Shown here: positions 1 through 64,000 of the stretch, piece by piece | Layout: the number at the start of each line of letters is the position of its first letter | Numbering within the stretch: position 1 is the stretch's first letter | From: Mechercharimyces sp. CAU 1602 | GTDB lineage: Bacteria; Bacillota; Bacilli; Thermoactinomycetales; JANTPT01 | Direction of reading: 5' to 3' | Assembly (NCBI RefSeq): GCF_024753565.1 | Contig: NZ_JANTPT010000001.1 | Coordinates: 62,001 to 126,000, forward strand | DNA: 64,000 bases | The notes under the pieces: generated by a model | The model's input: only the letters and a program-made list of their open reading frames with translations | Databases searched by the model: none | Told to the model about the DNA's origin: nothing | Made by a program: the position numbers and the translations under genes

Positions 1-1
1 A

Positions 2-1276
2 GTTGTTTTTGTAGAAGGAGCGATCCCGGGTGAACATGTACTTGCCCGTGTACAAGAAGTGAAGCGCCAGTTTGTACGTGCTTCGCTACTGAAGATCATC
101 AAGCGATCTCCAGCGCGCATCAATCCCCCTTGTCCTGTCTATGACGAGTGTGGTGGTTGTCAGTTACAGCATATGAGTTATGAGAAACAACTAGTTGAGA
201 AGCGAGAATTAGTGAAGGAAGCATTTAGTCGCTATACACGTATACGAAATCTTCCCCTTGAAGAAACAGTAGGTATGAACGCCCCCTGGGCATATCGAAA
301 CAAAGCACAGTTGCCACTACAAAAAGTGGGAGATCGGGTAGCGATGGGAATGTACTCCGCCCAGTCTCATCGGTTGGTAGAGATTGGGGATTGCGGTGTC
401 CAACACGAACAGGTGAACAAGGTGTTAGAGTTGGCGCGCAGAGAACTGGAGAGCTTAGGTGTACCTATCTATCACGAAAAAAAACATAAAGGTGCCATTC
501 GTCATCTGGTGGCGCGCGTGGGATTTACGACGGGAGAATTACAAGTAGTCGTAGTGAGTCGAACCTCAGATTTTCCTCAGCAGCAAGCGTTTATCTCACG
601 CCTGATTACACAATTTCCCGCTATCACTAGTGTAGTGCTTAATGTGAATCCGATCAAAACATCACGCATTTTTGGGACAGAAAGCCGTGTGCTCTGGGGT
701 AAAGAGAAAATTGAAGAGAAGTTAGGGGATCTTACTTTCCGCCTATCTGCCTTATCCTTTTTTCAGCTTAATCCTCAACAGACGGTACAGCTTTACAGGC
801 AGGTAGAGAGGGTGGCCAATCTGCAAGGCGCGGAGACGGTAATTGACGCCTATTGTGGTGCAGGAACGATTGGATTATGGTTAGCCGCTTCGGCTGAGCG
901 TGTCATAGGGATGGATACGACGAAAGAAGCGATTGTCGATGCGAATGAAAATGCACAGCATAATGGCATCACCAACGTAGAGTACCATGTGGGAGCAGCA
1001 GAAAAATTAATTCCGAAGTGGATGAAAGCGGGGTTGCAGCCAGACGTAATCGTTGTTGATCCGCCGCGAACGGGGCTGGGTGAGCCATTACGAACAGCAC
1101 TAGTGCAGTCACCAATCCCTCGTCTTATCTATGTTTCATGTAATCCCTCAACATTGGCAAAAGACTGTGCAGAATTGGTCCGAGCTGGGTATCGAGTCAA
1201 ACAGGTAATCCCAGTTGATTTATTCCCACAGACGGCACATGTAGAGGCCGTTTGTCTGTTGGAGGCAGGAAGATGA
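2..1276 (+). CDS. rlmD: 23S rRNA (uracil-5-)-methyltransferase, RlmD/RlmCD type, 5' end outside window
   Basis: SAM-dependent enzyme that makes 5-methyluridine in 23S rRNA. The frame is open from base 2, and residues before the internal GTG at 59 (VEGAIPGEHVLARV) are clearly the end of a TRAM RNA-binding domain, so the true start lies upstream of the window. An iron-sulfur cluster motif CPVYDECGGC follows. The SAM-binding stretch is DAYCGAGTIG, DPPRTGL follows, and the catalytic cysteine lies in YVSCNPSTLAKD. The stop codon overlaps the next start (ATGA). The TrmA/RlmC/RlmD family is certain; which uridines are modified cannot be read from sequence. Confidence 0.93.
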   Translation, partial: VVFVEGAIPGEHVLARVQEVKRQFVRASLLKIIKRSPARINPPCPVYDECGGCQLQHMSYEKQLVEKRELVKEAFSRYTRIRNLPLEETVGMNAPWAYRNKAQLPLQKVGDRVAMGMYSAQSHRLVEIGDCGVQHEQVNKVLELARRELESLGVPIYHEKKHKGAIRHLVARVGFTTGELQVVVVSRTSDFPQQQAFISRLITQFPAITSVVLNVNPIKTSRIFGTESRVLWGKEKIEEKLGDLTFRLSALSFFQLNPQQTVQLYRQVERVANLQGAETVIDAYCGAGTIGLWLAASAERVIGMDTTKEAIVDANENAQHNGITNVEYHVGAAEKLIPKWMKAGLQPDVIVVDPPRTGLGEPLRTALVQSPIPRLIYVSCNPSTLAKDCAELVRAGYRVKQVIPVDLFPQTAHVEAVCLLEAGR

Positions 1277-2874
1277 AAAAGATATTTTACGATGGAGTCT
1301 TTTCGGGGGAGAAAGAAGGTCAGACACCACTAGAAGCACTTTATGTGGAAGAGGGAACAATACGTGATCGAGGATCGAGTGCTGACATGTTGCTTCAACA
1401 CGGACGTGCTGATGTAGCACGTGTAGATCTAGAGGGAGGGTTTTTTTACCCCGGTTTGATGGATAGCCATATGCATCTAGCAGCTCAAGGAAAAAAGATG
1501 TCCTTTCTTGATTTATCGGGAGCACGCACGAAGGAAGAAATGCTGTATTTGCTTAAGAGAAGGGTGGAGCAGACAGATCGTGGGGAATGGGTGATTGCCA
1601 TCCAATGGGATGAAAACCGTCTTTTGGAAGGTAAGCCTCCTTCACTGCAAGAACTGGACGAGGTTGCCCCAGCTCACCCGCTGTTTTTGCTTCGCTCATG
1701 TTACCATATCTCTTTAGCCAACACGGAAGCATTTCGACGTGCTGGCATCCGTGAAGGTACCCCTGACCCTGAGGAGGGGTCGTGGGGGCGAGACATCGCT
1801 GGGCGCTTTGATGGTTGGGTGTATGAAAATGCGTCTCTTCCTTTTTATCGAGCGCAACCTCAGTTATCTTACGAGGAGCGTAAAGAGTGTGTGCGCCGTG
1901 CCATGAAACTTGCTCTTCAATATGGTTTGACGGGTGTGCATACGGATGATTTGCGAGAGATTGGCAGTCTCTCCGATTTGATACGTATCTATCGTGAGTT
2001 GGGTGAGGAAGGCTGGAAATTACGTTCTCACCATCTTGTTTACTATCCTTACTTGAAAGAGATGCGAGATGAAGGCATTCCCCCTTGCTATGGAGATGAG
2101 TATTTTCGATTGGGTGCTGTTAAACTGTTTGCTGATGGGGCAATTGGGGGGCGTACCGCTTGGTTATCATCTCCTTACTCTGATGACCCTAGTAAAGTAG
2201 GGATGGCGATTCGTACAGAGGAGAAGTGGGAACATTTGATGCAAGAAATCCGTCAATCCAACCTGCCCATTGCCGTTCATGCGATTGGAGATGCGGCGGC
2301 GGAGCAAGTGATTCGGATGGTGGAAAAATACCCTTTGTCTCGTACGGATGTTCCTTTGCCGGATCGTTTAATACATGGGCAAGTACTCCGTCCGGATTTG
2401 CTTGGTCGTCTACGTGAGCTTCCTCTCGTGGTGGATATTCAACCTTCATTTGTTTTAAGTGATTTTCCTTGGGTAGAAAAGCGACTGGGTAAAGAGCGTC
2501 TTCTTTATGCATATGCATGGAAGACAATGTTAAAACATGGCTTAACCGTAGCGGGAGGAAGTGACGCTCCCATTGAATCCATGCATCCACTCATAGGGAT
2601 GCAGGCGGCAGTGATGCGTCGCCCTCCTGAAGAGAGGAACCATGAAGGGTATCAGCCGCAAGAATGTCTTACAGTAGAAGAAGCCCTTTCTTTGTATACC
2701 CGTGGAAGTGCACTGGCTGTAGGCGAAGGGAAACGAAGTGGATCCCTGGAGAGAGGGATGCGTGCAGATATAAGCGTATATGATCGCTCGCTTAAGGAGA
2801 CACCTCCTGATCAGTGGGGAGGAATAGCTACCCGTATGACCATCATCGGTGGTGAGATTCAATATAAAGAATGA
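1273..2874 (+). CDS. Amidohydrolase family protein (YtcJ-like, Amidohydro_3)
   Basis: Predicted metal-dependent hydrolase of the YtcJ/Amidohydro_3 group, usually cytoplasmic and of unknown substrate. The start at 1273 is chosen over an in-frame TTG at 1252 because GGAGG lies at 1261 and the ATG overlaps the preceding stop, suggesting coupling. Metal-site motifs are DSHMHL near residue 70, HAIGDAA in the middle and GGSDAPI near the C-terminus. At 533 residues it has normal family length. It ends in a strong terminator that includes its own stop codon. Family assignment is secure; the reaction is not known. Confidence 0.85.
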   Translation: MKKIFYDGVFSGEKEGQTPLEALYVEEGTIRDRGSSADMLLQHGRADVARVDLEGGFFYPGLMDSHMHLAAQGKKMSFLDLSGARTKEEMLYLLKRRVEQTDRGEWVIAIQWDENRLLEGKPPSLQELDEVAPAHPLFLLRSCYHISLANTEAFRRAGIREGTPDPEEGSWGRDIAGRFDGWVYENASLPFYRAQPQLSYEERKECVRRAMKLALQYGLTGVHTDDLREIGSLSDLIRIYRELGEEGWKLRSHHLVYYPYLKEMRDEGIPPCYGDEYFRLGAVKLFADGAIGGRTAWLSSPYSDDPSKVGMAIRTEEKWEHLMQEIRQSNLPIAVHAIGDAAAEQVIRMVEKYPLSRTDVPLPDRLIHGQVLRPDLLGRLRELPLVVDIQPSFVLSDFPWVEKRLGKERLLYAYAWKTMLKHGLTVAGGSDAPIESMHPLIGMQAAVMRRPPEERNHEGYQPQECLTVEEALSLYTRGSALAVGEGKRSGSLERGMRADISVYDRSLKETPPDQWGGIATRMTIIGGEIQYKE

Positions 2875-2907
2875 ACCGGTTCCCGGTTCTTTTTTTTGTT
2901 TTTTTCT
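2873..2907 (+). terminator. Rho-independent terminator after the amidohydrolase gene
   Basis: Seven-base stem GAACCGG/CCGGTTC with a three-base loop at 2873-2889, followed by a run of T. It begins inside the stop codon of the amidohydrolase gene. Confidence 0.85.
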
Positions 2908-2937
2908 CATACGATACCAGCGAGGTGATTAAAGACC

Positions 2938-3366
2938 ATGGCTGTGATTCCGACGAATAGTGAGCAAACCAGGTTGTTGGCTCGTTTAATGCGAGCAGAG
3001 GCCGAGGGTGATGGAGAGATGGGAATGCTCCTAGTGGGTAATGTCGGGGTGAACCGTGTCCTGGCTGACTGCTTGGACTTCGATGATATTCGTACGATTG
3101 AACAGATGGTGTATCAAAGCCCTGGTGGGTTTGAAGCGGTACAAAAATCCTATTTTTATCAAAAAGCAAGGGAGAGAGATGTGCGTTTAGCTGAGAAAGT
3201 GATAAGAGGGTTACAGTATCGTCCGGCGGAAATTTCTCTTTGGTTTTATCGCCCAGCAGGGGATTGCCCTCCTACGTGGTATGGGCAGATAAATAGTGGA
3301 CGCTACAAATCTCATTGTTTTTTTATTCCGACTTATCAAGAATGTCCTAATGTATATACGCGCTAA
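2938..3366 (+). CDS. cwlJ: Spore cortex-lytic cell wall hydrolase CwlJ
   Basis: Hydrolase that degrades spore cortex peptidoglycan during germination, held in the coat. The 142-residue product is a single SleB/CwlJ hydrolase-2 domain with the family landmarks LARLMRAEAEGD, GNVGVNRVL and the C-terminal stretch around SHCFF. It has no signal peptide, as expected for CwlJ (unlike SleB), because it is made in the mother cell. A ribosome site AGGTGATT precedes the ATG. The next gene is gerQ, whose product is needed for CwlJ to be placed in the coat, so the pair is a functional operon as in many Bacillus species. Confidence 0.93.
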   Translation: MAVIPTNSEQTRLLARLMRAEAEGDGEMGMLLVGNVGVNRVLADCLDFDDIRTIEQMVYQSPGGFEAVQKSYFYQKARERDVRLAEKVIRGLQYRPAEISLWFYRPAGDCPPTWYGQINSGRYKSHCFFIPTYQECPNVYTR

Positions 3367-3381
3367 AAGGAGGTGAATAAC

Positions 3382-3738
3382 ATGTATTGGAATCCGTATG
3401 CATCAACCTATGGGCGTCCACCGGGGTCTGTCTATCCGGAGCAAACGGCTATGTTTCAAGCAAAAACCTCCCAACGAGGGGGGACGCAACTCTACACAGA
3501 AGATGTGATGAGAGCGAACATTGGCAAGTTGATTACGGTTTACTTAACGTTTGAAAACAATCCACAGTGGCCTTCTAAGGTGTTTACAGGAACACTGCGT
3601 GAAGCAGGACGGGATTTTATTTTGATTCGTGATCAACAATCGGGGAAAGATGTTCTGCTTATGAATATTGATATTGATTACTATGTATTTGATAATCAGC
3701 CTGCCAATTTGGCTGGGAATCGGCAGCATCAGGGCTAA
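3382..3738 (+). CDS. gerQ: Spore coat protein GerQ
   Basis: Inner-coat protein required for CwlJ localisation and a known transglutaminase cross-linking substrate in Bacillus. The start at 3382 is used because AAAGGAGGTGAATAAC directly precedes it; the GTG at 3373 lies inside that ribosome site. The N-terminus is Tyr/Pro/Gln rich, followed by the conserved globular part with IGKLITVYLTFE and DYYVFDNQPAN. It lies 15 bp after cwlJ and is almost certainly cotranscribed with it in the mother cell. Confidence 0.93.
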   Translation: MYWNPYASTYGRPPGSVYPEQTAMFQAKTSQRGGTQLYTEDVMRANIGKLITVYLTFENNPQWPSKVFTGTLREAGRDFILIRDQQSGKDVLLMNIDIDYYVFDNQPANLAGNRQHQG

Positions 3739-3742
3739 ATGA

Positions 3743-3766
3743 ATAGGGGACGAGATCGTCCCCTAT
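3743..3766. terminator. Inverted repeat between convergent gerQ and ytoQ
   Basis: Eleven-base palindromic arms ATAGGGGACGA/TCGTCCCCTAT placed between two converging genes. There is no long T tract on either side, so termination is inferred from position. Confidence 0.5.
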
Positions 3767-3789
3767 ATGTTGCAATCTCAAGAGGATGA

Positions 3790-4236
3790 TTATTCCGTAA
3801 ACAGGTATGCTAGGGCATCAATCGCTTGCTGTGGGCTTTCTACGACGAGTTGTGCCCGCTGTGTCAGCTCTTTGAGAGGGTGAATCAGATTTTCTGGTCG
3901 AATGATGATGAGAGGCTTGCCAGCCTCTAGGGCCAATGCTGCATCCATGGCCGTATTCCACTGTCGATATTGATCACCAAACAAAGCGACTACTACATCT
4001 GATTTTTGTAACCAGACACGTGTGCGTAGATTATTAATCTCAGAAGCGGCTTGATCGCGGAATTCTTTCGTAGGCTGTTTTCCTTTGATTTTTTCCCCGA
4101 TGTCGTCAGACAGGTCATGGTCTTCTTGAGGCCCCTTGAAATGAATAGGAAGGCCTCTTTCTTGTGTTTGTTGCCGAAAGAGTTCGCGCCAATCATCATG
4201 AATTTGTCCCGCTAGATAGACGGTTAATGAATGCAT
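3790..4236 (-). CDS. ytoQ: YtoQ family protein
   Basis: 148-residue protein of the YtoQ family, resembling nucleoside 2-deoxyribosyltransferase-like Rossmann folds, function unknown. Visible family features are the opening VYLAGQIHDDWR, the middle DVVVALFGDQYRQWN and ALALEAGKPLIIIRPE. The start at 4236 is chosen because GAGGAG lies 7 bases upstream; the open frame continues further upstream but that part has no ribosome site and is poorly conserved in character. Single gene, convergent with gerQ and divergent from cysH. Confidence 0.88.
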   Translation of the reverse strand: MHSLTVYLAGQIHDDWRELFRQQTQERGLPIHFKGPQEDHDLSDDIGEKIKGKQPTKEFRDQAASEINNLRTRVWLQKSDVVVALFGDQYRQWNTAMDAALALEAGKPLIIIRPENLIHPLKELTQRAQLVVESPQQAIDALAYLFTE

Positions 4237-4402
4237 TGTGAGGCTCCTCTCTGTACCCAATTTGTATAGACACGCCTTCATTATATAAGCAAGTTCCTCA
4301 ATTCGCAAAAAAAACAAGCGATAACGGTGACACTTTTCTGGTTGGCAGAATATCAAAGATATAGAAGCATTCGTTTGAATTCGAATAGAGGAGCCAGATG
4401 CC

Positions 4403-5095
4403 ATGAAGGATTTTGATCAGATTGCACATCAGCTTCGTACTAAAGATCCGAGTGAAATCCTAGCATGGAGCATAAAAGAGTATGGAGACTCGATAACATT
4501 AGCATCCAGCTTTGGTGCAGAAGACGTTGTTTTAATAGATAAACTAGCTAGAATACGTTCGGATATTGATATTTTTTACTTGGATACGGGTTTGCTTTTT
4601 CCACAGACATATAAAACGAGAGATGAGTTAGCACGCCGCTACAATCTTACATTTATTCGAGTAGTACCGCGTTGGACCGTGGATGAACAGGAGAAAGAGA
4701 AGGGGGCGGCTTTATGGAAGCGTGATCCTAATCAGTGCTGTCATATTCGCAAAGTAGAACCTTTGCAAAAGGTGCTTAGTCATTATAAAGCATGGATTAC
4801 TGGCATACGGAGGGAGCAATCTCCAACGCGTGCCCATACACAAGTAGTGGAGTGGGACGATACATTTTCTATTTGTAAATTAAATCCATTAGCTTTTTGG
4901 AAAAAGGAAGAAGTATGGGATTATATTCATAAAAATAAAGTGCCTTATAATCCGTTACATGACCAGGACTATCCTAGTATAGGTTGCATTCCGTGTACAC
5001 GTGCTGTAAAACCTGGTGAAGATCCACGTGCGGGGAGATGGTCGGGATCCGCTAAAACAGAGTGTGGACTCCATCGGAACAGGGATCAGAAATGA
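4403..5095 (+). CDS. cysH: Phosphoadenylyl-/adenylyl-sulfate reductase CysH
   Basis: Reduces activated sulfate to sulfite using thioredoxin. The 230-residue protein carries the PP-loop start SITLASSFGAEDV and both halves of the 4Fe-4S ligand pattern, QCCHIRK and GCIPCTR, that mark the APS-reducing bacterial type, plus the C-terminal catalytic ECGLH. The cluster and the lack of a nearby APS kinase gene suggest that APS is the natural substrate. AGAGGAG precedes the ATG. It overlaps the TauE/SafE gene by 4 bases and sat follows, so this is one sulfate assimilation operon. Confidence 0.93.
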   Translation: MKDFDQIAHQLRTKDPSEILAWSIKEYGDSITLASSFGAEDVVLIDKLARIRSDIDIFYLDTGLLFPQTYKTRDELARRYNLTFIRVVPRWTVDEQEKEKGAALWKRDPNQCCHIRKVEPLQKVLSHYKAWITGIRREQSPTRAHTQVVEWDDTFSICKLNPLAFWKKEEVWDYIHKNKVPYNPLHDQDYPSIGCIPCTRAVKPGEDPRAGRWSGSAKTECGLHRNRDQK

Positions 5096-5847
5096 TGGCG
5101 CTCTGGATTATCATAACCGGTTTTTTAGTTGGTTTGTTGGTGGGCTTGACCGGTATGGGTGGGGCGCTTTTGATGACACCGTTACTCATATTAATATACG
5201 GTTTTTCGCCGACCATGGCTGTAGGGACTGATTTGGTCTATGCGGCAGTGACGAAAGCAGCCGGTGCTTTACAACATTTTAAGCAGAAAACGGTGGATTG
5301 GGATGTTGTAAAAAAGTTGGCATTGGGAAGTATCCCAGGAGGCATCATCGGAGTCATCCTGATCGGTTTTTTACATCAATCGCCCGCCTTTTCGTTTGAT
5401 CTCATATTAAAGAAATTTCTCGGGATCATTTTTATTCTCTTTGCTGTTATGATGCTAGTGCGCCTCTTGTGGACGAGAGAGAAAGCAGAAGGAAAGCTTG
5501 TTAAGAATCGTTCACTGAAACGCGTAGGATTTCTCGGAGGGTTGTTAGTCGGGATTACATCAGTGGGGAGTGGCTCACTCTTTATCCTCTTTTTGATGTC
5601 GCGTACGAGCTTATCTGCGGCTTTGTTGGTGGGAACAGATGTAGTGCATGCTTTTTTTCTTACACTTTCTACAGGGATGCTCCATGCAACGTTTGGGAAT
5701 GTAGATTGGGTGTTTGTCAGTTATTTATTAATGGGATCCATCCCAGGTATTTTGTTAGGTGGACGGCTTACTCTACATGTCCCGGATAAATTATTGCGAG
5801 GGTTTATTATTTGTATTTTATTGGCGACAGGCGTGATGATGTTGTAA
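5092..5847 (+). CDS. Sulfite exporter TauE/SafE family membrane protein
   Basis: Integral membrane protein of the TauE/SafE family with about eight hydrophobic segments. The two internal repeats begin with LTGMGGALLMTPLL and TSVGSGSLFILF. The start at 5092 overlaps the cysH stop (ATGA); the longer reading from GTG 5062 lies within the cysH coding end. In this place Bacillus species often carry the sulfate permease cysP, so the protein probably moves sulfate, sulfite or another sulfur anion. Direction of transport cannot be deduced. Confidence 0.87.
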   Translation: MMALWIIITGFLVGLLVGLTGMGGALLMTPLLILIYGFSPTMAVGTDLVYAAVTKAAGALQHFKQKTVDWDVVKKLALGSIPGGIIGVILIGFLHQSPAFSFDLILKKFLGIIFILFAVMMLVRLLWTREKAEGKLVKNRSLKRVGFLGGLLVGITSVGSGSLFILFLMSRTSLSAALLVGTDVVHAFFLTLSTGMLHATFGNVDWVFVSYLLMGSIPGILLGGRLTLHVPDKLLRGFIICILLATGVMML

Positions 5848-5917
5848 GCATATGAGGTAAAGGGATGCTCTACTGCTGTACGAAGTGAAGTGTCAGCTGT
5901 ACTAGACAGGGGGATGA

Positions 5918-7093
5918 TTGGTGGTACAAGAGCGAATATCCCCGCATGGGGGAATATTGGTTAACCAAGTGGTTGACGGCAGGTTGCGTGCACAGTGGTT
6001 AAAGCAGGCACCTAGTATGAAGCGGCTGATTATTGGAGAGGAGTCCCTTTCAGATCTGGAGTGTATCGCGACGGGTATCTTTTCACCACTACAAGGCTTT
6101 TTGGGGGAAGAAGATTATCGGCGAGTCTGCCGTGAGATGCGCCTGGCTGATGGGACTGTTTGGAGCATCCCGATCACCTTACCTGTTCCTGAGCGTGAAG
6201 GGGAGAAGATGCAAACAGGGGAGTGGCTGGCTCTCACCTCTCCAAGTGGCACTATCTATGCGGTCATGGCAATAACCAGTCTGTTTCGGCGTAGTCTACA
6301 AGCGGAAGCAAAGGCAATTTATCAGACAGAAGATGCGAAACACCCGGGGGTGGCTAAGTTATATTCATCTTCTCCCGTGTGTGTAGGTGGTCCGATTCAG
6401 TTATTGCAACGTCCCCCACAAGGCTTTCCTCAGCATCACTTAACTCCTCTGCAAACACGCCGTCTGTTTGCAGAGCGAGGGTGGAAGCGCATAGTAGGCT
6501 TTCAAACACGTAATCCGGTTCATCGTGCGCATGAATATATCCAAAAAGCAGCACTAGAGACGGTGGATGGCCTCTTTCTTAATCCTTTGGTGGGAAGCAC
6601 GAAGGCGGGGGATATTTCTGCCGAAGTGAGAATGCGTAGCTACGAGAAGATCCTCTCCCTCTATTACCCACATCATCGTGTATGTTTGGGGATTTATCCT
6701 GCGGCGATGCGTTACGCTGGCCCACGTGAAGCGATTTTACACGCGCTCGCACGTAAAAACTATGGGTGTACCCACTTTATTGTGGGTCGGGATCACGCAG
6801 GTGTAGGGGATTATTATGGCACGTATGATGCACAGACAATATTCTCGCAATTTTCTGCTGACGAAATAGGAATAACACCTCTCTGCTTTGAACACAGCTT
6901 TTATTGTAAACGTTGTGAAGGGATGGCCTCCTATAAAACATGTCCGCATAGTGCACAGCATCATGTGCTACTCTCAGGCACGAAAGTACGAGAAATGTTA
7001 GCGGAGGGTAAAGCCCCTCCCTCTCAATTCTCTCGTCCTGAGGTGGTGCAGATATTGATGGAGGGAATGAAGGAATCGAAGGATCAGACTTAG
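5918..7093 (+). CDS. sat: Sulfate adenylyltransferase (ATP sulfurylase)
   Basis: Makes APS from ATP and sulfate, the first step of assimilation. The full-length 391-residue product shows the ATP-binding [12 protein letters not shown] motif, [12 protein letters not shown] and FSRPEV near the end. The start is either TTG 5918 or GTG 5921; both lie behind CAGGGGGA and differ by one codon. The sequence [10 protein letters not shown] near the N-terminus matches family starts. It is the third gene of the cysH run, about 70 bp after the permease, and is followed by a strong terminator. No cysC (APS kinase) follows. Confidence 0.93.
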
Positions 7094-7105
7094 TGAATCT
7101 CGATC

Positions 7106-7155
7106 AAAAAGAAGAGGCGACCTTCTTCAATGAAGGGAAATCGCCTCTTCTTTTA
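7106..7155. terminator. Terminator after sat, possibly bidirectional
   Basis: Fifteen-base arms AAAAAGAAGAGGCGA and TCGCCTCTTCTTTTA around a 20-base loop that itself folds. It separates sat from the convergent ferritin-like gene. Confidence 0.8.
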
Positions 7156-7193
7156 GTCTGAATTAAAAAATCTTCATTCTAGGATAGATCCGG

Positions 7194-7748
7194 TTATTTG
7201 TTTTTGGCATATAGGTAGTTATAGCGAGAGCCGTGGATCAACTCATCAGTCAGGATAGAGAATACCATATTTTTATATACCACACCAGGAACAGTGAAAT
7301 ATAGTTTGCGGTACTTTCGTACAGCGTCACTCTCCCCCATAATGGCTTGACTAAGTCCATCTAAGTAGCTTCGGGGAGCTTGGAAAGGTGTCTCTGTTTC
7401 CTTTTGAACGGGTTGTTGCATCGTTAAACCGTAATAGATTTGTCGAAACATCTTGCGATGACGACGTTCATCATCACGAATCCCAGTAATAATGGTACGA
7501 TCTTCTTCGTCAGGAGCTTTGGTTAGCAGGTAATCATAAAACATTTCATCCTGTTGTTCTCCCTGAATCCCCTCCATCAGTAGCTCCAATGCTTTTGTAA
7601 CATCGGTTTCATAAATGAGCTCATCTGGTAGGGGAGTGGAGAGATGTTTCCATGGAGAGTAGGGTACTCCTTGAGTCGGTTGAACCTGAGGTGGATAACC
7701 GTAGTGATACTGTGAATAATACGCGTGTGGTGGGTATTGCCAGTACAT
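7194..7748 (-). CDS. Ferritin-like domain protein, possibly spore-associated
   Basis: 184-residue protein with a Tyr/Pro/Gln-rich N-terminal 35 residues followed by a ferritin-like helical domain. Probable carboxylate and histidine ligands occur in ELLMEGIQGEQQDEMFY and DDERRHRKMFRQIY, and again in the second half (GESDAVRKYRKLY, DELIHG). This arrangement resembles small rubrerythrin/ferritin-like proteins (YhjR-type) found in spore formers. A metal-binding role is likely from the motifs, but the reaction is unknown. The aromatic head resembles spore coat proteins, which is only suggestive. CCTC-rich sequence upstream provides a ribosome site (GAGGAGG). Confidence 0.75.
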   Translation of the reverse strand: MYWQYPPHAYYSQYHYGYPPQVQPTQGVPYSPWKHLSTPLPDELIYETDVTKALELLMEGIQGEQQDEMFYDYLLTKAPDEEDRTIITGIRDDERRHRKMFRQIYYGLTMQQPVQKETETPFQAPRSYLDGLSQAIMGESDAVRKYRKLYFTVPGVVYKNMVFSILTDELIHGSRYNYLYAKNK

Positions 7749-8006
7749 ATTGTCGGCCTCCTCTTCTTCTCTTATTCCTCCCCTATCTTTATGTGCGCAT
7801 TAGTAAAGAAATGCGCTCCCTTAAGTAGATCTTGAGATTTTCTTGTTAGGATGTGAAGATCAGAAGTATAGGTTGAGAGAGAGCAGTAGTGAAGAGAGGA
7901 GAGAATATGGAATGAGAAGGAAGAGTTGGATTCAAGCTGATGGTGTGACGAAAATATATGGGGAGAAGGGACAAGCTTTTTGGTTCGCATGCCCCGATTC
8001 TCTCAT

Positions 8007-8195
8007 TTAGAAAAATTGTCGTAGCCACTCTTTCATATTCCCAAACTCATCATAAGCACTAAAAATAAAACTTAAGAGAAGGAAGATACAAGGGATGATA
8101 TAGAGGAAGGGACGCTCATAACTGAATGTCCATTGGGTAAAAAAGGTGAGGAGAAGTCCGATTGTAAGAGAAGTATATGCAAACGTTCGATTCAT
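8007..8195 (-). CDS. Small two-helix membrane protein, function unknown
   Basis: 62-residue product with two hydrophobic segments (near residues 8-20 and 30-46) and a polar C-terminus. The start at 8195 is supported by AAAGGGGG eight bases upstream; the frame stays open for 38 more codons but without initiation signals. No family recognised. Stands alone between the ferritin-like gene and the dehydrogenase gene. Confidence 0.6.
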   Translation of the reverse strand: MNRTFAYTSLTIGLLLTFFTQWTFSYERPFLYIIPCIFLLLSFIFSAYDEFGNMKEWLRQFF

Positions 8196-8450
8196 GGTAG
8201 ATACCCCCTTTTTGATATTGCTTATACTTATGTGGTTCGTGATCTGATCCCGTATGAATGATTTTTTTGAGCGACGTTTTTCGTATATTCTTAATTTCCT
8301 TGTGATCAATAGTTTCTACAATAATTCCACCGATTCCCCCTGATTTCTTCCAAAAAAAGAGGATGCTTAAGGGGATGGGTTGGTGGGAATAGAAGATATA
8401 ACGAGGAAAGAAACACGACTTTATGAGGATAAAAGCGGAGGAGGTATTCC

Positions 8451-9881
8451 ATGTTAACGAAGGAAAACTTGATTCAAGGAAATTGGATCAAAACCGAAGA
8501 GAGGATGGCAGTAACTAATCCTGCGAATAAAGAAGTGATCGGATATGTACCACAGGCGGGAACCCTAGAAGCAGAGCGAGCCGTGACAGCTGCACACGAA
8601 GCTTTTCCGGCATGGGCGGCGCGTACAGCGGAGGAGCGCAGTCAACTGCTATATCGCTGGTACCAGCTAATTGAGACAAATAAAGAGCAGCTTGCGCGTA
8701 TGATGACGATGGAACAAGGGAAACCCTTGCAGGAGGCGCGCGGAGAGATTGATTATGCGAACAATTATATTTTATGGTACGCCGAAGAGGCGAAGCGTCT
8801 CTATGGAGAAAGCATTCCCGCATCTTCAACCGCGAAGCGAATCTTTGTCAAAAAAGAGCCGGTGGGGGTGGTGGCTGCTATCACCCCATGGAATTTCCCG
8901 GCGGCAATGATTACAAGGAAAGTAGCTCCTGCATTGGCCGCAGGATGTACGGTAGTGACAAAACCAGCGAGTGAAACCCCATTTACAGCGATTCTCCTGA
9001 TGGAGTTGGCGCAAGAAGCAGGCATGCCCGCAGGGGTAATCAATTTGGTGACGGGGGATGCACAGACGATCGTAGGTGCGTGGCAAGCAGACCAACGCGT
9101 TAAAAAGCTGACCTTCACCGGCTCCACTCCCGTAGGGAAACAGCTTATGCAGGATGCAGCGGGAACCATGAAACGACTCTCACTTGAGTTGGGTGGGCAC
9201 GCTCCTTTCATCGTGACGAAAAATGCTGATCTTGAGCGTGCGGTAGAGGGAGCGATCATCTCTAAATTTCGCAATGCAGGACAAACTTGTATTTGTAGTA
9301 ATCGTATGTACATCGATGAGGAAATTGCAGATCGCTTCATTGAGCGTTTTACAGAAAAGGTATCTACTCTGGTTGTCGGTGATGGTCTACACGACGGGGT
9401 TGATATCGGGCCCCTCATCAATAAAGCTGCGCTTAATAAGGTGAAGGAGCATATTGATGACGCCAAAAAGCGGGGAGCTACCCTGGTGATGGGTGGGGAA
9501 ATGATTATGGAAGATCAGGGTTATTTTATGACGCCTGCTGTTTTAACGGGTGTAACCGATGAAATGTTATGCATGCAAGAGGAAACTTTTGGTCCACTTG
9601 CTCCGATCACCACATTCCGGACTGTAGAGGAAGCGCTTAAGCGTGCGAATCATAGTCCATTTGGCCTGGCAGCTTATGCATACAGCAACGATATTGCAGA
9701 AGCGATGCAATTGGCAGATGGCTTGCAGTACGGCGTGATTGGACTAAATGATGGGGCTCCGTCTGCGGCACAAGCGCCGTTTGGTGGTTTTAAGGAGAGC
9801 GGGTATGGTCGTGAAGGTAGTCACCATGGAATTGAGTCGTACGTAGAGGTGAAATATATTTCGCTCGGTGGATTGGGTTAG
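8451..9881 (+). CDS. gabD: NAD(P)-dependent succinate-semialdehyde dehydrogenase (aldehyde dehydrogenase family)
   Basis: Oxidises a semialdehyde to the acid, most likely succinate semialdehyde in GABA catabolism. The 476-residue protein contains the cofactor stretch TPWNFPAAMI, the catalytic glutamate motif LELGGHAPFI and the catalytic cysteine in NAGQTCICSNR, followed by the typical C-terminal PFGGFKESGYGREG. GGAGGAGG lies just before the ATG. No aminotransferase is adjacent, so the exact substrate is inferred from family similarity only. Confidence 0.88.
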   Translation: MLTKENLIQGNWIKTEERMAVTNPANKEVIGYVPQAGTLEAERAVTAAHEAFPAWAARTAEERSQLLYRWYQLIETNKEQLARMMTMEQGKPLQEARGEIDYANNYILWYAEEAKRLYGESIPASSTAKRIFVKKEPVGVVAAITPWNFPAAMITRKVAPALAAGCTVVTKPASETPFTAILLMELAQEAGMPAGVINLVTGDAQTIVGAWQADQRVKKLTFTGSTPVGKQLMQDAAGTMKRLSLELGGHAPFIVTKNADLERAVEGAIISKFRNAGQTCICSNRMYIDEEIADRFIERFTEKVSTLVVGDGLHDGVDIGPLINKAALNKVKEHIDDAKKRGATLVMGGEMIMEDQGYFMTPAVLTGVTDEMLCMQEETFGPLAPITTFRTVEEALKRANHSPFGLAAYAYSNDIAEAMQLADGLQYGVIGLNDGAPSAAQAPFGGFKESGYGREGSHHGIESYVEVKYISLGGLG

Positions 9882-9943
9882 AGGAGACGGCAAGCTTTTT
9901 TTCATGATGTATATAGTAGCGGCAGACTTCACATATTATTTGA

Positions 9944-9981
9944 GAACTCATGTTCTAATAGAACCTGTGTTCGTGTATAAT
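9944..9981 (+). promoter_or_regulatory. Two LexA (SOS) boxes and a -10 element upstream of yolD
   Basis: Two perfect GAAC-N4-GTTC sites stand at 9944-9955 and 9961-9972, the second followed by G as in the Bacillus consensus CGAAC-N4-GTTCG. A TATAAT sits at 9976-9981 directly after them, so LexA would cover the promoter. This predicts DNA-damage induction of the yolD-like gene, which agrees with known SOS control of YolD-type genes in Bacillus. Confidence 0.8.
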
Positions 9982-10000
9982 AGATGTTGAGGTGATGGAG

Positions 10001-10342
10001 ATGAGCCGTGTATTGGAGCGAGGAAATAAGATGTGGGAGGGTCACCGTATGATCCTTCCCGAGCATGTGGATCATTTGCACGAACAAAACCGAGCAGCGA
10101 AGAAGTATCAAGCTCCTGATTTATCTGAAGATGCTATCCGTGAGATTGGATTTGCGATTGAAAAATCAATGGTGGAGCTGATCCCAGTACTGGTGCAGTG
10201 TGCAGGTAAATATGGAATTGAGAGTTATGAGGGTGTTATTACGAGCATTAATGCGATTGATCGTTATATTAGGCTTCAGGGAGCTGACCATACTGAACAT
10301 ATCTCCTTTCAAACAATTGTAAATGTGGAAACAAGGGAATGA
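10001..10342 (+). CDS. YolD-like family protein
   Basis: 113-residue YolD-family protein. Members are normally encoded next to a Y-family DNA polymerase (UvrX/YqjW type) and are induced by DNA damage. Family features are RGNKMWEGHRMILPEH and DRYIRLQ near the end. The ATG at 10001 lies behind GAGGTGATGG; an earlier in-frame GTG at 9992 overlaps that ribosome site. The expected polymerase gene is absent; an IS200/IS605 relic begins right after the stop, so the partner may have been lost. Confidence 0.8.
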   Translation: MSRVLERGNKMWEGHRMILPEHVDHLHEQNRAAKKYQAPDLSEDAIREIGFAIEKSMVELIPVLVQCAGKYGIESYEGVITSINAIDRYIRLQGADHTEHISFQTIVNVETRE

Positions 10343-10770
10343 AATAGATTCTGTTTATATCTTTGCAAGCGGGAAAACCTCTGGCTTTAGCTATGGGGAT
10401 GAAAGCGAGTGTCGGACAAGGGAGGGTTCATCTCTTTCTTGCACAAGTCCGACCAACCCCGTATATATATAGTGACAAAGGGGTCTTTAATCACTTTCTA
10501 GCAAAGTGGAATGAAGCCTATAAAATAACGGAAAAGGGACTCTCCTATCCCGCCTGCTCGCGTCAATTAACGCAATTGAAAAAAGAGTAGGGAGTGGACA
10601 TGTCCAGAATGTCACGCTCATCATGATCGAGACATTAACGCCTCCCTGAACATCTTGAAAGAAGGACTGCGATTAACTGCGGTCGGGCAGACCGTCTAAG
10701 CTTGGAGTCGATCCTGTCACTAGACGGGAGTTCCCAAGAATCCCCTGCATTCATGCATGGGGAGTGTCAA
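10343..10770 (+). mobile_element. IS200/IS605-family element relic with intact right end
   Basis: Between yolD and the Bax-inhibitor gene lies a collapsed element. It holds an N-terminal and a C-terminal piece of tnpB joined by an internal deletion, then a right-end region ending in a hairpin CCCC-T-GCAT-TC-ATGC-AT-GGGG at 10742-10762 and AGTGTCAA, typical of IS605-group right ends. The stretch 10343-10485 contains a possible hairpin with arms GTCGGAC/GTCCGAC and may be left-end sequence. No tnpA is present. The exact left border is uncertain. Confidence 0.75.
10486..10699 (+). pseudogene. tnpB: tnpB (RNA-guided nuclease) remnant, internal deletion
   Basis: The first part encodes FNHFLAKWNEAYKITEKGLS and continues to QLTQLKKE, nearly identical to the second relic near 38.7 kb. 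A stop then interrupts, and in another frame the true TnpB C-terminus appears: [20 protein letters not shown] followed by [15 protein letters not shown] and a stop. The zinc-finger CPEC and the DRD catalytic stretch are present, but roughly 250 central codons, including most of RuvC, are missing. It cannot make a nuclease. Confidence 0.88.
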
Positions 10771-10863
10771 ATAAATCCTAAGCGATAGTAAATGCAAAGA
10801 ATAGACCAAAGTAGCAAAATATACTATGATAGTGGGTAGATTAGTAGTGGAGGAATGTGAATC

Positions 10864-11553
10864 ATGGATAATCAACATTACGTAGGCTCAGAGCACGTAG
10901 CTAGCTCTGGGTTGATGACCCGTGTCTTTGCTTGGATGTTTGCAGGTTTGGCGCTAACAGCGATCATCTCCTTCTTTGTTCTGGCAGACGGAGGGATGAT
11001 TACCTACTTTGAACAAAATATGATGGTCTTTTATGGGCTTTTGATTGGCGAGTTAATTCTAGTCTTCTTCTTGGCGGCGCGCGTACATAAGATGTCTGTA
11101 GCGACTGCTAGCTTTTTCTTTTTCTTCTATGCGGCACTTAATGGCTTTACCTTAAGTCCACTTCTTAGTATCTACAATGTTGGTTCGATCGGGGTCGTCT
11201 TTGCTATTACAGCAGGGATGTTTGGTTCCATGGCGCTATACGGTTATGTAACCAAGCGAGACTTGTCTAAGTTAGGTAGTATTTTGTTTATGGCGTTGAT
11301 TGGTCTTATTATTGCTAGTATCGCCAATATTTTTATGAATAGCGGTGTTTTGTACTGGGTGATATCGTACGTAGGCGTATTAATCTTTTGTGGCTTAACA
11401 GCATTTGATGTACAGAAGATTAAACGCATGGAAGCGATCTCGATGGATGAAGATAACCATGCAAAAGCGGCCATCATGGGCGCTCTGGCGCTGTACCTCG
11501 ACTTTATCAATATGTTTATCTTCCTGTTACGGATTTTCGGTAACAGAGATTAA
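10864..11553 (+). CDS. Bax inhibitor-1 family membrane protein (YetJ/YbhL-like)
   Basis: 229-residue protein with seven hydrophobic segments and the family C-terminus in which ALYLDFINMFIFLLRIFG closes the chain. Conserved acidic residues in the last helices (TAFDVQKIK, YLDF) match the pH-sensing aspartates of the calcium-leak channel YetJ in B. subtilis. It may therefore leak calcium across the cell membrane. GTGGAGGAATG-type ribosome site before the ATG. Transcribed alone, with a strong terminator behind it. Confidence 0.9.
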   Translation: MDNQHYVGSEHVASSGLMTRVFAWMFAGLALTAIISFFVLADGGMITYFEQNMMVFYGLLIGELILVFFLAARVHKMSVATASFFFFFYAALNGFTLSPLLSIYNVGSIGVVFAITAGMFGSMALYGYVTKRDLSKLGSILFMALIGLIIASIANIFMNSGVLYWVISYVGVLIFCGLTAFDVQKIKRMEAISMDEDNHAKAAIMGALALYLDFINMFIFLLRIFGNRD

Positions 11554-11575
11554 TTTGATTTTACTAATTACGAGT

Positions 11576-11613
11576 AATCTCCATTCTCAATCGAGGGAAT
11601 GGAGATTTTTTTG
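11576..11613 (+). terminator. Terminator after the Bax inhibitor-1 gene
   Basis: Eleven-base stem AATCTCCATTC/GAATGGAGATT with a ten-base loop followed by six T. Confidence 0.9.
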
Positions 11614-11684
11614 GAATGGGTGTATGAAATAATGATCATCAGTGAGTGCTAAGGAATATGAAGTAAGGTTTAAAATACGGGGTA

Positions 11685-11700
11685 TGTTCCGCTTGGAACA
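11685..11700. promoter_or_regulatory. Short perfect palindrome upstream of the VWA lipoprotein gene
   Basis: TGTTCC-GCTT-GGAACA lies about 190 bp before the lipoprotein start in a 334-bp intergenic stretch. It could be an operator or a small hairpin; no regulator can be named. Confidence 0.3.
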
Positions 11701-11745
11701 AGGATGCGGACAATTATCTAAACTTAGATTATTCCTCACGTTTAT

Positions 11746-11822
11746 ATGATTATGATACCAGTAGCATAAGATTATTTCTACATAAAGAAATAGTTAGGCG
11801 GAAAATATGGGTGACACTACCA
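11746..11822 (+). repeat. 77-bp direct repeat, copy 1
   Basis: Matches 13995-14071 at all but about six positions with no gaps. The core contains TATTTCT-ACATAA-AGAAATA, an inverted repeat. This copy lies just upstream of the VWA lipoprotein gene. Together the two copies enclose the two lipoprotein genes. Confidence 0.85.
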
Positions 11823-11887
11823 AGAATAACGAATATAATATGGATTGTATTCGAATTTATTAGCCATGAATATAGGAGGGTGAAAAA

Positions 11888-13213
11888 GTGATTCGCAAGG
11901 GGTATTACTGCTTTTTTATGTTTATTCTATTAACTGGATGCTCGACGTTACTAAATGGTGGACAGGCAAATACAACGAAGGATAGTGCTGAATCAATGGG
12001 TGTAGAAATAGAAGTGGCAACCGATGCTAAAAGCATGATCGAAGCGGGTCCTGGTAAATATGTTGGGCGCAATTTTGATCAGGGGAAAATCGAACAGGAA
12101 CTACTCAAGTTTCCAGAAGGAACAGAAACTAAAGAAGCGTATAGTCGGTTAGTTTCGCTTATGGCGGAAGATTATATTATGATAGATAAAGAGATTGATG
12201 AATTTGATCCATCCATAACCACCAATATAACAAAACCAGGTGGAGTAAATAATCCCGAAGTAAAAGTAGCGCAAAAGATGCAAGTGGAAATTTTATTAGA
12301 TACGAGTGGGAGTATGGCACAAACAGTGCATGGCAAACGCAAGATGGACATGGCAAAAGCATCGATTGAGAAGTTTGTCTCTTCTCTACCGCAAGGAGTG
12401 GAGGTAGGGTTACGGATTTACGGACACAAAGGAAGCAACAGAGACAGCGATAAATCCCTCTCCTGTAATAGTAACGAAATGGTATATGGGATGAAAGAGT
12501 ATGATGGCAAATCTTTTGGCAAAGCTTTAGATTTGGCAAAGCCTGTGGGATGGACTCCCCTAGCGAAAGCGATTCAATCAGCAAAAAGTGACTTTAGCGA
12601 TGGTAACGCGCAAAATGTTGTTTATATCGTGAGCGATGGCGTTGAGACCTGTGATGGAGACCCAGTGGCAGCTGCTAAATCCTTACATGAATCTAATATT
12701 GAAGCTGTAGTGAATATTATTGGATTAGATATGGATAACAAAGGACAAGTACAACTAAAGGAAGTAGCTTTTGCAGGTGGTGGGAAGTACATCGAGGCAG
12801 ACAATGAAGAGGATATGCAGCGTTACTTCGATAAAGAATATGAACGCTTAAAAAAAGCATGGAGCGACTGGCGACAAATGAGTGAGAAGCAGGTGGATAG
12901 TGGTGATACAGATAATCAATTAGGGTTAGATAAATTAATTAAAAAAAAGGCACTTGGTTTAGTAGATAGTGAATATCAGCAATTTAAAGAAGCGATTTCT
13001 TTCCTAGCGGACAAGGGGAAAATTCAGAGTGAGTCAGGGGTATTACAGCAGGTATCAAATCGAAAACAGCTATTACGCAAGTACTTTATTGACCGTGACA
13101 ACAAGATTGAGTCTTTATTGATAATGGAGGAGGAAGAGCGCTTAAAGGAGATTCAAGAGACAGAGAAGCAGCAGCAAGAAGAGCTAGATAAGAAAATAGG
13201 AAAAGGGGAGTAA
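11888..13213 (+). CDS. Lipoprotein with von Willebrand factor A domain
   Basis: 441-residue predicted lipoprotein. The signal peptide ends in the lipobox LLTGCS, so it is anchored outside the membrane. Residues about 135-320 form a VWA domain with the metal-ion site motif LLDTSGSM, a later threonine in GWTPLAKA and SDGVETCDG. The rest is a charged helical tail rich in Glu/Lys/Gln. It resembles YwmC/YwmD-type lipoproteins of Bacillus. The GTG start follows TAGGAGGGTG. It faces a second lipoprotein gene across a shared terminator, and both are enclosed by a 77-bp repeat. Confidence 0.83.
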   Translation: MIRKGYYCFFMFILLTGCSTLLNGGQANTTKDSAESMGVEIEVATDAKSMIEAGPGKYVGRNFDQGKIEQELLKFPEGTETKEAYSRLVSLMAEDYIMIDKEIDEFDPSITTNITKPGGVNNPEVKVAQKMQVEILLDTSGSMAQTVHGKRKMDMAKASIEKFVSSLPQGVEVGLRIYGHKGSNRDSDKSLSCNSNEMVYGMKEYDGKSFGKALDLAKPVGWTPLAKAIQSAKSDFSDGNAQNVVYIVSDGVETCDGDPVAAAKSLHESNIEAVVNIIGLDMDNKGQVQLKEVAFAGGGKYIEADNEEDMQRYFDKEYERLKKAWSDWRQMSEKQVDSGDTDNQLGLDKLIKKKALGLVDSEYQQFKEAISFLADKGKIQSESGVLQQVSNRKQLLRKYFIDRDNKIESLLIMEEEERLKEIQETEKQQQEELDKKIGKGE

Positions 13214-13286
13214 AGGAACCTCTACATAGATAATTGGGTGGGAGAGAGTGATATATAATAATATAATCTGGAGCTTTGATAGGGGA

Positions 13287-13325
13287 AATCCCCTCCGTTA
13301 TTTAGAATCGGAGGGGCTTATTTAT
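13287..13325. terminator. Terminator between two convergent lipoprotein genes
   Basis: Stem CCCCTCCG/CGGAGGGG at 13290-13316 with an eleven-base loop, followed on the plus strand by a T-rich stretch. Confidence 0.75.
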
Positions 13326-13334
13326 ATATTCAGG

Positions 13335-13901
13335 TTAATTCGTGCTCAGCTTCTCACCTTGATCTGTCTCTACTAAGAATTTCTTACCTTTAAGGGCGCC
13401 TTTTTTCACTTTGATGTAGACTCGAGCAGGCTCACTTTCTTTAGCTTCACGTTGGAAGACAAACCCACTGTCTTCTTTCATAGTGAGGACAACACGTACG
13501 GTAGAGTCATTAATTATTTCTATACCAAGGGGATCGATGATGTGTCCATAGTACTCTTTATCTGACAATTGGATGTGAAGAATATCGTACTCATCAAAAT
13601 TAAATTTTTCAGATGAGTTCCCAGGGTGTTCGAACTCATTGAAATACCATATTCCCCCTGTTGACATATGAGGGAGGGCTTCGCTTAAAACCTCCTGTTT
13701 TTTATACCATACTTGATTTTTCACCGACTTTGCCTCTTGTGCCCCTTCTACAGCTTCATCTTCCACTGGTGTTGCCTCTTCTCCCGCTTCGTTGGCTTGT
13801 TTGCCCTCGTCTGCTTGAGACTCAATTAAAGCACAGCCACTAAGTAGGGCAAACACAAGAGGTAATAGTAATCCATAAGTTCGAACCTTACGAGCGATCA
13901 T
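13335..13901 (-). CDS. Small lipoprotein, function unknown
   Basis: 188-residue predicted lipoprotein with a signal peptide ending in LLSGCALIES, then an acidic low-complexity spacer (Glu/Ala rich, residues about 28-60) and a compact beta-type C-terminal domain rich in aromatic and charged residues. No family recognised. GAGGAAC ribosome site upstream of the ATG. Converges on the VWA lipoprotein gene, so both may act at the cell surface, but no direct link is shown. Confidence 0.75.
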   Translation of the reverse strand: MIARKVRTYGLLLPLVFALLSGCALIESQADEGKQANEAGEEATPVEDEAVEGAQEAKSVKNQVWYKKQEVLSEALPHMSTGGIWYFNEFEHPGNSSEKFNFDEYDILHIQLSDKEYYGHIIDPLGIEIINDSTVRVVLTMKEDSGFVFQREAKESEPARVYIKVKKGALKGKKFLVETDQGEKLSTN

Positions 13902-13994
13902 ATAAAGTTCCTCCTTAAATTCTGAATAGTTCGTTAGTATAGTAAGCAGATCGATAGTGTGAACAGTATTAATTCTTACAATCTACTTATATCC

Positions 13995-14071
13995 ATGATT
14001 ATTATACCAGTAGCATAAGATTATTTCTACATAAAGAAATAGTTAGGGGAAAAATAAGGCTGAAACTACCA
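13995..14071 (+). repeat. 77-bp direct repeat, copy 2
   Basis: Second copy of the repeat at 11746-11822, same orientation. It lies in the 478-bp stretch between the reverse lipoprotein gene and the first propeller-collagen gene. The remainder of that stretch is AT-rich and shows no coding potential that I can support. Confidence 0.85.
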
Positions 14072-14379
14072 TAGTATTAAAGAATAATAGATGACGCCTA
14101 CTTATATTTTCTTTTGTTTTCCTTTAAATTTAATAGATTGCTCGTACGGGAAGGATTATTTAAATGAGGCAAGACGTTAACAAAGGAATATATAGAATAA
14201 ATCCCCTTGTCAATGTGGCTAAACGTTTATTCTGTATACCAGAAGTGAAATGGCTATAGGCAATCTTTTTTGATGCAAAAGTTAAGTATAGTACCTCTGC
14301 GCCCAAACCCCTTTTCTATTGGTGAATATAGTTATGGTGAGGATGTTATTAAACGGAATCACTTGAAGGGGAGTTATAG

Positions 14380-16476
14380 ATGAATTCAAACGTATTGTGT
14401 CCGCTTGTTTTTATACCAAGTGAAGGGAAACGAAGGGACGAGGTATACCATTTCTGGGCAGATGGAGACGGGTGCCGGTTTTACTTTTTCCGTGATCGTG
14501 TGGAGTTTTGCTTCTCAACTGATGAAGAGACAGCAACTTTATCCCTGCACTTTGTAAATGTACAGCCGCAGGCGGGCATGGAGATAAGCTCAACCGAACA
14601 TCAAGTCATCTATAAAGAAGTATGGGAAGGCATCGACCTCATCTTTTCAGGGAATCAAGAGCAGCTAAAATACGACATAATTGTTCATCCAGGAGCATGT
14701 GTGGAACATATCTGTTTACGGTACGAAGGCGGAGAAGAAGTTTCACTGAGTGAAGAGGGTGACTTGTTTGTTCATATGCAAAATGGCGTTCTTCGGGAAG
14801 GAAAGCCAGTCAGCTTTCAATGGATGAAGAACGGAAGAGTATCCATTCCGACTCATTTTCAATTAAACAAAGACGATTCCATTGGATTTGCTATTGCTAA
14901 TGAGATGTATGACCCAACGATGCTTCTTGTGATTGATCCTGTTGTTTTTTACTCCACTTATTTAGGAGGAACAGAAGCGGATATAGGGAATGGCATCACC
15001 GTTGATTCAAGCAGAAGTGCTTATGTGACGGGGGTAACGGATTCGGCCGATTTCCCGACGACTACAGGTGCTTTTCAAACGATAAACATGGGCGGCGGTG
15101 ATGTTTTCGTCTCCAAGTTAAATGTAGCGGGCAGCTCCTTGGTTTACTCGACTCTCGTTGGAGGGACGGGTGGTGACATAGGGCGAAGTATTGCAGTAGA
15201 TGCGACGGGAAATACGTATGTGACAGGACAAACATCTTCAACAAATTATCCTGTAACATCAGGCGCTTTCCAAACAGTTGCCTCAGTGCTAGCAGATGCA
15301 TTTGTGACAAAATTAAATGCTACCGGAACTTCCCTACTCTATTCGACTTACTTAGGGGGAAGCGGGGATGATGATGATGGTTTTGGGATAGATGTTGATG
15401 ATACCAACAATGCCTATGTGGCAGGAGAGACCAATTCAACCGATTTCCCCATCACGACGGGTGCGTTTCAGACAGTGAATGCAGGTACAGGAATCGATGC
15501 ATTTATCACGAAATTAAACCCTGCGGGCACAGCGCTTGTCTACTCTACTTTTCTGGGTGGGACAGATAATGATAGAGGACGAGGGATCGTGATCAATGAG
15601 AGTAATCAAGCCTATGTGACAGGCTTAACAGATTCAACCAACTTCCCTACAACCACGGGTGCGTTTCAAACGGTGTTTGGTGGAGGTGGCGATGCGTTCA
15701 TCACCAAGCTGAACACGACAGGATCTGCGTTGGTCTACTCTACGTATTTGGGAGGCTCTAATACGGATGCTGGAAACGCAATTGATTTGGACGGAGGCAA
15801 TAATGCCTATGTGACTGGGAGGACTTTCTCCACGGATTTTCCCACAACCAATAATGCTTTCCAAACAATCTTTTCAGCAAGTACCGCGTCTGATGCGTTT
15901 GTCACCAAACTAAACCCAATAGGGAGTGCATTGATCTACTCCACTTTTCTCGGCGGACTGGGAGATGATATAGGGTTTGGAATTGGAGTCGATTCCTTTG
16001 GAGGCGCTTGGGTGACCGGGCAAACGAATTCGACGAACTTTCCCGTTACCTCTGATGCGTTTCAAGACAGCTTAGCAGGACTTATTGATGCTTTTGTTAC
16101 GCAAATTAGCTTTTCCGGTCAAGGGATTTCCTTCTCTTCTTACCTAGGAGGCAGCTTTGAAGATGAGGGAAATGGTGTTGCGGTTGGTCCGCTAGAGGCT
16201 GCCTACCTTACGGGGCAAACTGCATCATTTAATTTTCCTGTTACCTCCGGAGCGATACAAACCATGAACCCATCCCCTGAGGTGGATAGCGCTTTTGTCA
16301 CCAAAGTTGGACCACTCTCCTCGGTAGGCGCAACAGGACCTACAGGGCCAACGGGTGCAACCGGAGTGACGGGAGCAGCAGGGGCTCAGGGCGCACGTGG
16401 ACCGAGAGGACGACGTGGACCAAGAGGTCCAAGAGGGCCACGTGGTATGGGTGGAGAAGGAGAGTTTGGAGGTTAA
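14380..16476 (+). CDS. Seven-bladed SBBP propeller protein with collagen-like tail (copy A)
   Basis: 698 residues in three parts. Residues 1-188 form the N-terminal domain often found before SBBP repeats (DUF7948-like), with YKEVWEGIDLIFSGN and [12 protein letters not shown]. Residues about 189-640 are seven SBBP beta-propeller repeats of about 65 residues, each with YSTYLGG, AYVTG and DAFVTKLN landmarks. The last 55 residues are Gly-X-Y collagen-like: first GPT/GAT triplets, then Arg-rich GPRGRRGPRG, ending EFGG. No signal peptide or membrane segment is present. Spore-surface placement from the mother cell is inferred from this and from collagen-like exosporium proteins. Start follows AAGGGGAG. 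Confidence 0.85.
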   Translation: MNSNVLCPLVFIPSEGKRRDEVYHFWADGDGCRFYFFRDRVEFCFSTDEETATLSLHFVNVQPQAGMEISSTEHQVIYKEVWEGIDLIFSGNQEQLKYDIIVHPGACVEHICLRYEGGEEVSLSEEGDLFVHMQNGVLREGKPVSFQWMKNGRVSIPTHFQLNKDDSIGFAIANEMYDPTMLLVIDPVVFYSTYLGGTEADIGNGITVDSSRSAYVTGVTDSADFPTTTGAFQTINMGGGDVFVSKLNVAGSSLVYSTLVGGTGGDIGRSIAVDATGNTYVTGQTSSTNYPVTSGAFQTVASVLADAFVTKLNATGTSLLYSTYLGGSGDDDDGFGIDVDDTNNAYVAGETNSTDFPITTGAFQTVNAGTGIDAFITKLNPAGTALVYSTFLGGTDNDRGRGIVINESNQAYVTGLTDSTNFPTTTGAFQTVFGGGGDAFITKLNTTGSALVYSTYLGGSNTDAGNAIDLDGGNNAYVTGRTFSTDFPTTNNAFQTIFSASTASDAFVTKLNPIGSALIYSTFLGGLGDDIGFGIGVDSFGGAWVTGQTNSTNFPVTSDAFQDSLAGLIDAFVTQISFSGQGISFSSYLGGSFEDEGNGVAVGPLEAAYLTGQTASFNFPVTSGAIQTMNPSPEVDSAFVTKVGPLSSVGATGPTGPTGATGVTGAAGAQGARGPRGRRGPRGPRGPRGMGGEGEFGG

Positions 16477-16481
16477 AACCT

Positions 16482-16526
16482 ATCATACAAAAAAGCATCC
16501 GCTGTAGGGATGCTTTTTTGTATGAT
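16482..16526 (+). terminator. Strong terminator after propeller gene A
   Basis: Perfect nineteen-base stem (arms 16482-16500 and 16508-16526) with a seven-base loop; the right arm contains six T and more T follow. Confidence 0.9.
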
Positions 16527-16648
16527 TTTTTGTTCAACTCCAGTTATAAGTGTATCTCTTATGAGACCTATCGCACTCTATAACTAATATTGGAAACTAT
16601 TACGATTTTAAATCATATAATAGAGTAGATAGAAAGGAGGTAAAAGTG

Positions 16649-17128
16649 ATGTCTACTCAGTTAGAAGCTCGCTTTTTTTCACCACCAACATTGTTTTCAG
16701 GTGTGGAACGAGATGGAACGGTGGTTGATATAAACGTTGTAGGAGATCTATTTTTCAATTCGCCTTCGGCTCTCACAACAGGTGGACCATTGGTTATTTC
16801 TTTTAGCATCAATGGCATCAATTATAGCTTTTTTTCTACTGATGGTGAGTTAACGGGTACGAAAACCAGCAGTGACATTCTTGTCTTATCTGGTTCAGGA
16901 ACTTTAATTAACGTAGATACTGGGGAAGAAAATGATGCAGAGCTGGATTTTCTCCGAGCGCCGCTTCTGATAGATTCTGCAGGAAATGGTGTGATGCGGA
17001 CGATTGCTTTAGATGAAGTTAGTGTATTTCGATTTATGATTACTGTACCGGATACAGTGGAGGATTTCCTTGTGCATGTGCGCAGAAATGCCGGGTCTAC
17101 TACTATTGGTTTATTTAGAACCTATTAA
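16649..17128 (+). CDS. Small beta-rich protein, intact member of a tandem pair
   Basis: 159-residue protein with no signal peptide and no recognised domain. It looks beta-rich, with repeated hydrophobic-polar alternation, and contains ARFFSPPTLFSGV at the start, SDILVLSGSGTLI in the middle and AELDFLRAPL. The start at 16649 (ATG) stands eight bases after AAAGGAGG; a GTG three bases earlier is less well spaced. The next gene is a clear paralogue. Its place between two propeller-collagen genes suggests a surface or spore-coat role, which is inference. Confidence 0.72.
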   Translation: MSTQLEARFFSPPTLFSGVERDGTVVDINVVGDLFFNSPSALTTGGPLVISFSINGINYSFFSTDGELTGTKTSSDILVLSGSGTLINVDTGEENDAELDFLRAPLLIDSAGNGVMRTIALDEVSVFRFMITVPDTVEDFLVHVRRNAGSTTIGLFRTY

Positions 17129-17176
17129 AATATTTTATTCCACTATAAGTATAAAGTTGAAGAAAGGAGAGAAATG

Positions 17177-17651
17177 ATGTCTGTCACTGAAAGAGCTCGC
17201 TTTTTTTCGCCACCAACGTCGTTTTCAGGAGTTAGTAATGGAAGTTCGGTTGATATAGCTGTTATAGGAGACCTATTTTATAGCTCTCCTTCAGGAACGG
17301 TAGTCGGGGGTCCGTTATTTATCAATTTTAACATTGGAGGAACCGATTATGTTTTTCGCTCTAATAATCGTCAGATATCCGGACAAGCAACCAACAGTGA
17401 TATTTTAATTTTATCTGGCTTTGGAACCTTAATTAATATAGATACTAAGGAAGAAAATAGTGCAGAATTAGATTTTCTTAGAGCTCCTCTTAGTTTAAAT
17501 GGGCAAGGAAGTGGTTCTATCAAAACAATAGCAGATGATCAAAGTAGCGTATTTCGTTTTTGCATCAAGGTACCTGCTACGGATCAACAGTTCCTTGTGT
17601 ATGTACAAAAAAAACGGATCTACTACTATCGGCCAATTTACCGGCTGTTAG
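17177..17651 (+). pseudogene. Paralogue of the preceding gene, frameshifted at a poly-A tract
   Basis: Residues follow the upstream paralogue closely (ARFFSPPTSFSGV, SDILILSGFGTLI, AELDFLRAPL) until a run of eight A at 17607-17614. Read as it stands, the frame continues to 17902 with residues unrelated to the family and passes through a terminator. Removing one A gives a product ending at the TAG at 17649-17651 whose last residues, GSTTIG-x-F, match the paralogue's end. So the intended gene stops at 17651. Cause may be a real mutation, slippage-based switching or a sequencing error. Confidence 0.8.
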
Positions 17652-17677
17652 GAAGAATGATGATCATCATCTGGTAT

Positions 17678-17728
17678 GATAGTAAACCACCACCTAATAC
17701 TGGGTCGGTGGTTTACTATCTTTCTTCA
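17678..17728 (+). terminator. Terminator after the frameshifted paralogue
   Basis: Perfect fourteen-base stem GATAGTAAACCACC/GGTGGTTTACTATC followed by TTTCTT. It lies 27 bp after the restored stop at 17651, supporting that end. Confidence 0.9.
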
Positions 17729-17901
17729 TGTAGGAACAAAGCTGGCTATTATGACTTAAAGGGAGAATCAACATATTTGTTGGTGAAAATTTTGAGGACA
17801 TTAGATCATGATCAACATCTTCTATCCGATAAATGGCGACATACAGTATGTGTAGGGAAATCTAATTCCGCGTGGGAAATTATCTGGTGGGGGAATGTGT
17901 A

Positions 17902-20049
17902 GTGAACCAGTGTGTGCCTAGTTCGCTTAGTTTTGTATTGAGTAACAGGGGAGAGATACGGGATGGGAATTGCTATCGTGCAGATGGAGAGGGATGTCGA
18001 TTCCTCTTTTACAGGGATTGCGTAGAATTTTGGTTGTCTACTACTGAAGGGGTAGAAAATCTCGTCCTTCAATTTGTTCACGCCAATCTACATGTGAACA
18101 TGGAGTTAGATCAAAGGAAAGAGAAAGTCATCTATAAGCAGGTATGGGATGGTATTGATCTTATCTTTTCTAGTTTTGAGGGGCAGTTAAAGTATGATGT
18201 CATCGTGTATCCAGGTGCATCGGTCGAAGATATTCGTTTAAAGTATGTGGGCGGAAACGAAGTGTTACTTAACGAACAAGGTGAATTGTTAATTTATACA
18301 AACCAAGGTGTTTTACGTGAGGGAAAGCCTGTTAGCTTTCAATGGAGGAAGGAAGGAAAAAGAGATATTCCCACGAATTTTCAACTGCTCTCAGATGGAT
18401 CGATTGGATTTGAAATTAAGATACAGGAATTCGATCCGAGTAGCGTTCTTATCATTGATCCTGTTGTCTTTTACTCTACTTACATAGGGGGATCTGATGA
18501 TGATGAAGCTCTTAGTATTGCAGTCGATTCCATAGGAAATGCATATGTCACCGGTGAGACTGATTCCACTGATTTTCCAGTGACATCAGGTGCGTTTCAG
18601 TCGATGAATGCGGGTGGAGAGGATGTCTTTGTTAGTAAACTTAACGCAAATGGAAGTTCTCTTCTATATTCAACCTATCTAGGGGGAACTGAGGATGATA
18701 TGGGGAACGGAATTGCGGTGGATGTTTTAAATAATGCCTATGTGACTGGAGAGACTGACTCTACTAATTTCCCTATTACGTCAGGTGCGTTTCAAACATT
18801 ATTTACAGGGAATTCCATGGTGTTTGCCACAAAATTGAATGCATCAGGGACTTCTTTGGTGTACTCAACTTTTTTAGGTGGTAGTGGAAGCGATCAGGGC
18901 AATGGGGTTGATGTTGATGACAGCAACTTTGCGTATATAACCGGTCAGACTGACTCTACTGATTTCCCTGTGACGTCAGGTGCCTTTCAAGCAGTATTTG
19001 GTGGGATAATTGATGGTTTTATCACAAAACTAAACATTGCAGGCTCTATGTTGGTGTATTCTACCTTTCTGGGGGGGAGTGGGCCAGACGCTTCGAATGG
19101 CATTTCGGTTGATACATCTGGAAGTGCGTACGTGACAGGTATTACGGGATCTACTGATTTTCCTGTGACGTCTGGTGCCTTTCAAACGGTATATGGAGGA
19201 TCCCTTGATGCTTATATCACTAAATTTAATCCTGCTGGTTCCTCGTTGGTGTACTCTACCTTTCTAGGCGGAAGTGATGGCGATGGTGGATTTGCTATTG
19301 ACTTAGATGGTGCCAACAATGCTTATATAACTGGCAGTACTCGGTCCACCAATTTTCCGATAACCAAGATTGCTTTTCAAACCACTTTACCTGGTTCATC
19401 CGCTGCCTTGGTAACGAAGCTAAATTCGATGGGGAGTTCATTGATATTCTCTACCTATTTAGGTGGGAATTCCGATCAATTTGCAGTGGGCATTGCAGTG
19501 GACTCTTTTGGTTCCGCTTGGGTAACAGGGGCGACTACTTCCACTAATTTCCCCCTTACATCAGATGCTTTTCAAGATAGCTTTGGGGGAAATATTGATG
19601 CTTTCATCACACAAATGAGTTTTTCCGGTCGAGGGGTTTCCTTTTCTTCATACTTAGGCGGAAGTGATACTGATGTAGGCAATGCTGTTGCAGTGGATAA
19701 TCAGGGGAGTGCTTATGTTACTGGGGAGACACAATCAACTAATTATCCTGTTACTTTCGGTGCGTTTCAGAGATCCAACCCCTCTCCTGGAGATGGCAGC
19801 GCCTTTGTAATGAAAGTAGGGCAACAAACATCAGTGGGAGCCACAGGAGCAACGGGAGCAACGGGGCCTGCTGGGGCAACGGGAGCAACGGGACCTACTG
19901 GGGCAACGGGAGTAACGGGAGCCACCGGGCCGACTGGAGCCACAGGTGTAACCGGGCCGCAAGGTCCAAGAGGGCCAGAAGGTCGGCGTGGACCGAGAGG
20001 CCCAAGAGGTCCTCGTGGTTTTAGTGGGGGTGGAGAGTTTTCACGATAG
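17902..20049 (+). CDS. Seven-bladed SBBP propeller protein with collagen-like tail (copy B)
   Basis: 715 residues with the same plan as copy A: N-terminal domain ([27 protein letters not shown]), seven SBBP blades and a longer collagen-like tail of GAT/GPT triplets followed by [13 protein letters not shown]. The start at GTG 17902 is preferred because GGTGGGGGA lies seven bases upstream and the N-terminus then aligns with copies A and E; the open frame begins 10 codons earlier. Blade six carries the shared GxAWVTG and SFSGRG variants seen in all copies. No export signal. Confidence 0.85.
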
Positions 20050-20067
20050 CGCGTTATCTATTATAGG

Positions 20068-20098
20068 GCCCTCGGTCACCCGAGGGCTTACGTTTGTT
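20068..20098. terminator. Terminator between propeller gene B and the convergent YheC/D-like gene
   Basis: Eight-base stem GCCCTCGG/CCGAGGGC with a TCAC loop; only a weak T-rich tail on the plus strand. Confidence 0.65.
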
Positions 20099-20136
20099 TA
20101 CCTCTGTAGGCTGAGTTCTATTGAATATAAAGAATA

Positions 20137-20979
20137 TCAATGATTTAGAGGATTAAATCCTTCAAATATTTTTGCTAGCAACTTATCCGCTTTTCTATTA
20201 TCTTTTTTGTACTTTTTGGGATAGCGGCTACCCCGATATTGAATGATTTTATTAAACATCGTTCTTGTTGAGAGCATGCGAAACCCTCCAATAGAGGGCT
20301 GAACATCGGGCTGAGGGTTGGTTTCAATAATCCATACTTTCCCTTTTTTGTCTACGCCCAGATCTACCCCGATTTCTTTGCAGAGCGGAGATCGTGCAGT
20401 ATGTTTTGCAATAAGAATACTTAATCTCTTCATCTTTTGTAGTACTTTTTGGGGAGATTCTTTGACGGCTGCTTGAATTAGGGTAGTTTCTACTGGCAGT
20501 ACCTTCGCCTTGCCACGTTTGACATTGGTAATCACCTTTTCATCTTTTCCCGCTTTTCTTGAGTGGTAGCCTGTAATCACCCAAGGACTACGCAGCGTTT
20601 TTCTCTGTAGCATCACTCGATGATCGATCGGGCAGCCATGAATCGTTGCCAGGGGGATATATTGTTGTACAATGTATGCCGAACCTCCCCAGTCGACAAG
20701 TGCACATATTAATTGATTAACTTTTCTTTTGCGACGGGTTACGTACCTTTTTCCCGCGTACCTTACCTCCACTCTCCCATTTTGTAAGAAGGTTAGACGA
20801 ATGACCGCATAGCCACCGGTACCAGCAGACGGTTTCAAAATAATAGATTTGTGTCTATTTAACATTCTCCACATGGTTGGAATGGTCCAAAGTCTGGTTT
20901 CAGGCAGTGCAGAGGACAACCTCTTATTCCCCATAAGTTGTTTATAAACTCTCCACTTGTATCCTATTTTTATGGCCAT
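20137..20979 (-). CDS. YheC/YheD-type ATP-grasp protein (spore coat-associated family)
   Basis: 280-residue protein of the ATP-grasp superfamily, closest to the endospore coat-associated YheC/YheD group. Visible features are SIILKPSAGTGGYAVIR (nucleotide-binding loop), IVQQYIPLA, HGCPIDHRVMLQ and the metal-ligand region VWIIETNPQPDV. The substrate is unknown; ATP-grasp enzymes ligate carboxylates to amines. It sits in reverse orientation between propeller-collagen genes, and spore-coat association of this family fits a spore-surface role for the whole region. GAGGA ribosome site upstream of the ATG at 20979. Confidence 0.82.
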   Translation of the reverse strand: MAIKIGYKWRVYKQLMGNKRLSSALPETRLWTIPTMWRMLNRHKSIILKPSAGTGGYAVIRLTFLQNGRVEVRYAGKRYVTRRKRKVNQLICALVDWGGSAYIVQQYIPLATIHGCPIDHRVMLQRKTLRSPWVITGYHSRKAGKDEKVITNVKRGKAKVLPVETTLIQAAVKESPQKVLQKMKRLSILIAKHTARSPLCKEIGVDLGVDKKGKVWIIETNPQPDVQPSIGGFRMLSTRTMFNKIIQYRGSRYPKKYKKDNRKADKLLAKIFEGFNPLNH

Positions 20980-21252
20980 GATGAATTTTCCTCATTTCAT
21001 CCATTAGATTAAATCTCGGTTACATCTTATGTAAACCCTTTATCAAAGGAATAGATGCTTCACTCTAGGTATCTGCTCAATTGAGCTTGAATGATGAAGT
21101 GTTGACGAATAATCGTAGTGGTCGAAAAACACTGAGTCCATAGTGTTGCGAACCTCTATGGGGAATGATCGCCTACACCCTCTCCTAGGTCATGGAATAT
21201 GGTTATTGTGAGGAACACTATGGGTCACGGGACTATAAGGGGGAAGTGTGGA

Positions 21253-21972
21253 GTGAGAAACGTCTCCAATCTTGTATTTGAGTCCAGAGATGAATGGGAC
21301 GAAGAGTATTGCTACTGTGCAGTGGGAGGGGGTTGTCGATTTTATTTTTACTGTGATCGCGTGGAGTTTCGGTTTCCAGCAGATGATGGGCAGGCGAATC
21401 TTGCTCTGCGGTTTGTAGACGCGAATCAAGATATAGATATTCAATTGGACGATGAGCATCAAGTTACGTACAAAGAGGTGTGGAATGGGATTGATCTCAT
21501 TTTCTCAGGGAACGATGAACAATTAAAGTATGACGTCGTTGTTTATCCGGGAGCATGCATAGACGATATTTGCTTACGATATGAGGGTGGAGATACGGTA
21601 AGCGTTGATATGAACGGAGACTTGTTCGTTCATACACATCTAGGTATTCTGCGTGAAGGGAAGCCGGTTAGCTACCAATGGACAGAGGAAGGGAGGAAGG
21701 TAATAGCGACTCAGTTTCAGCAGAACCCCGATGAGACTATCGGGTTTCATATTGAACAAGGAGCGTACGATCCATCGGCTGTGATCGTTATTGACCCAGT
21801 CGTTTTTTATTCCACCTATCTAGGGGGAAGTGGCGTCGACGAAGCAACCAGTGTTGTGTAGACTCAGACCAAAATGCATACATTACAGGCAGTACCCAGT
21901 CCATGGATTTTCCTGTTACTTCAGGTGCGTTTCAGTCCGCGAGGCGCAGGTGGAGGAGAGATGGGGCTTTAA
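21253..21972 (+). pseudogene. Gutted propeller-collagen gene (copy C)
   Basis: The N-terminal domain is intact for about 200 codons ([39 protein letters not shown]). In blade one a single-base loss after EATSV creates a stop at 21859-21861. In the next frame the blade continues with [20 protein letters not shown], then jumps directly into the last codons of the collagen-like tail (RGAGGGEMGL in a further frame, stop at 21970). Blades two to seven are deleted. GTG 21253 follows AAGGGGGAAG. A dead relative of copies A, B, D and E. Confidence 0.85.
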
Positions 21973-22038
21973 TAGGTTTATTATATCACTCGTTTTTTAT
22001 CGATTTTTTGTAAGATTTGAATATCTGAAAAAGAGAAG

Positions 22039-22079
22039 GTCAAACACTTTATATGAAGAAGTGTTTGACCCATTTTTTA
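22039..22079 (+). terminator. Terminator downstream of gutted propeller copy C
   Basis: Perfect eleven-base stem GTCAAACACTT/AAGTGTTTGAC followed by a T run. The stretch from here to 22386 shows no supported gene. Confidence 0.85.
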
Positions 22080-22386
22080 ACATGTTAGTTGATGGGGATA
22101 TAGATTTACTTCACTCTTATCTCCAAAGAAGCGAACACCATACTCTTCGAAATCCAAACCCTTCCGGTAGGTGTTTCGACTACGGCAGAGGGAGGCGGTT
22201 AGCGCAGCAGAGTTGTAAAGTGGGAAAATTTGTACCTACACCTCTTATTGGGTAGTGACATAAGCTGACTATAAGGAAGAACGTCCATATGGAACCAAGC
22301 CAAATACCCAATACCAGGATACAAAGTGGAGGAGGGAGTGTTTTGTTCGCTTGTTTTTGTAGCTGAGGGGGAAGAGAGGGACGAAG

Positions 22387-24405
22387 ATGAACGATCTTTA
22401 TCGCGTAGATGGAGCAGGGTGCCGATGTACCTTTTATCGAGATTGCGTGAAGTTTTGTTTTGTCGGTGTGGATAAGCAGGAGATCCTCACTTTAAAGTTT
22501 GTAGGCGCCAATCCACATGTGAATACGGCTGTGGATTCGGCGGAAAGAAAGGTGATTTATCGAGAAGTATGGAGAGGAATTGACCTCCTTTTCTCCGGGA
22601 ATGATGAGCAGCTAAAGTACGATATTATCGTTCACCCAAAGGCATGTATTGAGGATATCCGTTTGCGTTATGAAGGCGGGGATGGAGTATCGATAAACAA
22701 TAAGGGCGACTTGTTTGTCCACACACCCCAAGGAATTCTCCGCGAAGGGAAGCCGATTAGCTTGCAAGAGACGTCGCAGGGGAATCGTAATATTCCGACT
22801 GAATTTCGTTTGAATCCTGATCAATCGATTGGGTTTGCGGTGGAAAAAGAGGAGTATGATACAACGAAAGTTCTCGTCATTGATCCCATTGTTTTTTATT
22901 CGACCTACTTAGGTGGAATGGGTGGCGATGAGGGGAATAGTATCGCGGTGGATGCTATGTATAATGCGTATGTCATAGGAACAACTTTTTCTACTGATTT
23001 CCCCGTTACTTCGGGTGTTTTCCAGACCAATCTTTCTGGATCTAGTGATGTATTTGTCAGTAAATTGAATGTGGCGGGAGCTTCCCTCCTTTACTCGACG
23101 TTAATTGGCGGAAGCAGCGAGGATGAAGGAAAGGGAATTGCGGTGGATGCAGCAAATCATGTATATGCGACTGGATGTACAAAGTCCATTGATTATCCTG
23201 TGACATCAGGAGCATTCCAGACGGTATATCAGGGATTTGGAAAAGCTTTTGTTACAAAGCTGAATGAGACAGGAAGCTCTTTACTTTATTCAACCTATTT
23301 AAGTGGTCCAGGTGGTTTTGATGAGGGAGATAGTTGTGCGACTCAAGGAAATAGTATTGTCGTAGACGATAGTTTCAATGCTTATGTAACAGGCTTTACA
23401 AATTCAAGTAACTTCCCGACGACATCAGGTGCCTTCCAAACCCTTAAAAGGGGAGTGGAGGATGCATTTGTCACAAAATTTAATACGTCGGGGACGGCAC
23501 TGGTGTATTCCACTTATTTGGGAGGAAGTTTTTATACTATAGGAGAAGACATAGCAGTGGATAGTATTGGAAGTACGTATGTAGCTGGATTTACAGGATC
23601 CACTGATTTCCCTGTTACTTCAGGTGCTTTTCAAACCACAGCCGCTGAGGGGTTTGTTACGAAACTAAATGTGTCTGGTTCCTCGCTTGTGTATTCCACC
23701 TATTTAAGTGGCATAGTAAATTCCATTGATTTGGATGGAGCGAACAATGCCTATGTCACAGGGACAGCATCTGCTGGTTTTCCCACGACAAATAACGCTT
23801 TCCAAACCGTTTTTGGGGGGGAATTAGATGCTTTCGTTACGAAACTTAATGCATCGGGAAGCGCCCTGATTTACTCCACCTATTTAGGTGGGAGTAAGAT
23901 CGATGAAGGAAAAGGCATTGCGGTGGATCCGTTTGGAGTGGCTTGGGTGACAGGACTGACAAATTCGACCGATTTTCCTGTTACCTCGGATGCTTTTCAA
24001 GATAGCTTGGGTGGAAGTGAAGATGTATTCGTTACACAGATGAGTTTTTCAAGTCAGGGGATAATGCTCTCCTCTTATCTTGGGGGTAGGGGAAGTGATA
24101 TGGGAAGGGATGTCGCGGTTGACTCTGTTGGGTCTGCTTATTTTACAGGTTATACGACTTCTACTGACTTTCCCGTCACCTTTGCGGCGTTTCAGTCCAT
24201 ATTTGGGGGAGAGATGGATGCTTTGGTTACGAAAGTAGGGAGATCCATCCCCATCGGGATCACCGGTCCAACGGGAGCCACCGGAGCCACTGGAGCCACC
24301 GGAGCCACCGGGGAACAAGGGCCACGGGGGTCGAGGGGAAGGCGTGGTCCAAGAGGACCGCGAGGTTCGCGTGGTGCTGGTGGAGGAGGAGAATTTGGCG
24401 GTTAA
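22387..24405 (+). CDS. Seven-bladed SBBP propeller protein with collagen-like tail (copy D)
   Basis: 672 residues with the N-terminal domain, seven SBBP blades and a shorter tail of GAT triplets followed by [16 protein letters not shown]. Blades three to five are irregular: blade three has an insertion (GDSCATQGNS) and blade five is shortened. The first 20 residues found in other copies are present in a different frame at 22338-22386 (CSLVFVAEG), so either translation really starts at ATG 22387 behind AGAGGGACGA, or a frameshift has cut off the N-terminus. No signal peptide. Confidence 0.78.
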   Translation: MNDLYRVDGAGCRCTFYRDCVKFCFVGVDKQEILTLKFVGANPHVNTAVDSAERKVIYREVWRGIDLLFSGNDEQLKYDIIVHPKACIEDIRLRYEGGDGVSINNKGDLFVHTPQGILREGKPISLQETSQGNRNIPTEFRLNPDQSIGFAVEKEEYDTTKVLVIDPIVFYSTYLGGMGGDEGNSIAVDAMYNAYVIGTTFSTDFPVTSGVFQTNLSGSSDVFVSKLNVAGASLLYSTLIGGSSEDEGKGIAVDAANHVYATGCTKSIDYPVTSGAFQTVYQGFGKAFVTKLNETGSSLLYSTYLSGPGGFDEGDSCATQGNSIVVDDSFNAYVTGFTNSSNFPTTSGAFQTLKRGVEDAFVTKFNTSGTALVYSTYLGGSFYTIGEDIAVDSIGSTYVAGFTGSTDFPVTSGAFQTTAAEGFVTKLNVSGSSLVYSTYLSGIVNSIDLDGANNAYVTGTASAGFPTTNNAFQTVFGGELDAFVTKLNASGSALIYSTYLGGSKIDEGKGIAVDPFGVAWVTGLTNSTDFPVTSDAFQDSLGGSEDVFVTQMSFSSQGIMLSSYLGGRGSDMGRDVAVDSVGSAYFTGYTTSTDFPVTFAAFQSIFGGEMDALVTKVGRSIPIGITGPTGATGATGATGATGEQGPRGSRGRRGPRGPRGSRGAGGGGEFGG

Positions 24406-24423
24406 CACTATATGGAGGAGAGG

Positions 24424-24447
24424 GCATTCCGAAGCGGATGCTTTTTT
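24424..24447 (+). terminator. Terminator after propeller gene D
   Basis: Stem GCAT-T-CCG/CGG-ATGC with an AAG loop followed by six T. Confidence 0.75.
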
Positions 24448-24577
24448 CTTTGATCATGCAAAACGCGAACCGGAGGTATCAAATGAAGAACGGAGCTGGG
24501 GCGAAGGATGGTCAAGCGCGTATAAAGATAGCAGACTCGTAATGCCTCCACCTTTTTCGGATGGTGGCGTATTTTAA

Positions 24578-24682
24578 GGATTCCTCCACGAAGGAAAACC
24601 GGTTAGGTTTCAATGGACAGCGGAAGGAAAAAAGCCAACGCCCCCACACAGATTCACATCCAAAGGGATCAAACTTATCTAA
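24578..24682 (+). pseudogene. Scar of a propeller protein N-terminal domain
   Basis: Reads GFLHEGKPVRFQWTAEGKK, matching the [18 protein letters not shown] stretch of the intact copies, and then decays to a stop. No start codon or ribosome site. A second, almost identical scar lies near 27726. Confidence 0.75.
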
Positions 24683-24719
24683 TTTTTCTTATCTCAATAA
24701 AATATAAGATACCACTGGC

Positions 24720-24748
24720 TTGATCTTGACAAAATAAAATGCTATAAT
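24720..24748 (+). promoter_or_regulatory. Vegetative-type promoter of the first 180-aa protein gene
   Basis: TTGATC at 24720-24725, a 17-base spacer and TATAAT at 24743-24748, 31 bp before the GTG start. Consistent with sigma-A recognition. Confidence 0.7.
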
Positions 24749-24779
24749 ATTCATGAATTTCTAAAAGGAGGCTATATTT

Positions 24780-25322
24780 GTGAAAAAATCAATGAAGTCA
24801 ATCATGTTAGGTCTCGCTCTCGTTTGTGTGGTATCTTTTTCGGGGACAGTTTATGCTGAAACATCGCAGGACTTAAACGATGTCTACCTGAAGAGTGGCG
24901 ACACGTATGTGAAAGTGGACACGGACTTTTCGCACCCAACCATTCATGGTACTTTGAGTGGGACATCGGATAGTACTGACGCGACAAAATTGGATATCCA
25001 CCTGTTGTACAAGAATTTTTTTAACAGTCAGAGTTGTATTGAGAATGGTGATACTGTAAGAATTTCAATTGCCGACGACGTAAGTGGTGACTATGTTTAC
25101 TCGCTAGCAGGAGAAACCCCAATCGTGTTTTATGGTAAAGGAATGGGGTCGGATATGTACTATATCAACTCTGACTCAACAAGCTGCATCGACCAAACAA
25201 ACCAAATCTCCTTTACTGAGGTTGATTCATTCCGTTTTAGTGATGGCCCCTGGTCATTGTATCTAAATGGGGATTCATTTGATGTTAGCAATACGAACAT
25301 CACACAATTTGTAGTTGAATAA
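24780..25322 (+). CDS. Secreted 180-residue protein of unknown function, copy 1
   Basis: The N-terminal 26 residues are a classical signal peptide (KK, hydrophobic core, cleavage after TVYA). The mature part is acidic, beta-rich and Thr/Ser/Asp rich, with two cysteines (SCIENGD and SCIDQTN) that could form a disulfide. No family recognised. The GTG start stands seven bases after AAAAGGAGG. A second copy at 27927 differs at three residues. Own promoter and terminator, so it is expressed independently of the propeller genes and probably released or held at the cell surface. Confidence 0.78.
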   Translation: MKKSMKSIMLGLALVCVVSFSGTVYAETSQDLNDVYLKSGDTYVKVDTDFSHPTIHGTLSGTSDSTDATKLDIHLLYKNFFNSQSCIENGDTVRISIADDVSGDYVYSLAGETPIVFYGKGMGSDMYYINSDSTSCIDQTNQISFTEVDSFRFSDGPWSLYLNGDSFDVSNTNITQFVVE

Positions 25323-25356
25323 AGCCTTTAAAGAAACTTGAATTAAATTTTCGTTA

Positions 25357-25392
25357 ACAGCTTGACATCTACGAGAGTCAGGCTGTTTTATT
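25357..25392 (+). terminator. Terminator after 180-aa gene copy 1
   Basis: Ten-base stem ACAGCTTGAC/GTCAGGCTGT (one G-T pair) with a ten-base loop and a T run. Confidence 0.85.
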
Positions 25393-25443
25393 TCTGTTAT
25401 AAAGTTATTAACCTGTACGACAACATAACCCATCGGATAGCAA

Positions 25444-25458
25444 AATATAGTCTATATT
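25444..25458. promoter_or_regulatory. Palindrome upstream of propeller gene E
   Basis: AATATAG-T-CTATATT, a perfect 15-base dyad 34 bp before the GTG start. It may be an operator; no regulator can be named. Confidence 0.35.
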
Positions 25459-25491
25459 ATCGAATGTAACTATCCGGGAGGGGAATTCAAA

Positions 25492-27558
25492 GTGAATCCA
25501 GAAGTGAAGCATTCACTTATTTTTGTAGCGAATGAAAGGAAAGGGAAAGCGGGACATCATTATCGCGCAGAGGGGGAAGGGTGTCGGTTCTTCTTTTATC
25601 GAGACTATGTGGAATTTCTGTTTGACCTGGGGAAGAAGGAAGCCGATCTTATCTTGCGTTTTGTAGACTCCAATCCTCAAGTGGGATTGAGGCTAGATTC
25701 GGCTGCAGATAAGGTGACGTACAACGAAGTGTGGAGAGGGATTGACCTTGTTTTCTCAGGAAATGAAGAGCACCTAAAGTATGATGTCATGGTCCAACCG
25801 GGTGCGAGGTTGGATCAAATCCGTTTTCGGTATGAAAATGCAGAGGGGATCGCATTAAACGAACAAGGGGATTTGGTTGTCTATCAACGAGAGGGGATTC
25901 TTCGCGAAGGAAGACCGGTTAGCTTTCAGTGGACGGAACGGGAAAAGATAGACGTACCAACGCGTTTTCAACTTTGTCCCGATGGATCGATCGGATTTGA
26001 GGTGGGGGAAGCATATGATCCCACGAAGGGACTTGTCATTGACCCCGTCGTTTTTTATTCGACGTACCTGGGGGGGAATTCTACTGATGTTGGTGCGGGT
26101 ATTGCCGTCGATTCTGCTCGAAACGCTTATGTAACAGGCACTACATTTTCTGCCAACTTCCCTATTACGACAGGTGCTTTCCAAACCATAAACGCAGGAA
26201 ATGGGGATGTATTTGTAAGCAAATTTAATGTGAATGGGAGCTCACTGGTCTACTCTACCCTCATTGGAGGTAGCAATCAGGATAATGGGTTTAGTATCGC
26301 AGTGGATGGTTCTTTTAATGCCTATGTGACAGGAGAAACAAGCTCTACTAATTATCCTGTTACACCCAGTGCTTTTCAAACCGTAAACGCAGGATTTCAG
26401 GATGCATTTGTAAGTAAAGTTAATGTAGACGGGAGCTCTCTCGTTTATTCCACATATTTAGGTGGGAACTTTACAGATGCTGGATTTGGGATTACTGTAG
26501 ACGAGACGAACAACGCGTATGTAACAGGAAGTACAGCTTCCACTAGTTTCCCGACGACAACAGGTGCGTTTCAGACAGTTTTTGGTGGGATTATTGAGGC
26601 TTTTGTAACCAAACTGAATGGAACGGGATCAGCGTTGGCTTACTCTACGTTTTTAGGGGGAGCGGGTACTGGATTTGGACGAGGGATCGTACTCGATAAC
26701 AACAATCAAGCATTTGTAACTGGTCAAACGACTTCGACAAACTTTCCTATAACTACTAATTCTTTTCAAACCATGTTTGGGGGGGCAACGGATGCATTTA
26801 TCACAGGCTTGAATGTGTCGGGATCGGCTTTGGTGTATTCCACTTACTTGGGTGGAGTAGATATAGATGTAGGAAGAGGTATCGATTTAGATAGTGCTGG
26901 TAATGCTTATGTAACCGGAAATACATCGTCTACCAACTTTCCGACCACCCCGAATGCATTTCAACTCACCTTGTTGGGGAGTTCGGGTGCCTTTGTCACC
27001 AAGTTAAATACGGCGGGAACCGATCTCATCTACTCTACCTATTTAGGTGGGTCCTCTGATGAGCGGGGAACTGGAATTGGGGTTGATTCGTTCGGAGCGG
27101 CTTGGGTGACAGGATTTACAAATTCAACTGATTTCCCTATTACCTCGGATGCTTTCCAAGATAGTTTGGCGGGAGGACGCGATGCGTTTGTCACACAAGT
27201 AAGCTTCTCAGGACAAGGACTTTCCTTTTCCTCCTACCTAGGTGGAACTTCCGATGATTTAGGAGATGATGTAGCGATTGATTCACTTGAAAGTGCCTAT
27301 TTTACTGGAGAGACTCGATCCATTAATTTCCCTGTCACCCTCGCTGCTTTCCAGAGTCAATTTGGGGGAGGGTCAGATGATGCCTTCATCACCAAAGTAG
27401 GGCAACTCACTTCGGTAGGCGCAACCGGACCAACAGGTCCTACCGGTCCAGCTGGAACAACTGGATCGCAAGGTTCAAGAGGACCAAGAGGAAGGCGTGG
27501 TCCAAGAGGGCCAAGAGGCCCGCGTGGCACTGGTGGAGGAGGAGAGTTTAGCGGTTAA
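25492..27558 (+). CDS. Seven-bladed SBBP propeller protein with collagen-like tail (copy E)
   Basis: 688 residues: N-terminal domain (YNEVWRGIDLVFSGN, ILREGRPVSFQW), seven SBBP blades and a collagen-like tail with GPT triplets, then [22 protein letters not shown] start behind GGGAGGGGAATT. All seven blades are regular, and blades five and six carry the same position-specific variants as in copies A, B and D, which shows that whole propellers were duplicated, not single blades. No export signal, so the spore-surface explanation is again the simplest. Confidence 0.85.
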   Translation: MNPEVKHSLIFVANERKGKAGHHYRAEGEGCRFFFYRDYVEFLFDLGKKEADLILRFVDSNPQVGLRLDSAADKVTYNEVWRGIDLVFSGNEEHLKYDVMVQPGARLDQIRFRYENAEGIALNEQGDLVVYQREGILREGRPVSFQWTEREKIDVPTRFQLCPDGSIGFEVGEAYDPTKGLVIDPVVFYSTYLGGNSTDVGAGIAVDSARNAYVTGTTFSANFPITTGAFQTINAGNGDVFVSKFNVNGSSLVYSTLIGGSNQDNGFSIAVDGSFNAYVTGETSSTNYPVTPSAFQTVNAGFQDAFVSKVNVDGSSLVYSTYLGGNFTDAGFGITVDETNNAYVTGSTASTSFPTTTGAFQTVFGGIIEAFVTKLNGTGSALAYSTFLGGAGTGFGRGIVLDNNNQAFVTGQTTSTNFPITTNSFQTMFGGATDAFITGLNVSGSALVYSTYLGGVDIDVGRGIDLDSAGNAYVTGNTSSTNFPTTPNAFQLTLLGSSGAFVTKLNTAGTDLIYSTYLGGSSDERGTGIGVDSFGAAWVTGFTNSTDFPITSDAFQDSLAGGRDAFVTQVSFSGQGLSFSSYLGGTSDDLGDDVAIDSLESAYFTGETRSINFPVTLAAFQSQFGGGSDDAFITKVGQLTSVGATGPTGPTGPAGTTGSQGSRGPRGRRGPRGPRGPRGTGGGGEFSG

Positions 27559-27576
27559 CACTATATAACGGAGAGG

Positions 27577-27601
27577 GCATCCCGAAGCGGATGCTTTTTT
27601 T
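27577..27601 (+). terminator. Terminator after propeller gene E
   Basis: Stem GCAT-C-CCG/CGG-ATGC with an AAG loop followed by seven T, the counterpart of the terminator at 24424. Confidence 0.75.
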
Positions 27602-27725
27602 GATCATGCAAAACGAACAGAAAGCGTTAAACGAAGAACGGAACTGGGGCGAAGGATGGTCAAGCACGAATAAAGTTAACAGGCTAGTAATGCCTACACC
27701 TTTTTCGGATGGTAGCGTATTTTAA

Positions 27726-27826
27726 GGATTCCTCCACGAAGGAAAACTGGTTAGGTTTCAATGGACAGCGGAAGGAAAAAAGCAAACGGCCCACACAGAT
27801 TCACATCCAAAGGGATCAAACTTATC
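27726..27826 (+). pseudogene. Second scar of a propeller protein N-terminal domain
   Basis: Reads GFLHEGKLVRFQWTAEGKK, the counterpart of the scar at 24578. No start signal. Confidence 0.75.
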
Positions 27827-27866
27827 CAATTTTTATTATCTTAATAAAATAAAAGGTACCACTGGC

Positions 27867-27895
27867 TTGATATTGACAAAATAAAATGCTATAAT
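27867..27895 (+). promoter_or_regulatory. Vegetative-type promoter of the second 180-aa protein gene
   Basis: TTGATA, 17-base spacer, TATAAT, identical in layout to the promoter at 24720. Confidence 0.7.
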
Positions 27896-27926
27896 ATTCA
27901 TGAATTTCTAAAAGGAGGCTATATTT

Positions 27927-28469
27927 GTGAAAAAATCAATGATGTCAATCATGTTAGGTCTCGCTCTCGTTTGTGTGGTATCTTTTTCAGGGACAGTTTA
28001 TGCTGGAACATCGCAAGACTTAAATGATGTCTATCTGAAGAGTGGCGACACATATGTGAAAGTGGACACGGACTATTCGCACCCAACCATTCATGGTACT
28101 TTAAGTGGGACATCGGATAGTACTGACGCGACAAAATTGGATATCCACCTGTTGTACAAGAATTTTTTTAACAGTCAGAGTTGTATTGAGAATGGTGATA
28201 CTGTAAGAATTTCAATTGCCGACGACGTAAGTGGTGACTATGTTTACTCGCTAGCAGGAGAAACCCCAATCGTGTTTTATGGTAAAGGAATGGGGTCGGA
28301 TATGTACTATATCAACTCTGACTCAACAAGCTGCATCGACCAAACAAACCAAATCTCCTTTACTGAGGTTGATTCATTCCGTTTTAGTGATGGCCCCTGG
28401 TCATTGTATCTAAATGGGGATTCATTTGATGTTAGCAATACGAATATCACACAATTTGTAGTTGAATAA
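27927..28469 (+). CDS. Secreted 180-residue protein of unknown function, copy 2
   Basis: Same signal peptide, length and cysteine pair as the product at 24780; only residues 6 (Met for Lys), 27 (Gly for Glu) and 50 (Tyr for Phe) differ. About nine nucleotide changes fall in the first 165 bases and only one in the remaining 380, a pattern expected from recent gene conversion or a very recent duplication with selection on the N-terminus. GTG start behind AAAAGGAGG. Confidence 0.78.
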   Translation: MKKSMMSIMLGLALVCVVSFSGTVYAGTSQDLNDVYLKSGDTYVKVDTDYSHPTIHGTLSGTSDSTDATKLDIHLLYKNFFNSQSCIENGDTVRISIADDVSGDYVYSLAGETPIVFYGKGMGSDMYYINSDSTSCIDQTNQISFTEVDSFRFSDGPWSLYLNGDSFDVSNTNITQFVVE

Positions 28470-28503
28470 AGCCTCTAAAGAAACTTGAATTAAATTTTCG
28501 TTA

Positions 28504-28540
28504 ACAGCTTGACATCTACGAGAGTTAGGCTGTTTTATTT
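28504..28540 (+). terminator. Terminator after 180-aa gene copy 2
   Basis: Stem ACAGCTTGAC/GTTAGGCTGT with a ten-base loop and a T run. Confidence 0.8.
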
Positions 28541-28950
28541 CTGTCTAAAAGTCTGCCAGGAGAAAAGGAAGGAAATCTGTCATCCCAACGGACGCTTTTT
28601 ATGCGAAATTTGTGAATTAAAAAAGGGGGTGTTGATGAACATTTCTAAGAAAACCGTTATTTTACAACAGACAAAGGCGAAATGATCTTCGGATGCTGTA
28701 ACTGAAACAACGTGATCCTATCAAATGAATTACATAGAGTACATGTTCTTTAATAAAGGTTGTCCCATAGAGTGTTGGAATTATCTGTCCTTTTTTGGCG
28801 ACAAATCTTTCGTCAAGTACCGTATAGTCTCTGTCATCATCGAAATCTATCAAGTTCGAAATCATAAGAAGAAGACCGTAACTATAGCTGGCTCCCTTCG
28901 GAGAACGGTGTCTGGATAACGTTTCTTACGCGTAAAAAGTAGAGTGGTGA
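28541..28950. other. Region without a supported gene
   Basis: Contains only short open frames, such as a 16-codon frame at about 28634 behind AAGGGGGTGTTG, without recognisable products. Base composition and the decayed neighbours suggest remnants of lost genes. Confidence 0.5.
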
Positions 28951-29046
28951 TGCGTTATTATTCGTGGATTTTTAAACTTCGGAACTCTAGGGGATAGACA
29001 ACCAAGAAGGTATGGGTTAATTGAATTATCATGGTCGTTAGTTGGG

Positions 29047-29265
29047 GTGGCAATTTTCCTGTTTATAACGGTTATTGGGATGGTTTTCTCCCCGTTTATT
29101 TTCCTTGCAGCGATAATCTGTTGGTTCTATAGGTACAGTATACCCGTAAAAGAAATATCGTGCCCGTATTGCAATAAAAAATGGGAAGTTGAGCTTAATG
29201 CTAAAAGGTTTCGATGCTCACGTTGTGAAAGGCTATTAACTAATAGGGGTACAACCTGGGATTGA
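29047..29265 (+). CDS. Small membrane protein with C-terminal zinc ribbon, start unclear
   Basis: The frame encodes two hydrophobic segments followed by a zinc-ribbon pattern CPYCNKKWEVE and CSRCERLL. It is a paralogue of the protein at 32480-32779. By that alignment the N-terminus should begin near 28957, where the frame is open (FLNFGTLGDRQPRRYG) but lacks ATG, GTG or TTG with a ribosome site. The GTG at 29047 would remove the first 30 residues and has no ribosome site. The gene may use a rare start or may have lost it. Confidence 0.45.
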   Translation: MAIFLFITVIGMVFSPFIFLAAIICWFYRYSIPVKEISCPYCNKKWEVELNAKRFRCSRCERLLTNRGTTWD

Positions 29266-29310
29266 ATAAGGTAATTTTGTAATATTGACTACAATCGCGC
29301 TTATGGCGCT

Positions 29311-29445
29311 TTTTTTATGCGCAAATTTCCGCAAACAAAAAAAAGGAGGCGATGACTAATCGAGAAGATACGAGAGAGGATGTGTCGTATCTGTTTGGAT
29401 TAACCTGATGGAACGTTATTTTCGATAGGAGGTAATAACTACGCT
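29311..29445 (+). repeat. About 135-bp direct repeat, copy 1
   Basis: Strongly similar to 32095-32228, from the T-rich end of a weak terminator through AAAAGGAGG and a short coding remnant to ACTACGCT. Immediately after it the sequence switches to a piece of the protease gene, so the right border is a recombination joint. Confidence 0.8.
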
Positions 29446-29534
29446 AGCAAAACCGATACTTTGTGAGGGGCAGATGATAAGGGGGTTGATCCCGATCACT
29501 TCCCCTTTAATATTTATTAAGGGGCCACCGCTGT
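29446..29534 (-). pseudogene. Fragment of a trypsin-like protease gene
   Basis: 89 bp almost identical to 33308-33396 inside the intact reverse-strand protease gene, covering the SGGPLINIKGEVIGIN region after the catalytic serine. It has no start and no flanking protease sequence. A copied fragment joined to the direct repeat. Confidence 0.85.
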
Positions 29535-29774
29535 CATGTAAAGTGACCATAAACGTTGAGTCTGTGCCAGATTTGATACCCTTAGTTGTTATGTAATATA
29601 GATGTACCTATTCGTTATCATGGAAAAAATAATTTCCGTAAACTACCTGTATTTCACTCTTTCAGACGGCTATACGTTATAGAAGGGGTTTTTTAATATG
29701 CATCATCTGTTGGAAAATGGATGGACAGGATTAGTATAGAGGCAAAGGCACAAACCTCTGCCATAAAGGACTTT

Positions 29775-29963
29775 CTATGAAAATGTATCCTGCTCTCTAT
29801 CGTCTGTTTTCGATGTCTCAAATAAATGACTCAATATACTAGCTAACAATCCACCTATTAATCCAAATGCTACTATCCCACCGATAATCCACCCAGTTAA
29901 AAAAAATAATCCAGTCCCTATTGCACAAAAGAGTAAGGTGTACATTAAAAGATTCCTTGCCAT
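29775..29963 (-). CDS. Small two-helix membrane protein, function unknown
   Basis: 62-residue product with two glycine-rich hydrophobic segments (residues about 6-24 and 27-47) and a charged C-terminus. The start at 29963 is supported by AAAGGGGG seven bases upstream. No family recognised. Upstream and divergent lies a broken secreted-protein gene. The stretch 29535-29774 has no supported gene. Confidence 0.6.
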   Translation of the reverse strand: MARNLLMYTLLFCAIGTGLFFLTGWIIGGIVAFGLIGGLLASILSHLFETSKTDDREQDTFS

Positions 29964-30108
29964 TTTACAGCCCCCTTTGCAAATGAGATATATATTATAA
30001 ACTCTAGTAAAAAAGAAATTCAAATACAACCCTTTACTTACATAAGTATTGAATGTTACTCTGTGAACAATGGTAATATAACCAAAAAAATTAAAAGGAG
30101 ACATTAAA

Positions 30109-31058
30109 ATGAATAAAATATTTTCATTATCTTTTTTAGCTATTTTTAGTATATGGTTTGCTATGCCGGGATCATCACTTGCTATAGCAAATAATACTAC
30201 TAGTTTGGGAGACGGCTCTGGGAATGAGCTGAATGAGCATAATAAGCCAACATTAGATAGGGATGAAGTAAATCTCAGAGAAAGTGGCTTAAAGGACTTG
30301 GTTTTACTGAAGAAGAGGTTAACAGTTTACCAGAATACATATATCAAGAGATAAAAGAGAAATATAAAGGAGATGATTGGAAAGTTATTGAAGAAAAAGA
30401 GGAGTTTTTTAAATTCGAATTTGACGATAAAAGAGGAACAGGATCGCCTGAGGTGACAAAAGTAACGGAAGATCAAGCAGAAAAACAAATAAGAAATGAG
30501 AAAATGGAAAGTAGTGTTTTGCAAAAAGATTCTGCTACATCAAAGGATAGTTGGCTAAAGCAAACTCTTACTATATCTTATAGAGGTGACGGGCCAAACA
30601 ATGACTATGGTCGCCCGTATTATACCGCAAAATTGAGTTATGAGTGGTTGAAGATGCCGGTATTGGGTTTTGAAGATGTTATTGGTATTACTCATGGAGA
30701 TAATGTGGACAAATTCGACGATATGATGATCGCGATGCACAGTTATACGGATTATAATGGTAATAAGACTTACAATGACAGTGAATATGATTTTGAGGTG
30801 AAGAATCAACACGGATTTGCTGATATTTTCGATTTACAGTTGTTTACTCCAACTGTAAGAGCAAATAATCATGAAGGGTTTATGATGTTTGCTTTTGAAC
30901 AGGATAAAACTAATGATAATACTGCTGACCTGTACGGTCACTATACCCATGCATTACAGCCGACAGGATTTAGTGTAGCGATTACCACTGGTTCGATAGC
31001 ATTGACCGGAGCGACAGAAAGTAACGCTACAGATACTCACATAGATCTCACATATTAA
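30109..31058 (+). pseudogene. Secreted protein gene broken by a frameshift
   Basis: The first frame (30109-30354) starts after AAAAGGAG and encodes a signal peptide ending in SSLA plus an acidic stretch. Near 30295 the frame should shift: the alternative frame reads GLGFTEEEVNSLPEYIYQE and continues without a stop to 31058. Together they would give about 315 residues with a C-terminal beta-type domain (KMPVLGFEDVIGITHG). Family not recognised. A single-base change separates the parts, so either a pseudogene or a sequence error. Confidence 0.72.
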
Positions 31059-31109
31059 TAAATAAACAAGTCCGGATAGCGCAAGTATCCGGACTTGTTT
31101 ATTTATTAA
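31055..31109. terminator. Very long perfect terminator hairpin
   Basis: Twenty-four-base perfect arms (31055-31078 and 31086-31109) around GCGCAAG, ending T-rich. It overlaps the stop codon of the broken secreted-protein gene. Confidence 0.9.
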
Positions 31110-31124
31110 AAGGGGGCCATACCG

Positions 31125-31277
31125 GCATATCAAGATTATACCGATGAAAACACGTATTTCAGTGACGTCTACTCGTATGTAGACGAGAACGGAGAGTGTC
31201 GCATATTCCCGCCAGTAAATTCGCATAAAGTTGTAGCATTCGTCAATTCGAGGCTTATCGCAAGAAAGCGGAAATAG
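31125..31277 (+). pseudogene. Coding remnant without a start
   Basis: A 50-codon frame reading AYQDYTDENTYFSDVYSYVD and on to FVNSRLIARKRK with coding-like composition but no start codon or ribosome site. Origin unknown. Confidence 0.4.
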
Positions 31278-31346
31278 AAAACGTAGAGAAGGCGACAGAG
31301 TTAGAGGGACACGATGAATCTGATATAATGGGCTAAAACGAATTGG

Positions 31347-32069
31347 ATGTGTGAATTAGCGGTGAAAAAAAGTAGTACTTACCCTTGCCCTTGTTGTGAT
31401 TTTCTAACCTTGTCAGCAAAGCCACCTGGAACATTTGAAGTTTGTCCTGTCTGCTATTGGGAAGATGACACGACTCAATACTATGATATGACATATACTG
31501 GTGGAGCTAATAAAGTAAGTTTAATTCAAGGATATAAAAACTATATGGAGTTTAAAGCTATTGAAGAGAGATTTGTTCGAGAAGTACGGAGACCGAACAA
31601 TGACGAAATTCCTCTTCCGGAATATGCTAACAGAATCATTGTATTAGTTAAATATAAGGGAGGTTGGAATTGGTATGTCTCTCTGAAGGAAATGTGGTTT
31701 CTCGACTATGCAGTCTTTCCTGATGAGAACACTGATTACTCTCAGAGGTTTCATATAGCAGTCGTAAATGACAAAACTTTGGAAGATTTCTTGGATAGAG
31801 TCTCCGATTATAAGGTTAGCACAAGTCAATTACGAGAGTTTGTAAATGATACTGAGACCAAAATCGATAGGTGGGATTTATCCGATCTGTTTCCGTCACT
31901 ATTTGTTGATTTCGACAACAAGCATTTGTATTCTTGGTATCCTGAGCCAGCTTCCTTTGAGCATTATGTCCCGAAAGGTTGGAAAGGAGACTACGTGGAA
32001 TTTTTCGATCAAGTCCCAGAGAATAAACGTTATTGGATAATCGATGGGAAAGACTTTTTAAAGGTATAA
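31347..32069 (+). CDS. Cysteine-rich CPCC-domain protein with a C-terminal extension
   Basis: 240 residues. The first 60 match the Cys-rich CPCC domain: YPCPCCDFLTL, then EVCPVCYWEDD, probably a zinc-binding knuckle. The remaining 180 residues are acidic and aromatic (SLKEMWFLDYAVFPDE, LFPSLFVDFDNKHLYSWYPE) and resemble the general make-up of small immunity-type proteins, though no family can be named. A TATAAT lies at 31324-31329. The ATG at 31347 has a weak ribosome site; GTG 31362 is an alternative. Islands like this often carry toxin-immunity remnants, which is inference. Confidence 0.65.
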   Translation: MCELAVKKSSTYPCPCCDFLTLSAKPPGTFEVCPVCYWEDDTTQYYDMTYTGGANKVSLIQGYKNYMEFKAIEERFVREVRRPNNDEIPLPEYANRIIVLVKYKGGWNWYVSLKEMWFLDYAVFPDENTDYSQRFHIAVVNDKTLEDFLDRVSDYKVSTSQLREFVNDTETKIDRWDLSDLFPSLFVDFDNKHLYSWYPEPASFEHYVPKGWKGDYVEFFDQVPENKRYWIIDGKDFLKV

Positions 32070-32094
32070 TTTAACATATCGCCATTTCAGGCAC

Positions 32095-32228
32095 CTTTTT
32101 TATGCCTAATTCCGCAAACAAAAAAAGGAGGCAATGACCCAATCGAAGAGTTACGAGAGAGGATGTGTCGTATCTGTTTGGATAAACCTGATGGAACGTT
32201 ATTTTCGATAGGAGGTAATAACTACGCT
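32095..32228 (+). repeat. About 135-bp direct repeat, copy 2
   Basis: Partner of 29311-29445. Both copies follow a weak terminator-like hairpin and contain AAAAGGAGG followed by ATGAC, then a shared stretch up to ACTACGCT. Confidence 0.8.
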
Positions 32229-32447
32229 GATCATTCAGGCCGGCCATTTTAAGCTAAATCACATCAGCAAATCGAAGCCGCAAAGAAGTTCTTTAACATC
32301 GGGAAGGACCGTTGTCATTTTTCGTTTACCGATATGGGAGAACATACGCGAAGTGATTGCTACGTTATCGACGAAACGAGGAAAGGTAGACATATAATTC
32401 CTTCTGTTGATAAAATTAATATGCATGTATTCTCAAAACGGCTTTAA
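32136..32447 (+). pseudogene. Broken small Cys-containing gene
   Basis: One frame reads DPIEELRERMCRICLDKPDG, continues to an in-frame TAA after HSGRPF, then goes on with a coding-like stretch (IEAAKKFFNIGKDRCHFSF, DCYVIDETRKG) to 32447. The ATG behind AAAGGAGG is out of frame by one base. So at least a frameshift and a nonsense change have inactivated it. The CRIC pattern and lysine-rich style suggest a phage or mobile origin. Confidence 0.5.
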
Positions 32448-32479
32448 AAGTAGACACATTAATGAGGGGAATGTTTTTA

Positions 32480-32779
32480 ATGTTAAAATATCTTTCCGAG
32501 AGGATGCCCAGGCGAGCTAAGTGGTGGAAAATGGCTTACGGTACTGGTGTATTCATCATTTTCAGTACTGTAACTATAATCGGATTTCCAATAGCTGTTA
32601 TGCTACTTCCATTTTGCATCTTCGCCATAATAAAACAGATCGGTTATCCGGTCACAAAAGTAACCTGTCCATTTTGTGACGCCAGACTAAATGTAGAGGT
32701 TGATGTAGAAAGGTACCATTGCAATTGTCATTCTCTCCTTGAGAAACAAGATGGTGTATGGGTAAGGGTGTATTCATAG
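32480..32779 (+). CDS. Small membrane protein with C-terminal zinc ribbon
   Basis: 99 residues: an amphipathic basic head (LSERMPRRAKWWK), two hydrophobic segments at about 21-55 and a zinc-ribbon pattern CPFCDARLNVEV and CNCHSLL. The start at 32480 stands nine bases behind AGGGGA; an earlier ATG at 32462 is in frame but without a ribosome site. Paralogue of the protein at 29047. Role unknown; the ribbon should face the cytoplasm if both segments span the membrane. Confidence 0.62.
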   Translation: MLKYLSERMPRRAKWWKMAYGTGVFIIFSTVTIIGFPIAVMLLPFCIFAIIKQIGYPVTKVTCPFCDARLNVEVDVERYHCNCHSLLEKQDGVWVRVYS

Positions 32780-33098
32780 AGTCACTGAGAATTTCGGATA
32801 ACTCGGAGATAAGGCAGTTGATAGCGTTTTTATAATGGGGAAAGGCGTTGAAATTACGATGGGCGTTATTTTTTTATTTCGGGGGTGGCGTATAAATTAA
32901 GTAGGCATACGATTGATTGCGTGGGTATCGCGGTACGTGAAGGTGACGCATGTGACGCATGTAACGTTGGACTGTCGATACACCCACTGCATGACTTTTA
33001 TGGCGCCACCCTCGAAATTTTCCGTATCTCTATCATCTTACTACTATATATTTACATTTGATATAGACTATCTCATTCATTACAGAGAGGCTTCACTA

Positions 33099-33218
33099 TA
33101 TCGGGACATGTTTATTGGTGGAACCGTTCGCGATGTTGGATTTGGAATGGTTGCGGATTCCTCGACCAGTGCCTATAACGGGGCTGTCGTTTTCTTCGTA
33201 ACTGGGAGGAAGGTCTAG
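33099..33218 (+). pseudogene. Remnant of one SBBP propeller blade
   Basis: Reads YRDMFIGGTVRDVGFGMVAD and SSTSAY, the counterpart of STYLGGTxxDxGxGIAVDSxxSAYVTG in the intact genes. No start and no continuation. The rest of 32780-33256 shows no supported gene. Confidence 0.6.
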
Positions 33219-33256
33219 CGGTGGCATTTGCATGGGAATCTTTATTTTTGATGGAT

Positions 33257-33976
33257 CTATTCCCGGAATCCGATGCTCATCAAACGCTTCACTTCGTCAA
33301 TGGGAATAGCGAAACCGATACTTTGTGAGGGGTAGATGATAAGGGTGTTGATCCCGATCACTTCCCCTTTAATGTTTATTAAGGGGCCACCGCTGTTGCC
33401 GGGATTGATAGCAGCATCGGTTTGAATAACATTGCTGTAGAAGCGATTTGCTACCTTAAGGGGGCGGTCTTTGCCACTGACAACCCCGAGAGTAACCGTA
33501 TGGTCGAGGCCTAAGGGGTTGCCGACGGCAATCACCCATTCGCCCACTTCGGTTGTTTTGGATGAGCCGAGACGGACAGGTTTGAGTGGGGTGGGGGGGT
33601 GCACTTTGATGAGGGCGAGGTCACGTTTGGAGTCATGCCAGACAACTCGGGCGGGAAGTGGGGTTTTATAGCCATAGAGATTGACGGAAAGCTTGCTAGT
33701 GTCGCGTACGACGTGTTCGTTGGTAATAATATATCCATCAGTGTGAATGACAAAGCCAGAGCCGAAGTGTTGTGAAGGCGTGGTCTCCTGATTTAGTTCG
33801 GGTAGAAAGAGACCAAGCAGGGGATTGGTTAGGTTTTGCTTTGCTTCTTCTTGTGCAACAATGGTAGCCACACCGCTCCGTACTTGGCGAACGACACGCA
33901 CAAAATAGTTGCTGGGATGGTGTGCTGCCAACTCAGACGGGGATTGGCGTGGCACCCGTGCTCGTTTTCTCGTCAT
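33257..33976 (-). CDS. Trypsin-like serine protease of the HtrA group without PDZ domain
   Basis: 239 residues forming one trypsin-like domain. The catalytic triad is visible: His in NEHVVR, Asp in KRDLALIKV and Ser in NPGNSGGPL. Unlike typical Bacillus HtrA proteins it has no N-terminal membrane anchor and no C-terminal PDZ domain, so it may act in the cytoplasm or the spore. The basic N-terminus (TRKRARVPRQ) is not a signal peptide. An 89-bp piece of this gene is copied at 29446. Confidence 0.82.
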   Translation of the reverse strand: MTRKRARVPRQSPSELAAHHPSNYFVRVVRQVRSGVATIVAQEEAKQNLTNPLLGLFLPELNQETTPSQHFGSGFVIHTDGYIITNEHVVRDTSKLSVNLYGYKTPLPARVVWHDSKRDLALIKVHPPTPLKPVRLGSSKTTEVGEWVIAVGNPLGLDHTVTLGVVSGKDRPLKVANRFYSNVIQTDAAINPGNSGGPLINIKGEVIGINTLIIYPSQSIGFAIPIDEVKRLMSIGFRE

Positions 33977-34115
33977 ATAGTCGTCCTCCCATCAGCTATT
34001 TCATTATGCAGTATCGTATGCAGGACAATAGGGGAGGGTAAGGGCGCATGTCGGAGAAGAAAGCCTTGGATGCCTGTGATAATGGGTACATACGGGATTT
34101 ATCATCACTAAAGAA

Positions 34116-34514
34116 TTAATATTGTGTAGGCACAGAAATAAAAGGGGAGTATTTCTGAACATAATCGACAAAGCGATCACTTAAGGGAACAAGTAGATCT
34201 GCTTTTTTGTGTTCATAGTGGCCGCTTGGCTTAATAACGAGTAAGCGTGTCGTTGATAAGCGATAGTAATGGGAAGAGAAGGTGGGTGTAATGGTTGTTT
34301 CTCCTATTGTTATAAAGGGAACTTCCATTTGTGCGGACTCACGCTGTAGGGTGAATGGAACCATGCCAATCATATCATCGAGCATAATGTGATATGAAAT
34401 ATATGGTTTTTGCAAAATAAGCTCCTTTGTGGTTAGGGTGGTTCCTATATGAATGCGTTTTTGGTATATAAGGAGGTCACCGGCTAATGGTTTGACATTA
34501 ATAAAGTTAGACAT
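34116..34514 (-). CDS. Conserved-looking protein of unknown function
   Basis: 132 residues, no signal peptide or membrane segment, mixed alpha/beta composition with stretches LLIYQKRIHIGTT and ISYHIMLDDMIGMVPF. Not recognised. AAAAGGAGATG precedes the ATG at 34514, supporting translation. Divergent from yqgQ, with about 90 bp between the starts. Confidence 0.6.
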   Translation of the reverse strand: MSNFINVKPLAGDLLIYQKRIHIGTTLTTKELILQKPYISYHIMLDDMIGMVPFTLQRESAQMEVPFITIGETTITPTFSSHYYRLSTTRLLVIKPSGHYEHKKADLLVPLSDRFVDYVQKYSPFISVPTQY

Positions 34515-34607
34515 AGGGTCATCTCCTTTTGATTAGGATGGCGACAGATGTTTAACAGGTAGTGTAACATGAAACAACAGGCTCTGGGTAATGGATAAGG
34601 AGGAAAG

Positions 34608-34811
34608 ATGATGAATTCGCTTCAGGATATTAAAAGCTTATTACATAGCGTAGGTGTATACGTGTACACGGGAGATGGTCTCGGGGATTTAGAACTAATA
34701 TTGTCCGAGCTTAGCGATATGAGGGATTTTGGCATGATTGACCGTGAGACTTTTCAAAAAGCATTTCGGATCATTGGAGCGGAGAAACGAAAAATAAGGG
34801 AGAAGGGATAA
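34608..34811 (+). CDS. yqgQ: YqgQ family protein
   Basis: 67-residue cytoplasmic protein of the YqgQ family (DUF910), function unknown. The family core VYVYTGDGLGDLELIL is clear, followed by the helix around MIDRETFQKAFRIIGAEKR. AAGGAGGAAAG precedes two consecutive ATG codons, either of which could start translation. In many Bacillales yqgQ lies next to a glucokinase gene; that neighbour is absent here. Confidence 0.88.
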   Translation: MMNSLQDIKSLLHSVGVYVYTGDGLGDLELILSELSDMRDFGMIDRETFQKAFRIIGAEKRKIREKG

Positions 34812-34835
34812 GAGAAGGTTAAATTTGATGAAAGG

Positions 34836-34888
34836 ATGATGTAAGCGTAGAAGAGGGGGGCTCCCTTCTTCTGTTTACATCATGTCAT
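34836..34888. terminator. Bidirectional terminator between yqgQ and the reverse membrane protein gene
   Basis: Long imperfect hairpin: outer arms ATGATGTAA/TTACATCAT and an inner AGAAG...CTTCT stem around GGGGGG/CTCCC. Confidence 0.75.
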
Positions 34889-34902
34889 CAACTAACCCAA
34901 CC

Positions 34903-35805
34903 TCAGCGGTGGAATGCATGTGCAGTTACAAAGAGGTTACCTGCAAGGGACGTGGGTAATGTTGCGATCATGCTCCATTGATAACTATTCGCTTGTTCGT
35001 ATTCGTGCTGACTCATCATTCCGAAAGGATAGGTATAGATGAGAAGTGGGATGGAGCATTGTTGTTGCGATAACATCTCCACTAATTCACCCATGCGAGG
35101 ATCTACACCGTCAATTGGACGATAACGCAAAATAAGAATATCGATAAGATCATTTTGAATATATTGCTTCATTTTATCATAACTATACGATACCACCTCG
35201 ATATTGGTTAGGCCGCGTTTTTGAATTTCGGACAATTCAACTGACTTCATGCGTTCGATATCCTCTGTGGAACCCGTAACTAGGACACGCGCTTTCTTAT
35301 ATGCCATCTCTTTATCGACGAGGTGTGTAAGAGCCTCAATTCGTTCTTGTGCGTGATTCATCTCTTGCTGGAGTAATTCCCGAAACTCTCGATTGGTCTG
35401 TTTTTTAGCTTGTCCCAGTTGTTTGTAGAGTGTGTTTTTGTGGCTGTCCATGGTTTGTTTCATATCAATAGCGGATCTACCTAAGAAGTAGGTGATCAGA
35501 ATGCCGATGAAGACGATCACACTTCCCCCCACATATAAGAGCAAATTGATTGTATCTAAAAAACTTTCCCGTTCTGCTTGTACAAATTCACGATAACTGC
35601 TCATCTCTTCTTCGACCGATTGTCGATATGATTCGGTCTCTTCCTTTAAATACTCGTAGTTCGCGGCTTCTAATTGTAGACGACGAACTTCCTCCTCTAG
35701 CTCTGAGATTCTTTCTTTTTCACTCGTTTCTTCTGCAGAAGCAAACGATACCCCTCCACAAAATAGTAAACATAGTAGAAGCAATAGACGTAGGATTAGT
35801 CGCAT
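34903..35805 (-). CDS. Membrane-anchored coiled-coil protein with C-terminal Rossmann-like (NARF-type) domain
   Basis: 300 residues. The start at 35805 is chosen because AAAGGAAGAGGG lies just upstream. It has a signal peptide ending near SFASA, a coiled coil of about 55 residues rich in Glu, a membrane segment (INLLLYVGGSVIVFIGILI), a second helical stretch and a C-terminal domain starting KKARVLVTGSTEDIERM that looks like a Rossmann fold (NARF domain as I remember the name). The arrangement suggests an extracytoplasmic coiled coil and a cytoplasmic signalling domain. Function unknown. Confidence 0.68.
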   Translation of the reverse strand: MRLILRLLLLLCLLFCGGVSFASAEETSEKERISELEEEVRRLQLEAANYEYLKEETESYRQSVEEEMSSYREFVQAERESFLDTINLLLYVGGSVIVFIGILITYFLGRSAIDMKQTMDSHKNTLYKQLGQAKKQTNREFRELLQQEMNHAQERIEALTHLVDKEMAYKKARVLVTGSTEDIERMKSVELSEIQKRGLTNIEVVSYSYDKMKQYIQNDLIDILILRYRPIDGVDPRMGELVEMLSQQQCSIPLLIYTYPFGMMSQHEYEQANSYQWSMIATLPTSLAGNLFVTAHAFHR

Positions 35806-36000
35806 ATACCCTCTTCCTTTCATGTAACTTCTAAGCGGCTCTTCTATTGTAACGCAATCGAGATAAAGAAAACGGATCTATTGTGAGGTGTGAGACGTTT
35901 ATATCTATGAAAGACGTGGAATAAAAAATAGAAAGCTGAACAGGTATAGTTAATAGGGACATTTGGTAAAAATGTTGACAAATGAACAAATGGTTACCAC

Positions 36001-36030
36001 TTGATTCGGCAGAGGGTTTCTCGCTACAAT
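36001..36030 (+). promoter_or_regulatory. Candidate promoter of the IDEAL-domain gene
   Basis: TTGATT at 36001-36006, 18-base spacer, TACAAT at 36025-36030, about 105 bp before the ATG. The 330-bp stretch 35806-36135 otherwise shows no gene. Confidence 0.45.
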
Positions 36031-36135
36031 GAAATAAAGGGTAATTGAGAACCTTTTTCATTGAAGAGAAGGAATCGGAAATGTTTTGTTTCTATGGTTC
36101 ATTCATATATATTAAATAAAAAGGTGGTGAGGTCC

Positions 36136-36519
36136 ATGACCAGATTGATACAGCATGGATTTCAGGAAGGGGATTGGGTGAAAGGAACATCCATCTATGA
36201 CGAGATGTTTCAAGGGTACATCGAGTCGATGGAGGAGAAACACGAGTCCGCCAAAGTACGCGTCATTCAATCCGACCACGAACGAGTGATAGGCAAAGTG
36301 ATTACTAGTCCGCTAGAACGACTGAACCCACACGATGACGTCTTGCCATATGAAGAGGGACAGCTACGTAACCTTATTGATATTTCTTTATCGTGTAATG
36401 ACAAGGATTGGTTTATTCACTTAACGAGCTTGTTACAAAAAGAACAGCAGGCTAATGAGCAAGGTGTTTCCTCTATGGACGATACGTTTAAGGGGTGTGA
36501 ATCCTTTCGTAAAGGGTAA
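36136..36519 (+). CDS. IDEAL-domain protein
   Basis: 127 residues. An N-terminal SH3-like or beta part begins FQEGDWVKGTSIYDEMFQGY and a C-terminal IDEAL motif LRNLIDISLSCNDKDWFIHL matches the short IDEAL domain of Bacillales proteins. AAGGTGGTGAGG precedes ATG 36136; the longer open frame upstream lacks signals. The cellular role is not known from sequence. Followed by a strong terminator and then cas6. Confidence 0.8.
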   Translation: MTRLIQHGFQEGDWVKGTSIYDEMFQGYIESMEEKHESAKVRVIQSDHERVIGKVITSPLERLNPHDDVLPYEEGQLRNLIDISLSCNDKDWFIHLTSLLQKEQQANEQGVSSMDDTFKGCESFRKG

Positions 36520-36540
36520 CGCAACATATAGAACGAGTTG

Positions 36541-36578
36541 ACGGTCGTAAGTCCCCCATAGGACTTGCGACCGTTTTC
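36541..36578 (+). terminator. Terminator after the IDEAL-domain gene
   Basis: Fourteen-base stem ACGGTCGTAAGTCC/GGACTTGCGACCGT (one G-T pair), loop CCCATA, then TTTT. Confidence 0.88.
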
Positions 36579-36674
36579 TGCCTCTTACGGTAGGTTTCAA
36601 TAAATATATAGAATAGTCATCAATATTTAAGTAATTTCGAATGAAAGAATAGAGTAAAATATAGAAAATGATGT

Positions 36675-36693
36675 GTAATCATGTTATGATTAC
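36675..36693. promoter_or_regulatory. Dyad in the cas6 upstream region
   Basis: GTAATCA-TGTTA-TGATTAC, perfect arms of seven bases, 48 bp before the cas6 ATG. It could be an operator. No CRISPR repeat-spacer pattern was found around it. Confidence 0.45.
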
Positions 36694-36740
36694 TATAAGA
36701 TTACTTAAGTACAGGATAGGATCTATATGGAGGAGGAGCG

Positions 36741-37541
36741 ATGAGGTTTCAAATTGAATTAGACTGCGAACGTCCCATTCTGTTGCCCAGGAATTATCAG
36801 CGAGTGTTGCAAGGCATGATTTATCATATGATAGAAAATGAAAACATCCGTGATTTCCTTCACAATAAAGGGTTCATTTGGGAAGAGCGCCGTTTTAAGC
36901 CGATGGTATTCTCCTGGCTGCAGGGTTCGTATTCGATTGAAAAGGATAAGGTGCGCTTTTATCCACCTATACGACTTTATATTAGCTCGTGTTGGCCACC
37001 ATTGATAGAAGAGCTTGCGCGTGCGTTTCTGTCTACATCGGTTATCTCTTTACGTGGACAAGCGATTATGATTAATCACGTAGAGGTGCTGGCAGAGCCA
37101 CCACTAGATGAAGGTGACTTGATTGTACGTACTCTTTCTCCCATTACGGTTTACTCTACTTATGAAAGTGAAGAAGGGCGCAAAGTGACGTATTATTACG
37201 ACGTTCGCGATGATTCTTTTTCTAAACTGATTCGTTTGAATTTAATAAAAAAGGCGAAAGCAATCTTTGATTGGAATCTCGAAGATCGCCCGTTTGCTAT
37301 TAGACCGGTAGGAGATGTACATGAACGACAGCAAAAGCGGATTTGGTATAAGGGGTTTCTCATTAGGGCATGGAATGGAACGTTTCGCATGAGTGGCGAT
37401 CCTTTCCTAAAGCAAATGGGATATCAAGTGGGTCTAGGAGGAAAGAATGCGCAAGGCTTTGGAATGGTTGAATCTGTTTTAGCGCAATCTCAGCAAGTCG
37501 ACGGCATGAAGGAAAAGATTGCCCCTCTACAAAAGAAATAA
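36741..37541 (+). CDS. cas6: CRISPR-associated endoribonuclease Cas6 (orphan)
   Basis: 266 residues with the two-ferredoxin-fold layout of Cas6. The N-terminal part has LQGMIYHMIENENIRDFLHN, which includes the usual histidine region, and FKPMVFSWLQG. The C-terminal glycine-rich loop GYQVGLGGKNAQGFGM is diagnostic. Cas6 cuts CRISPR transcripts within the repeat. No other cas gene and no array are present in the window, so it is either an orphan working in trans for a distant array or recruited for another RNA. GGAGGAGG lies just before the ATG, and a dyad lies in its promoter region. Confidence 0.88.
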   Translation: MRFQIELDCERPILLPRNYQRVLQGMIYHMIENENIRDFLHNKGFIWEERRFKPMVFSWLQGSYSIEKDKVRFYPPIRLYISSCWPPLIEELARAFLSTSVISLRGQAIMINHVEVLAEPPLDEGDLIVRTLSPITVYSTYESEEGRKVTYYYDVRDDSFSKLIRLNLIKKAKAIFDWNLEDRPFAIRPVGDVHERQQKRIWYKGFLIRAWNGTFRMSGDPFLKQMGYQVGLGGKNAQGFGMVESVLAQSQQVDGMKEKIAPLQKK

Positions 37542-37578
37542 TAAGTCTAGTATGGAGATTAAATGTTTAGAAGTGAAG

Positions 37579-37604
37579 CCGCCCTTACAGAAGGGCGGTT
37601 TTTT
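37579..37604 (+). terminator. Terminator after cas6
   Basis: CCGCCCTT-ACAG-AAGGGCGG followed by six T. Confidence 0.92.
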
Positions 37605-37642
37605 GAGTAAGAAGGTTTTTCTACTAGGAAGAGTAGAGGGGA

Positions 37643-38434
37643 TTAGCTCGCTTTTTTTCGTTTAGATACGAAGATGATGAGAACCACTATGCCTATGATA
37701 AGGAGTAGACCTCCTGCACCGAGAACAATCCACCCAAAGGGGTTAGGAACTTGAAGAGTCATTGCAACTGGATTCTTCTTTCCAGGCTCAACATTCCAGA
37801 TTAATGTCTTTCCATCGTCCACCACGGTATCTGCATTATGCTCCTGCGGTTCTACTGGAAGGGTAAATAAGAGGCGAAGGTTGACCTGATCCATGATCAA
37901 GTCGGACAGGAGACTCCCGTCCCCTCCCATATCTGTGAGGTCAGCCTCCGTGTTGATCCGGAAGGTATAGAATAAGAAGCTTTGTTCCAGTTGATATCCA
38001 TTCTGAAATAGGGGTGGGACGGTTAAAGATGAAGTTGCTCCCATGGGTAGCATAGCAGAATTGGTTGAAGCCATCAGCTGATCTGCTGAATCAGGATCAA
38101 GATAGGAGGACAGCTTTCCTTTAAATTTGTCCATGTCTTCAAATGGAGGCTCATCTGCGATGTTATCTACTTCTTTGGTAGCGAGAAACCCTTTCTTTCC
38201 GTCTTCTTCGAGAGGGGCGACATTAAAGCCTTCATCGATGAAGGCTTGTTTAATTTCAACGAAAGATTCATCAACATAATCACTCAGCATGGATTGTGTC
38301 AAGAGTACCTTAAACTCGTATTCTCCGGATCCATCTTTATGAACCGTTATATGGGTATCGGCATCGATGCACCCACTCAACATGAGAGGAAATATGAGTA
38401 AAATGATGAATAAGAAACGCTTATACTTCTGCAT
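37643..38434 (-). CDS. Lipoprotein of the LppM/DUF3153 type
   Basis: 263 residues. The signal peptide ends in a lipobox (MLSGCID), the main domain begins with THITVHKDGSGEYEFKVLLT as in LppM-like proteins, and a C-terminal membrane helix (IVLGAGGLLLIIGIVVLIIF) is followed by a basic tail. The protein is thus anchored at both ends outside the membrane. Function unknown. AAGGAGCC ribosome site before the ATG. Converges on cas6. Confidence 0.82.
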   Translation of the reverse strand: MQKYKRFLFIILLIFPLMLSGCIDADTHITVHKDGSGEYEFKVLLTQSMLSDYVDESFVEIKQAFIDEGFNVAPLEEDGKKGFLATKEVDNIADEPPFEDMDKFKGKLSSYLDPDSADQLMASTNSAMLPMGATSSLTVPPLFQNGYQLEQSFLFYTFRINTEADLTDMGGDGSLLSDLIMDQVNLRLLFTLPVEPQEHNADTVVDDGKTLIWNVEPGKKNPVAMTLQVPNPFGWIVLGAGGLLLIIGIVVLIIFVSKRKKAS

Positions 38435-38651
38435 ATATCGAAGGCTCCTTTCGCGAGTAGCCAGTTCTTAACATCCAGTATATATGATAACTTCATGTGA
38501 GGAAATATTGAATGCAACGAATGAGGAGAGCGAGGGGAAACAGACGAAATATTAAATTTGACCAGATATCCTCGCGAAACTATATTTTTATGACGATGTT
38601 AAGAGAATAGTGCAACTGGAGAGTATTCGATCGTTTATTCGTGGAGATCTT

Positions 38652-39210
38652 TTGCTGATAAAAGAGTCCAAGCTTCATCTGTCCAACCACGGAACAAGCG
38701 ACACTCATGAACAAATCGATAGGATGTAGTCGCTTTCTCTTTAATCACTTTCTAGCCAAGTGGAATGAAACCTATAAGGAAACGGAAAAGGGACTCTCCT
38801 ATCCCGCCTGCTCGCGTCAATTGACGCAATTGAAAAAAGAGTTGGAATGGCTAAAGGAAGTGGATGCTACCTCTCTCCAGCGATCCCTAAAGAACCTAGC
38901 GGATGCCTTTTCCCGCTACTTCAAAAAGCAATCGGATCGATCCCGCTTTAAAAGTAAACGAAACAAGGTTCAATCCTACACGAGTCAATGTAACCATCCG
39001 AAACAAGGGCGTGCATCGATTGAAGTCAGTGGTAATCGGATCAAACTGCCGAAGCTCGGGTGGGTGAAGTTTGCCAAGTCCCGTGAGGTAAAAGGACGCA
39101 TTCTTTCTGCTACGATTCGTCGGAACCCGTCAGGGAAGTACTTTGTCTCCATCCTGTGCGAAGTGAACCAAAGTCCAAGAGCTTTTAACAAAACTTTTCT
39201 TACCGTGTAA
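38652..39210 (+). pseudogene. tnpB: tnpB remnant, N-terminal half of an IS200/IS605-type gene
   Basis: A reading frame of 167 codons from ATG 38707 gives typical TnpB sequence: [40 protein letters not shown] and GNRIKLPKLGWVKFAKSREV. The preceding codons in frame (ICPTTEQATL) belong to the same protein, and a start-like LLIKESKL lies before them in another frame, so the beginning is frameshifted. The end after EVNQSPRAF is lost, removing all RuvC catalytic residues. Nearly identical to the first relic at 10486 where they overlap. Confidence 0.87.
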
Positions 39211-39448
39211 TAGGGTTGTTGTCTCGGCTTTCTGGAGTGGTAATTAGAAATTATTTGCTCTAGGGATGTTTGTCATCCTTAAGAAGTGGGTAAGGGATGA
39301 AGAAAGGTGTGCTTCCTTCATGTTAGGGAATGAGTAGTCCCCTTACTTATCTGAAATAGGGAGCAAATCGAACTTGAGGAGGCATTCTTATTATTCTAAG
39401 TCATTTGCAAGTGAATAGGAAGATGGGAACGATCGAGGAGTGGTTGTC

Positions 39449-40480
39449 ATGAAGGCCGTCGTCATTGGGGCTACAGGCTATGGAGGCGTGGAACTGGTTC
39501 GATTATTGGACGGACATCCGCACCTTGAAATCGGTGGTCTCTTTTCATTTTCTCAGGCGGGCAAGTCATATGCTTCTCTTTATCCGCATCTCTCCCACTT
39601 GGAGTGGACCTTGGCGGAGATGGATGTAGAAGCGATTATAGAAGCGGGTGAAGTTGTATTCTTCGCTACACCAGCCGGAGTAAGTCGTGAGTGGGCCCCT
39701 CTGTTGGCCGAACGAGGCAAGATTTGCATCGATTTATCTGGAGACTTTCGGTTAAACAGCGAAGATTATCGGAAGTGGTATGGAAAAAAAGCCGCAACAA
39801 AGCGGTGGCTTGATGAATCAGTGTATGGATTAAGCGAATGGTTCCCAGAGAAAATTAAAGAAGCTACACTTATCGCCAATCCAGGTTGTTATCCAACAGC
39901 AACTCTTTTGGCGCTATTGCCGTTACTTCGAGCCGAACTAATTGATCCTGATTTTCTCGTAATTGATGGAAAATCAGGGGTAACTGGAGCCGGTCGTTCG
40001 ACACAGCAATCCAAACTGTTTTGTGAGACGAGCGAAAACTTACGTGCCTATAAAGTGGAAGGGCATCAACACATCCCTGAAATTGAACGGTTTGCTAGTA
40101 AGATAGCGCGAAAGCCCATTAATGTTAGCTTTACTCCGCACCTGGTTCCGATGAACCGTGGGTTATTGGTAACGATGGTGGCAAAATTACAACCAGATGT
40201 TCATATAGATTCCGTTCGTATGGCATATGAAGAGGATTACAAGAATCAACCGTTCCTTCGCTTATTACCAGAAGGATGTTGGCCACAGACCAAAGGAGTG
40301 CAGGCAAGCAATTACTGTGATATATCCTATAGCATGGATGAACGTACAGGTCGCCTGACAGTGGTATCTGTCATCGATAATTTGGTTAAAGGGGCGGCCG
40401 GACAGGCAATTCAAAATGCGAATCTGCGTTTTGATTGGCCTGAAACATCAGGGCTAACAGGACTACCGATGTTCCCATAA
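39449..40480 (+). CDS. argC: N-acetyl-gamma-glutamyl-phosphate reductase
   Basis: Third step of arginine synthesis, NADPH-dependent reduction of N-acetylglutamyl phosphate. The nucleotide-binding VVIGATGYGGVELVRLL opens the chain, the catalytic cysteine lies in ANPGCYPTATLLAL, and KSGVTGAGR follows. The start at 39449 stands nine bases after GAGGAG, three codons inside the open frame. First of argC-argJ-argB-argD. The 240 bp upstream contains no T-box or other leader that I recognise. Confidence 0.94.
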   Translation: MKAVVIGATGYGGVELVRLLDGHPHLEIGGLFSFSQAGKSYASLYPHLSHLEWTLAEMDVEAIIEAGEVVFFATPAGVSREWAPLLAERGKICIDLSGDFRLNSEDYRKWYGKKAATKRWLDESVYGLSEWFPEKIKEATLIANPGCYPTATLLALLPLLRAELIDPDFLVIDGKSGVTGAGRSTQQSKLFCETSENLRAYKVEGHQHIPEIERFASKIARKPINVSFTPHLVPMNRGLLVTMVAKLQPDVHIDSVRMAYEEDYKNQPFLRLLPEGCWPQTKGVQASNYCDISYSMDERTGRLTVVSVIDNLVKGAAGQAIQNANLRFDWPETSGLTGLPMFP

Positions 40481-40557
40481 GGGCGACGGTAGAATAAGCA
40501 AGTTGCTAAAAAAGAAACCATTATGTGTGATTATGATGAAGGAGAGGATTTTTCCAA

Positions 40558-41817
40558 ATGGGTCAAACAGAGCTGCTTGAGACCAGCCTGGATAGTGAAT
40601 CGAAAGTTACAGTTGTTTCTAAGCCGGATATAACAGCCCCCAAAGGATTTTTTAGCGCAGGGTTGCATTGTGGGATTCGCCGCAAGCATCCGGATTTAGG
40701 AATGATTTATTGCGAAAATCCAGCAGCTGCGGCAGCTGTCTACACGACCAATGCGTTTCAGGCGGCACCATTGAAGGTAACCCAGACAAGCTTGGCAGAG
40801 GAAGAGACGTTGCAGGCAATTCTCGTCAACAGTGGTGTTGCCAATTCGTGTACAGGAGAAGAGGGGTTGCGCGATGCCTATGAGATGAGAAAAGTAGGTT
40901 CCGATTTACTTGGTTTACCTGTACATCGAGTGGCTGTTGTCTCCACTGGATTGATCGGAACACGTCTGCCGATGGAGAAAGTGACGACGGGGTTGATTGA
41001 GTTGGCTCCGCAATTAGGAAGAGGACTAACGAAGCATCATGATTTCGCCCGTTCTATTTTGACGACTGATACCAAGACGAAAGAGTCAGCGGTTACGGTT
41101 CAAGTGAATGGCGAGCCGGTGACAGTTGCAGGCACTGCCAAAGGATCGGGTATGATTCATCCTAATATGGCTACTATGCTTGGTTTTATGACAACAGATG
41201 CGAATATTTCGTCATCTATGTTGCATCAACTTTTAAAGGAAGTGACAGATGAATCCTTTAATATGATCACCGTAGATGGGGACACCAGTACAAATGATAT
41301 GGTTTTGGCGATGGCAAGCGGTCAAGTGGAACACGAGCAGCTGACGGAAGAACATCCTGATTGGCAGACTTTTCGTGAGGGATTTCTGTATGTTGCTCGT
41401 TCCTTAGCGATGGATATCGCACGGGACGGAGAAGGTGCCACCCGTTTGATTGAAGCTCGCATCAAAGGAGCTAGTAGTGTGGAGGGGGCAAGAAAAGCGG
41501 CCAAAGCGATCGTGGGCTCTAATTTGGTGAAGTCTGCTGTATTTGGTCAAGATGCCAACTGGGGGCGCATTGTTTGTGCCGTTGGTTATGGTGACTCCTC
41601 AGTCCATCCCGATAGCGTGGATGCATTCATCGGTCCGGTTGCCGTTGTTCAAAAAGGTTTGCCTCTTTCCTTTGATGAGGATGCGGCCAGTCAGGCATTA
41701 CAAGAAGAAAAAGTGGTGCTTACCGTCAATCTTCATCAGGGAACGGAGGAGGCAGTTGCGTGGGGTTGTGATTTAACTTATGAGTATGTGAAGATCAACG
41801 CTTGCTACCGTACGTAA
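40558..41817 (+). CDS. argJ: Bifunctional ornithine acetyltransferase/N-acetylglutamate synthase
   Basis: Transfers acetyl from acetylornithine to glutamate, and in the bifunctional form also uses acetyl-CoA. The 419-residue precursor cleaves itself before the conserved threonine in KGSGMIHPNMATML; this sequence is intact, so both chains should form. GANWGR-type C-terminal motif is present (FGQDANWGRIVCAVGYGD). Ribosome site AAGGAGAGG. Central gene of the arginine operon; cyclic pathway is thereby indicated. Confidence 0.94.
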   Translation: MGQTELLETSLDSESKVTVVSKPDITAPKGFFSAGLHCGIRRKHPDLGMIYCENPAAAAAVYTTNAFQAAPLKVTQTSLAEEETLQAILVNSGVANSCTGEEGLRDAYEMRKVGSDLLGLPVHRVAVVSTGLIGTRLPMEKVTTGLIELAPQLGRGLTKHHDFARSILTTDTKTKESAVTVQVNGEPVTVAGTAKGSGMIHPNMATMLGFMTTDANISSSMLHQLLKEVTDESFNMITVDGDTSTNDMVLAMASGQVEHEQLTEEHPDWQTFREGFLYVARSLAMDIARDGEGATRLIEARIKGASSVEGARKAAKAIVGSNLVKSAVFGQDANWGRIVCAVGYGDSSVHPDSVDAFIGPVAVVQKGLPLSFDEDAASQALQEEKVVLTVNLHQGTEEAVAWGCDLTYEYVKINACYRT

Positions 41818-41851
41818 AGCGCAGTGTAATGCTTTTGGAGAGGAGTGTAGC

Positions 41852-42679
41852 ATGAGTAGAATAAATGAAGTAGCTGTGATCAAAGTGGGTGGCAGTGTAA
41901 TGGCAGAATTGCATCCCACTTTTTATCCTGTCTGTGTCGAGATGATGAGACAAGGGGTTCAACCGGTCATCGTGCATGGGGGAGGACCGTGGATTACCCA
42001 ATTGATGGAGAAAATGAACCTAAGTTCCCGCTTTGTTGATGGAATGCGCGTAACGACAGCAGAAACGATGGATGTAGTGGAAATGGTGCTGGCGGGGAAG
42101 GTGAATAAGAGGCTCGTAGCACAGATGGAGCGGGCAGGAGTACCAGCAGTTGGTGTGAGTGGCGTTGATCGTCAGCTTTTGCAAGCGACAAAACAAGATG
42201 AAGCGCTGGGTTATGTGGGCAAAGTGAAGCAGGTGAATCCAGAGATTTTGACGCATGTGATGGCAAAAGGATGGGTCCCTGTGATCGCCTCGTTAGGGGT
42301 GGATGAAGAAGGACAGCGATACAACGTGAATGCAGATACGGCCGCAGGAGCGATAGCGGATGCGTTACAGGCAAAGAGTTTGACACTGATAACAGATGTA
42401 CCCGGTATTCTGCACGGTGAAGGGAAGGAAAAAGAGGTGGTTTTGCAACTGACGGCTTCTGAAGTGGAAAAGTGGATTGCTACGAAAAAAATAACTGGTG
42501 GCATGATTCCTAAGGTGAGGGCAGGTGTCTCGGCGTTGACTCACTCTTTGCAAGAAGTGATTATTTGTGGGGGGAAAAGTACGTTTTCGTATACGCGCGA
42601 GACAGGACTTTTTGGAACACGGTTGATTCATGAGGAGGTGAAGACTGATGGCACTCTTTCCGACTTATGTGAAGCGTGA
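41852..42679 (+). CDS. argB: Acetylglutamate kinase
   Basis: Phosphorylates N-acetylglutamate. The 275-residue amino-acid kinase fold shows VIKVGGSVMAE, IVHGGGPWITQLME, NVNADTAAGAIADAL and the late TGGMIPKV motif that binds ATP. GAGGAG precedes the ATG. Its last 32 bases overlap argD, a sign of tight coupling. Arginine feedback inhibition cannot be judged securely. Confidence 0.94.
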   Translation: MSRINEVAVIKVGGSVMAELHPTFYPVCVEMMRQGVQPVIVHGGGPWITQLMEKMNLSSRFVDGMRVTTAETMDVVEMVLAGKVNKRLVAQMERAGVPAVGVSGVDRQLLQATKQDEALGYVGKVKQVNPEILTHVMAKGWVPVIASLGVDEEGQRYNVNADTAAGAIADALQAKSLTLITDVPGILHGEGKEKEVVLQLTASEVEKWIATKKITGGMIPKVRAGVSALTHSLQEVIICGGKSTFSYTRETGLFGTRLIHEEVKTDGTLSDLCEA

Positions 42680-43823
42680 GATGGTACCTGCAAAAGGAGA
42701 AGGGAATGTTCTAATAGATGAACAAGGAAAGCGTTACCTTGATTTCACTTCGGGTTTAGGAGTATGTAACCTAGGTCATTGTCATCCGCGAGTGACAGCC
42801 GCACTAACAGAGCAAGCGTCGTGCTTATGGCATGTTTCTAACCTTTTTCCGATCCCGATTCAGCAAAGAGTAGCCGAACGATTAACGCAGGCTACAGGTA
42901 TGGGCGCTGCTTTCTTTTGTAATTCGGGGGCAGAGGCAAATGAAGCGGCTATTAAGCTTGTACGCAAGGCGGCACAGGAGAAGCGAGGGATAACCAACCC
43001 AGAAATCCTTACCTTTAAAGGTTCATTTCATGGTAGAACTTTGGCTACACTGACAGCTACAGGGCAAGAAAAAGTGAAAACTGGCTTCTCCCCTCTTCCG
43101 GCAGGGTTTGTTACGATTGCGCCGGAGATGGAAGCAGTCCGCGAGGCAACTCATGAGCAGACGGCTGCAGTAATGTTAGAACTGGTGCAAGGGGAGGGCG
43201 GAGTATGTCCGATCGACCCGACCTTTTTACAAGAACTAGTGTTATTTTGTCATGAGCGAGGATTGTTATTGGTGGTTGATGAGATTCAAACAGGGATGGG
43301 GCGTACGGGTACGCTGTTTGCTGCACAGCAGTATGGCCTTCATCCTGACGTGATGACCGTGGCCAAAGGGTTAGGCAATGGACTGCCCGTTGGAGCGATG
43401 CTGGCACGAGCAGAACTAAAAGAGCACTTTGGTGTTGGGAGTCATGGTACTACGTTTGGAGGGAATCCGTTAGTGATGGCAGCAGCGAATGCTGTACTTG
43501 AAGAGCTGGAGCAGGAATCACTCCTTGGACAGGTGCGTGAGATGGGAGAGTATCTATGTTCCCTCTTACAAGAGAGGATAGGTGAACACCCTGCGGTGAC
43601 GCAGATTCGAGGAATGGGCTTAATGATTGGAATTCAACTTCTGCAGGAAGCAGGTCCGATCATTACGAGCTGTGAAAAAGAAGGGTTACTCGTTTTACCC
43701 GCAGGTCCTAATGTGATTCGCCTACTTCCACCGTTACTGGTGACAAAGGAAGAAGTGAAGGTAGCAGTGACAACCCTGGCACACGTTTTAACAAGGCAGA
43801 TGTCAACCCCGCAAGTCGGATAA
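42648..43823 (+). CDS. argD: Acetylornithine aminotransferase
   Basis: PLP-dependent class III aminotransferase converting N-acetylglutamate semialdehyde to acetylornithine. Features are FTSGLGVCNLGHCHP, FFCNSGAEANEAAIKL, DEIQTGMGRTG and the Schiff-base lysine in MTVAKGLGNGLPVGAM. The ATG lies inside argB behind GAGGAGGTGAAG. Last gene of the operon here; carAB and argF, which follow in some Bacillus species, are absent. Confidence 0.94.
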   Translation: MALFPTYVKREMVPAKGEGNVLIDEQGKRYLDFTSGLGVCNLGHCHPRVTAALTEQASCLWHVSNLFPIPIQQRVAERLTQATGMGAAFFCNSGAEANEAAIKLVRKAAQEKRGITNPEILTFKGSFHGRTLATLTATGQEKVKTGFSPLPAGFVTIAPEMEAVREATHEQTAAVMLELVQGEGGVCPIDPTFLQELVLFCHERGLLLVVDEIQTGMGRTGTLFAAQQYGLHPDVMTVAKGLGNGLPVGAMLARAELKEHFGVGSHGTTFGGNPLVMAAANAVLEELEQESLLGQVREMGEYLCSLLQERIGEHPAVTQIRGMGLMIGIQLLQEAGPIITSCEKEGLLVLPAGPNVIRLLPPLLVTKEEVKVAVTTLAHVLTRQMSTPQVG

Positions 43824-43847
43824 TATGGTCTAAATTATCGTGTACCG

Positions 43848-43885
43848 AACCCCGTCCTTTAAAATAATGAGGGCGGGTTTCTTTC
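43848..43885 (+). terminator. Probable terminator of the arg operon
   Basis: Imperfect stem AACCCCGTCCT/GAGGGCGGGTT with a bulge, followed by a T-rich stretch (TTTCTTTCT). Confidence 0.65.
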
Positions 43886-44034
43886 TCTACAATTTAAAAT
43901 GGAGTGGGGTGCGTGGCTGTAGAGTCTCCGTCTTTGGATGGAGAGATGATCCGGCTGACGCGGGTGTACAATTTTATCTTTTATAAGTATTCTTAAATAA
44001 GTGAGTCTTGATAGCAAAATTAAGAGGTGATGAG

Positions 44035-44949
44035 ATGGGATCAGTTATTAAGGTAACCAATCTACATAAGCGGTATAAGGAGCATTATGCCGTGCGTGGG
44101 GTTAGCTTTGAGGTAGAGAAGGGGGAGATATTCGGAATCTTAGGCCCAAATGGAGCTGGGAAAACAACGACGATTGAGATGTTGGAAGGACTTCGCCCGC
44201 GGGATGAAGGAGAGATCGAAATTTTGGGGATAGATCCAGATCAGGATCCCTATGGGTTACGACAACTTATCGGTATTCAATTTCAGTCCACTTCGATTCA
44301 AGATCGAATGAAGGTAGGAGAAGCATTACGTCTCTTCGCTTCTTTTTATAAGCGCAAAGCTGATATGGATCATATTGTGGAGAAATTAGGGCTGAAAGAG
44401 TATCTCAATAACAGCTTTGAAAGTTTGTCAGGTGGGTGGAAACAAAGATTAACTTTGGCATTAGCACTTCTTCATGACCCAGATATTGTGTTTTTAGATG
44501 AGCCAAGTACAGGGTTAGATCCGAAAGCACGGCGTGACTTGTGGAACTTAATTTTAGAGGTCAAGGGGAGGGGTAAAACCATTGTGCTGACGACACATTA
44601 CATGGAAGAAGCAGAACAGCTTTGTGACCGGATTGCCATGTTTCGTCATGGAGAACTGGTCGCACTAGATACTCCGATGGAGCTGAAGAAACAATTAACG
44701 GCTTCCCAAGTACTTATGTTTTCTTCTCGTGAAGCAGAAGAAAGTATGATCGTGCCACTGCCTTCGGTAGAAAAAGTGGAAGTGGAGGAGATGGATTATA
44801 AGGTTTACAGTGATAATCTTCAACAAACAACCCTTCACCTGTTACAGCAGGCGGAACGAGAGGGATGGAAGATCGAGGGACTGCGATTTGCGCAAGCAAC
44901 TTTGGATGATCTCTTTCTTGATATCGAGGCAGAGGAGGAAATATCGTGA
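44035..44949 (+). CDS. ABC transporter ATP-binding protein (ABC-2 export type)
   Basis: 304-residue ATPase. Walker A is LGPNGAGKTTTIEML, the signature is LSGGWKQRL, Walker B is DIVFLDEPSTGLDP and the switch histidine is in LTTHYMEEAEQL. The start at 44035 follows AAGAGGTGATG; the frame is open nine codons earlier without a ribosome site. It overlaps the permease gene by 4 bases. Such pairs export drugs, lipids or peptides, but the substrate is unknown. Confidence 0.88.
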   Translation: MGSVIKVTNLHKRYKEHYAVRGVSFEVEKGEIFGILGPNGAGKTTTIEMLEGLRPRDEGEIEILGIDPDQDPYGLRQLIGIQFQSTSIQDRMKVGEALRLFASFYKRKADMDHIVEKLGLKEYLNNSFESLSGGWKQRLTLALALLHDPDIVFLDEPSTGLDPKARRDLWNLILEVKGRGKTIVLTTHYMEEAEQLCDRIAMFRHGELVALDTPMELKKQLTASQVLMFSSREAEESMIVPLPSVEKVEVEEMDYKVYSDNLQQTTLHLLQQAEREGWKIEGLRFAQATLDDLFLDIEAEEEIS

Positions 44950-45692
44950 CTTCATTTATGCGTTTGGCCAGTATGGAGGTAAAACTATTTTTTCGAGAGA
45001 AAATGGCAGTTTTTTGGACTTTTATGTTCCCAGTACTTATTTTGTGGTTAATGGGTAGTTTGTTTGGAGAGCAAATGGGAATGGAAACATTTGCTACGCT
45101 CTACATCCCTGCATGGATGGGCGTAAACGTCCTTACTATCGGTTTGTTTGGTATTGGAACAGTATTGACGGAGTATCGCGAAAAAGAGATTTTGCGCCGC
45201 TATCAAGCAACTCCTCTGCGTCCCCTCTCAATAGTGGGAGCGCAAATGATGCAAGGAGCAGTCATCTTGCTAATTTCTGCGATAATTTTGCTTAGTTTTG
45301 GCCGAATCGCATATGGTTTGTCGTTTCCACAGTATCCTCTTAGTACGATTTTGGCGCTCGCATTATCTGTGATAGCGATCTTTCCTTTCTCCGTTTTGAT
45401 TACCTCATTAGCTAAAAACAGTCGCACAGCTGCGGCGATAAGTTCGGTCGTGTTTAACTTGATGATGTTCTTGTCCGGCGCCGCTTTTCCTCTTGAAATG
45501 ATGCCTACCTTTTTACAATGGGTGGCTAAATTTCTCCCGCTGTACTACGTTATATACTTGTTACAACAGACGTGGAATGAGTCATCTCTATGGGAAAATG
45601 GAATGGAGATTGGGGTGTTAAGTGGGATCGCCATTATTTCTACTTTGATGGCGGTTAAGTATTTTCGATGGAACCGTCGTCAAGAAAACTAA
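44946..45692 (+). CDS. ABC-2 type permease
   Basis: 248 residues with six predicted membrane segments and the ABC-2 family signature region (EYREKEILRRYQATPLRP, FLSGAAFPLEMMP). The GTG start overlaps the stop of the ATPase gene (GTGA), so the two subunits are coupled. Partner of the ATP-binding protein just upstream; forms a probable efflux pump of unknown substrate. Confidence 0.88.
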   Translation: MTSFMRLASMEVKLFFREKMAVFWTFMFPVLILWLMGSLFGEQMGMETFATLYIPAWMGVNVLTIGLFGIGTVLTEYREKEILRRYQATPLRPLSIVGAQMMQGAVILLISAIILLSFGRIAYGLSFPQYPLSTILALALSVIAIFPFSVLITSLAKNSRTAAAISSVVFNLMMFLSGAAFPLEMMPTFLQWVAKFLPLYYVIYLLQQTWNESSLWENGMEIGVLSGIAIISTLMAVKYFRWNRRQEN

Positions 45693-45813
45693 TAAAGGAC
45701 GAGGTTGTTGGAATTGGGGGTGGATGGAATCGGGGAGACAGGGGATTTACCGTAAATGAAGAAGTAGTAGAGATGAATAATGAAGATAAAAACTACGTAA
45801 AGGATGGGGACCT

Positions 45814-47619
45814 ATGCTATCATTTTCAAGATCCGACGTAGAGCAATTTTATCAAACAAATGAGATCGAAACATTTGCTGTTCGTCCCGATGAAGCGCAA
45901 ATCATATTTAGTACCAATCTAAGCGGGAAGTTTGATTTGTGGGCGATGGATCTTCCTAATCATTTCCCCTATCGTCTTACTTTTAATGGGCAAAGTGTAC
46001 AAACAGCTCATTTTGATAAACAAGGTCGGTTTGCCATCGTAGGATATGACCATGATGGGGATGAAAATACGGCTCTTTATGCGATGCGACCACAGGGAGG
46101 AACACTCTTGCCTCTTAGAACACATAAAGATGCGTTTCATTCTTTTGCTTTCTTATCAGAAGATGGAGAGCGCCTTTACTACTCTTCTAATAAAGAGAAT
46201 GCTCAATTCCTTAATGGATATTGCTATTATCTCCAGTCGGGTGAAGAAGAGCTGATTTTAGAAGGAAATGAAGCAATGACAATTATTGAAGCTGTTGGTC
46301 CAGAAGAGTCCAGCTTTGTCTACTCAAAAGCGTTGTCTAATACTTATCAAACCGCATATGTTCACAAGGGGCATGAAGATATTCCGCTAACGCCCCAAAC
46401 GGAGGAAGAACATGTTGTTTCTGACGTGATGTATGTCTCTGATGAAGAGATATACCTCATAACGAACTATCAATCTGATTACTCCTACTTAGCAAAGTTT
46501 AATTTACAGACAAAAGAGTTTTCGGAAGTGCTCCGCTTGGAGCACGAGGAACTGATGAGAGTAAAATTTGATCGAGAGCGTCACATATTATACTTGATTG
46601 CTTCCCGTGGAGTAGTAGATTGCTTATATCAATATGATCTTACCCATAGTCGCTTGGTTCAACTCGATATTCCAGTGGATCAGATTACGCAATTGGAGAT
46701 ACCAGAGTCAGGGAATTTGTATCTTCTGGGCATGAGTGCGACTAAGCCATCTAACCTGTATCGCTATCAGTTGGATGGTCATTATGCGGCATGGGAGGAG
46801 TTAACCCATAATCGTGTTCCCGGTGTAGATGAGTTAGAAATGGTAGATCCAGAAGTTATTCGTTATCCTTCCTTCGATGGTTTGGAAATTGAAGGGCTCT
46901 ATTTTAAAGCAAATGAAGAGAATGATAATCAGCACCTCATCTTCTGGCCACATGGTGGCCCACAGTGGGCAGAGAGAAAATCATTTCGGGCGCTATTTCA
47001 ATTCCTTGTCTATCGTGGATACAGCATTTTTGCTCCCAACTTTCGCGGATCGACACATTATGGATTGGCGTTCACCAAGATGGTGGAAAGGGACTGGGGA
47101 GAAGGACCACGCCTTGATTGCGTAGAAGGCATGGAATGGATGATAGAGAAGGGTTATGTGGAACGGGATAAGATCTTGGTGATGGGTGGTAGTTTTGGTG
47201 GCTATATGACACTACTCTTAGCAGGGAGGCATCCTGAATATGTGAAAGCAGCTGTGGATATATTTGGGCCTTCTAACTTGTTTACCTTTCTTGAATCCGT
47301 ACCGGAGTATTGGAAGCCATTGATGAAGCGCTGGTTGGGGGATCCGGAAGAGGATCGTGAGCGCTTAGTAGCAGATTCACCGCTAACCTATATCGACAAG
47401 ATGACGAAACCGCTTTTTATTATTCAAGGAGCAAATGATCCGAGGGTCGTACAGAAGGAATCGGATCAAATTGTTACAGCATTGCGGGAAAAAGGGATAG
47501 AGGTAGAGTATCTCGTCTTGGAAGATGAGGGTCATGGGTTTTCAAAGAAAGAAAATGAGATTGAAGTATATCGTCAGGTGCTACAGTTTTTTGATCAAAT
47601 GGTACTGTCATCAAAGTAA
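45814..47619 (+). CDS. S9 family peptidase (prolyl oligopeptidase/acylaminoacyl peptidase type)
   Basis: 601 residues with an N-terminal beta-propeller of about 340 residues (YRLTFNGQ, LYYSSNKE) and a C-terminal alpha/beta hydrolase domain. The catalytic serine lies in GGSFGGYMTLL near residue 460, the aspartate in GANDPRV near 541 and the histidine in EGHGF near 573. No signal peptide, so it acts in the cytoplasm on small peptides. AAGGATGGGG precedes the ATG. Single gene with its own terminator. Confidence 0.9.
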   Translation: MLSFSRSDVEQFYQTNEIETFAVRPDEAQIIFSTNLSGKFDLWAMDLPNHFPYRLTFNGQSVQTAHFDKQGRFAIVGYDHDGDENTALYAMRPQGGTLLPLRTHKDAFHSFAFLSEDGERLYYSSNKENAQFLNGYCYYLQSGEEELILEGNEAMTIIEAVGPEESSFVYSKALSNTYQTAYVHKGHEDIPLTPQTEEEHVVSDVMYVSDEEIYLITNYQSDYSYLAKFNLQTKEFSEVLRLEHEELMRVKFDRERHILYLIASRGVVDCLYQYDLTHSRLVQLDIPVDQITQLEIPESGNLYLLGMSATKPSNLYRYQLDGHYAAWEELTHNRVPGVDELEMVDPEVIRYPSFDGLEIEGLYFKANEENDNQHLIFWPHGGPQWAERKSFRALFQFLVYRGYSIFAPNFRGSTHYGLAFTKMVERDWGEGPRLDCVEGMEWMIEKGYVERDKILVMGGSFGGYMTLLLAGRHPEYVKAAVDIFGPSNLFTFLESVPEYWKPLMKRWLGDPEEDRERLVADSPLTYIDKMTKPLFIIQGANDPRVVQKESDQIVTALREKGIEVEYLVLEDEGHGFSKKENEIEVYRQVLQFFDQMVLSSK

Positions 47620-47620
47620 C

Positions 47621-47653
47621 ATAAATAAGCCGCAGCATATGCGGCTTATTTAT
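47621..47653. terminator. Bidirectional terminator between the S9 peptidase and a small reverse gene
   Basis: Perfect fourteen-base stem ATAAATAAGCCGCA/TGCGGCTTATTTAT, loop GCATA, AT-rich on both sides. Confidence 0.88.
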
Positions 47654-47662
47654 GTTTATTCC

Positions 47663-47836
47663 TTAAGCATGAGGACCATCCAATAAGGCGATGGATTCAA
47701 AAATCACTTCATCGATATCTTGAAGATCGTCATCCAAGAAACCACCTGGAAAAATGAGTCCATCGGCGGAACGTGGATCTGGCTCCTTTTGAATAGCTGT
47801 CTCTTCTATTGGTAGTTGCTGATCTGATCTTGACAT
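47663..47836 (-). CDS. Small acidic protein, 57 residues, function unknown
   Basis: A short gene in the gap between the S9 peptidase and the CoA-binding protein. The ATG at 47836 stands seven bases after AGGAGG. The product begins MSRSDQQLPIEETAIQKEPD and continues with a glycine pair and an acidic run GGFLDDDLQDIDEVIFESI before its end. No membrane segment and no cysteine. Its good ribosome site and the shared terminator downstream argue for a real gene. Family not recognised. Confidence 0.6.
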   Translation of the reverse strand: MSRSDQQLPIEETAIQKEPDPRSADGLIFPGGFLDDDLQDIDEVIFESIALLDGPHA

Positions 47837-47995
47837 GCATATCCCTCCTTACGGCTAGATAGATATTTTTTACACTTTAAATATTTTTATACAAATCTAT
47901 GTAGGGACTTGGAGGGTCTTCTTGATGGTGGATTCCATAACCCTTATAATGGATTGCAAGGTAAAGATCTCAGTATATTGAGGAGTGAGCAATAG

Positions 47996-48418
47996 ATGAG
48001 TATAAACTCGAGCAATGAACAACGTCGTCAAATTTTGTTAGACGCAAAAAATATTGCTGTCGTCGGATGCTCTGACAATCCAGAGCGAACCAGCTATATG
48101 ATTGCAGAAGCTCTACAACAGGCGGGATATCGAGTTTTTCCTGTTAATCCAAAATTAACTTCCCCTGTATTGGGTGAGCAGCCGTATGCTAGCGTAGCAG
48201 ATATTCCTGAACAAGTGGATATAGTAGACGTGTTTCGCCGTAGTGAATATGTGCTTCCTGTTGCAGAAGATGCGATTAAGGCGAATGCAAAAGTACTTTG
48301 GTTGCAACAAGGGATTGTTCATGAGGAGGCGGCGCAGCTAGCTGTGGAAAATGGGCTCCAAGTGGTGCAAGATCACTGTATCAAGGTTGATCATGCAGTC
48401 TTAGTAGGAAAAAAATAA
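47996..48418 (+). CDS. CoA-binding domain protein (YccU-like)
   Basis: 140 residues forming a single Rossmann-type CoA-binding domain. Landmarks are IAVVGCSDNPERTSYMIA, GYRVFPVNPKL and VWLQQGIVHEEAA-like LWLQQGIVHEEAAQ. The cysteine in DHCIK near the end is conserved in the family. Function unknown; a CoA or nucleotide ligand is expected from the fold. GAGGAGTGAG ribosome site just before the ATG. Confidence 0.87.
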   Translation: MSINSSNEQRRQILLDAKNIAVVGCSDNPERTSYMIAEALQQAGYRVFPVNPKLTSPVLGEQPYASVADIPEQVDIVDVFRRSEYVLPVAEDAIKANAKVLWLQQGIVHEEAAQLAVENGLQVVQDHCIKVDHAVLVGKK

Positions 48419-48532
48419 GCATGCTTTTTGTTGCAAGAGGTATCTAAAGGGTGAATAAAGAAACGTGGAGACACAATTCTTCTCTTCAACATATAATGCC
48501 ATATAGTCAACCCTATTTGTTATGGTTGAAGG

Positions 48533-48742
48533 GTGGATGAGGCGGGTGAACCCATTGTGGCAACGATGAAGCTTTCCACCTTAGTGCTCACTGTTTCCCC
48601 TAAGCTATATAAATTGCTAAAAAAAGAAGAGTTAGAAGCAGAAGTCATTGTTCGTTGTGAACTGTCTGAGATTAACGAAGAGGATATTGATGAAATCATC
48701 GCTCATACCATCGAATTTTATCAAAACTCCCCTCATCATTAG
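48533..48742 (+). CDS. Small protein, function unknown
   Basis: 69 residues if it starts at GTG 48533; inner starts at GTG 48557 or ATG 48566 are also possible because none has a clear ribosome site. The sequence has a beta-like stretch (KLSTLVLTVSPKLYKLL) and an acidic helix (EINEEDIDEIIAHTIEFY). A strong terminator overlaps the stop, which supports expression. No family recognised. Confidence 0.5.
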   Translation: MDEAGEPIVATMKLSTLVLTVSPKLYKLLKKEELEAEVIVRCELSEINEEDIDEIIAHTIEFYQNSPHH

Positions 48743-48776
48743 GGACGACCTGACGAGGGGGAGTGCTTTTTTATTT
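48726..48776 (+). terminator. Terminator before the HTH-TPR regulator gene
   Basis: ACTCCCCTC/GAGGGGGAGT arms with a 20-base loop, followed by TTTTTT. Confidence 0.8.
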
Positions 48777-48870
48777 ATCTATTAAAATGAATGGACAGAT
48801 TCCCAAAATCTTTCACCTTGTGTATAATAGCATAGGCATCTTATACCAGTCTATTAAAGGGGCGAGGAAT

Positions 48871-50226
48871 ATGAATCACTTACAGATGGCTCAAATTGGA
48901 GAAATCATACGTAAGGTTCGTAAAGAACGCAATCTACGGTTGGAAGATTTGGCTGATGAAAATATATCCCCTGCAACGATTAGTAATATTGAGCGGGGGG
49001 TGCCACATGTACATAAAAAGAAAATGGAATACCTGATGGAAAAGATGGATTTACAAAGGGACAAGCTTCCTCAATTGATGCAGAGCGAAGAGCGTCAAGC
49101 GGAAGAGATTCGCTTTTATCTTCTTAGTGCCGCTTCATTTTGTGATGCAGGGCAAACCAAGTGGGCCTGGGAGATGCTAGAGAAAATCTCGGTGGACGAT
49201 CACCATGAATTAGCAGCGTCCTATTATTATATGAAGGGTCAGTGTTTGTTGAAAGAAGATAAATACAAAAGGGCAGAGCGTGCTTTTCAAAATGCGATCC
49301 GGTTGGGCGAGGAAAATGAAGAGAATGCCTCTAGTCAGATGTCTGCACTCTCCCACTTGGGGCTAGCTCATATTTATAGTGATAAACACCAATACGAGCA
49401 GGCATTATCTTTCGTAGAAGAAGGGTTAAAAGTTCTTAAACAAGATGAAGAGCAAGCAGATACGCAATTTCAATTAAGATATCATAAAGCGCTTTATTTA
49501 GAAAAAATGGGTTCTTATCGGGAGTCATTGGTGATTCTTGATCAGATGTGGGAAGAAGTACTCTGTCTTTCTTATTCACGTCTACAGGTGGGGGCATATG
49601 GATTGCGGGCAAGGCTGCAGTGCCAGTTGGGTATATATCAAGAAGCGGAAAAAACAGCATTGCATGGACTAGAGAAAGTACGTCACAGTGGCGATGAACG
49701 TGCAATGTTTGATTTATGGAAAGTGATGGGCGATGTGTATGTCGCAGAGAAGAATTGGACTAAAGCAGAGATGTGCTATCTCTTTCTTCTTAGTCAAAAG
49801 GAAAAAGGGGAGGTTACACCCGTCTTCGTTCATGTATATCTTCAGATGGGTCTTCTTTATTTTCAGCAGAAGTTATGGGCGAAAGCGCATGAAATGATTG
49901 ATCAAGGGACAAATCTCGCTCTGCAATTAAAGGATCGACGGCTAGAGATGAAGTCTTATATCAGTAAAGGGGATGCTTTTATCTCCGAAGAGAAAGTGTC
50001 TGACGCGATCTCCTATTACGAGCAGGCATTGGACTTAGCTGGATCGTTAAAAGATCCCACTGTGGAACACGAGCTCCTCTTCCGTCTCACTCATGCGTGG
50101 GAAAAAATTGATGAAGGCAAGTTTATGGATATGTTAAAACAATTATATAGTAGTGGTTTGCGCTTTCATCATCCCCTGAGTCACATCACTTCATCGTCTC
50201 TGGAATCTATACAAATAAGAAATTAA
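48871..50226 (+). CDS. HTH-type regulator with C-terminal TPR repeats
   Basis: 451 residues. Residues 1-65 form an XRE-type helix-turn-helix (IGEIIRKVRKERNLRLEDLA, SPATISNIERG). The rest consists of about seven to eight TPR motifs (YYYMKGQCLLKEDKYKRAER, HLGLAHIYSDKHQYEQALSF). This plan is shared with the RNPP peptide-pheromone receptors (PlcR, NprR, Rap-like). The start at 48871 is backed by AAGGGGCGAGG; the frame upstream is open but lies in the promoter region. No peptide precursor gene was found next to it, so the ligand is unknown. Confidence 0.82.
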   Translation: MNHLQMAQIGEIIRKVRKERNLRLEDLADENISPATISNIERGVPHVHKKKMEYLMEKMDLQRDKLPQLMQSEERQAEEIRFYLLSAASFCDAGQTKWAWEMLEKISVDDHHELAASYYYMKGQCLLKEDKYKRAERAFQNAIRLGEENEENASSQMSALSHLGLAHIYSDKHQYEQALSFVEEGLKVLKQDEEQADTQFQLRYHKALYLEKMGSYRESLVILDQMWEEVLCLSYSRLQVGAYGLRARLQCQLGIYQEAEKTALHGLEKVRHSGDERAMFDLWKVMGDVYVAEKNWTKAEMCYLFLLSQKEKGEVTPVFVHVYLQMGLLYFQQKLWAKAHEMIDQGTNLALQLKDRRLEMKSYISKGDAFISEEKVSDAISYYEQALDLAGSLKDPTVEHELLFRLTHAWEKIDEGKFMDMLKQLYSSGLRFHHPLSHITSSSLESIQIRN

Positions 50227-50309
50227 CGGTAGGACTTTATTGCAAAACATGCTATACTGATACTTACATTCTATTCAGAGAAGTTGTCTGAGGAGGCGAC
50301 CTATACCGT

Positions 50310-50822
50310 ATGCCAGCTGAGCAGACGAAACAGCTGTGTGAGATGACACGTCAGTCACTGAAGGAAGTAAACGAACAATTAGCTGCGTTTTTGGATTATA
50401 CGCACATACCACAACTGATTGCAGAATCAGGCACAGCCACTGAAAAAGAAGTTGAAATGGAACAATACTACCGCCACTTCTTATCTGATCTACGCCACCT
50501 TAACGTGTCGTGTGAGATGGCATATGAAACGATTAGTTTGGTATTGCGCAGGGCAAAATTTAATCGCGAATTTGCGGACAAGGTATTGTATGAAGTAGTA
50601 CACACATGTATATATAACTTTTATTATCCGCGTCATGAATGCTATGAAGAAGATGGACGGTACACGTATACAGGTCAGGATGCGATCCGGTTTCGCTATC
50701 CGCCCGCACCGTCTCTTCATAAAGTGACGATCTCGTTATCAAAAGCCTTTGAGGGCTTGCGCGAAGAGCTAGAATACTACGAGACGGACTATATGACAGG
50801 TGTGCGAATGCAGAGAAGATAA
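50310..50822 (+). CDS. ypuI: DUF3907 family protein (YpuI)
   Basis: 170-residue cytoplasmic protein of the YpuI family, function unknown. Recognised by CYEEDGRYTYTGQDAIRFRY and LREELEYYETDY near the C-terminus. GAGGAGG lies before the ATG with a spacer of about 15 bases, slightly long. A perfect terminator follows. In B. subtilis ypuI also lies in the same chromosomal neighbourhood as ypuF, which matches the DUF309 gene further on. Confidence 0.85.
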   Translation: MPAEQTKQLCEMTRQSLKEVNEQLAAFLDYTHIPQLIAESGTATEKEVEMEQYYRHFLSDLRHLNVSCEMAYETISLVLRRAKFNREFADKVLYEVVHTCIYNFYYPRHECYEEDGRYTYTGQDAIRFRYPPAPSLHKVTISLSKAFEGLREELEYYETDYMTGVRMQRR

Positions 50823-50841
50823 GGATATGAAGAAAGTTAGG

Positions 50842-50889
50842 AGTGATGAAACAACAACATTGAAGTTGTTTCATCACTCTTTTATTTTT
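50842..50889 (+). terminator. Terminator after ypuI
   Basis: Perfect fourteen-base stem AGTGATGAAACAAC/GTTGTTTCATCACT followed by a T run. Confidence 0.92.
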
Positions 50890-51026
50890 TGCATAGAGTG
50901 AGCCTACCACTAATAGAGTAGGAGAAAGTGAGTGACAGTATGGATTTATTACGATAAAATGTAGAAAAGAAATGGAGAACGGCTAAGCCATCTAGGTGTA
51001 GAATACGGCTAGAGGAGGAGACGATA

Positions 51027-51776
51027 TTGATCGAAACAAGGTTGATGATCACGGAGAAGCAAAAAGCAGAGTCAGAAAAGCTATTGGACATGTTACCAGC
51101 CTCGAAAAATTACCGCAAAGTTCGATCTCATCTGAAGAAGATACTAATAGATAACCCCCACCCCCTTCTCTATCTAACATTGGCAAAGTTGGAGTTTCAA
51201 AGAAAAGAATGGGATAGAGCTAAAGAGACGGTTGAAGAGTTATTGAAACGAGACCGAGATGATCTTGAAGGGCAGCTCCTATATGCCCAAATTTTAGAAG
51301 CGACAGGTCAGATAGAGCATGCACTTACTAGGTATAAGGCACTAGTAAATGAGCAATCGGAGTATGCTCCTGCTTATCGCGAATATGCGCGCTGCTTATT
51401 AGAACAAGGTGGAGTGGAGGAAGTAGAGCACGGTCTCATACGGTGTCTGGAGTTAAATCCGCGCGATGCTCTTTCGCATATTTTGCTTGCGGAAGTGTAT
51501 GCACTCAGTTCACGAATGGGACAAGCTGCGCTTCATCTAGAATTGGCACTTACGTATATGGAAAAAGATGCCCGTTTTCATCGTCAGTGCGCGCGTCTGT
51601 TGATGAGGATGGGAAGAGGAAGTGAAGCGGTGGAACACTTGCGCCTGGCAGTAATGGAAGATCCTCATGATAAACGATTGCGTACTCAGTTTCGTCAAGC
51701 GATCAAACAGTATGAAGAACGGATTGCAGTTGGTCCGATGTTGCGTATTTGGTTGAGACGGGTGTGGCCATCGTAA
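51027..51776 (+). CDS. TPR-repeat protein
   Basis: 249 residues, almost entirely tetratricopeptide-type helices (about five repeats), for example LTLAKLEFQRKEWDRAKETV and LLYAQILEATGQIEHALTRY. No DNA-binding head, signal peptide or membrane segment. Likely a protein-protein adaptor in the cytoplasm. The TTG start at 51027 stands behind GAGGAGGAGACG; an in-frame ATG at 51045 is an alternative. Confidence 0.78.
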   Translation: MIETRLMITEKQKAESEKLLDMLPASKNYRKVRSHLKKILIDNPHPLLYLTLAKLEFQRKEWDRAKETVEELLKRDRDDLEGQLLYAQILEATGQIEHALTRYKALVNEQSEYAPAYREYARCLLEQGGVEEVEHGLIRCLELNPRDALSHILLAEVYALSSRMGQAALHLELALTYMEKDARFHRQCARLLMRMGRGSEAVEHLRLAVMEDPHDKRLRTQFRQAIKQYEERIAVGPMLRIWLRRVWPS

Positions 51777-51795
51777 AAAAGATATCCAACAATTA

Positions 51796-51952
51796 TCGAC
51801 AAATTTCTTTTTTTATGATATTATGATAACATAGTTTTCGATGCGCGATGCTCGTGAAGCGATCACGGATACTGCGCTTCTGAACTCCTTTATCTTAACC
51901 CTATGTCCTTATATGATCGAAGACCAGGATGGACACCTGGTCTTTTTCTTTT
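51796..51952 (+). ncRNA. Candidate small RNA or orphan leader
   Basis: A possible promoter, TCGACA at 51796 with 17 bases to TATTAT at 51819, is followed by a GC-rich stretch that can fold (GCGC...GCGC enclosing CGTGA-AGCGA-TCACG) and then a clear terminator at 51921-51952. No open frame with a ribosome site lies between. It could be an independent transcript of about 120 bases. Fold and promoter were judged by eye only. Confidence 0.35.
51921..51952 (+). terminator. Orphan terminator before the gene at 52032
   Basis: AGACCAGG/CCTGGTCT stem, loop ATGGACA, then TTTTTCTTTT. About 145 bp after the TPR gene. Confidence 0.85.
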
Positions 51953-52031
51953 GCCTTGATTTCCATGTATAAATGAGCTAAGATAATATTATAATGAGAA
52001 TGAGAATTGATTTCAATAAGGTGGGGGAACC

Positions 52032-52484
52032 ATGAATAGTCCAGTTCACGGTTTGATTGATATGAGTACCATCTTGCAACACCGACGCAAGCTGGGAGGT
52101 GCGATTGAAGCGGAGAGCGTCCGTTTGCGCACGGGAGAGTCTTTCTCTCAAGTGGTAGTGGTTTCTGCTGAGCGGACACGTGATCACGTGTATACGGTAG
52201 GGTTGGTGACAGAAGATGGTGAGCATCTCATTGTTCACACAGGGGAAATTTCTATGATTGTAAAACCACGCCATGTCTGTGTAAAAGAGTTGCGCAATCA
52301 AGTATATCGTCAACAACGGGAACACGAATTAATTTGTTATTTAAAACGATTGATGGATGTGAGCGATGGCTTTCAATCACCGGGGGTAAGGGATGAGGTT
52401 TTACGTATCATAGAAGATATCGGCTGGGATGCGGTTAACGAGTATAAAGAGTTTACATTCTTACAAAAGGGCATAAGTGCCTAA
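52032..52484 (+). CDS. Protein of unknown function
   Basis: 150 residues, no signal peptide or membrane segment. The middle looks beta-rich (VVVVSAERTRDHVYTVGLVT, HLIVHTGEISMIVKP) and the C-terminus helical. Not recognised. AAGGTGGGGG precedes the ATG. An AATGAGAATGAGAATTGA stretch at 51991-52009 resembles Fur-type sites loosely. Converges on the encapsulin operon with separate terminators for each direction. Confidence 0.65.
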   Translation: MNSPVHGLIDMSTILQHRRKLGGAIEAESVRLRTGESFSQVVVVSAERTRDHVYTVGLVTEDGEHLIVHTGEISMIVKPRHVCVKELRNQVYRQQREHELICYLKRLMDVSDGFQSPGVRDEVLRIIEDIGWDAVNEYKEFTFLQKGISA

Positions 52485-52501
52485 ATAAATCCTTCGCTTC
52501 G

Positions 52502-52528
52502 CCTGCCGCATGTTCGAGCAGGTTTTTT
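52502..52528 (+). terminator. Terminator after the gene at 52032
   Basis: CCTGC/GCAGG stem with an eleven-base loop followed by six T. Confidence 0.75.
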
Positions 52529-52537
52529 GTTATTTTT

Positions 52538-52573
52538 ATAAAGAAAAGCGAACCCTCGCGAGGAGGATTCGCT
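52538..52573 (-). terminator. Terminator of the encapsulin operon
   Basis: On the reverse strand AGCGAATCC/GGGTTCGCT arms with one mismatch, followed by TTTCTTT. It lies 15 bp past the encapsulin stop. Confidence 0.75.
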
Positions 52574-52587
52574 AAACTTTACTTCAA

Positions 52588-53424
52588 TCATGCATGTTGA
52601 CTTTCTAGAGTACAGATCGCTGTAGGACGTTTAATGCGTGGCACGAGCGTTTCATAAACGCGGAAACGATGATTCATATCTTCTCCATCTACATAAACAG
52701 CATGTAGATCTTGCCCAACAGCAATATCTAAGTTTTGTGATCCGGTAGCAAGCAGCACACCGGTTTGTCCTTTGATAGCAGAAGATTGATATACCCCATC
52801 AGTAACAAGCTCCCGCACGTGTTCAATTTCTAATACGTGGGTTCCTGGATGAACGCGGTGGAGGAGGGCATATAGATCGGGTGACAGGACGAGAGCGTAT
52901 GGACCTGCATGTCCTGCCGCTAAGAGCTTACTACGTGCTTCCACAATATCTTGGAAAGCGTGCCCTGCTTTGATCCAATCTTCGCGAAGCAGGGTATGTC
53001 TACCTTTTACATTCATGATGCCTTGAAGATGGAGGCTGTTATCTCCATTAAAGATCAGATCATCTTCTTTAAAAGCGACATAAGCAGCGGCGTCAGCTGC
53101 ACCGCTGAGGTCGATCGGAGTATCCAGCTTATCTGCCATTTCGAGGTCGCGCCAGTAGAGAAGGAAATCCTTATATATAATTGGAATATCTAAATTTACG
53201 CGTGAGGATGGTTCAGCCAGCTTCCCGCCTTCTCCCGTTAAATCGAGATGTCCAGGCTTGGGCTCGGAGTAGATGAAATGCGGAACGCTTTGGATTCCTG
53301 CGCCTAGAGGGCCGTATAAAGAGAGAAAGCGTCTGGCTACTAATTGTCGGCGTGCTGTCTCTATGACGACGCGTTGTAACTCATGTGATGTCTCATGGGA
53401 TAGGGGTGAATCTGAATGGCTCAT
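52588..53424 (-). CDS. Encapsulin shell protein (family 1, HK97-fold)
   Basis: 278 residues with the encapsulin (linocin M18) pattern: an N-terminal helix with VVIETARRQLVARRFLSLYG, then GPLGAGIQ, later WRDLEMADKLDTPIDLSGA, LIFNGDN, and the C-terminal ALVLSPDLYALLHRV and VYETLVPRI. It self-assembles into a protein compartment that takes up proteins bearing a C-terminal loading peptide. The length is close to that of the T=4 IMEF encapsulin shell (about 280 residues, from memory). The start at 53424 stands behind GGAGG and overlaps the stop of the second cargo gene (ATGA), so shell and cargo are translationally coupled. Confidence 0.92.
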   Translation of the reverse strand: MSHSDSPLSHETSHELQRVVIETARRQLVARRFLSLYGPLGAGIQSVPHFIYSEPKPGHLDLTGEGGKLAEPSSRVNLDIPIIYKDFLLYWRDLEMADKLDTPIDLSGAADAAAYVAFKEDDLIFNGDNSLHLQGIMNVKGRHTLLREDWIKAGHAFQDIVEARSKLLAAGHAGPYALVLSPDLYALLHRVHPGTHVLEIEHVRELVTDGVYQSSAIKGQTGVLLATGSQNLDIAVGQDLHAVYVDGEDMNHRFRVYETLVPRIKRPTAICTLESQHA

Positions 53425-53711
53425 GATCGATCCTCCAATCGAGAAAGTGTACCAACAGTCCATTGTTTGGATGAACCCGCTGGTTCTGCCGTATCATTTC
53501 CGGTAAAGCGTTCATTTAATTCGATGACAATCTCTTTTAAGCGCATGTAATCTGCTCCCGATATTTGTCGTAGCTCTTTTAATTTGCGTTGTTTTTCGAT
53601 ATCATCGGGAAGCTCGTACATCGCGAGGTCTAGGTGTTCAACAAAGTTGTGCAGACCAAATTTTTCGATCTGGATAGCTTGCAATACTTGTAAAAATTCA
53701 TGGTTATTCAT
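53421..53711 (-). CDS. Encapsulin cargo, resembling the C-terminal half of IMEF
   Basis: 96 residues, mostly helical, beginning MNNHEFLQVLQAIQIEKFGL. The part IEKFGLHNFVEHLDLAMYEL and the following LKELRQISGADYMRLKEIV resemble what I remember of the second half of the IMEF cargo protein, an iron-oxidising ferritin-like encapsulin cargo. The C-terminus, after a flexible linker, is KQWTVGTLSRL, a good encapsulin loading peptide. The ATG at 53711 has an ideal AAAGGAGG, which lies inside the last codons of the preceding gene. Candidate metal ligands are His21, Glu25, His26 and Asp28. Confidence 0.8.
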   Translation of the reverse strand: MNNHEFLQVLQAIQIEKFGLHNFVEHLDLAMYELPDDIEKQRKLKELRQISGADYMRLKEIVIELNERFTGNDTAEPAGSSKQWTVGTLSRLEDRS

Positions 53712-53991
53712 GGGAACCTCCTTTGTTGGAACGAAGGTCTCCAACAGTCCACTTGCTTGACGAGCCCTCAACTCGGGAGGGTTGTTCTGTTAATTCCTCA
53801 AGTTGAGGAATTAACTCCTCCAAGCGCTTCAGTCGTTCTTCCTCTTCTTCAATAATATGGTGGAAGTACAGTCGTTCTTTCTCTGTTGTCGCATTATCTA
53901 CAGCAGGCTCCAACATATGGACAAAGGTTTCAATAGAAGATTTTGTCCGTTTGAAGAGGGTATGAAGTTCATGAAAAAGATGATCATCCAT
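53704..53991 (-). CDS. Encapsulin cargo, resembling the N-terminal half of IMEF
   Basis: 95 residues. A helical hairpin (FHELHTLFKRTKSSIETFVH and LYFHHIIEEEEERLKRLEEL) resembles the first half of the IMEF cargo as I remember it, including the Tyr/His-His/Glu cluster that could bind iron. After a linker it ends with SKWTVGDLRSNKGG, again a loading peptide of the W-T-V-G-x-L form. The last eight bases overlap the next cargo gene, and its final codons double as that gene's ribosome site. AGGGGGAT precedes the ATG at 53991. First gene of a three-gene operon with the encapsulin shell. Confidence 0.78.
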   Translation of the reverse strand: MDDHLFHELHTLFKRTKSSIETFVHMLEPAVDNATTEKERLYFHHIIEEEEERLKRLEELIPQLEELTEQPSRVEGSSSKWTVGDLRSNKGGSHE

Positions 53992-54173
53992 TAATGTAAT
54001 CCCCCTAGAATTTTTGCCCTCTGCCCGTCATGGTTCTGGGTTTCTATGCTAATATTATGGTACGGTCATTGGTTTGTAAAGGTGTTCTCCTGTTATAAGT
54101 TACCCTAAAGGTGGTAAGATAAGCAGCGGATCATGATGAAAGTAATGGCTGTTAGAAGAGGTAGGTGTAATTA

Positions 54174-54557
54174 ATGAGTAAACGATATCCTTCATTATAT
54201 ATAGATTTTTTTCAGTGCTATCACGATGGAGAGTATTGGGAAGCACACGAAGTGCTAGAAGAATTATGGCAAACAGAGCGGGCAAATGATTTTTATCACG
54301 GGCTGATTCAGATTGCGGCGATTTGTCATCAGCTAGAGCGAGGAAAAGTGCGTGGTGCCCGCAAGTTAGCAACAAGTGCGTGTGGTTACCTGGAGGCGTA
54401 TCGCCCATTTCATCAAGAGGTTGATGTAGAGGGTGTAATCGATTGGCTTCAGCTATGTTTAGAGCGGTTGCCACACTCGGTAGGAATGATTGATCCAGCT
54501 GAGGTAAAGAAAATGAATCTAGGAATTGCTTCGTTGCCGCGCGCAACTGATTTGTAA
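54174..54557 (+). CDS. ypuF: DUF309 family protein (YpuF-like)
   Basis: 127-residue all-helical cytoplasmic protein with the DUF309 motif: YHDGEYWEAHEVLEELWQTE and FYHGLIQIAAICHQLERG. The motif carries a conserved acidic/histidine set, but no reaction is known. The ATG follows GAGGTAGGTG. Divergent from the encapsulin operon, and followed by a strong terminator. Confidence 0.88.
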   Translation: MSKRYPSLYIDFFQCYHDGEYWEAHEVLEELWQTERANDFYHGLIQIAAICHQLERGKVRGARKLATSACGYLEAYRPFHQEVDVEGVIDWLQLCLERLPHSVGMIDPAEVKKMNLGIASLPRATDL

Positions 54558-54560
54558 TTA

Positions 54561-54600
54561 AGCCACTCGAAGGATTAGATCCTTCGAGTGGCTTTTTTTA
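54561..54600 (+). terminator. Terminator after the DUF309 gene
   Basis: Perfect fourteen-base stem AGCCACTCGAAGGA/TCCTTCGAGTGGCT, loop TTAGA, seven T. Confidence 0.93.
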
Positions 54601-54716
54601 AGAGAGGTGGCATATCTCTACCTAAGGTTATTTTGACTTGAGATCAATCCCTGCTAATCATATTTTTATTTACCCCACATATAATATGATGATTATTTGA
54701 GGGAAGAGGGAGAATA

Positions 54717-56081
54717 ATGAGTTCATTAGATGGGATGATTGTCATTGGTCCGAATGGAATTGGCTATAATAAGGTTCGGAAAATGTTCAACGCGCGCTTC
54801 GATAAATTCCCTAGTCTAGAAATTTTGCCTAGAAATGACGATGAAGCTATCAGGGCTGTAGACTTTGCGGTCAAAAATAGGATGCGACTCAGAGTGAAAT
54901 CGAGGGGAAGAAGTTATGAAGGCTTTGATGCTGCAGATGGCCAGCTGATGATTTCAAAGGTGTTGATGAAAGGAGTGAAAGTCGACTCGGTTAGGAAAAT
55001 AGCACAAGTAGAGGCTGGAGAGGTTATGGGCGATGTGAACAAAGCTTTGGCTAAATTTGATCGATTTATCCCACCATCGGCGTTAGCTACAAGTATGTCA
55101 GGAAATATATGTGGCGGTTTCTCTTATCTTACACGGAAATATGGCTTAACCATTGATAGCCTAGCAGGAGTCGATATGGTTGTTGCGAATAATGCGAATC
55201 AACTTCCTGTTCTGGTGCATGCAAATGCGACGACCAACCCAGAACTATTTTGGGCAACACAAGGTGGGGGATTAAATGTACCAGGGTTTATTACCCGTTT
55301 ACATTATCGGTTACATCCGTTGGTGAATGTAAGTACTTTCCTTTTAAAATGGACCCTCAATTCATCAACTAATTTTAACAAACTTGGGCAAGTACTAGGG
55401 GTTTATCAATTTTGGGGATCTGAAGTAACCCGTGATCTCACGTCATCGTTTGCGATTACAAATACGGATGCAAGGGCAATCGGAATGTTTGTCGGTTCTA
55501 AAGAGAAGCTGAGGAGGATTCTACAACCACTACTCGATACGCAACCAGATATTGTAGAGATTGAACCGCCAACATCGATTCAAAACGCTTTTGATCGAAT
55601 TATCACACAAGATATTTGGTATCAAACGATGACAATGAAAGACCAACTATTCTTTAAGAATACAGGAGTGTTTATCAGTCGTGTATTTAGTAGCAGTGAA
55701 ATAGAGGCGATTGTGGAACAATTTACGGTAGCTCCATCGGGATCTTTTCTCATGCTCAATGCGTTAGGTGGTGCAGTGGGAGATCGAACAACTGCAGAAA
55801 GTGTCTATGGACATCGAAATGCTAAATATGCAATAGAAATCTCAAATAGCTGGGAGCAACCTGTATCTAATCGGGCTGAGCGGATTGCGTGGGTGAATAA
55901 TTTACGTCGTAGCATCGAACGGACCAGAGTAAAAGAAGCTTATTCTGGGTGGGTGGATCTGTTGTTAGAAGATCCAGATGAACAGTACTACCCTACTACA
56001 TTGGAACGATTACGCAGAGTTAATGAAAAATTTGATCCGCTTGATCTATTTGGTCAACCGCAAACGGTACAGGATTGTTAA
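54717..56081 (+). CDS. FAD-linked oxidase of the berberine-bridge type, non-canonical flavin site
   Basis: 454 residues with an FAD-binding type-4 domain (LRVKSRGRSYEGFD, FSYLTRKYGLTIDSLAGVDM, PELFWATQGGG) and a C-terminal BBE segment (YYPTTLERLRRVNEKFDPLDLF). In related oxidases FAD is bound covalently by a His in GGHSYEG and often by a Cys in GTCPTVG. Here the His position is Arg65 and the Cys loop reads ATSMSGN, so covalent attachment looks impossible and FAD may be bound loosely or not at all. No signal peptide. Substrate unknown. GGGAAGAGGGAG before the ATG. Confidence 0.8.
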   Translation: MSSLDGMIVIGPNGIGYNKVRKMFNARFDKFPSLEILPRNDDEAIRAVDFAVKNRMRLRVKSRGRSYEGFDAADGQLMISKVLMKGVKVDSVRKIAQVEAGEVMGDVNKALAKFDRFIPPSALATSMSGNICGGFSYLTRKYGLTIDSLAGVDMVVANNANQLPVLVHANATTNPELFWATQGGGLNVPGFITRLHYRLHPLVNVSTFLLKWTLNSSTNFNKLGQVLGVYQFWGSEVTRDLTSSFAITNTDARAIGMFVGSKEKLRRILQPLLDTQPDIVEIEPPTSIQNAFDRIITQDIWYQTMTMKDQLFFKNTGVFISRVFSSSEIEAIVEQFTVAPSGSFLMLNALGGAVGDRTTAESVYGHRNAKYAIEISNSWEQPVSNRAERIAWVNNLRRSIERTRVKEAYSGWVDLLLEDPDEQYYPTTLERLRRVNEKFDPLDLFGQPQTVQDC

Positions 56082-56317
56082 CCGAATGAGACTAAGGATC
56101 TTTGTTGTGCTCTAGAGGACGTTGAGGATTCATTTGTTATGAGTAGAAGGAGTGTCTTTTTTAAAAAAATCGGTGTTTACCGATGAAAGAGAGAAAGGGA
56201 TCACTCCTTCTTCATTGTATCGCTCCAAGACAAACTCCTTGGTGTTGCGTACTGTTTATGTGTGTGCGTAGTTGCAAATAATGGACAAAAAATTACGTTT
56301 CTCTGGGGGATTGGACC

Positions 56318-56827
56318 ATGAGTATGCATGAACATAAAACGTTTTCATCTACACAATCGGTGGGGTGTAAGGTAATTGTTGTTTCAGATACTCGCAATAG
56401 AGAAACCGATGAAAATGGACGACTATTGATGGAGTTACTAGAAAAGGAGGAATTTTCTGTTGTTGGCTATGAAATTGTAAAAGGAAACATTCGTTTGGTT
56501 CAAGAAGCGATCCAGAGTGGGTGCGAGAACCCAGCTATCGATGTGGTGCTAACAAAAGGGGGGACAGGAATAGCAAGATATGATGTTACATATGAAGCTG
56601 TGTCCGGATTATTGGAGAAGGAGCTCGTCGGCTTTGGTGAATTATTTCGTATGATTAGTTATGAGGAGATAGGAAGTGGGGCGATGATGAGTCGAGCACT
56701 CGCTGGGACAATTGGAAGAAAAGCAGTTTTTTCTATACCAGGATCACGAAATGCCATAAATTTAGCTATGAAAAAGCTGATTTTGCCTGAGCTAAAACAT
56801 ATTGTGTGGGATTTACATCGTCAATAA
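56318..56827 (+). CDS. moaB: Molybdenum cofactor biosynthesis protein MoaB
   Basis: 169 residues of the MoaB/Mog fold, which adenylylates molybdopterin. Landmarks are [31 protein letters not shown] and the late [20 protein letters not shown] follows GGGGGATTGG. First gene of a five-gene run moaB-moaC-moaE-moaD-moaA. The 236-bp upstream stretch contains hairpins but no molybdenum-cofactor riboswitch that I can recognise. Confidence 0.9.
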
Positions 56828-56856
56828 ATAAGGATGAGTTAATGAGGAGGGATGAA

Positions 56857-57390
56857 ATGAACGAAACAGATTTGACACATTTCAATGAACAACACCGCTC
56901 TAAAATGGTAGATGTAACAAGCAAACCATCTTCTTTACGTATTGCGATTGCGTTAAGTCGAGTTCAGATGAAAGAGAGGACACTTGCTAGAATCAGAGAG
57001 GGAGATGTTTCTAAAGGAGATGTATTATCTGTTGCACAGACAGCAGGAATTTTAGCTGCAAAAAGAACAGCTGATCTAATCCCTATGTGCCACCCTCTTT
57101 TTATTAGCAGCGTTGATATTCACTTTTCTTATATGAAAGAGAACACGTTAGGGATACGTTCAACCGTAAAAACACAGGGAGTTACGGGAGTTGAAATGGA
57201 GGCATTGACAGCTGCAAGTGTAGCTGCTTTGACCATCTACGATATGTGCAAAGCGATTGATAAAGAGATGGTGATTGGACCGACGTATGTATTAGAAAAG
57301 AAAGGGGGAAAGAGTGGGGATTTTAAGATTGAAACAAATGATGATAGGGAGGGATCGTTATCAGAAAAGGAGGAAATAAAGTGGAATTGA
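56857..57390 (+). CDS. moaC: Cyclic pyranopterin monophosphate synthase MoaC
   Basis: Completes the first step of molybdenum cofactor synthesis together with MoaA. 177 residues including [27 protein letters not shown] and [20 protein letters not shown] with the catalytic aspartate/lysine region YDMCKAIDK. The start at 56857 is backed by GAGGAGGGATG; the reading frame upstream overlaps the moaB end. A charged C-terminal extension of about 25 residues is unusual. It overlaps moaE by 10 bases. Confidence 0.93.
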
Positions 57391-57812
57391 GTAATTTTTC
57401 TATAACGACTCAACCTATCCACTTCGCTTCTATTTACCCTTGGGTTGAAGATAGAAATGCAGGTGCGGTTTGCTCATTTGCAGGTATTGTAAGAGAGATA
57501 ACGGATGGTCAACGCACTCTTCACCTGGAGTATGAAGCATATACGGAGATGGCAGCAAAAATCATGAAGCAAATAGGGGATGAAGTAATTAGTCAATATT
57601 TATGTAAAAGAGTAGCGATGGTACATCGGGTGGGGAAATTAGAAATTAGCGATATTGCAGTGGTCATATCTGTATCGTCAGCCCATCGAGATGCTTCTTT
57701 TCAAGGCTGTCAGTACGCGATCGAACAGCTGAAGAAACGGGTTCCTATTTGGAAGAAAGAAATAACAGAGAGTAAAGCCTACTGGGTAGGTATAGGAAAG
57801 GAAGAGGGATAG
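57381..57812 (+). CDS. moaE: Molybdopterin synthase catalytic subunit MoaE
   Basis: 143 residues, large subunit of molybdopterin synthase. Features are [36 protein letters not shown] and the C-terminal [11 protein letters not shown] with the catalytic lysine. GTG start behind AAAAGGAGG, lying inside the end of moaC. The stop is directly followed by the moaD start. Confidence 0.93.
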
Positions 57813-58064
57813 ATGGGAAATGCAAGGATCTCTATCTTCTGTTTTGGCGCGTTACGTCAAGAGTTAGGGGATTGGATTAAGGTTGAATTAAACACCCCTT
57901 GTACATTGCAAGATCTAAAGGAAAAAGTAATCGAAGAATATCCTTCGAGTGAACGGATTGTTCCATCATGCATGATTGCTGTAAATCAGATATGTGTTGC
58001 TGATAAAACGTTTATCACTGGGAGTGAAGAAATCGCACTAATACCTCCCTTTAGTGGCGGTTGA
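57813..58064 (+). CDS. moaD: Molybdopterin synthase sulfur carrier subunit MoaD
   Basis: 83 residues with the ubiquitin-like fold and the obligatory C-terminal Gly-Gly (PPFSGG) that is thiocarboxylated to carry sulfur to MoaE. The ATG directly follows the moaE stop, with GGAAAGGAAGAGGG as ribosome site. Confidence 0.92.
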   Translation: MGNARISIFCFGALRQELGDWIKVELNTPCTLQDLKEKVIEEYPSSERIVPSCMIAVNQICVADKTFITGSEEIALIPPFSGG

Positions 58065-58099
58065 TAGGACGTTATGTAGAAAAGAGGAGATGTATAGCC

Positions 58100-59092
58100 A
58101 TGAAAGATATGTTCCAACGCCCTTTGTCAGATTTACGTATTTCAGTTATAGACCGATGCAATTTCCGTTGTATGTACTGCATGCCAGAAGGCTCTTGTTT
58201 AGATTTTTTGCCTACTGATAAACTGCTTTCATTTGATGAATTTCTTCGTCTTGTTAAGCTGTTTGTCTTACTAGGTGTTAAAAAAATTCGCTTAACAGGA
58301 GGAGAACCGCTGTTACGTACGGGTTTGATTCCTTTTATTCACCAACTTCGTGAAGTGGAGGGAATTGAGGATATCGCGCTAACCACAAATGGCGTTTTAT
58401 TAAGTAAGTATGCAGAGGACTTAAAAGAAGCGGGCTTAATGCGTGTAAATGTAAGCTTGGATACATTATCAGAGGAAGTATTCAAGAAATTGAACTCTAA
58501 ATATTTTGAATTAAGTGATGTTCTGAAAGGGATCGAAGCTGCGGCAAAAGTAGATTTAAAAATAAAGGTGAATATGGTTGTTATGAAAGGTGTGAATGAT
58601 AAAGAAATTGTTTCCATGGCTCGGTATTTTAAAGGAACTGGGCATACTGTCCGCTTTATTGAATTTATGGATGTTGGGAATAAAAATAATTGGAACCTAA
58701 ACAAAGTAGTTCCAAAAGTTGATATCTTACGTCGAATTCAGGAAGCAGATATGCCCTTTGAATCAGTAGAAGATTATTCTGGAGATGTAGCAAAACGCTT
58801 TCGATACGTGGGCAGTACTGAAGAATTTGGAATCATTTCTTCTATATCAGATACGTTTTGTGGTTCGTGTACTCGAGCCAGAATATCTTCAGATGGAAAA
58901 TTGTATACATGTTTGTTTGCCAATAATGGATTAAATTTAGCTCCATTTATAAGGGGAAAAGCAAGTGATGAAGATATCTTAGCTAAGATACAAGATATAT
59001 GGAATCACCGTAATGATCGCTATTCTGAGGAAAGGGCATTAATAAATAGTTCGGAAATACAAAAAATAGAAATGAATTATATAGGAGGGTGA
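58100..59092 (+). CDS. moaA: GTP 3',8-cyclase MoaA
   Basis: 330-residue radical SAM enzyme that rearranges GTP in cofactor synthesis. The N-terminal cluster motif is CNFRCMYC, the SAM region is RLTGGEPLLR, and the second cluster is bound by CGSCTRARISSDGKLYTC. The start at 58100 follows GAGGAG; the earlier frame start at 58061 lies in the moaD end. The usual C-terminal Gly-Gly is present (IGG). Last gene of the moa operon. Confidence 0.94.
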   Translation: MKDMFQRPLSDLRISVIDRCNFRCMYCMPEGSCLDFLPTDKLLSFDEFLRLVKLFVLLGVKKIRLTGGEPLLRTGLIPFIHQLREVEGIEDIALTTNGVLLSKYAEDLKEAGLMRVNVSLDTLSEEVFKKLNSKYFELSDVLKGIEAAAKVDLKIKVNMVVMKGVNDKEIVSMARYFKGTGHTVRFIEFMDVGNKNNWNLNKVVPKVDILRRIQEADMPFESVEDYSGDVAKRFRYVGSTEEFGIISSISDTFCGSCTRARISSDGKLYTCLFANNGLNLAPFIRGKASDEDILAKIQDIWNHRNDRYSEERALINSSEIQKIEMNYIGG

Positions 59093-59172
59093 GATATAGT
59101 TCCTCTCCAACGGTGTTAAAGGAAGTCCGTTGTAGAGGAAAAATGGTGTGTTTTGATTAATAGCAATCTCAC

Positions 59173-59574
59173 TTATTTATCGGCAGGAAAAGTAGCAGAA
59201 AAAGATTGATCTCTTGCAGTTACCGAGAGAAGTCTGGATCCGAACATTTGTGAAATGACAGGTGAAAAAGCGATAAAAACGTTACGAGCAATGTTTTCGA
59301 CACTTGGAGCGTAATTAACGCGGAAAGGGGGTAAGAAGAGTCTAACATTAGGTACGACACCTGTTTGTAAAAGGGTACGGTTAAACCATTGTATTCCGAT
59401 AGTGCGATTAAATACAGATTGAATAGAATCTACAGGAACTGTAAAGCCCGTAGTATTAGACGGCGCACTAGATTCTAATATTTTAAATGAGAGCAAACTT
59501 AATCTACTTACACCAAAACCAGGGATGAAGCGATCGGTATTTAATGTGATCTCTTCAGTTAATATAAAATCCAT
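59173..59574 (-). CDS. Protein of unknown function, beta-rich
   Basis: 133 residues, no signal peptide or membrane segment, rich in Phe, Ser, Thr, Val and Asn, with few charged residues. Stretches like FILTEEITLNTDRFIPGFGV and VPNVRLFLPPFRVNYAP suggest a beta fold. No family recognised. The ribosome site is weak (AGTGAG). The overall style resembles small spore-coat or surface proteins such as those at 16649, but no real similarity is claimed. Confidence 0.5.
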   Translation of the reverse strand: MDFILTEEITLNTDRFIPGFGVSRLSLLSFKILESSAPSNTTGFTVPVDSIQSVFNRTIGIQWFNRTLLQTGVVPNVRLFLPPFRVNYAPSVENIARNVFIAFSPVISQMFGSRLLSVTARDQSFSATFPADK

Positions 59575-59810
59575 ATAAAATCAACTCACTTATAGCAATG
59601 TTATTTCTCTCTACTCTCTATCATATTCATCTCTTTTAATTTTGGATTGGACTAGTATCCTTTCAGACAAGATCATGCAAATCTTGAATCAAACACCCTA
59701 CATGCAAATGATAAAAAATATGCATACATAGGATCGATAGCTCATACCACTCTAATGCTACTATCATACATATATAATATTTAATAATATTTATAAAAGG
59801 GTGAACATGT

Positions 59811-60521
59811 GTGATTATCGGAATTCAAGCGGCGGGATTAGAGGATTTAAATCTGATAGTTGAAGAAATGAGTGTGAAGAGGGAGGTTCGTATTTCTTCT
59901 CAAATTCAATGTGTCAAAGGGTTAATACAAGGTTTTGAAGTGATTGCTTGTAGTTCGGGTGTTGGTAAAGTAAATACTGCCCTGGGTATTCAAAGTTTGA
60001 TCCATTCATTTAGTTCCAATATTGTTTTATCTTCAGGGGGTGGCGGTGCACTTAATCCGAATTTGAATTCAGGAGATGTTGTCATCGCTACAGGTTCGCA
60101 ATTTCATGATGTGAACTACACCGAGATTGATGTTCCGTTGAGTCAATATCCGTCCCTTCGGGTGTCTGTGTATAAAACGAATAAAAAGTTAGTAAAACTT
60201 GCCGTACAGGGGGCACAAACGGTTCCGTCTCTTCGGATTGCTACTGGTAAAATTTTAACTGGAGATCAATTTATTACTCGCAGGAAACTTAAAGAAAGAT
60301 TACGTCTGGTTTTTGGAGGTCAATTAGTAGAAACTTCCTCTGCAAGTGTGGGACTTACCACATTGCTCTCATCCACCCCTTATTTATCAGTACGTGGAGT
60401 GACGGATACCGCAGATCAAAATGAGCCTGCCTCCAGAGAGGTGGTTCGCGAAGCAAGAAACCATTCACAGATGGTTATTCTTGAGCTGTTATCAGCTATT
60501 AAGAAGAAGTATGGGCTTTAA
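59811..60521 (+). CDS. Divergent nucleoside phosphorylase/MTA-SAH nucleosidase family protein
   Basis: 236 residues of the PNP/UDP phosphorylase superfamily, closest in layout to 5'-methylthioadenosine/S-adenosylhomocysteine nucleosidase. The phosphate- or ribose-binding opening and GVGKVNTALGIQSLI are kept, and VRGVTDTADQNEP replaces the usual (I/V)SDxAD with its catalytic aspartate. But the ribose-binding Met-Glu of the VEMEAA motif is replaced by VETSSAS, and the N-terminal GAMEEE is AGLEDL. So it may have another substrate or be inactive. GTG start behind AAGGGTGA. Confidence 0.72.
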   Translation: MIIGIQAAGLEDLNLIVEEMSVKREVRISSQIQCVKGLIQGFEVIACSSGVGKVNTALGIQSLIHSFSSNIVLSSGGGGALNPNLNSGDVVIATGSQFHDVNYTEIDVPLSQYPSLRVSVYKTNKKLVKLAVQGAQTVPSLRIATGKILTGDQFITRRKLKERLRLVFGGQLVETSSASVGLTTLLSSTPYLSVRGVTDTADQNEPASREVVREARNHSQMVILELLSAIKKKYGL

Positions 60522-60626
60522 TTTAAGTCAAATCTCTATTTATTTTTTGTTGTAAATTTATTGATGCACTTTTGCTGATCTCCAGTAATAGATTAGGATT
60601 AAGTCGGTTTGAAGGAGAGATTCAAC

Positions 60627-61214
60627 ATGAAAGGTCGTATGTGGACGAAAGAAGAAGATCAGTTATTGGCGGATACAGTATTAGACTACATTCGGGATGG
60701 GAAAACACAGTTAGACGCCTTTGCTTTTTTGAGTAAGGAGCTGGGAAGGACAGCGGGAGCGTGTGCCTTCCGTTGGAACGCGGTTGTTCGTCAACTCGTG
60801 ATGCGTGACTTCAAAAAGGCGAAAAAAGATAGCATTATGAATGAGTTGAAGAAGAAACGTGTCGCCTCTTCCCATTCCTTAAAAAGTATTATGAAAGACT
60901 TGTATCAAGTGGAGGAAAAGCGTGAAGATATGCAATATCGGGTGCAGAAGTTGGAGAATAAAGTGAAGGAGAAGGAGGAAAGGCTGAGGCAACTTGCAAC
61001 TGAAAATCAACAGCTGAAGGAACACTGTGAAGCGATCGAGTTGTACAATCAAGTGAAAGAACGATATGCAGGCATCCTGCAGCTTTTGGAATCTGCCAGT
61101 GGGCTGAAGCCAGAGAAGGAGTCGTATGCAGATAAGGATGCATCGGACTATTTTTCATCGAAACCTGATGAGTCAAAGACAAGCGTCGATACAGAAACGG
61201 ATGCACAATCATAA
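60627..61214 (+). CDS. RsfA-family regulator (Myb/SANT-like) with coiled coil
   Basis: 195 residues. The N-terminal Myb/SANT-like DNA-binding part (MWTKEEDQLLADTVLDYIRD, GRTAGACAFRWNAVVR) matches RsfA, a prespore-specific transcription factor in Bacillus. Residues about 90-150 form a coiled coil rich in Glu/Lys and the tail is polar. The start at 60627 follows GAAGGAGAG. A second, shorter relative lies 45 bp downstream, probably cotranscribed. Confidence 0.83.
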   Translation: MKGRMWTKEEDQLLADTVLDYIRDGKTQLDAFAFLSKELGRTAGACAFRWNAVVRQLVMRDFKKAKKDSIMNELKKKRVASSHSLKSIMKDLYQVEEKREDMQYRVQKLENKVKEKEERLRQLATENQQLKEHCEAIELYNQVKERYAGILQLLESASGLKPEKESYADKDASDYFSSKPDESKTSVDTETDAQS

Positions 61215-61259
61215 CATAACAGTATAGAAGGGATAAAGACAGAGAAAGAGGTGCCGTTT

Positions 61260-61661
61260 GTGGCTCGTCCATGGAGCAATGAAGAAGACCGGCTTCTCCT
61301 ACAATTTGTACAGGTTGGTCGGAGATCTGGGTTGGATCGAACCAAAATCTTTGACAAAATTAGCGAAAGATTAGGGAGAAGTGCCAATGCATGTTATAAA
61401 AGATGGAAATACTTAACGAGCACCGTCTCCTCGAATTCAGAGCAAGATGTTCGTTCGGAAATCCAACATTGGCAATCCAGGATTGAACGATTAGAAAAAT
61501 TAATTGAAAATAATCACGAGCAAATGCAGCAATTAGCGGATGAGAGTAAGAAGTTACGAAAAGAGATGAAGTTCTTTGAGATGATGTTGATCGAGGAATA
61601 CAACCTTCTGTTAAAGTTAATTGAACCGCAAAATCCTAGTGTACGGTTACAATCAATATAA
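61260..61661 (+). CDS. Second RsfA-like Myb/SANT-type regulator
   Basis: 133 residues with the same plan as its neighbour: RPWSNEEDRLLLQFVQVG and LGRSANACYKRWKYL form the Myb/SANT-like DNA-binding part, followed by a coiled coil (IQHWQSRIERLEKLIENNHE). GTG 61260 stands six bases after AAAGAGGTG, whereas the earlier in-frame GTG at 61251 lies inside that site. The two paralogues may form heterodimers through the coiled coils, which is inference. Confidence 0.78.
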   Translation: MARPWSNEEDRLLLQFVQVGRRSGLDRTKIFDKISERLGRSANACYKRWKYLTSTVSSNSEQDVRSEIQHWQSRIERLEKLIENNHEQMQQLADESKKLRKEMKFFEMMLIEEYNLLLKLIEPQNPSVRLQSI

Positions 61662-61662
61662 T

Positions 61663-61695
61663 CCCCCCTACTCTTTAAGAGAGAGGGGGGTTTTA
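61663..61695 (+). terminator. Terminator after the RsfA-like pair
   Basis: CCCCCCT/AGGGGGG arms extended by an imperfect CTCT/AGAG pairing, followed by TTTT. Confidence 0.82.
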
Positions 61696-61761
61696 CTTAT
61701 GTAAGCACGATCGCTTAAAGTAGGGCATGATATAATGCAAAAAAGAGGAGGTCTTCGCAAG

Positions 61762-63183
61762 ATGAAAAAGTATCAATTGATTGTGATTGGTGGAGGAGCA
61801 GGGGGACTTGTAGTGGCTGCAGGAGCCGCTTCCTTTGGGATGTCGACAGCGTTAATTAGCGAAGGGCCGCTCGGGGGAGACTGTTTGTGGAGTGGATGTG
61901 TTCCTAGCAAGTCCTTGATCCAGTCGGCGAAAATTGTACATACAACTCAAAAAGCAAAGCAGTTTGGGCTTCAGGTTGAAGGAAAGGTTGATTTTACTAC
62001 GGCACAACAGCGACTAGACGATGCGATCGCGACGATTCAAAAGCATGATGATCCAGAACGATTTACGCAGTTGGGGATCGACGTGTATCAGGACAAAGCC
62101 TCTTTTGTGGGTAAGAACGAAGTGAAGATAGGGATGGGGGAGGTTTTACACGGCAAACGGATTGTAGTAGCCACAGGCTCCAGTCCAGTACTTCCTCCCA
62201 TCCCTGGATTAGCAGAAGCCGGTTATATCACTAATGAGACACTTTTTTCACTGGAGCAAAAGCCTTCCTCACTAGCTGTGATCGGTGCAGGCCCGATCGG
62301 GCTGGAATTAGCGCAATCACTCGCTCGCTTTGGGACAAAAGTAGTGGTGTTGGAAGCGGATGATCTGTTTTTGCGCAACGAAGATCATGAGGTGGTTCCT
62401 TATCTAGAGCGTAAGTTAAAGAAAGAGATGGAACTTCACACGGGAGCAAGTGTGAAGCAGGTTGAACAAACAAAACGGGGGAAGAAGGTAGTAGTCGAAC
62501 TGCAGGGTGAGAGGAAAGAGTGGATGGTGGAGGAGATCCTAGTGGCCGCTGGTCGTAAACCCAATACGGAGGCACTGCGGTGTGAAAAGGCTGGGATTCA
62601 AGTAAATCAGCGTGGAGCGATTGAAGTGAACGAGCGCTTACAAACGAGTCAGCGTCATATTTATGCGGTAGGAGATGTTAACGGTCGCTATCCGTTCACT
62701 CACGCAGCCAGTTTAGAAGGGAAGACGGTGGTTTCTAATGCTGTATTTGGATTGCGGCAGAAAGTAAGTTATGAAGGCTTACCGTGGGTTACTTATACAG
62801 ATCCTGAATTGTTTCATCTAGGGAAGACCGAAGAGGAGTTGAAGGATGAGAATCAGGATTATCGTGTCTACAAAGTGGAGTTAGATGATGTAGATCGCTA
62901 TGTAGCCGATCGAGATACAGATGGTATGATAAAAATCTTGACCGATCGCCGGGGGCGTATTCTCGGAGCGCACGCTGTGGGAGTTAGTGTGGGTGAGGTG
63001 ATGCAAGAAGTGGTTTTTGCAAAGCAATACGGGCATAAGATCGGAGATTTAGCACAGGTGGTGTATCCATATCCGACACGGGCGGCGGCAGTTGGGCGAG
63101 TAGCAGATATGTATTGGCGAGAAAAATTGTTTGCTGGCTGGATTCCAAAAGTGACTCAGAAGTTTGTCCAATGGTTCCGGTAA
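61762..63183 (+). CDS. FAD-dependent pyridine nucleotide-disulfide oxidoreductase (mercuric reductase/Lpd-like)
   Basis: 473 residues with VIGGGAGGLVVAAG (FAD site), the redox disulfide GGDCLWSGCVPSKSL, AVIGAGPIGLELAQSL (NAD(P)H site) and IYAVGDVNGRYPFTHAA. It looks like mercuric reductase but lacks the N-terminal metal-binding domain and the C-terminal vicinal cysteines, and the His-Glu pair of lipoamide dehydrogenase at the C-terminus is replaced (VVYPYPTRAAAVG). So it is likely a general disulfide or quinone reductase of unknown substrate. The start at 61762 follows AGAGGAGG. Confidence 0.83.
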   Translation: MKKYQLIVIGGGAGGLVVAAGAASFGMSTALISEGPLGGDCLWSGCVPSKSLIQSAKIVHTTQKAKQFGLQVEGKVDFTTAQQRLDDAIATIQKHDDPERFTQLGIDVYQDKASFVGKNEVKIGMGEVLHGKRIVVATGSSPVLPPIPGLAEAGYITNETLFSLEQKPSSLAVIGAGPIGLELAQSLARFGTKVVVLEADDLFLRNEDHEVVPYLERKLKKEMELHTGASVKQVEQTKRGKKVVVELQGERKEWMVEEILVAAGRKPNTEALRCEKAGIQVNQRGAIEVNERLQTSQRHIYAVGDVNGRYPFTHAASLEGKTVVSNAVFGLRQKVSYEGLPWVTYTDPELFHLGKTEEELKDENQDYRVYKVELDDVDRYVADRDTDGMIKILTDRRGRILGAHAVGVSVGEVMQEVVFAKQYGHKIGDLAQVVYPYPTRAAAVGRVADMYWREKLFAGWIPKVTQKFVQWFR

Positions 63184-63199
63184 TTGGGATATAGGATCA

Positions 63200-63225
63200 C
63201 AAAAAAAAGCTGGCTCTCACCAGCT
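63200..63225 (-). terminator. Terminator of the small Gly/Tyr-rich gene
   Basis: On the reverse strand AGCTGG-TGAGAG-CCAGCT followed by eight T; the stop codon lies in the loop. Confidence 0.9.
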
Positions 63226-63387
63226 AAATACAAACCAAAAGATTGTAGGGATAACTAATAAGAAAAGAAGTAGCTTTCTCCAGGGGGAGATTGTGGGACG
63301 GTCGTAACCGTAATTGTTATACCCACATCCACCATAGCCATACCCTCCGTAGCTGCAGTAGGTTCCATAGTCGATTGGATAGGACAT
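63217..63387 (-). CDS. Small Gly/Tyr-rich protein with C-terminal membrane helix
   Basis: 56-residue protein from a short gene. ATG 63387 follows ACAGGAGGAATACT. The first 28 residues are rich in Tyr and Gly with two cysteines (TYCSYGGYGYGGCGYNNYGY), and the last 20 are a membrane helix (LLLFLLVIPTIFWFVF). This resembles small YjcZ-type and coat-type sporulation proteins of Bacillus, by composition only. The clear ribosome site and terminator make it a confident gene. Confidence 0.75.
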   Translation of the reverse strand: MSYPIDYGTYCSYGGYGYGGCGYNNYGYDRPTISPWRKLLLFLLVIPTIFWFVFSW

Positions 63388-63570
63388 AGTATTCCTCCTG
63401 TTTTTGCTGGTTTCTTCTTATCCTATTCAATATTGGGGAAGGATGACTTTCCAACCTGTTATAAATGCCCAAATTGAATGCAATTGGGCGGAAAAACGGG
63501 TAGATGTCTACGCCGAAGCGGACGTGTTTACATAGTGTGGAAGAAGACCAGGGGAACAGGAGGGGAACCT

Positions 63571-63840
63571 ATGAGTAAAGGACCGTCCATGAAAGATTTG
63601 GCAGATATGATTAATGGCGTGATGGGACATCAGGTACTGACGGAACAGCAGATGGCGCAAATTATGGGGGGAGCCAAAGAGGCGCTTGATCGCGGTGGAA
63701 TGGCAGCTGTTATTGATTATCTCATGCGCGTAACCCAAGCAGATGTGAATAAAAACGATCTGATGAAGTTTGCAGAGTCTGTCGCCTCAAATCCTCAAAT
63801 TGGAAAAGATATCTTATCGGGACGCAGAAAGCCGAGATAA
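63571..63840 (+). CDS. Small helical protein, function unknown
   Basis: 89 residues, mostly alpha-helical (MKDLADMINGVMGHQVLTEQ, AVIDYLMRVTQADVNKNDL), with a basic end RRKPR. No family recognised with confidence; it loosely recalls small sporulation proteins. The start at 63571 has an ideal GGAGGGGAACCT; the upstream open frame is not supported. A strong terminator follows. Confidence 0.65.
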   Translation: MSKGPSMKDLADMINGVMGHQVLTEQQMAQIMGGAKEALDRGGMAAVIDYLMRVTQADVNKNDLMKFAESVASNPQIGKDILSGRRKPR

Positions 63841-63847
63841 GAAAAGC

Positions 63848-63890
63848 GTGAAGCCGACTTCCTACTGGTGAAGTCGGCTTCACTCGATTT
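63848..63890. terminator. Terminator near the right end of the window
   Basis: Fourteen-base arms GTGAAGCCGACTTC/GAAGTCGGCTTCAC with an eight-base loop, T-rich on the plus side; serves converging genes. Confidence 0.88.
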
Positions 63891-63994
63891 TAACCCATAA
63901 ATATGGTGGTAGCTAATATAACTGTTGCGGCGACAATAATACCAGTAAAAAGAAAGAGCAAGGGGAAGAAGTGTCCTTTTTGATCGAGATGCAT
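63890..63994 (-). CDS. Very small membrane protein (34 residues), start near window end
   Basis: Reverse-strand frame encoding MHLDQKGHFFPLLF and a membrane helix (GIIVAATVILATTIF). Its ribosome site would lie outside the window, so the start cannot be confirmed and the gene could extend further. A terminator lies right after it. Plausible small sporulation or membrane peptide. Confidence 0.42.
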   Translation of the reverse strand: MHLDQKGHFFPLLFLFTGIIVAATVILATTIFMG

Positions 63995-64000
63995 AAAGGT

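Follow-up and report, generated by a model that had tools for sequence, protein, structure and literature searches.

An operon in the Mechercharimyces sp. CAU 1602 genome, located within the 64,000-nucleotide stretch of contig analysed here (the window), is best read as an iron-storage encapsulin operon of the IMEF type, with a cargo of two tagged polypeptides that pair into an IMEF-like bundle, a reading to which we assign a probability of about 85%. IMEF is a ferritin-like ferroxidase, normally the product of one gene, which serves as cargo in the iron-storing encapsulins of Firmicutes. At the level of sequence it is confirmed that the operon encodes a split IMEF, each half with its own loading peptide. 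The upstream gene (N) provides the first two helices and the downstream gene (C) the last two, ahead of the gene of an encapsulin shell. The same arrangement occurs in Marinithermofilum abyssi, and single-half relatives are found in another order of Bacilli.

Organization of the operon

The elements of the locus, in window coordinates, are:

53704-53991 (-): N gene, 95 residues; IMEF helices 1-2, linker and tag (PF24309 and 6n63 matches)
53421-53711 (-): C gene, 96 residues; IMEF helices 3-4, linker and tag (PF24309 and 6n63 matches)
52588-53424 (-): shell gene, 278 residues; family 1 encapsulin of IMEF type (NF041155, 9fy6/6nj8)
53728-53754 (-): loading peptide of the N product, KWTVGDLRS, from sequence; like the TVGSL tags of one-piece IMEFs
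53436-53465 (-): loading peptide of the C product, QWTVGTLSRL, from sequence
53716-53724 (-): ribosome-binding site of the C gene, AAAGGAGGT, from sequence; within the N tail, past its tag
53431-53436 (-): ribosome-binding site of the shell gene, GGAGGA, from sequence; within the C tail
54052-54080 (-): promoter-like site 5' of the N gene, TTTACA-17-TAATAT; weak, at the level that chance alone would give here
52547-52573 (-): terminator-like hairpin 3' of the shell gene, an 11-pair stem followed by a T-rich tail
52032-52484 (+): uncharacterised 150-residue gene, transcribed towards the operon; 78 of 80 IMEF loci have a homologue

The preliminary description of this DNA had reported overlapping genes of 95 and 96 codons before a shell gene, and its coordinates are right, with all three genes on the minus strand. 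The N and C genes overlap by 8 nt, and the C and shell genes share the bases ATGA. Both products extend beyond their tags, the tails reading ...SSKWTVGDLRSNKGGSHE in N and ...SSKQWTVGTLSRLEDRS in C, because the ribosome-binding site of the downstream gene sits in that tail.

Behind a flexible linker, both products carry a TVGSL-type C-terminal tag (TVGDL in N, TVGTL in C), each deviating at one position, with D or T replacing S. The motif [ST][VI]Gx[LM] stands at the end of the N and C products only, among 293 stop-to-stop frames of at least 60 residues in the window. The sequence confirms a WTVGxL loading peptide on each half, as claimed earlier, and also the reported identity of bases at the two tags: 11 bases, TGGACTGTTGG, are common to both and fall within a 27-nt direct repeat (74% identity) formed by the tag regions of the two genes. 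The window contains 10 matches to the Fur box TGATAATNATTATCA with up to three mismatches, where chance predicts 6.7, and these make no case for a Fur site.

The two cargo products are consecutive halves of IMEF

The N product matches positions 1-68 of the family model PF24309 (IMEF_Flp; 3.3e-23) and the C product positions 69-135 (2.4e-20), both over the cut-off. The two matches are consecutive and do not overlap, and the pair covers the whole model. Against the solved IMEF 6n63 the N product aligns to residues 8-70 (3.6e-15) and the C product to residues 78-152 (4.5e-15). The proposal that the products are consecutive halves of IMEF thus held both on this alignment and on the family models. 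The curated NCBI model TIGR04536, whose cut-off of 100 bits is set for the whole IMEF protein, gives 85.9 bits for N and 83.5 bits for C; each half falls below that cut-off, so routine annotation may miss a split IMEF. The single four-helix polypeptide used as an IMEF criterion is here divided over two genes, with two helices each. The EncFtn models TIGR04535 and EncB_fam match neither product at E values up to 1. Across the whole genome (98% complete) PF24309 matches this locus only, and a second intact IMEF is absent. The genome also encodes a Dps-like protein and a second ferritin-like protein, and holds no match to Bfd ferredoxin.

The shell is a family 1 encapsulin by NF041155/PF04454 (6.9e-85; 284.6 bits, cut-off 100). 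Its nearest solved structures are 9fy6 and 6nj8, the latter the T=4 shell of Quasibacillus thermotolerans, and it shares 56% identity with that of a Bacillus thermotolerans locus (L069), given which a T=4 assembly is likely here as well.

Predicted fold and conserved site

The two genes can be translated as one chain by reading a single four-base word (AACA as N). AlphaFold2, supplied with this joined chain and 44 one-piece relatives, predicted four helices with pLDDT above 90 and a pTM of 0.80. VIA-align superposed the model on 6n63 with a Z score of 19.8 (1.7 Å over 141 residues), the next match being a designed helical bundle (Z 12.2), and Foldseek also ranked 6n63 first (5.6e-08). A run on the joined chain without an alignment, which served as a control against copying of the fold from the alignment, gave the same bundle (pTM 0.70; Z 19.4 to 6n63). 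The linker of the joined chain is artificial and absent in the cell, and the modelled fold shows compatibility of the halves rather than complex formation.

Together the two products keep 37 of the 40 near-invariant IMEF columns, defined by conservation in 97% or more of the one-piece forms; the three altered columns are V31, T36 and I108. The metal-ligand candidates that are kept, in joined-chain numbering, are H44, H45 and E48-E50 on N, and E109, H114, E118 and H119 on C. The di-iron site of IMEF consists of two histidines and two bridging glutamates on helices 2 and 3 (PMC11202242). These helices reside on different polypeptides here; therefore one product alone should not be able to rebuild the di-iron site.

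Proposed assembly and cargo loading

In the assembly that we propose, one N and one C product would pair into a single IMEF-like four-helix bundle, a putative heterodimer. Two such pairs would then dimerize, and their interface would build the di-iron ferroxidase site from residues that N contributes on helix 2 and C on helix 3. The tags would attach every subunit to the wall of the shell, an N2C2 unit thus presenting up to four tags instead of two, and iron entering the shell would be oxidised and mineralised.

The presence of a tag on each product suggests that each subunit may be loaded independently. In Q. thermotolerans, removal of the 13 C-terminal residues of IMEF yields empty shells (PMC6668986); since tag loss has this effect, one tagged half might suffice for a pre-formed pair. 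Retention of tags on both halves in both split genomes suggests either that each half is separately loadable or that four tags help. Two separately tagged halves of split Venus are co-loaded and reconstituted inside an encapsulin in yeast (PMC5882880). As a speculation, the arrangement could be of benefit by confining ferroxidase formation to places where both halves reach a high concentration.

The two products could instead be two homo-oligomeric cargos, each self-pairing in the manner of EncFtn and both merely co-loaded. The two-helix proteins of EncFtn do build four-helix bundles between chains (PMC5012862), and the single-half relatives described below must do something alike. We nonetheless regard this reading as improbable: the split halves retain complementary IMEF signatures, they dock as in 6n63 in the alignment-free joined-chain model, and N and C occur together in both split genomes. 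That the operon is a decayed or mis-sequenced IMEF gene is very improbable, for although simple breaks exist, such as the frame break without a second tag in the N half of locus L042, the break here bears a second tag, a ribosome-binding site and a start codon, and the same design in M. abyssi, with an in-frame stop and no frameshift, contradicts it.

A second split genome and the distribution of IMEF forms

A search for the same split in related genomes, suggested in the preliminary description, found the identical two-gene, two-tag arrangement in M. abyssi (G007). The N halves of the two genomes are 66% identical and the C halves 54%, and the M. abyssi tags read PWSVGNLRF and RFTVGNMINR. The sequence AAAGGAGAG stands 5' of the second start in that genome. 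Because it is common to M. abyssi, the two-gene, two-tag layout is taken to be old and maintained and not a sequencing error. Between the two split operons synonymous sites have reached saturation, and the differences fall mostly at third codon positions, as expected of maintained genes. N and C are separated by an in-frame TAG in M. abyssi and by a frameshift in the window. Expression of a fusion by programmed frameshifting or read-through was considered and rejected, since junctions that differ in this way leave no common mechanism.

IMEF occurs in 5 of 42 surveyed genomes of the order, three times in one piece and twice split. Among 399 genomes of Bacilli, 45 have a one-piece IMEF and two a split one. 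A set of 80 related loci comprises 78 with one-piece IMEF, the split locus of M. abyssi and L042, which has a plain frame break. The latter belongs to Bacillus sp. EB600, in which IMEF loci lie on three contigs (L018, L040 and L042); at L042:3705-4333 the N half is broken and lacks a second tag, as a result of either decay or assembly error.

Single-half relatives in another order

Three genomes of another order of Bacilli (G179, G104 and G054) have a single tagged two-helix cargo 5' of an IMEF-like shell, and a C half was not found in any of these genomes. The cargo sites are L116:3231-3548, L117 near 3350-3673 and L121 near 1477-1833, and such cargos possibly represent a further cargo type. 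P0005, one of these cargos, aligns with both halves of 6n63, and matches TIGR04536 (IMEF; 1.1e-8), EncB_fam (1e-7) and TIGR04535, each below its cut-off. A profile of the three single halves matched both halves of an intact IMEF (from G063), at 4.8e-6 and 3.2e-6. HHalign related the three to the N halves with 96% probability and, less surely, to the C halves (59%), and in comparisons of C halves with single-half cargos 100 of 102 exceeded the shuffled 99th percentile. A direct comparison of the N and C profiles gave no match. Since the single halves match both halves of IMEF, the probable origin of IMEF is an internal duplication of a tagged two-helix unit of this kind.

Tagged 2Fe-2S ferredoxins are known for IMEF operons. 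In one of the single-half systems, L116:2230-2631 (-) encodes a 2Fe-2S ferredoxin-like protein whose N terminus bears the tag KKLTVGSL.

Origin of the split arrangement

The preliminary description had seen in this operon a cargo gene that split while duplicating its tag. The two-tag split stands; the direction is one of two, and the trees do not decide between them. On balance fission is slightly favoured, and all statements on origin are based on two split genomes.

Under fission, towards which we lean, a one-piece IMEF gene was divided within the linker, its N half gaining a tag of its own. The combined shell and cargo tree puts the split lineage beside one of two one-piece clades (support 88/84), one-piece IMEFs far outnumber the other forms, and the 27-nt tag repeat is compatible with copying of the tag. 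Against this, the break would have had to acquire a new tag, a ribosome-binding site and a start, and the shell trees set the split lineage outside the one-piece forms, although weakly. Trees that unite the split forms with one-piece IMEFs from the same order are rejected on shell and cargo together (p 0.006) but not on the shell alone (p 0.254).

The opposite course, which rivals fission on origin and not on function, starts from a tagged two-helix gene that was duplicated, one-piece IMEF being a later fusion in which the first tag was lost. We consider it a credible alternative, somewhat short of an even chance. It has no second tag to invent, and single tagged two-helix cargos with IMEF-like shells exist in the three genomes of the other order, where they match both IMEF halves and EncB_fam. 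Shell trees rooted on other encapsulins give the order half, split, one-piece (84/73; 68/36), an order that the combined data do not reject (p 0.255). He et al. proposed that ferritins derive from duplication of an EncFtn ancestor (PMC5012862), in line with this course. The combined shell and cargo tree, however, favours fission; the single halves are nearer to N than to C and could be N halves that lost their partner; and the branches are long, with split forms in two genomes only.

Tentatively, and with somewhat less confidence, the tagged pair may be a stage, preserved to this day, in the emergence of a four-helix ferritin-like enzyme. If so, living systems would display each step from EncFtn-like halves to four-helix ferritins. 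With the split and single-half systems, the hypothesis that ferritin-like proteins arose by duplication and fusion can in any event be tested on living examples.

A conserved neighbouring gene

Homologues of the gene at 52032-52484, wherever they occur in the IMEF loci, adjoin the shell gene and never share its strand, and all three single-half systems have one too. Its product belongs to no Pfam or NCBIfam family, and among solved structures it has weak matches to designed TPR repeats, none of them convincing. The available part of PMC6668986 names ferredoxin and ferrochelatase, and not this gene, which we regard as a candidate new component of IMEF systems. Upstream of the gene but on the other strand, at 52016-51988 (-) of the window, is the region's best sigma-70-like match, surrounded by the GA-rich sequence GAGAATGAGAATTGATTTCAAT at about 51985-52030 (+).

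Comparison with known systems

No natural encapsulin cargo enzyme in two separately tagged subunits was found in the accessible portions of open-licence PMC papers; for a split or two-subunit IMEF, the same portions yielded only engineered split reporters. No paper on encapsulins of Thermoactinomycetaceae was found among open-licence PMC papers.

The closest system is the IMEF encapsulin of Q. thermotolerans (cargo 6n63, shell 6nj8; PMC6668986), which is alike in sequence, helices and ligand candidates, in having a C-terminal TVG-type tag, and in its shell type and gene order. Its cargo has one gene and one tag, whereas here there are two of each, which changes the ratio of tags to cargo. EncFtn/EncB (PMC5012862) shares units of about 100 residues with two helices, a C-terminal tag and an inter-chain four-helix bundle, the last predicted here. 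EncFtn, however, is one gene product with an ExxH motif, in contrast to the two different products with IMEF signatures described here, whose di-iron site would depend on co-loading of both halves. Split Venus, loaded into an encapsulin in yeast (PMC5882880), is alike in carrying a targeting peptide on both halves, and its co-loading and reconstitution inside the shell would be shared as well. Venus is a man-made reporter and the cargo described here a natural enzyme; the two-tag split mirrors in nature the split fluorescent protein trick of engineers.

Follow-up and report, generated by a model that had tools for sequence, protein, structure and literature searches.

A family 1 encapsulin locus with a probable two-chain IMEF-type ferritin-like cargo in Mechercharimyces sp. 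CAU 1602

Why should the gene of an encapsulin shell be preceded by two short, overlapping genes, each ending in a loading-peptide motif of its own? The question is raised by a tightly packed operon of three genes (cargo 1, cargo 2 and shell, running from 53991 down to 52588 on the minus strand) in the window, the whole stretch of 64,000 nucleotides of Mechercharimyces sp. CAU 1602 that was analysed. We consider it likely that this operon encodes a family 1 encapsulin loaded with a two-chain IMEF-type ferroxidase, the halves of which would pair, be doubly anchored in the shell and be produced from coupled genes. The features of the locus are the following.

54052..54080, minus strand: promoter-like TTTACA-17-TAATAT 5' of cargo 1 (weak evidence)
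53704..53991, minus strand: cargo 1, 95 aa, predicted N-terminal half of a ferritin-like cargo of IMEF type, carrying a loading peptide
53731..53754, minus strand: loading peptide 1, KWTVGDLR, from a motif scan
53717..53724, minus strand: ribosome site AAAGGAGG of cargo 2, within the last codons of cargo 1, from the sequence
53704..53711, minus strand: 8-nt overlap ATGAATAA, made of the cargo 2 start and the cargo 1 stop, from the sequence
53421..53711, minus strand: cargo 2, 96 aa, predicted C-terminal half of that cargo, likewise carrying a loading peptide
53439..53462, minus strand: loading peptide 2, WTVGTLSR, from a motif scan; forms a DNA repeat with the loading peptide 1 region
53421..53424, minus strand: ATGA overlap of the cargo 2 stop and the shell start, from the sequence
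52588..53424, minus strand: family 1 encapsulin shell protein, 278 aa, from profile and structure-sequence matches
52547..52573, minus strand: terminator-like hairpin of 11 pairs, 3' of the shell gene
52032..52484, plus strand: convergent neighbour, 150 aa, a predicted protein without assigned family, with homology at IMEF loci

The product of the shell gene scores 228.9 bits against Linocin_M18 and 284.6 bits against NF041155 (cut-off 100), the two profiles by which family 1 encapsulin shells are recognised, and is closest by sequence to 9fy6 and 6nj8, the latter (E 3.5e-99) being the shell of an IMEF system with T=4 (T number from PMC11202242).

The two cargos match consecutive parts of a single family. 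In PF24309 (IMEF_Flp; cut-off 27) cargo 1 occupies model positions 1-68 with 82.5 bits and cargo 2 positions 69-135 with 73.2 bits; in TIGR04536 the corresponding stretches are 3-69 (85.9 bits) and 74-144 (83.5 bits), and on 6n63, the solved IMEF protein, they are residues 8-70 and 78-152. By these alignments the predicted products of the two cargo genes are a single IMEF ferritin-like cargo divided into its N-terminal and its C-terminal half, and the part of an earlier note on this DNA that took them for halves of what elsewhere is one gene stands. Both TIGR04536 scores fall below the NCBI cut-off of 100, as expected from length, so that the window pair would go unnamed by NCBI's IMEF model. 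With two ORFs and two tags, it is filed here as a two-chain variant of the IMEF cargo and not as a standard member. A search for plasmid copies of half 1 gave no match.

Single-chain AF2 models, built from 17 (half 1) and 19 (half 2) aligned sequences and poorly predicted in their tails, show a hairpin in each case: H3-32/H37-69 in half 1 (mean pLDDT 83.7) and H3-33/H38-71 in half 2 (mean pLDDT 82.5), consistent with the four-helix bundle geometry of IMEF. The best PDB match in Foldseek is 6n63 for both, with E-values (2.5e-3 for half 1 and 6.3e-2 for half 2) that are weak, as with any short hairpin. VIA-align on half 1 was uninformative, returning many unrelated hairpins, with 6n63 absent from the best 50 matches listed.

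According to the review PMC11202242, the iron site of IMEF sits on helices H2 and H3. Taking the putative iron-site residues from conservation and from this helix assignment, and not from coordinates, we find H45, E48, E49 and E50, in half 1, invariant across 17 rows of N-halves and hemi-IMEF (a half-length relative, see below), and F23, E25 and H26, together with G87 of the tag, in half 2, invariant across 19 rows of C-halves and hemi-IMEF. The conserved helix-2 and helix-3 residues of the IMEF cargo, for which metal binding is putative, are therefore both present across the window pair. Half 1 is the sole carrier of the helix-2 histidine and glutamates, and half 2 of the helix-3 F-x-E-H motif, which makes a heterodimer likely; with the iron site on H2 and H3, each chain would contribute one helix, and from this we infer that the halves pair.

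The proposed working of the cargo can then be stated. Helices 1-2, in half 1, and helices 3-4, in half 2, would each make a hairpin, and the two hairpins would pair into a four-helix bundle. The IMEF iron site, where iron would be oxidised, would arise at the interface between two of these heterodimers, and each chain would dock to the shell through its own C-terminal loading peptide. The loading function of a KWTVGDLR-type tag is deduced from the IMEF targeting peptides (PMC6668986); a tag on each half would fasten the pair to the shell twice, giving two anchors per bundle and not one. Alternatively, two independent cargos could share one shell, each half pairing with itself into an EncFtn-like homo-oligomer of its own. 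This reading, which we regard as unlikely, draws on EncFtn, whose half-size tagged chains make a four-helix bundle in pairs (PMC5012862), and on a weak Foldseek likeness of half 1 to EncB, EncC and P. furiosus EncFtn (E 0.25 to 0.53); by that analogy each half could pair with itself. However, neither half has both motif sets, the halves jointly cover one family from end to end, and both split systems found have the two as a pair in the same order.

Of the closest known systems, the IMEF system of Quasibacillus thermotolerans (6n63, shell 6nj8; PF24309 and TIGR04536) has in common with the window the full length of the cargo family, the shell family, the tag type, the order of cargo then shell and the conserved motifs of helix 2 and helix 3; its cargo, however, is one chain of ~190-200 aa with one tag, whereas the window has two chains, two tags and overlapping genes. 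EncFtn, EncB and EncC resemble the window in the half-size two-helix chain, the C-terminal tag and the four-helix bundle made from two chains, but their chains are identical with a symmetric iron site, and neither window half matches TIGR04535 or NF058679 (EncFtn / EncB) up to E 0.01. In the archaeal Flp-fusion encapsulins, as presented in PMC8346489, a ferritin-like domain is likewise brought to the shell lumen, fused there to the shell protein, whereas in the window the cargo is split instead. According to the same source, no known protein-based iron store is larger than the IMEF shell. A cargo naturally made of two chains would amount to a ready heterodimer for loading two things in a fixed ratio.

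The junctions are as the earlier note had described them. The 3' end of cargo 1, read directly on the minus strand, is AAA GGA GGT TCC CAT GAA TAA; the ribosome site AAAGGAGG lies at 53724-53717 and is separated by five bases from the cargo 2 ATG (53711-53709), both inside cargo 1. The tail SNKGGSHE does follow the first tag, and in Marinithermofilum abyssi, the second split system found, the corresponding tail FKGE likewise encodes a ribosome site, AAAGGAG. The shell gene is joined to cargo 2 through the ATGA at 53424-53421, also read directly. Overlapping genes would keep the amounts of both halves in step, and a near-equal ratio through coupling is plausible; the ribosome site of cargo 2 is very strong, so that cargo 2 may also start without coupling. 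As such, overlap junctions are ordinary here and no more than chance: on rough gene calling, overlaps occur in 5 of the window's 40 same-strand neighbour pairs, in four cases by 1-20 nt, and two of these four belong to the cargo-shell operon. Compared with its relatives the window is nevertheless tight, a cargo-shell overlap being present in only 1 of the 78 named IMEF loci with a measurable junction (start picked by ribosome-site match). As for transcription signals, promoter-like sites in the region number 2 against 3.2 expected in shuffles, which is no more than chance, and terminator-like hairpins, counted on both strands of the region, number 4 against 1.4 expected. The coding end of cargo 1 also contains a perfect 13-bp inverted repeat with a 1-nt centre (53789-53815), which as an RNA hairpin would have -15.2 kcal/mol (z -3.6); none like it was seen by eye in the M. 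abyssi sequence.

Two adjoining halves of a gene usually single may simply mean that the sequence is wrong, or that the gene is in decay after a stop or a frameshift, and in fact two broken one-chain genes exist among the relatives. In the window this is very improbable, since another genome is split too, the tags and ribosome sites are complete and selection is purifying. Among 42 genomes of the same order that were searched, five have IMEF, three as one chain and two split, these being the window and M. abyssi (G010, locus L055). In M. abyssi half 1 ends in PWSVGNLRFKGE and a stop, followed by AAA and the ATG of half 2, which itself ends in RRFTVGNMINRSSTL; its junction, TAG AAA ATG, is unlike the 8-nt overlap of the window, so that M. 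abyssi, with a junction of another kind, repeats the split, the pair of tags and the tail-encoded ribosome site. Between the two genomes pN is 0.26 for half 1, 0.30 for half 2 and 0.17 for the shell, against pS of 0.84-0.88: all three genes are under purifying selection. Together with the second split genome, this argues that the split is no error.

The junction had also been marked for comparison between fused and split forms in relatives. Named genomes were scanned as well and gave 90 relatives of half 2. Of the 80 loci kept, 77 carry a one-chain gene and one, that of M. abyssi, is split; the other two (L065, L088) have a one-chain gene interrupted by a stop, alone or with a frameshift, and no inner tag. 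In an even sample of the class, 51 of 398 genomes match: 45 with a full-length single frame, two split, two half-length and two weak, the last (G170, G290) having no shell gene within 6 kb of DNA. Sampling extended to the phylum gave 2 of 398 genomes, both belonging to the class of the window. For close kin of the split lineage, the order of G063 offers one genome only. The split IMEF cargo is thus real and rare, and in the available parts of the open-access literature (including PMC6668986, PMC11202242, PMC8346489 and PMC5012862) no split or half-length IMEF was found.

How the split arose is a separate matter. The earlier note's further proposal, that a fused gene had merely gained a stop and a restart, is unsupported: half 1 ends in a complete loading peptide, which a stop codon could not create, and the two broken one-chain genes, L065 and L088, have no inner tag. 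In one-chain relatives the boundary between the halves is a linker of 7-13 residues (114 measured), and in the 57 of these linkers that were inspected there is no inner tag or tag remnant. Furthermore, trees disfavour a grouping of the split systems with the fused systems of their own order when the cargo is included (p 0.0045, 0.011 and 0.056), but not with the shell alone (p 0.36).

A half-length relative, termed hemi-IMEF, bears on the question. It was found in 3 of 14 genomes searched of another order (G054, G105 and G181) as a single tagged, hairpin-like protein of ~105 aa, encoded immediately 5' of an encapsulin gene. In the 398 genomes of the class sample no further genome scored better than E 1e-8 against the hemi model, and many of the weaker matches are IMEF N-halves. 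Like each window cargo, the hemi protein is half-size and tagged, lies 5' of the encapsulin gene and has a common neighbour gene; it differs in being a single gene with both motifs in one hairpin, whereas the window motifs are divided over two genes. Its profile matches 6n63 (E 4.3e-10) in two stretches, one per half, residues 10-71 and 82-192, the second of which contains the tag and has E 0.054 alone. The profile also matches EncC (E 6e-4), and two of the three proteins match TIGR04535 and two NF058679, in both cases weakly, besides weak matches to the IMEF models.

On core columns the hemi profile is similar to fused N-halves with probability 96 and, modestly, to fused C-halves with 53 (local) or 21.5 (global); the score for the latter, 24.2, exceeds the best of 100 column shuffles (15.9), none of which was equally high. 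Against split C-halves the similarity is weaker (probability 25 over 26 columns). Direct homology of N- and C-halves was pursued and dropped: a comparison of the A6 and A3 profiles gave 94.5%, but A6 contained hemi rows and tags, and core columns gave a probability of 0.2%, so that homology of the halves is claimed only through hemi-IMEF, that is, through three sequences. Across 57 mutually related fused proteins, hemi helix 1 is at least as close to the C-halves in 57, 56 and 52 comparisons, and hemi helix 2 is closer to the N-halves in 57, 57 and 56. A C-like helix 1 with an N-like helix 2 is the pattern predicted by duplication followed by complementary loss.

Near the hemi operon of G181, a 2Fe-2S ferredoxin is encoded that carries a tag at its N-terminus. 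In L035 (2230-2631, minus strand) and L052 (8094-8477, plus strand), small proteins encoded near the cargo have an N-terminal LTVGSL resembling a loading peptide; that of L035 is a 2Fe-2S ferredoxin. In the window genome, a search covering only the family PF00111 gave no tagged ferredoxin, the one protein of that family being without a tag.

Two histories of the split come near to even. In the first, which we hold at somewhat short of an even chance, the window retains a surviving intermediate: a tagged, self-pairing hemi-IMEF gene was doubled in tandem, each copy keeping its tag; the helix-2 motif survived in copy 1 and the helix-1 motif in copy 2, and in most lineages, though not in that of the window, fusion of the two copies followed, with loss of the inner tag. 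Besides the existence of hemi-IMEF, its double match to 6n63 and its complementary helices, this history has the merit that two tags follow without any tag gain. On the other hand, the halves show no direct profile similarity, the link through hemi being modest on the C side, and the split halves are not the most hemi-like forms, an idea ruled out by their ranks in closeness to hemi of 4 and 13 (N) and 18 and 20 (C) of 59. A tree of halves and hemi, with 59 columns, was too short for use.

Other trees favour this history in three of four data sets, with weak support in each. In the shell tree rooted on other encapsulins, hemi lies outside split and fused forms and split lies outside all fused rows (support 48/76), although the shell alone also allows hemi and split to stand together (p 0.54). 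Split is again outside fused in the cargo and shell tree with hemi and outgroup shells (73/48) and in that with two more fused rows (57/92). When the cargo and shell tree is rooted on hemi alone, by contrast, split falls among the fused rows, next to two that have long branches (95/87 and 94/88), while all fused rows together are not rejected (p 0.20). From these tests, in an argument carried by three hemi and two split sequences, we take the split to be old, and a recent break of a one-chain gene of its own order to be improbable.

The nesting in the hemi-rooted tree speaks for the second history, later fission, to which we assign odds only just under even. Here a one-chain ancestor would have been doubled in tandem, after which copy 1 lost its second half and kept its tag while copy 2 lost its first half; or the tag and ribosome site would have been copied into the middle of the gene. 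Fission by tandem duplication with partial loss is possible, and one-chain IMEF is far commoner. The DNA near the tag of half 2 is also like that near the tag of half 1 (27 nt, 74%; 0 of 2000 codon shuffles score equally high, with both gene ends having to encode a tag, a ribosome site and an ATG), as would be expected of a copied tail. In M. abyssi, however, with the tag motif equally on both chains, this likeness is absent (386 of 2000 shuffles as good), and in the window it therefore looks like later homogenisation or shared constraint. Moreover, fission requires either the gain of a tag or a duplication with two losses, and as a recent event from the order's own fused genes it is disfavoured by the cargo trees.

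Hemi, split and fused forms fit an origin of four-helix ferritins by duplication and fusion. For classical ferritins, a doubling of an EncFtn ancestor was proposed by He et al. (2016; PMC5012862), and the split and hemi forms make such two-helix doubling directly testable within one family. We tentatively suggest, with a little more doubt than belief, that the middle step of this kind of evolution is alive in the window: from a tagged, self-pairing hairpin (hemi-IMEF), through two diverged tagged halves obliged to pair with one another (window and M. abyssi), to a fused chain with one tag (the remaining IMEF systems found). If so, all three states of the doubling step would exist next to one and the same neighbour gene.

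This neighbour, the convergent 150-aa gene of the window, has a homologue at 78 of the 80 named IMEF loci and beside the three hemi operons; in all 78 it is convergent and 3' of the shell gene, in 69 within 500 nt. No NCBIfam model matches it, nor does any Pfam model above its cut-off, DUF502 coming closest with 16.9 bits. Among further IMEF stretches inspected, homologues are absent from L044 and L047 within the DNA covered there. Its product is a possible partner, or the gene a possible locus marker, of IMEF.

Other arrangements were met among the relatives. Bacillus sp. EB600 has three IMEF-encapsulin loci (L064, L086 and L088) on three contigs, one of the cargo genes being broken, and genome G199 has two IMEF cargo genes (L041 at G199:C75, and one at G199:C4). 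In G123 (L045, 944-2380, minus strand), IMEF cargo, loading peptide and encapsulin shell lie in a single frame of 478 aa, which is a bacterial cargo-shell fusion, or a lost stop, or a sequence error.
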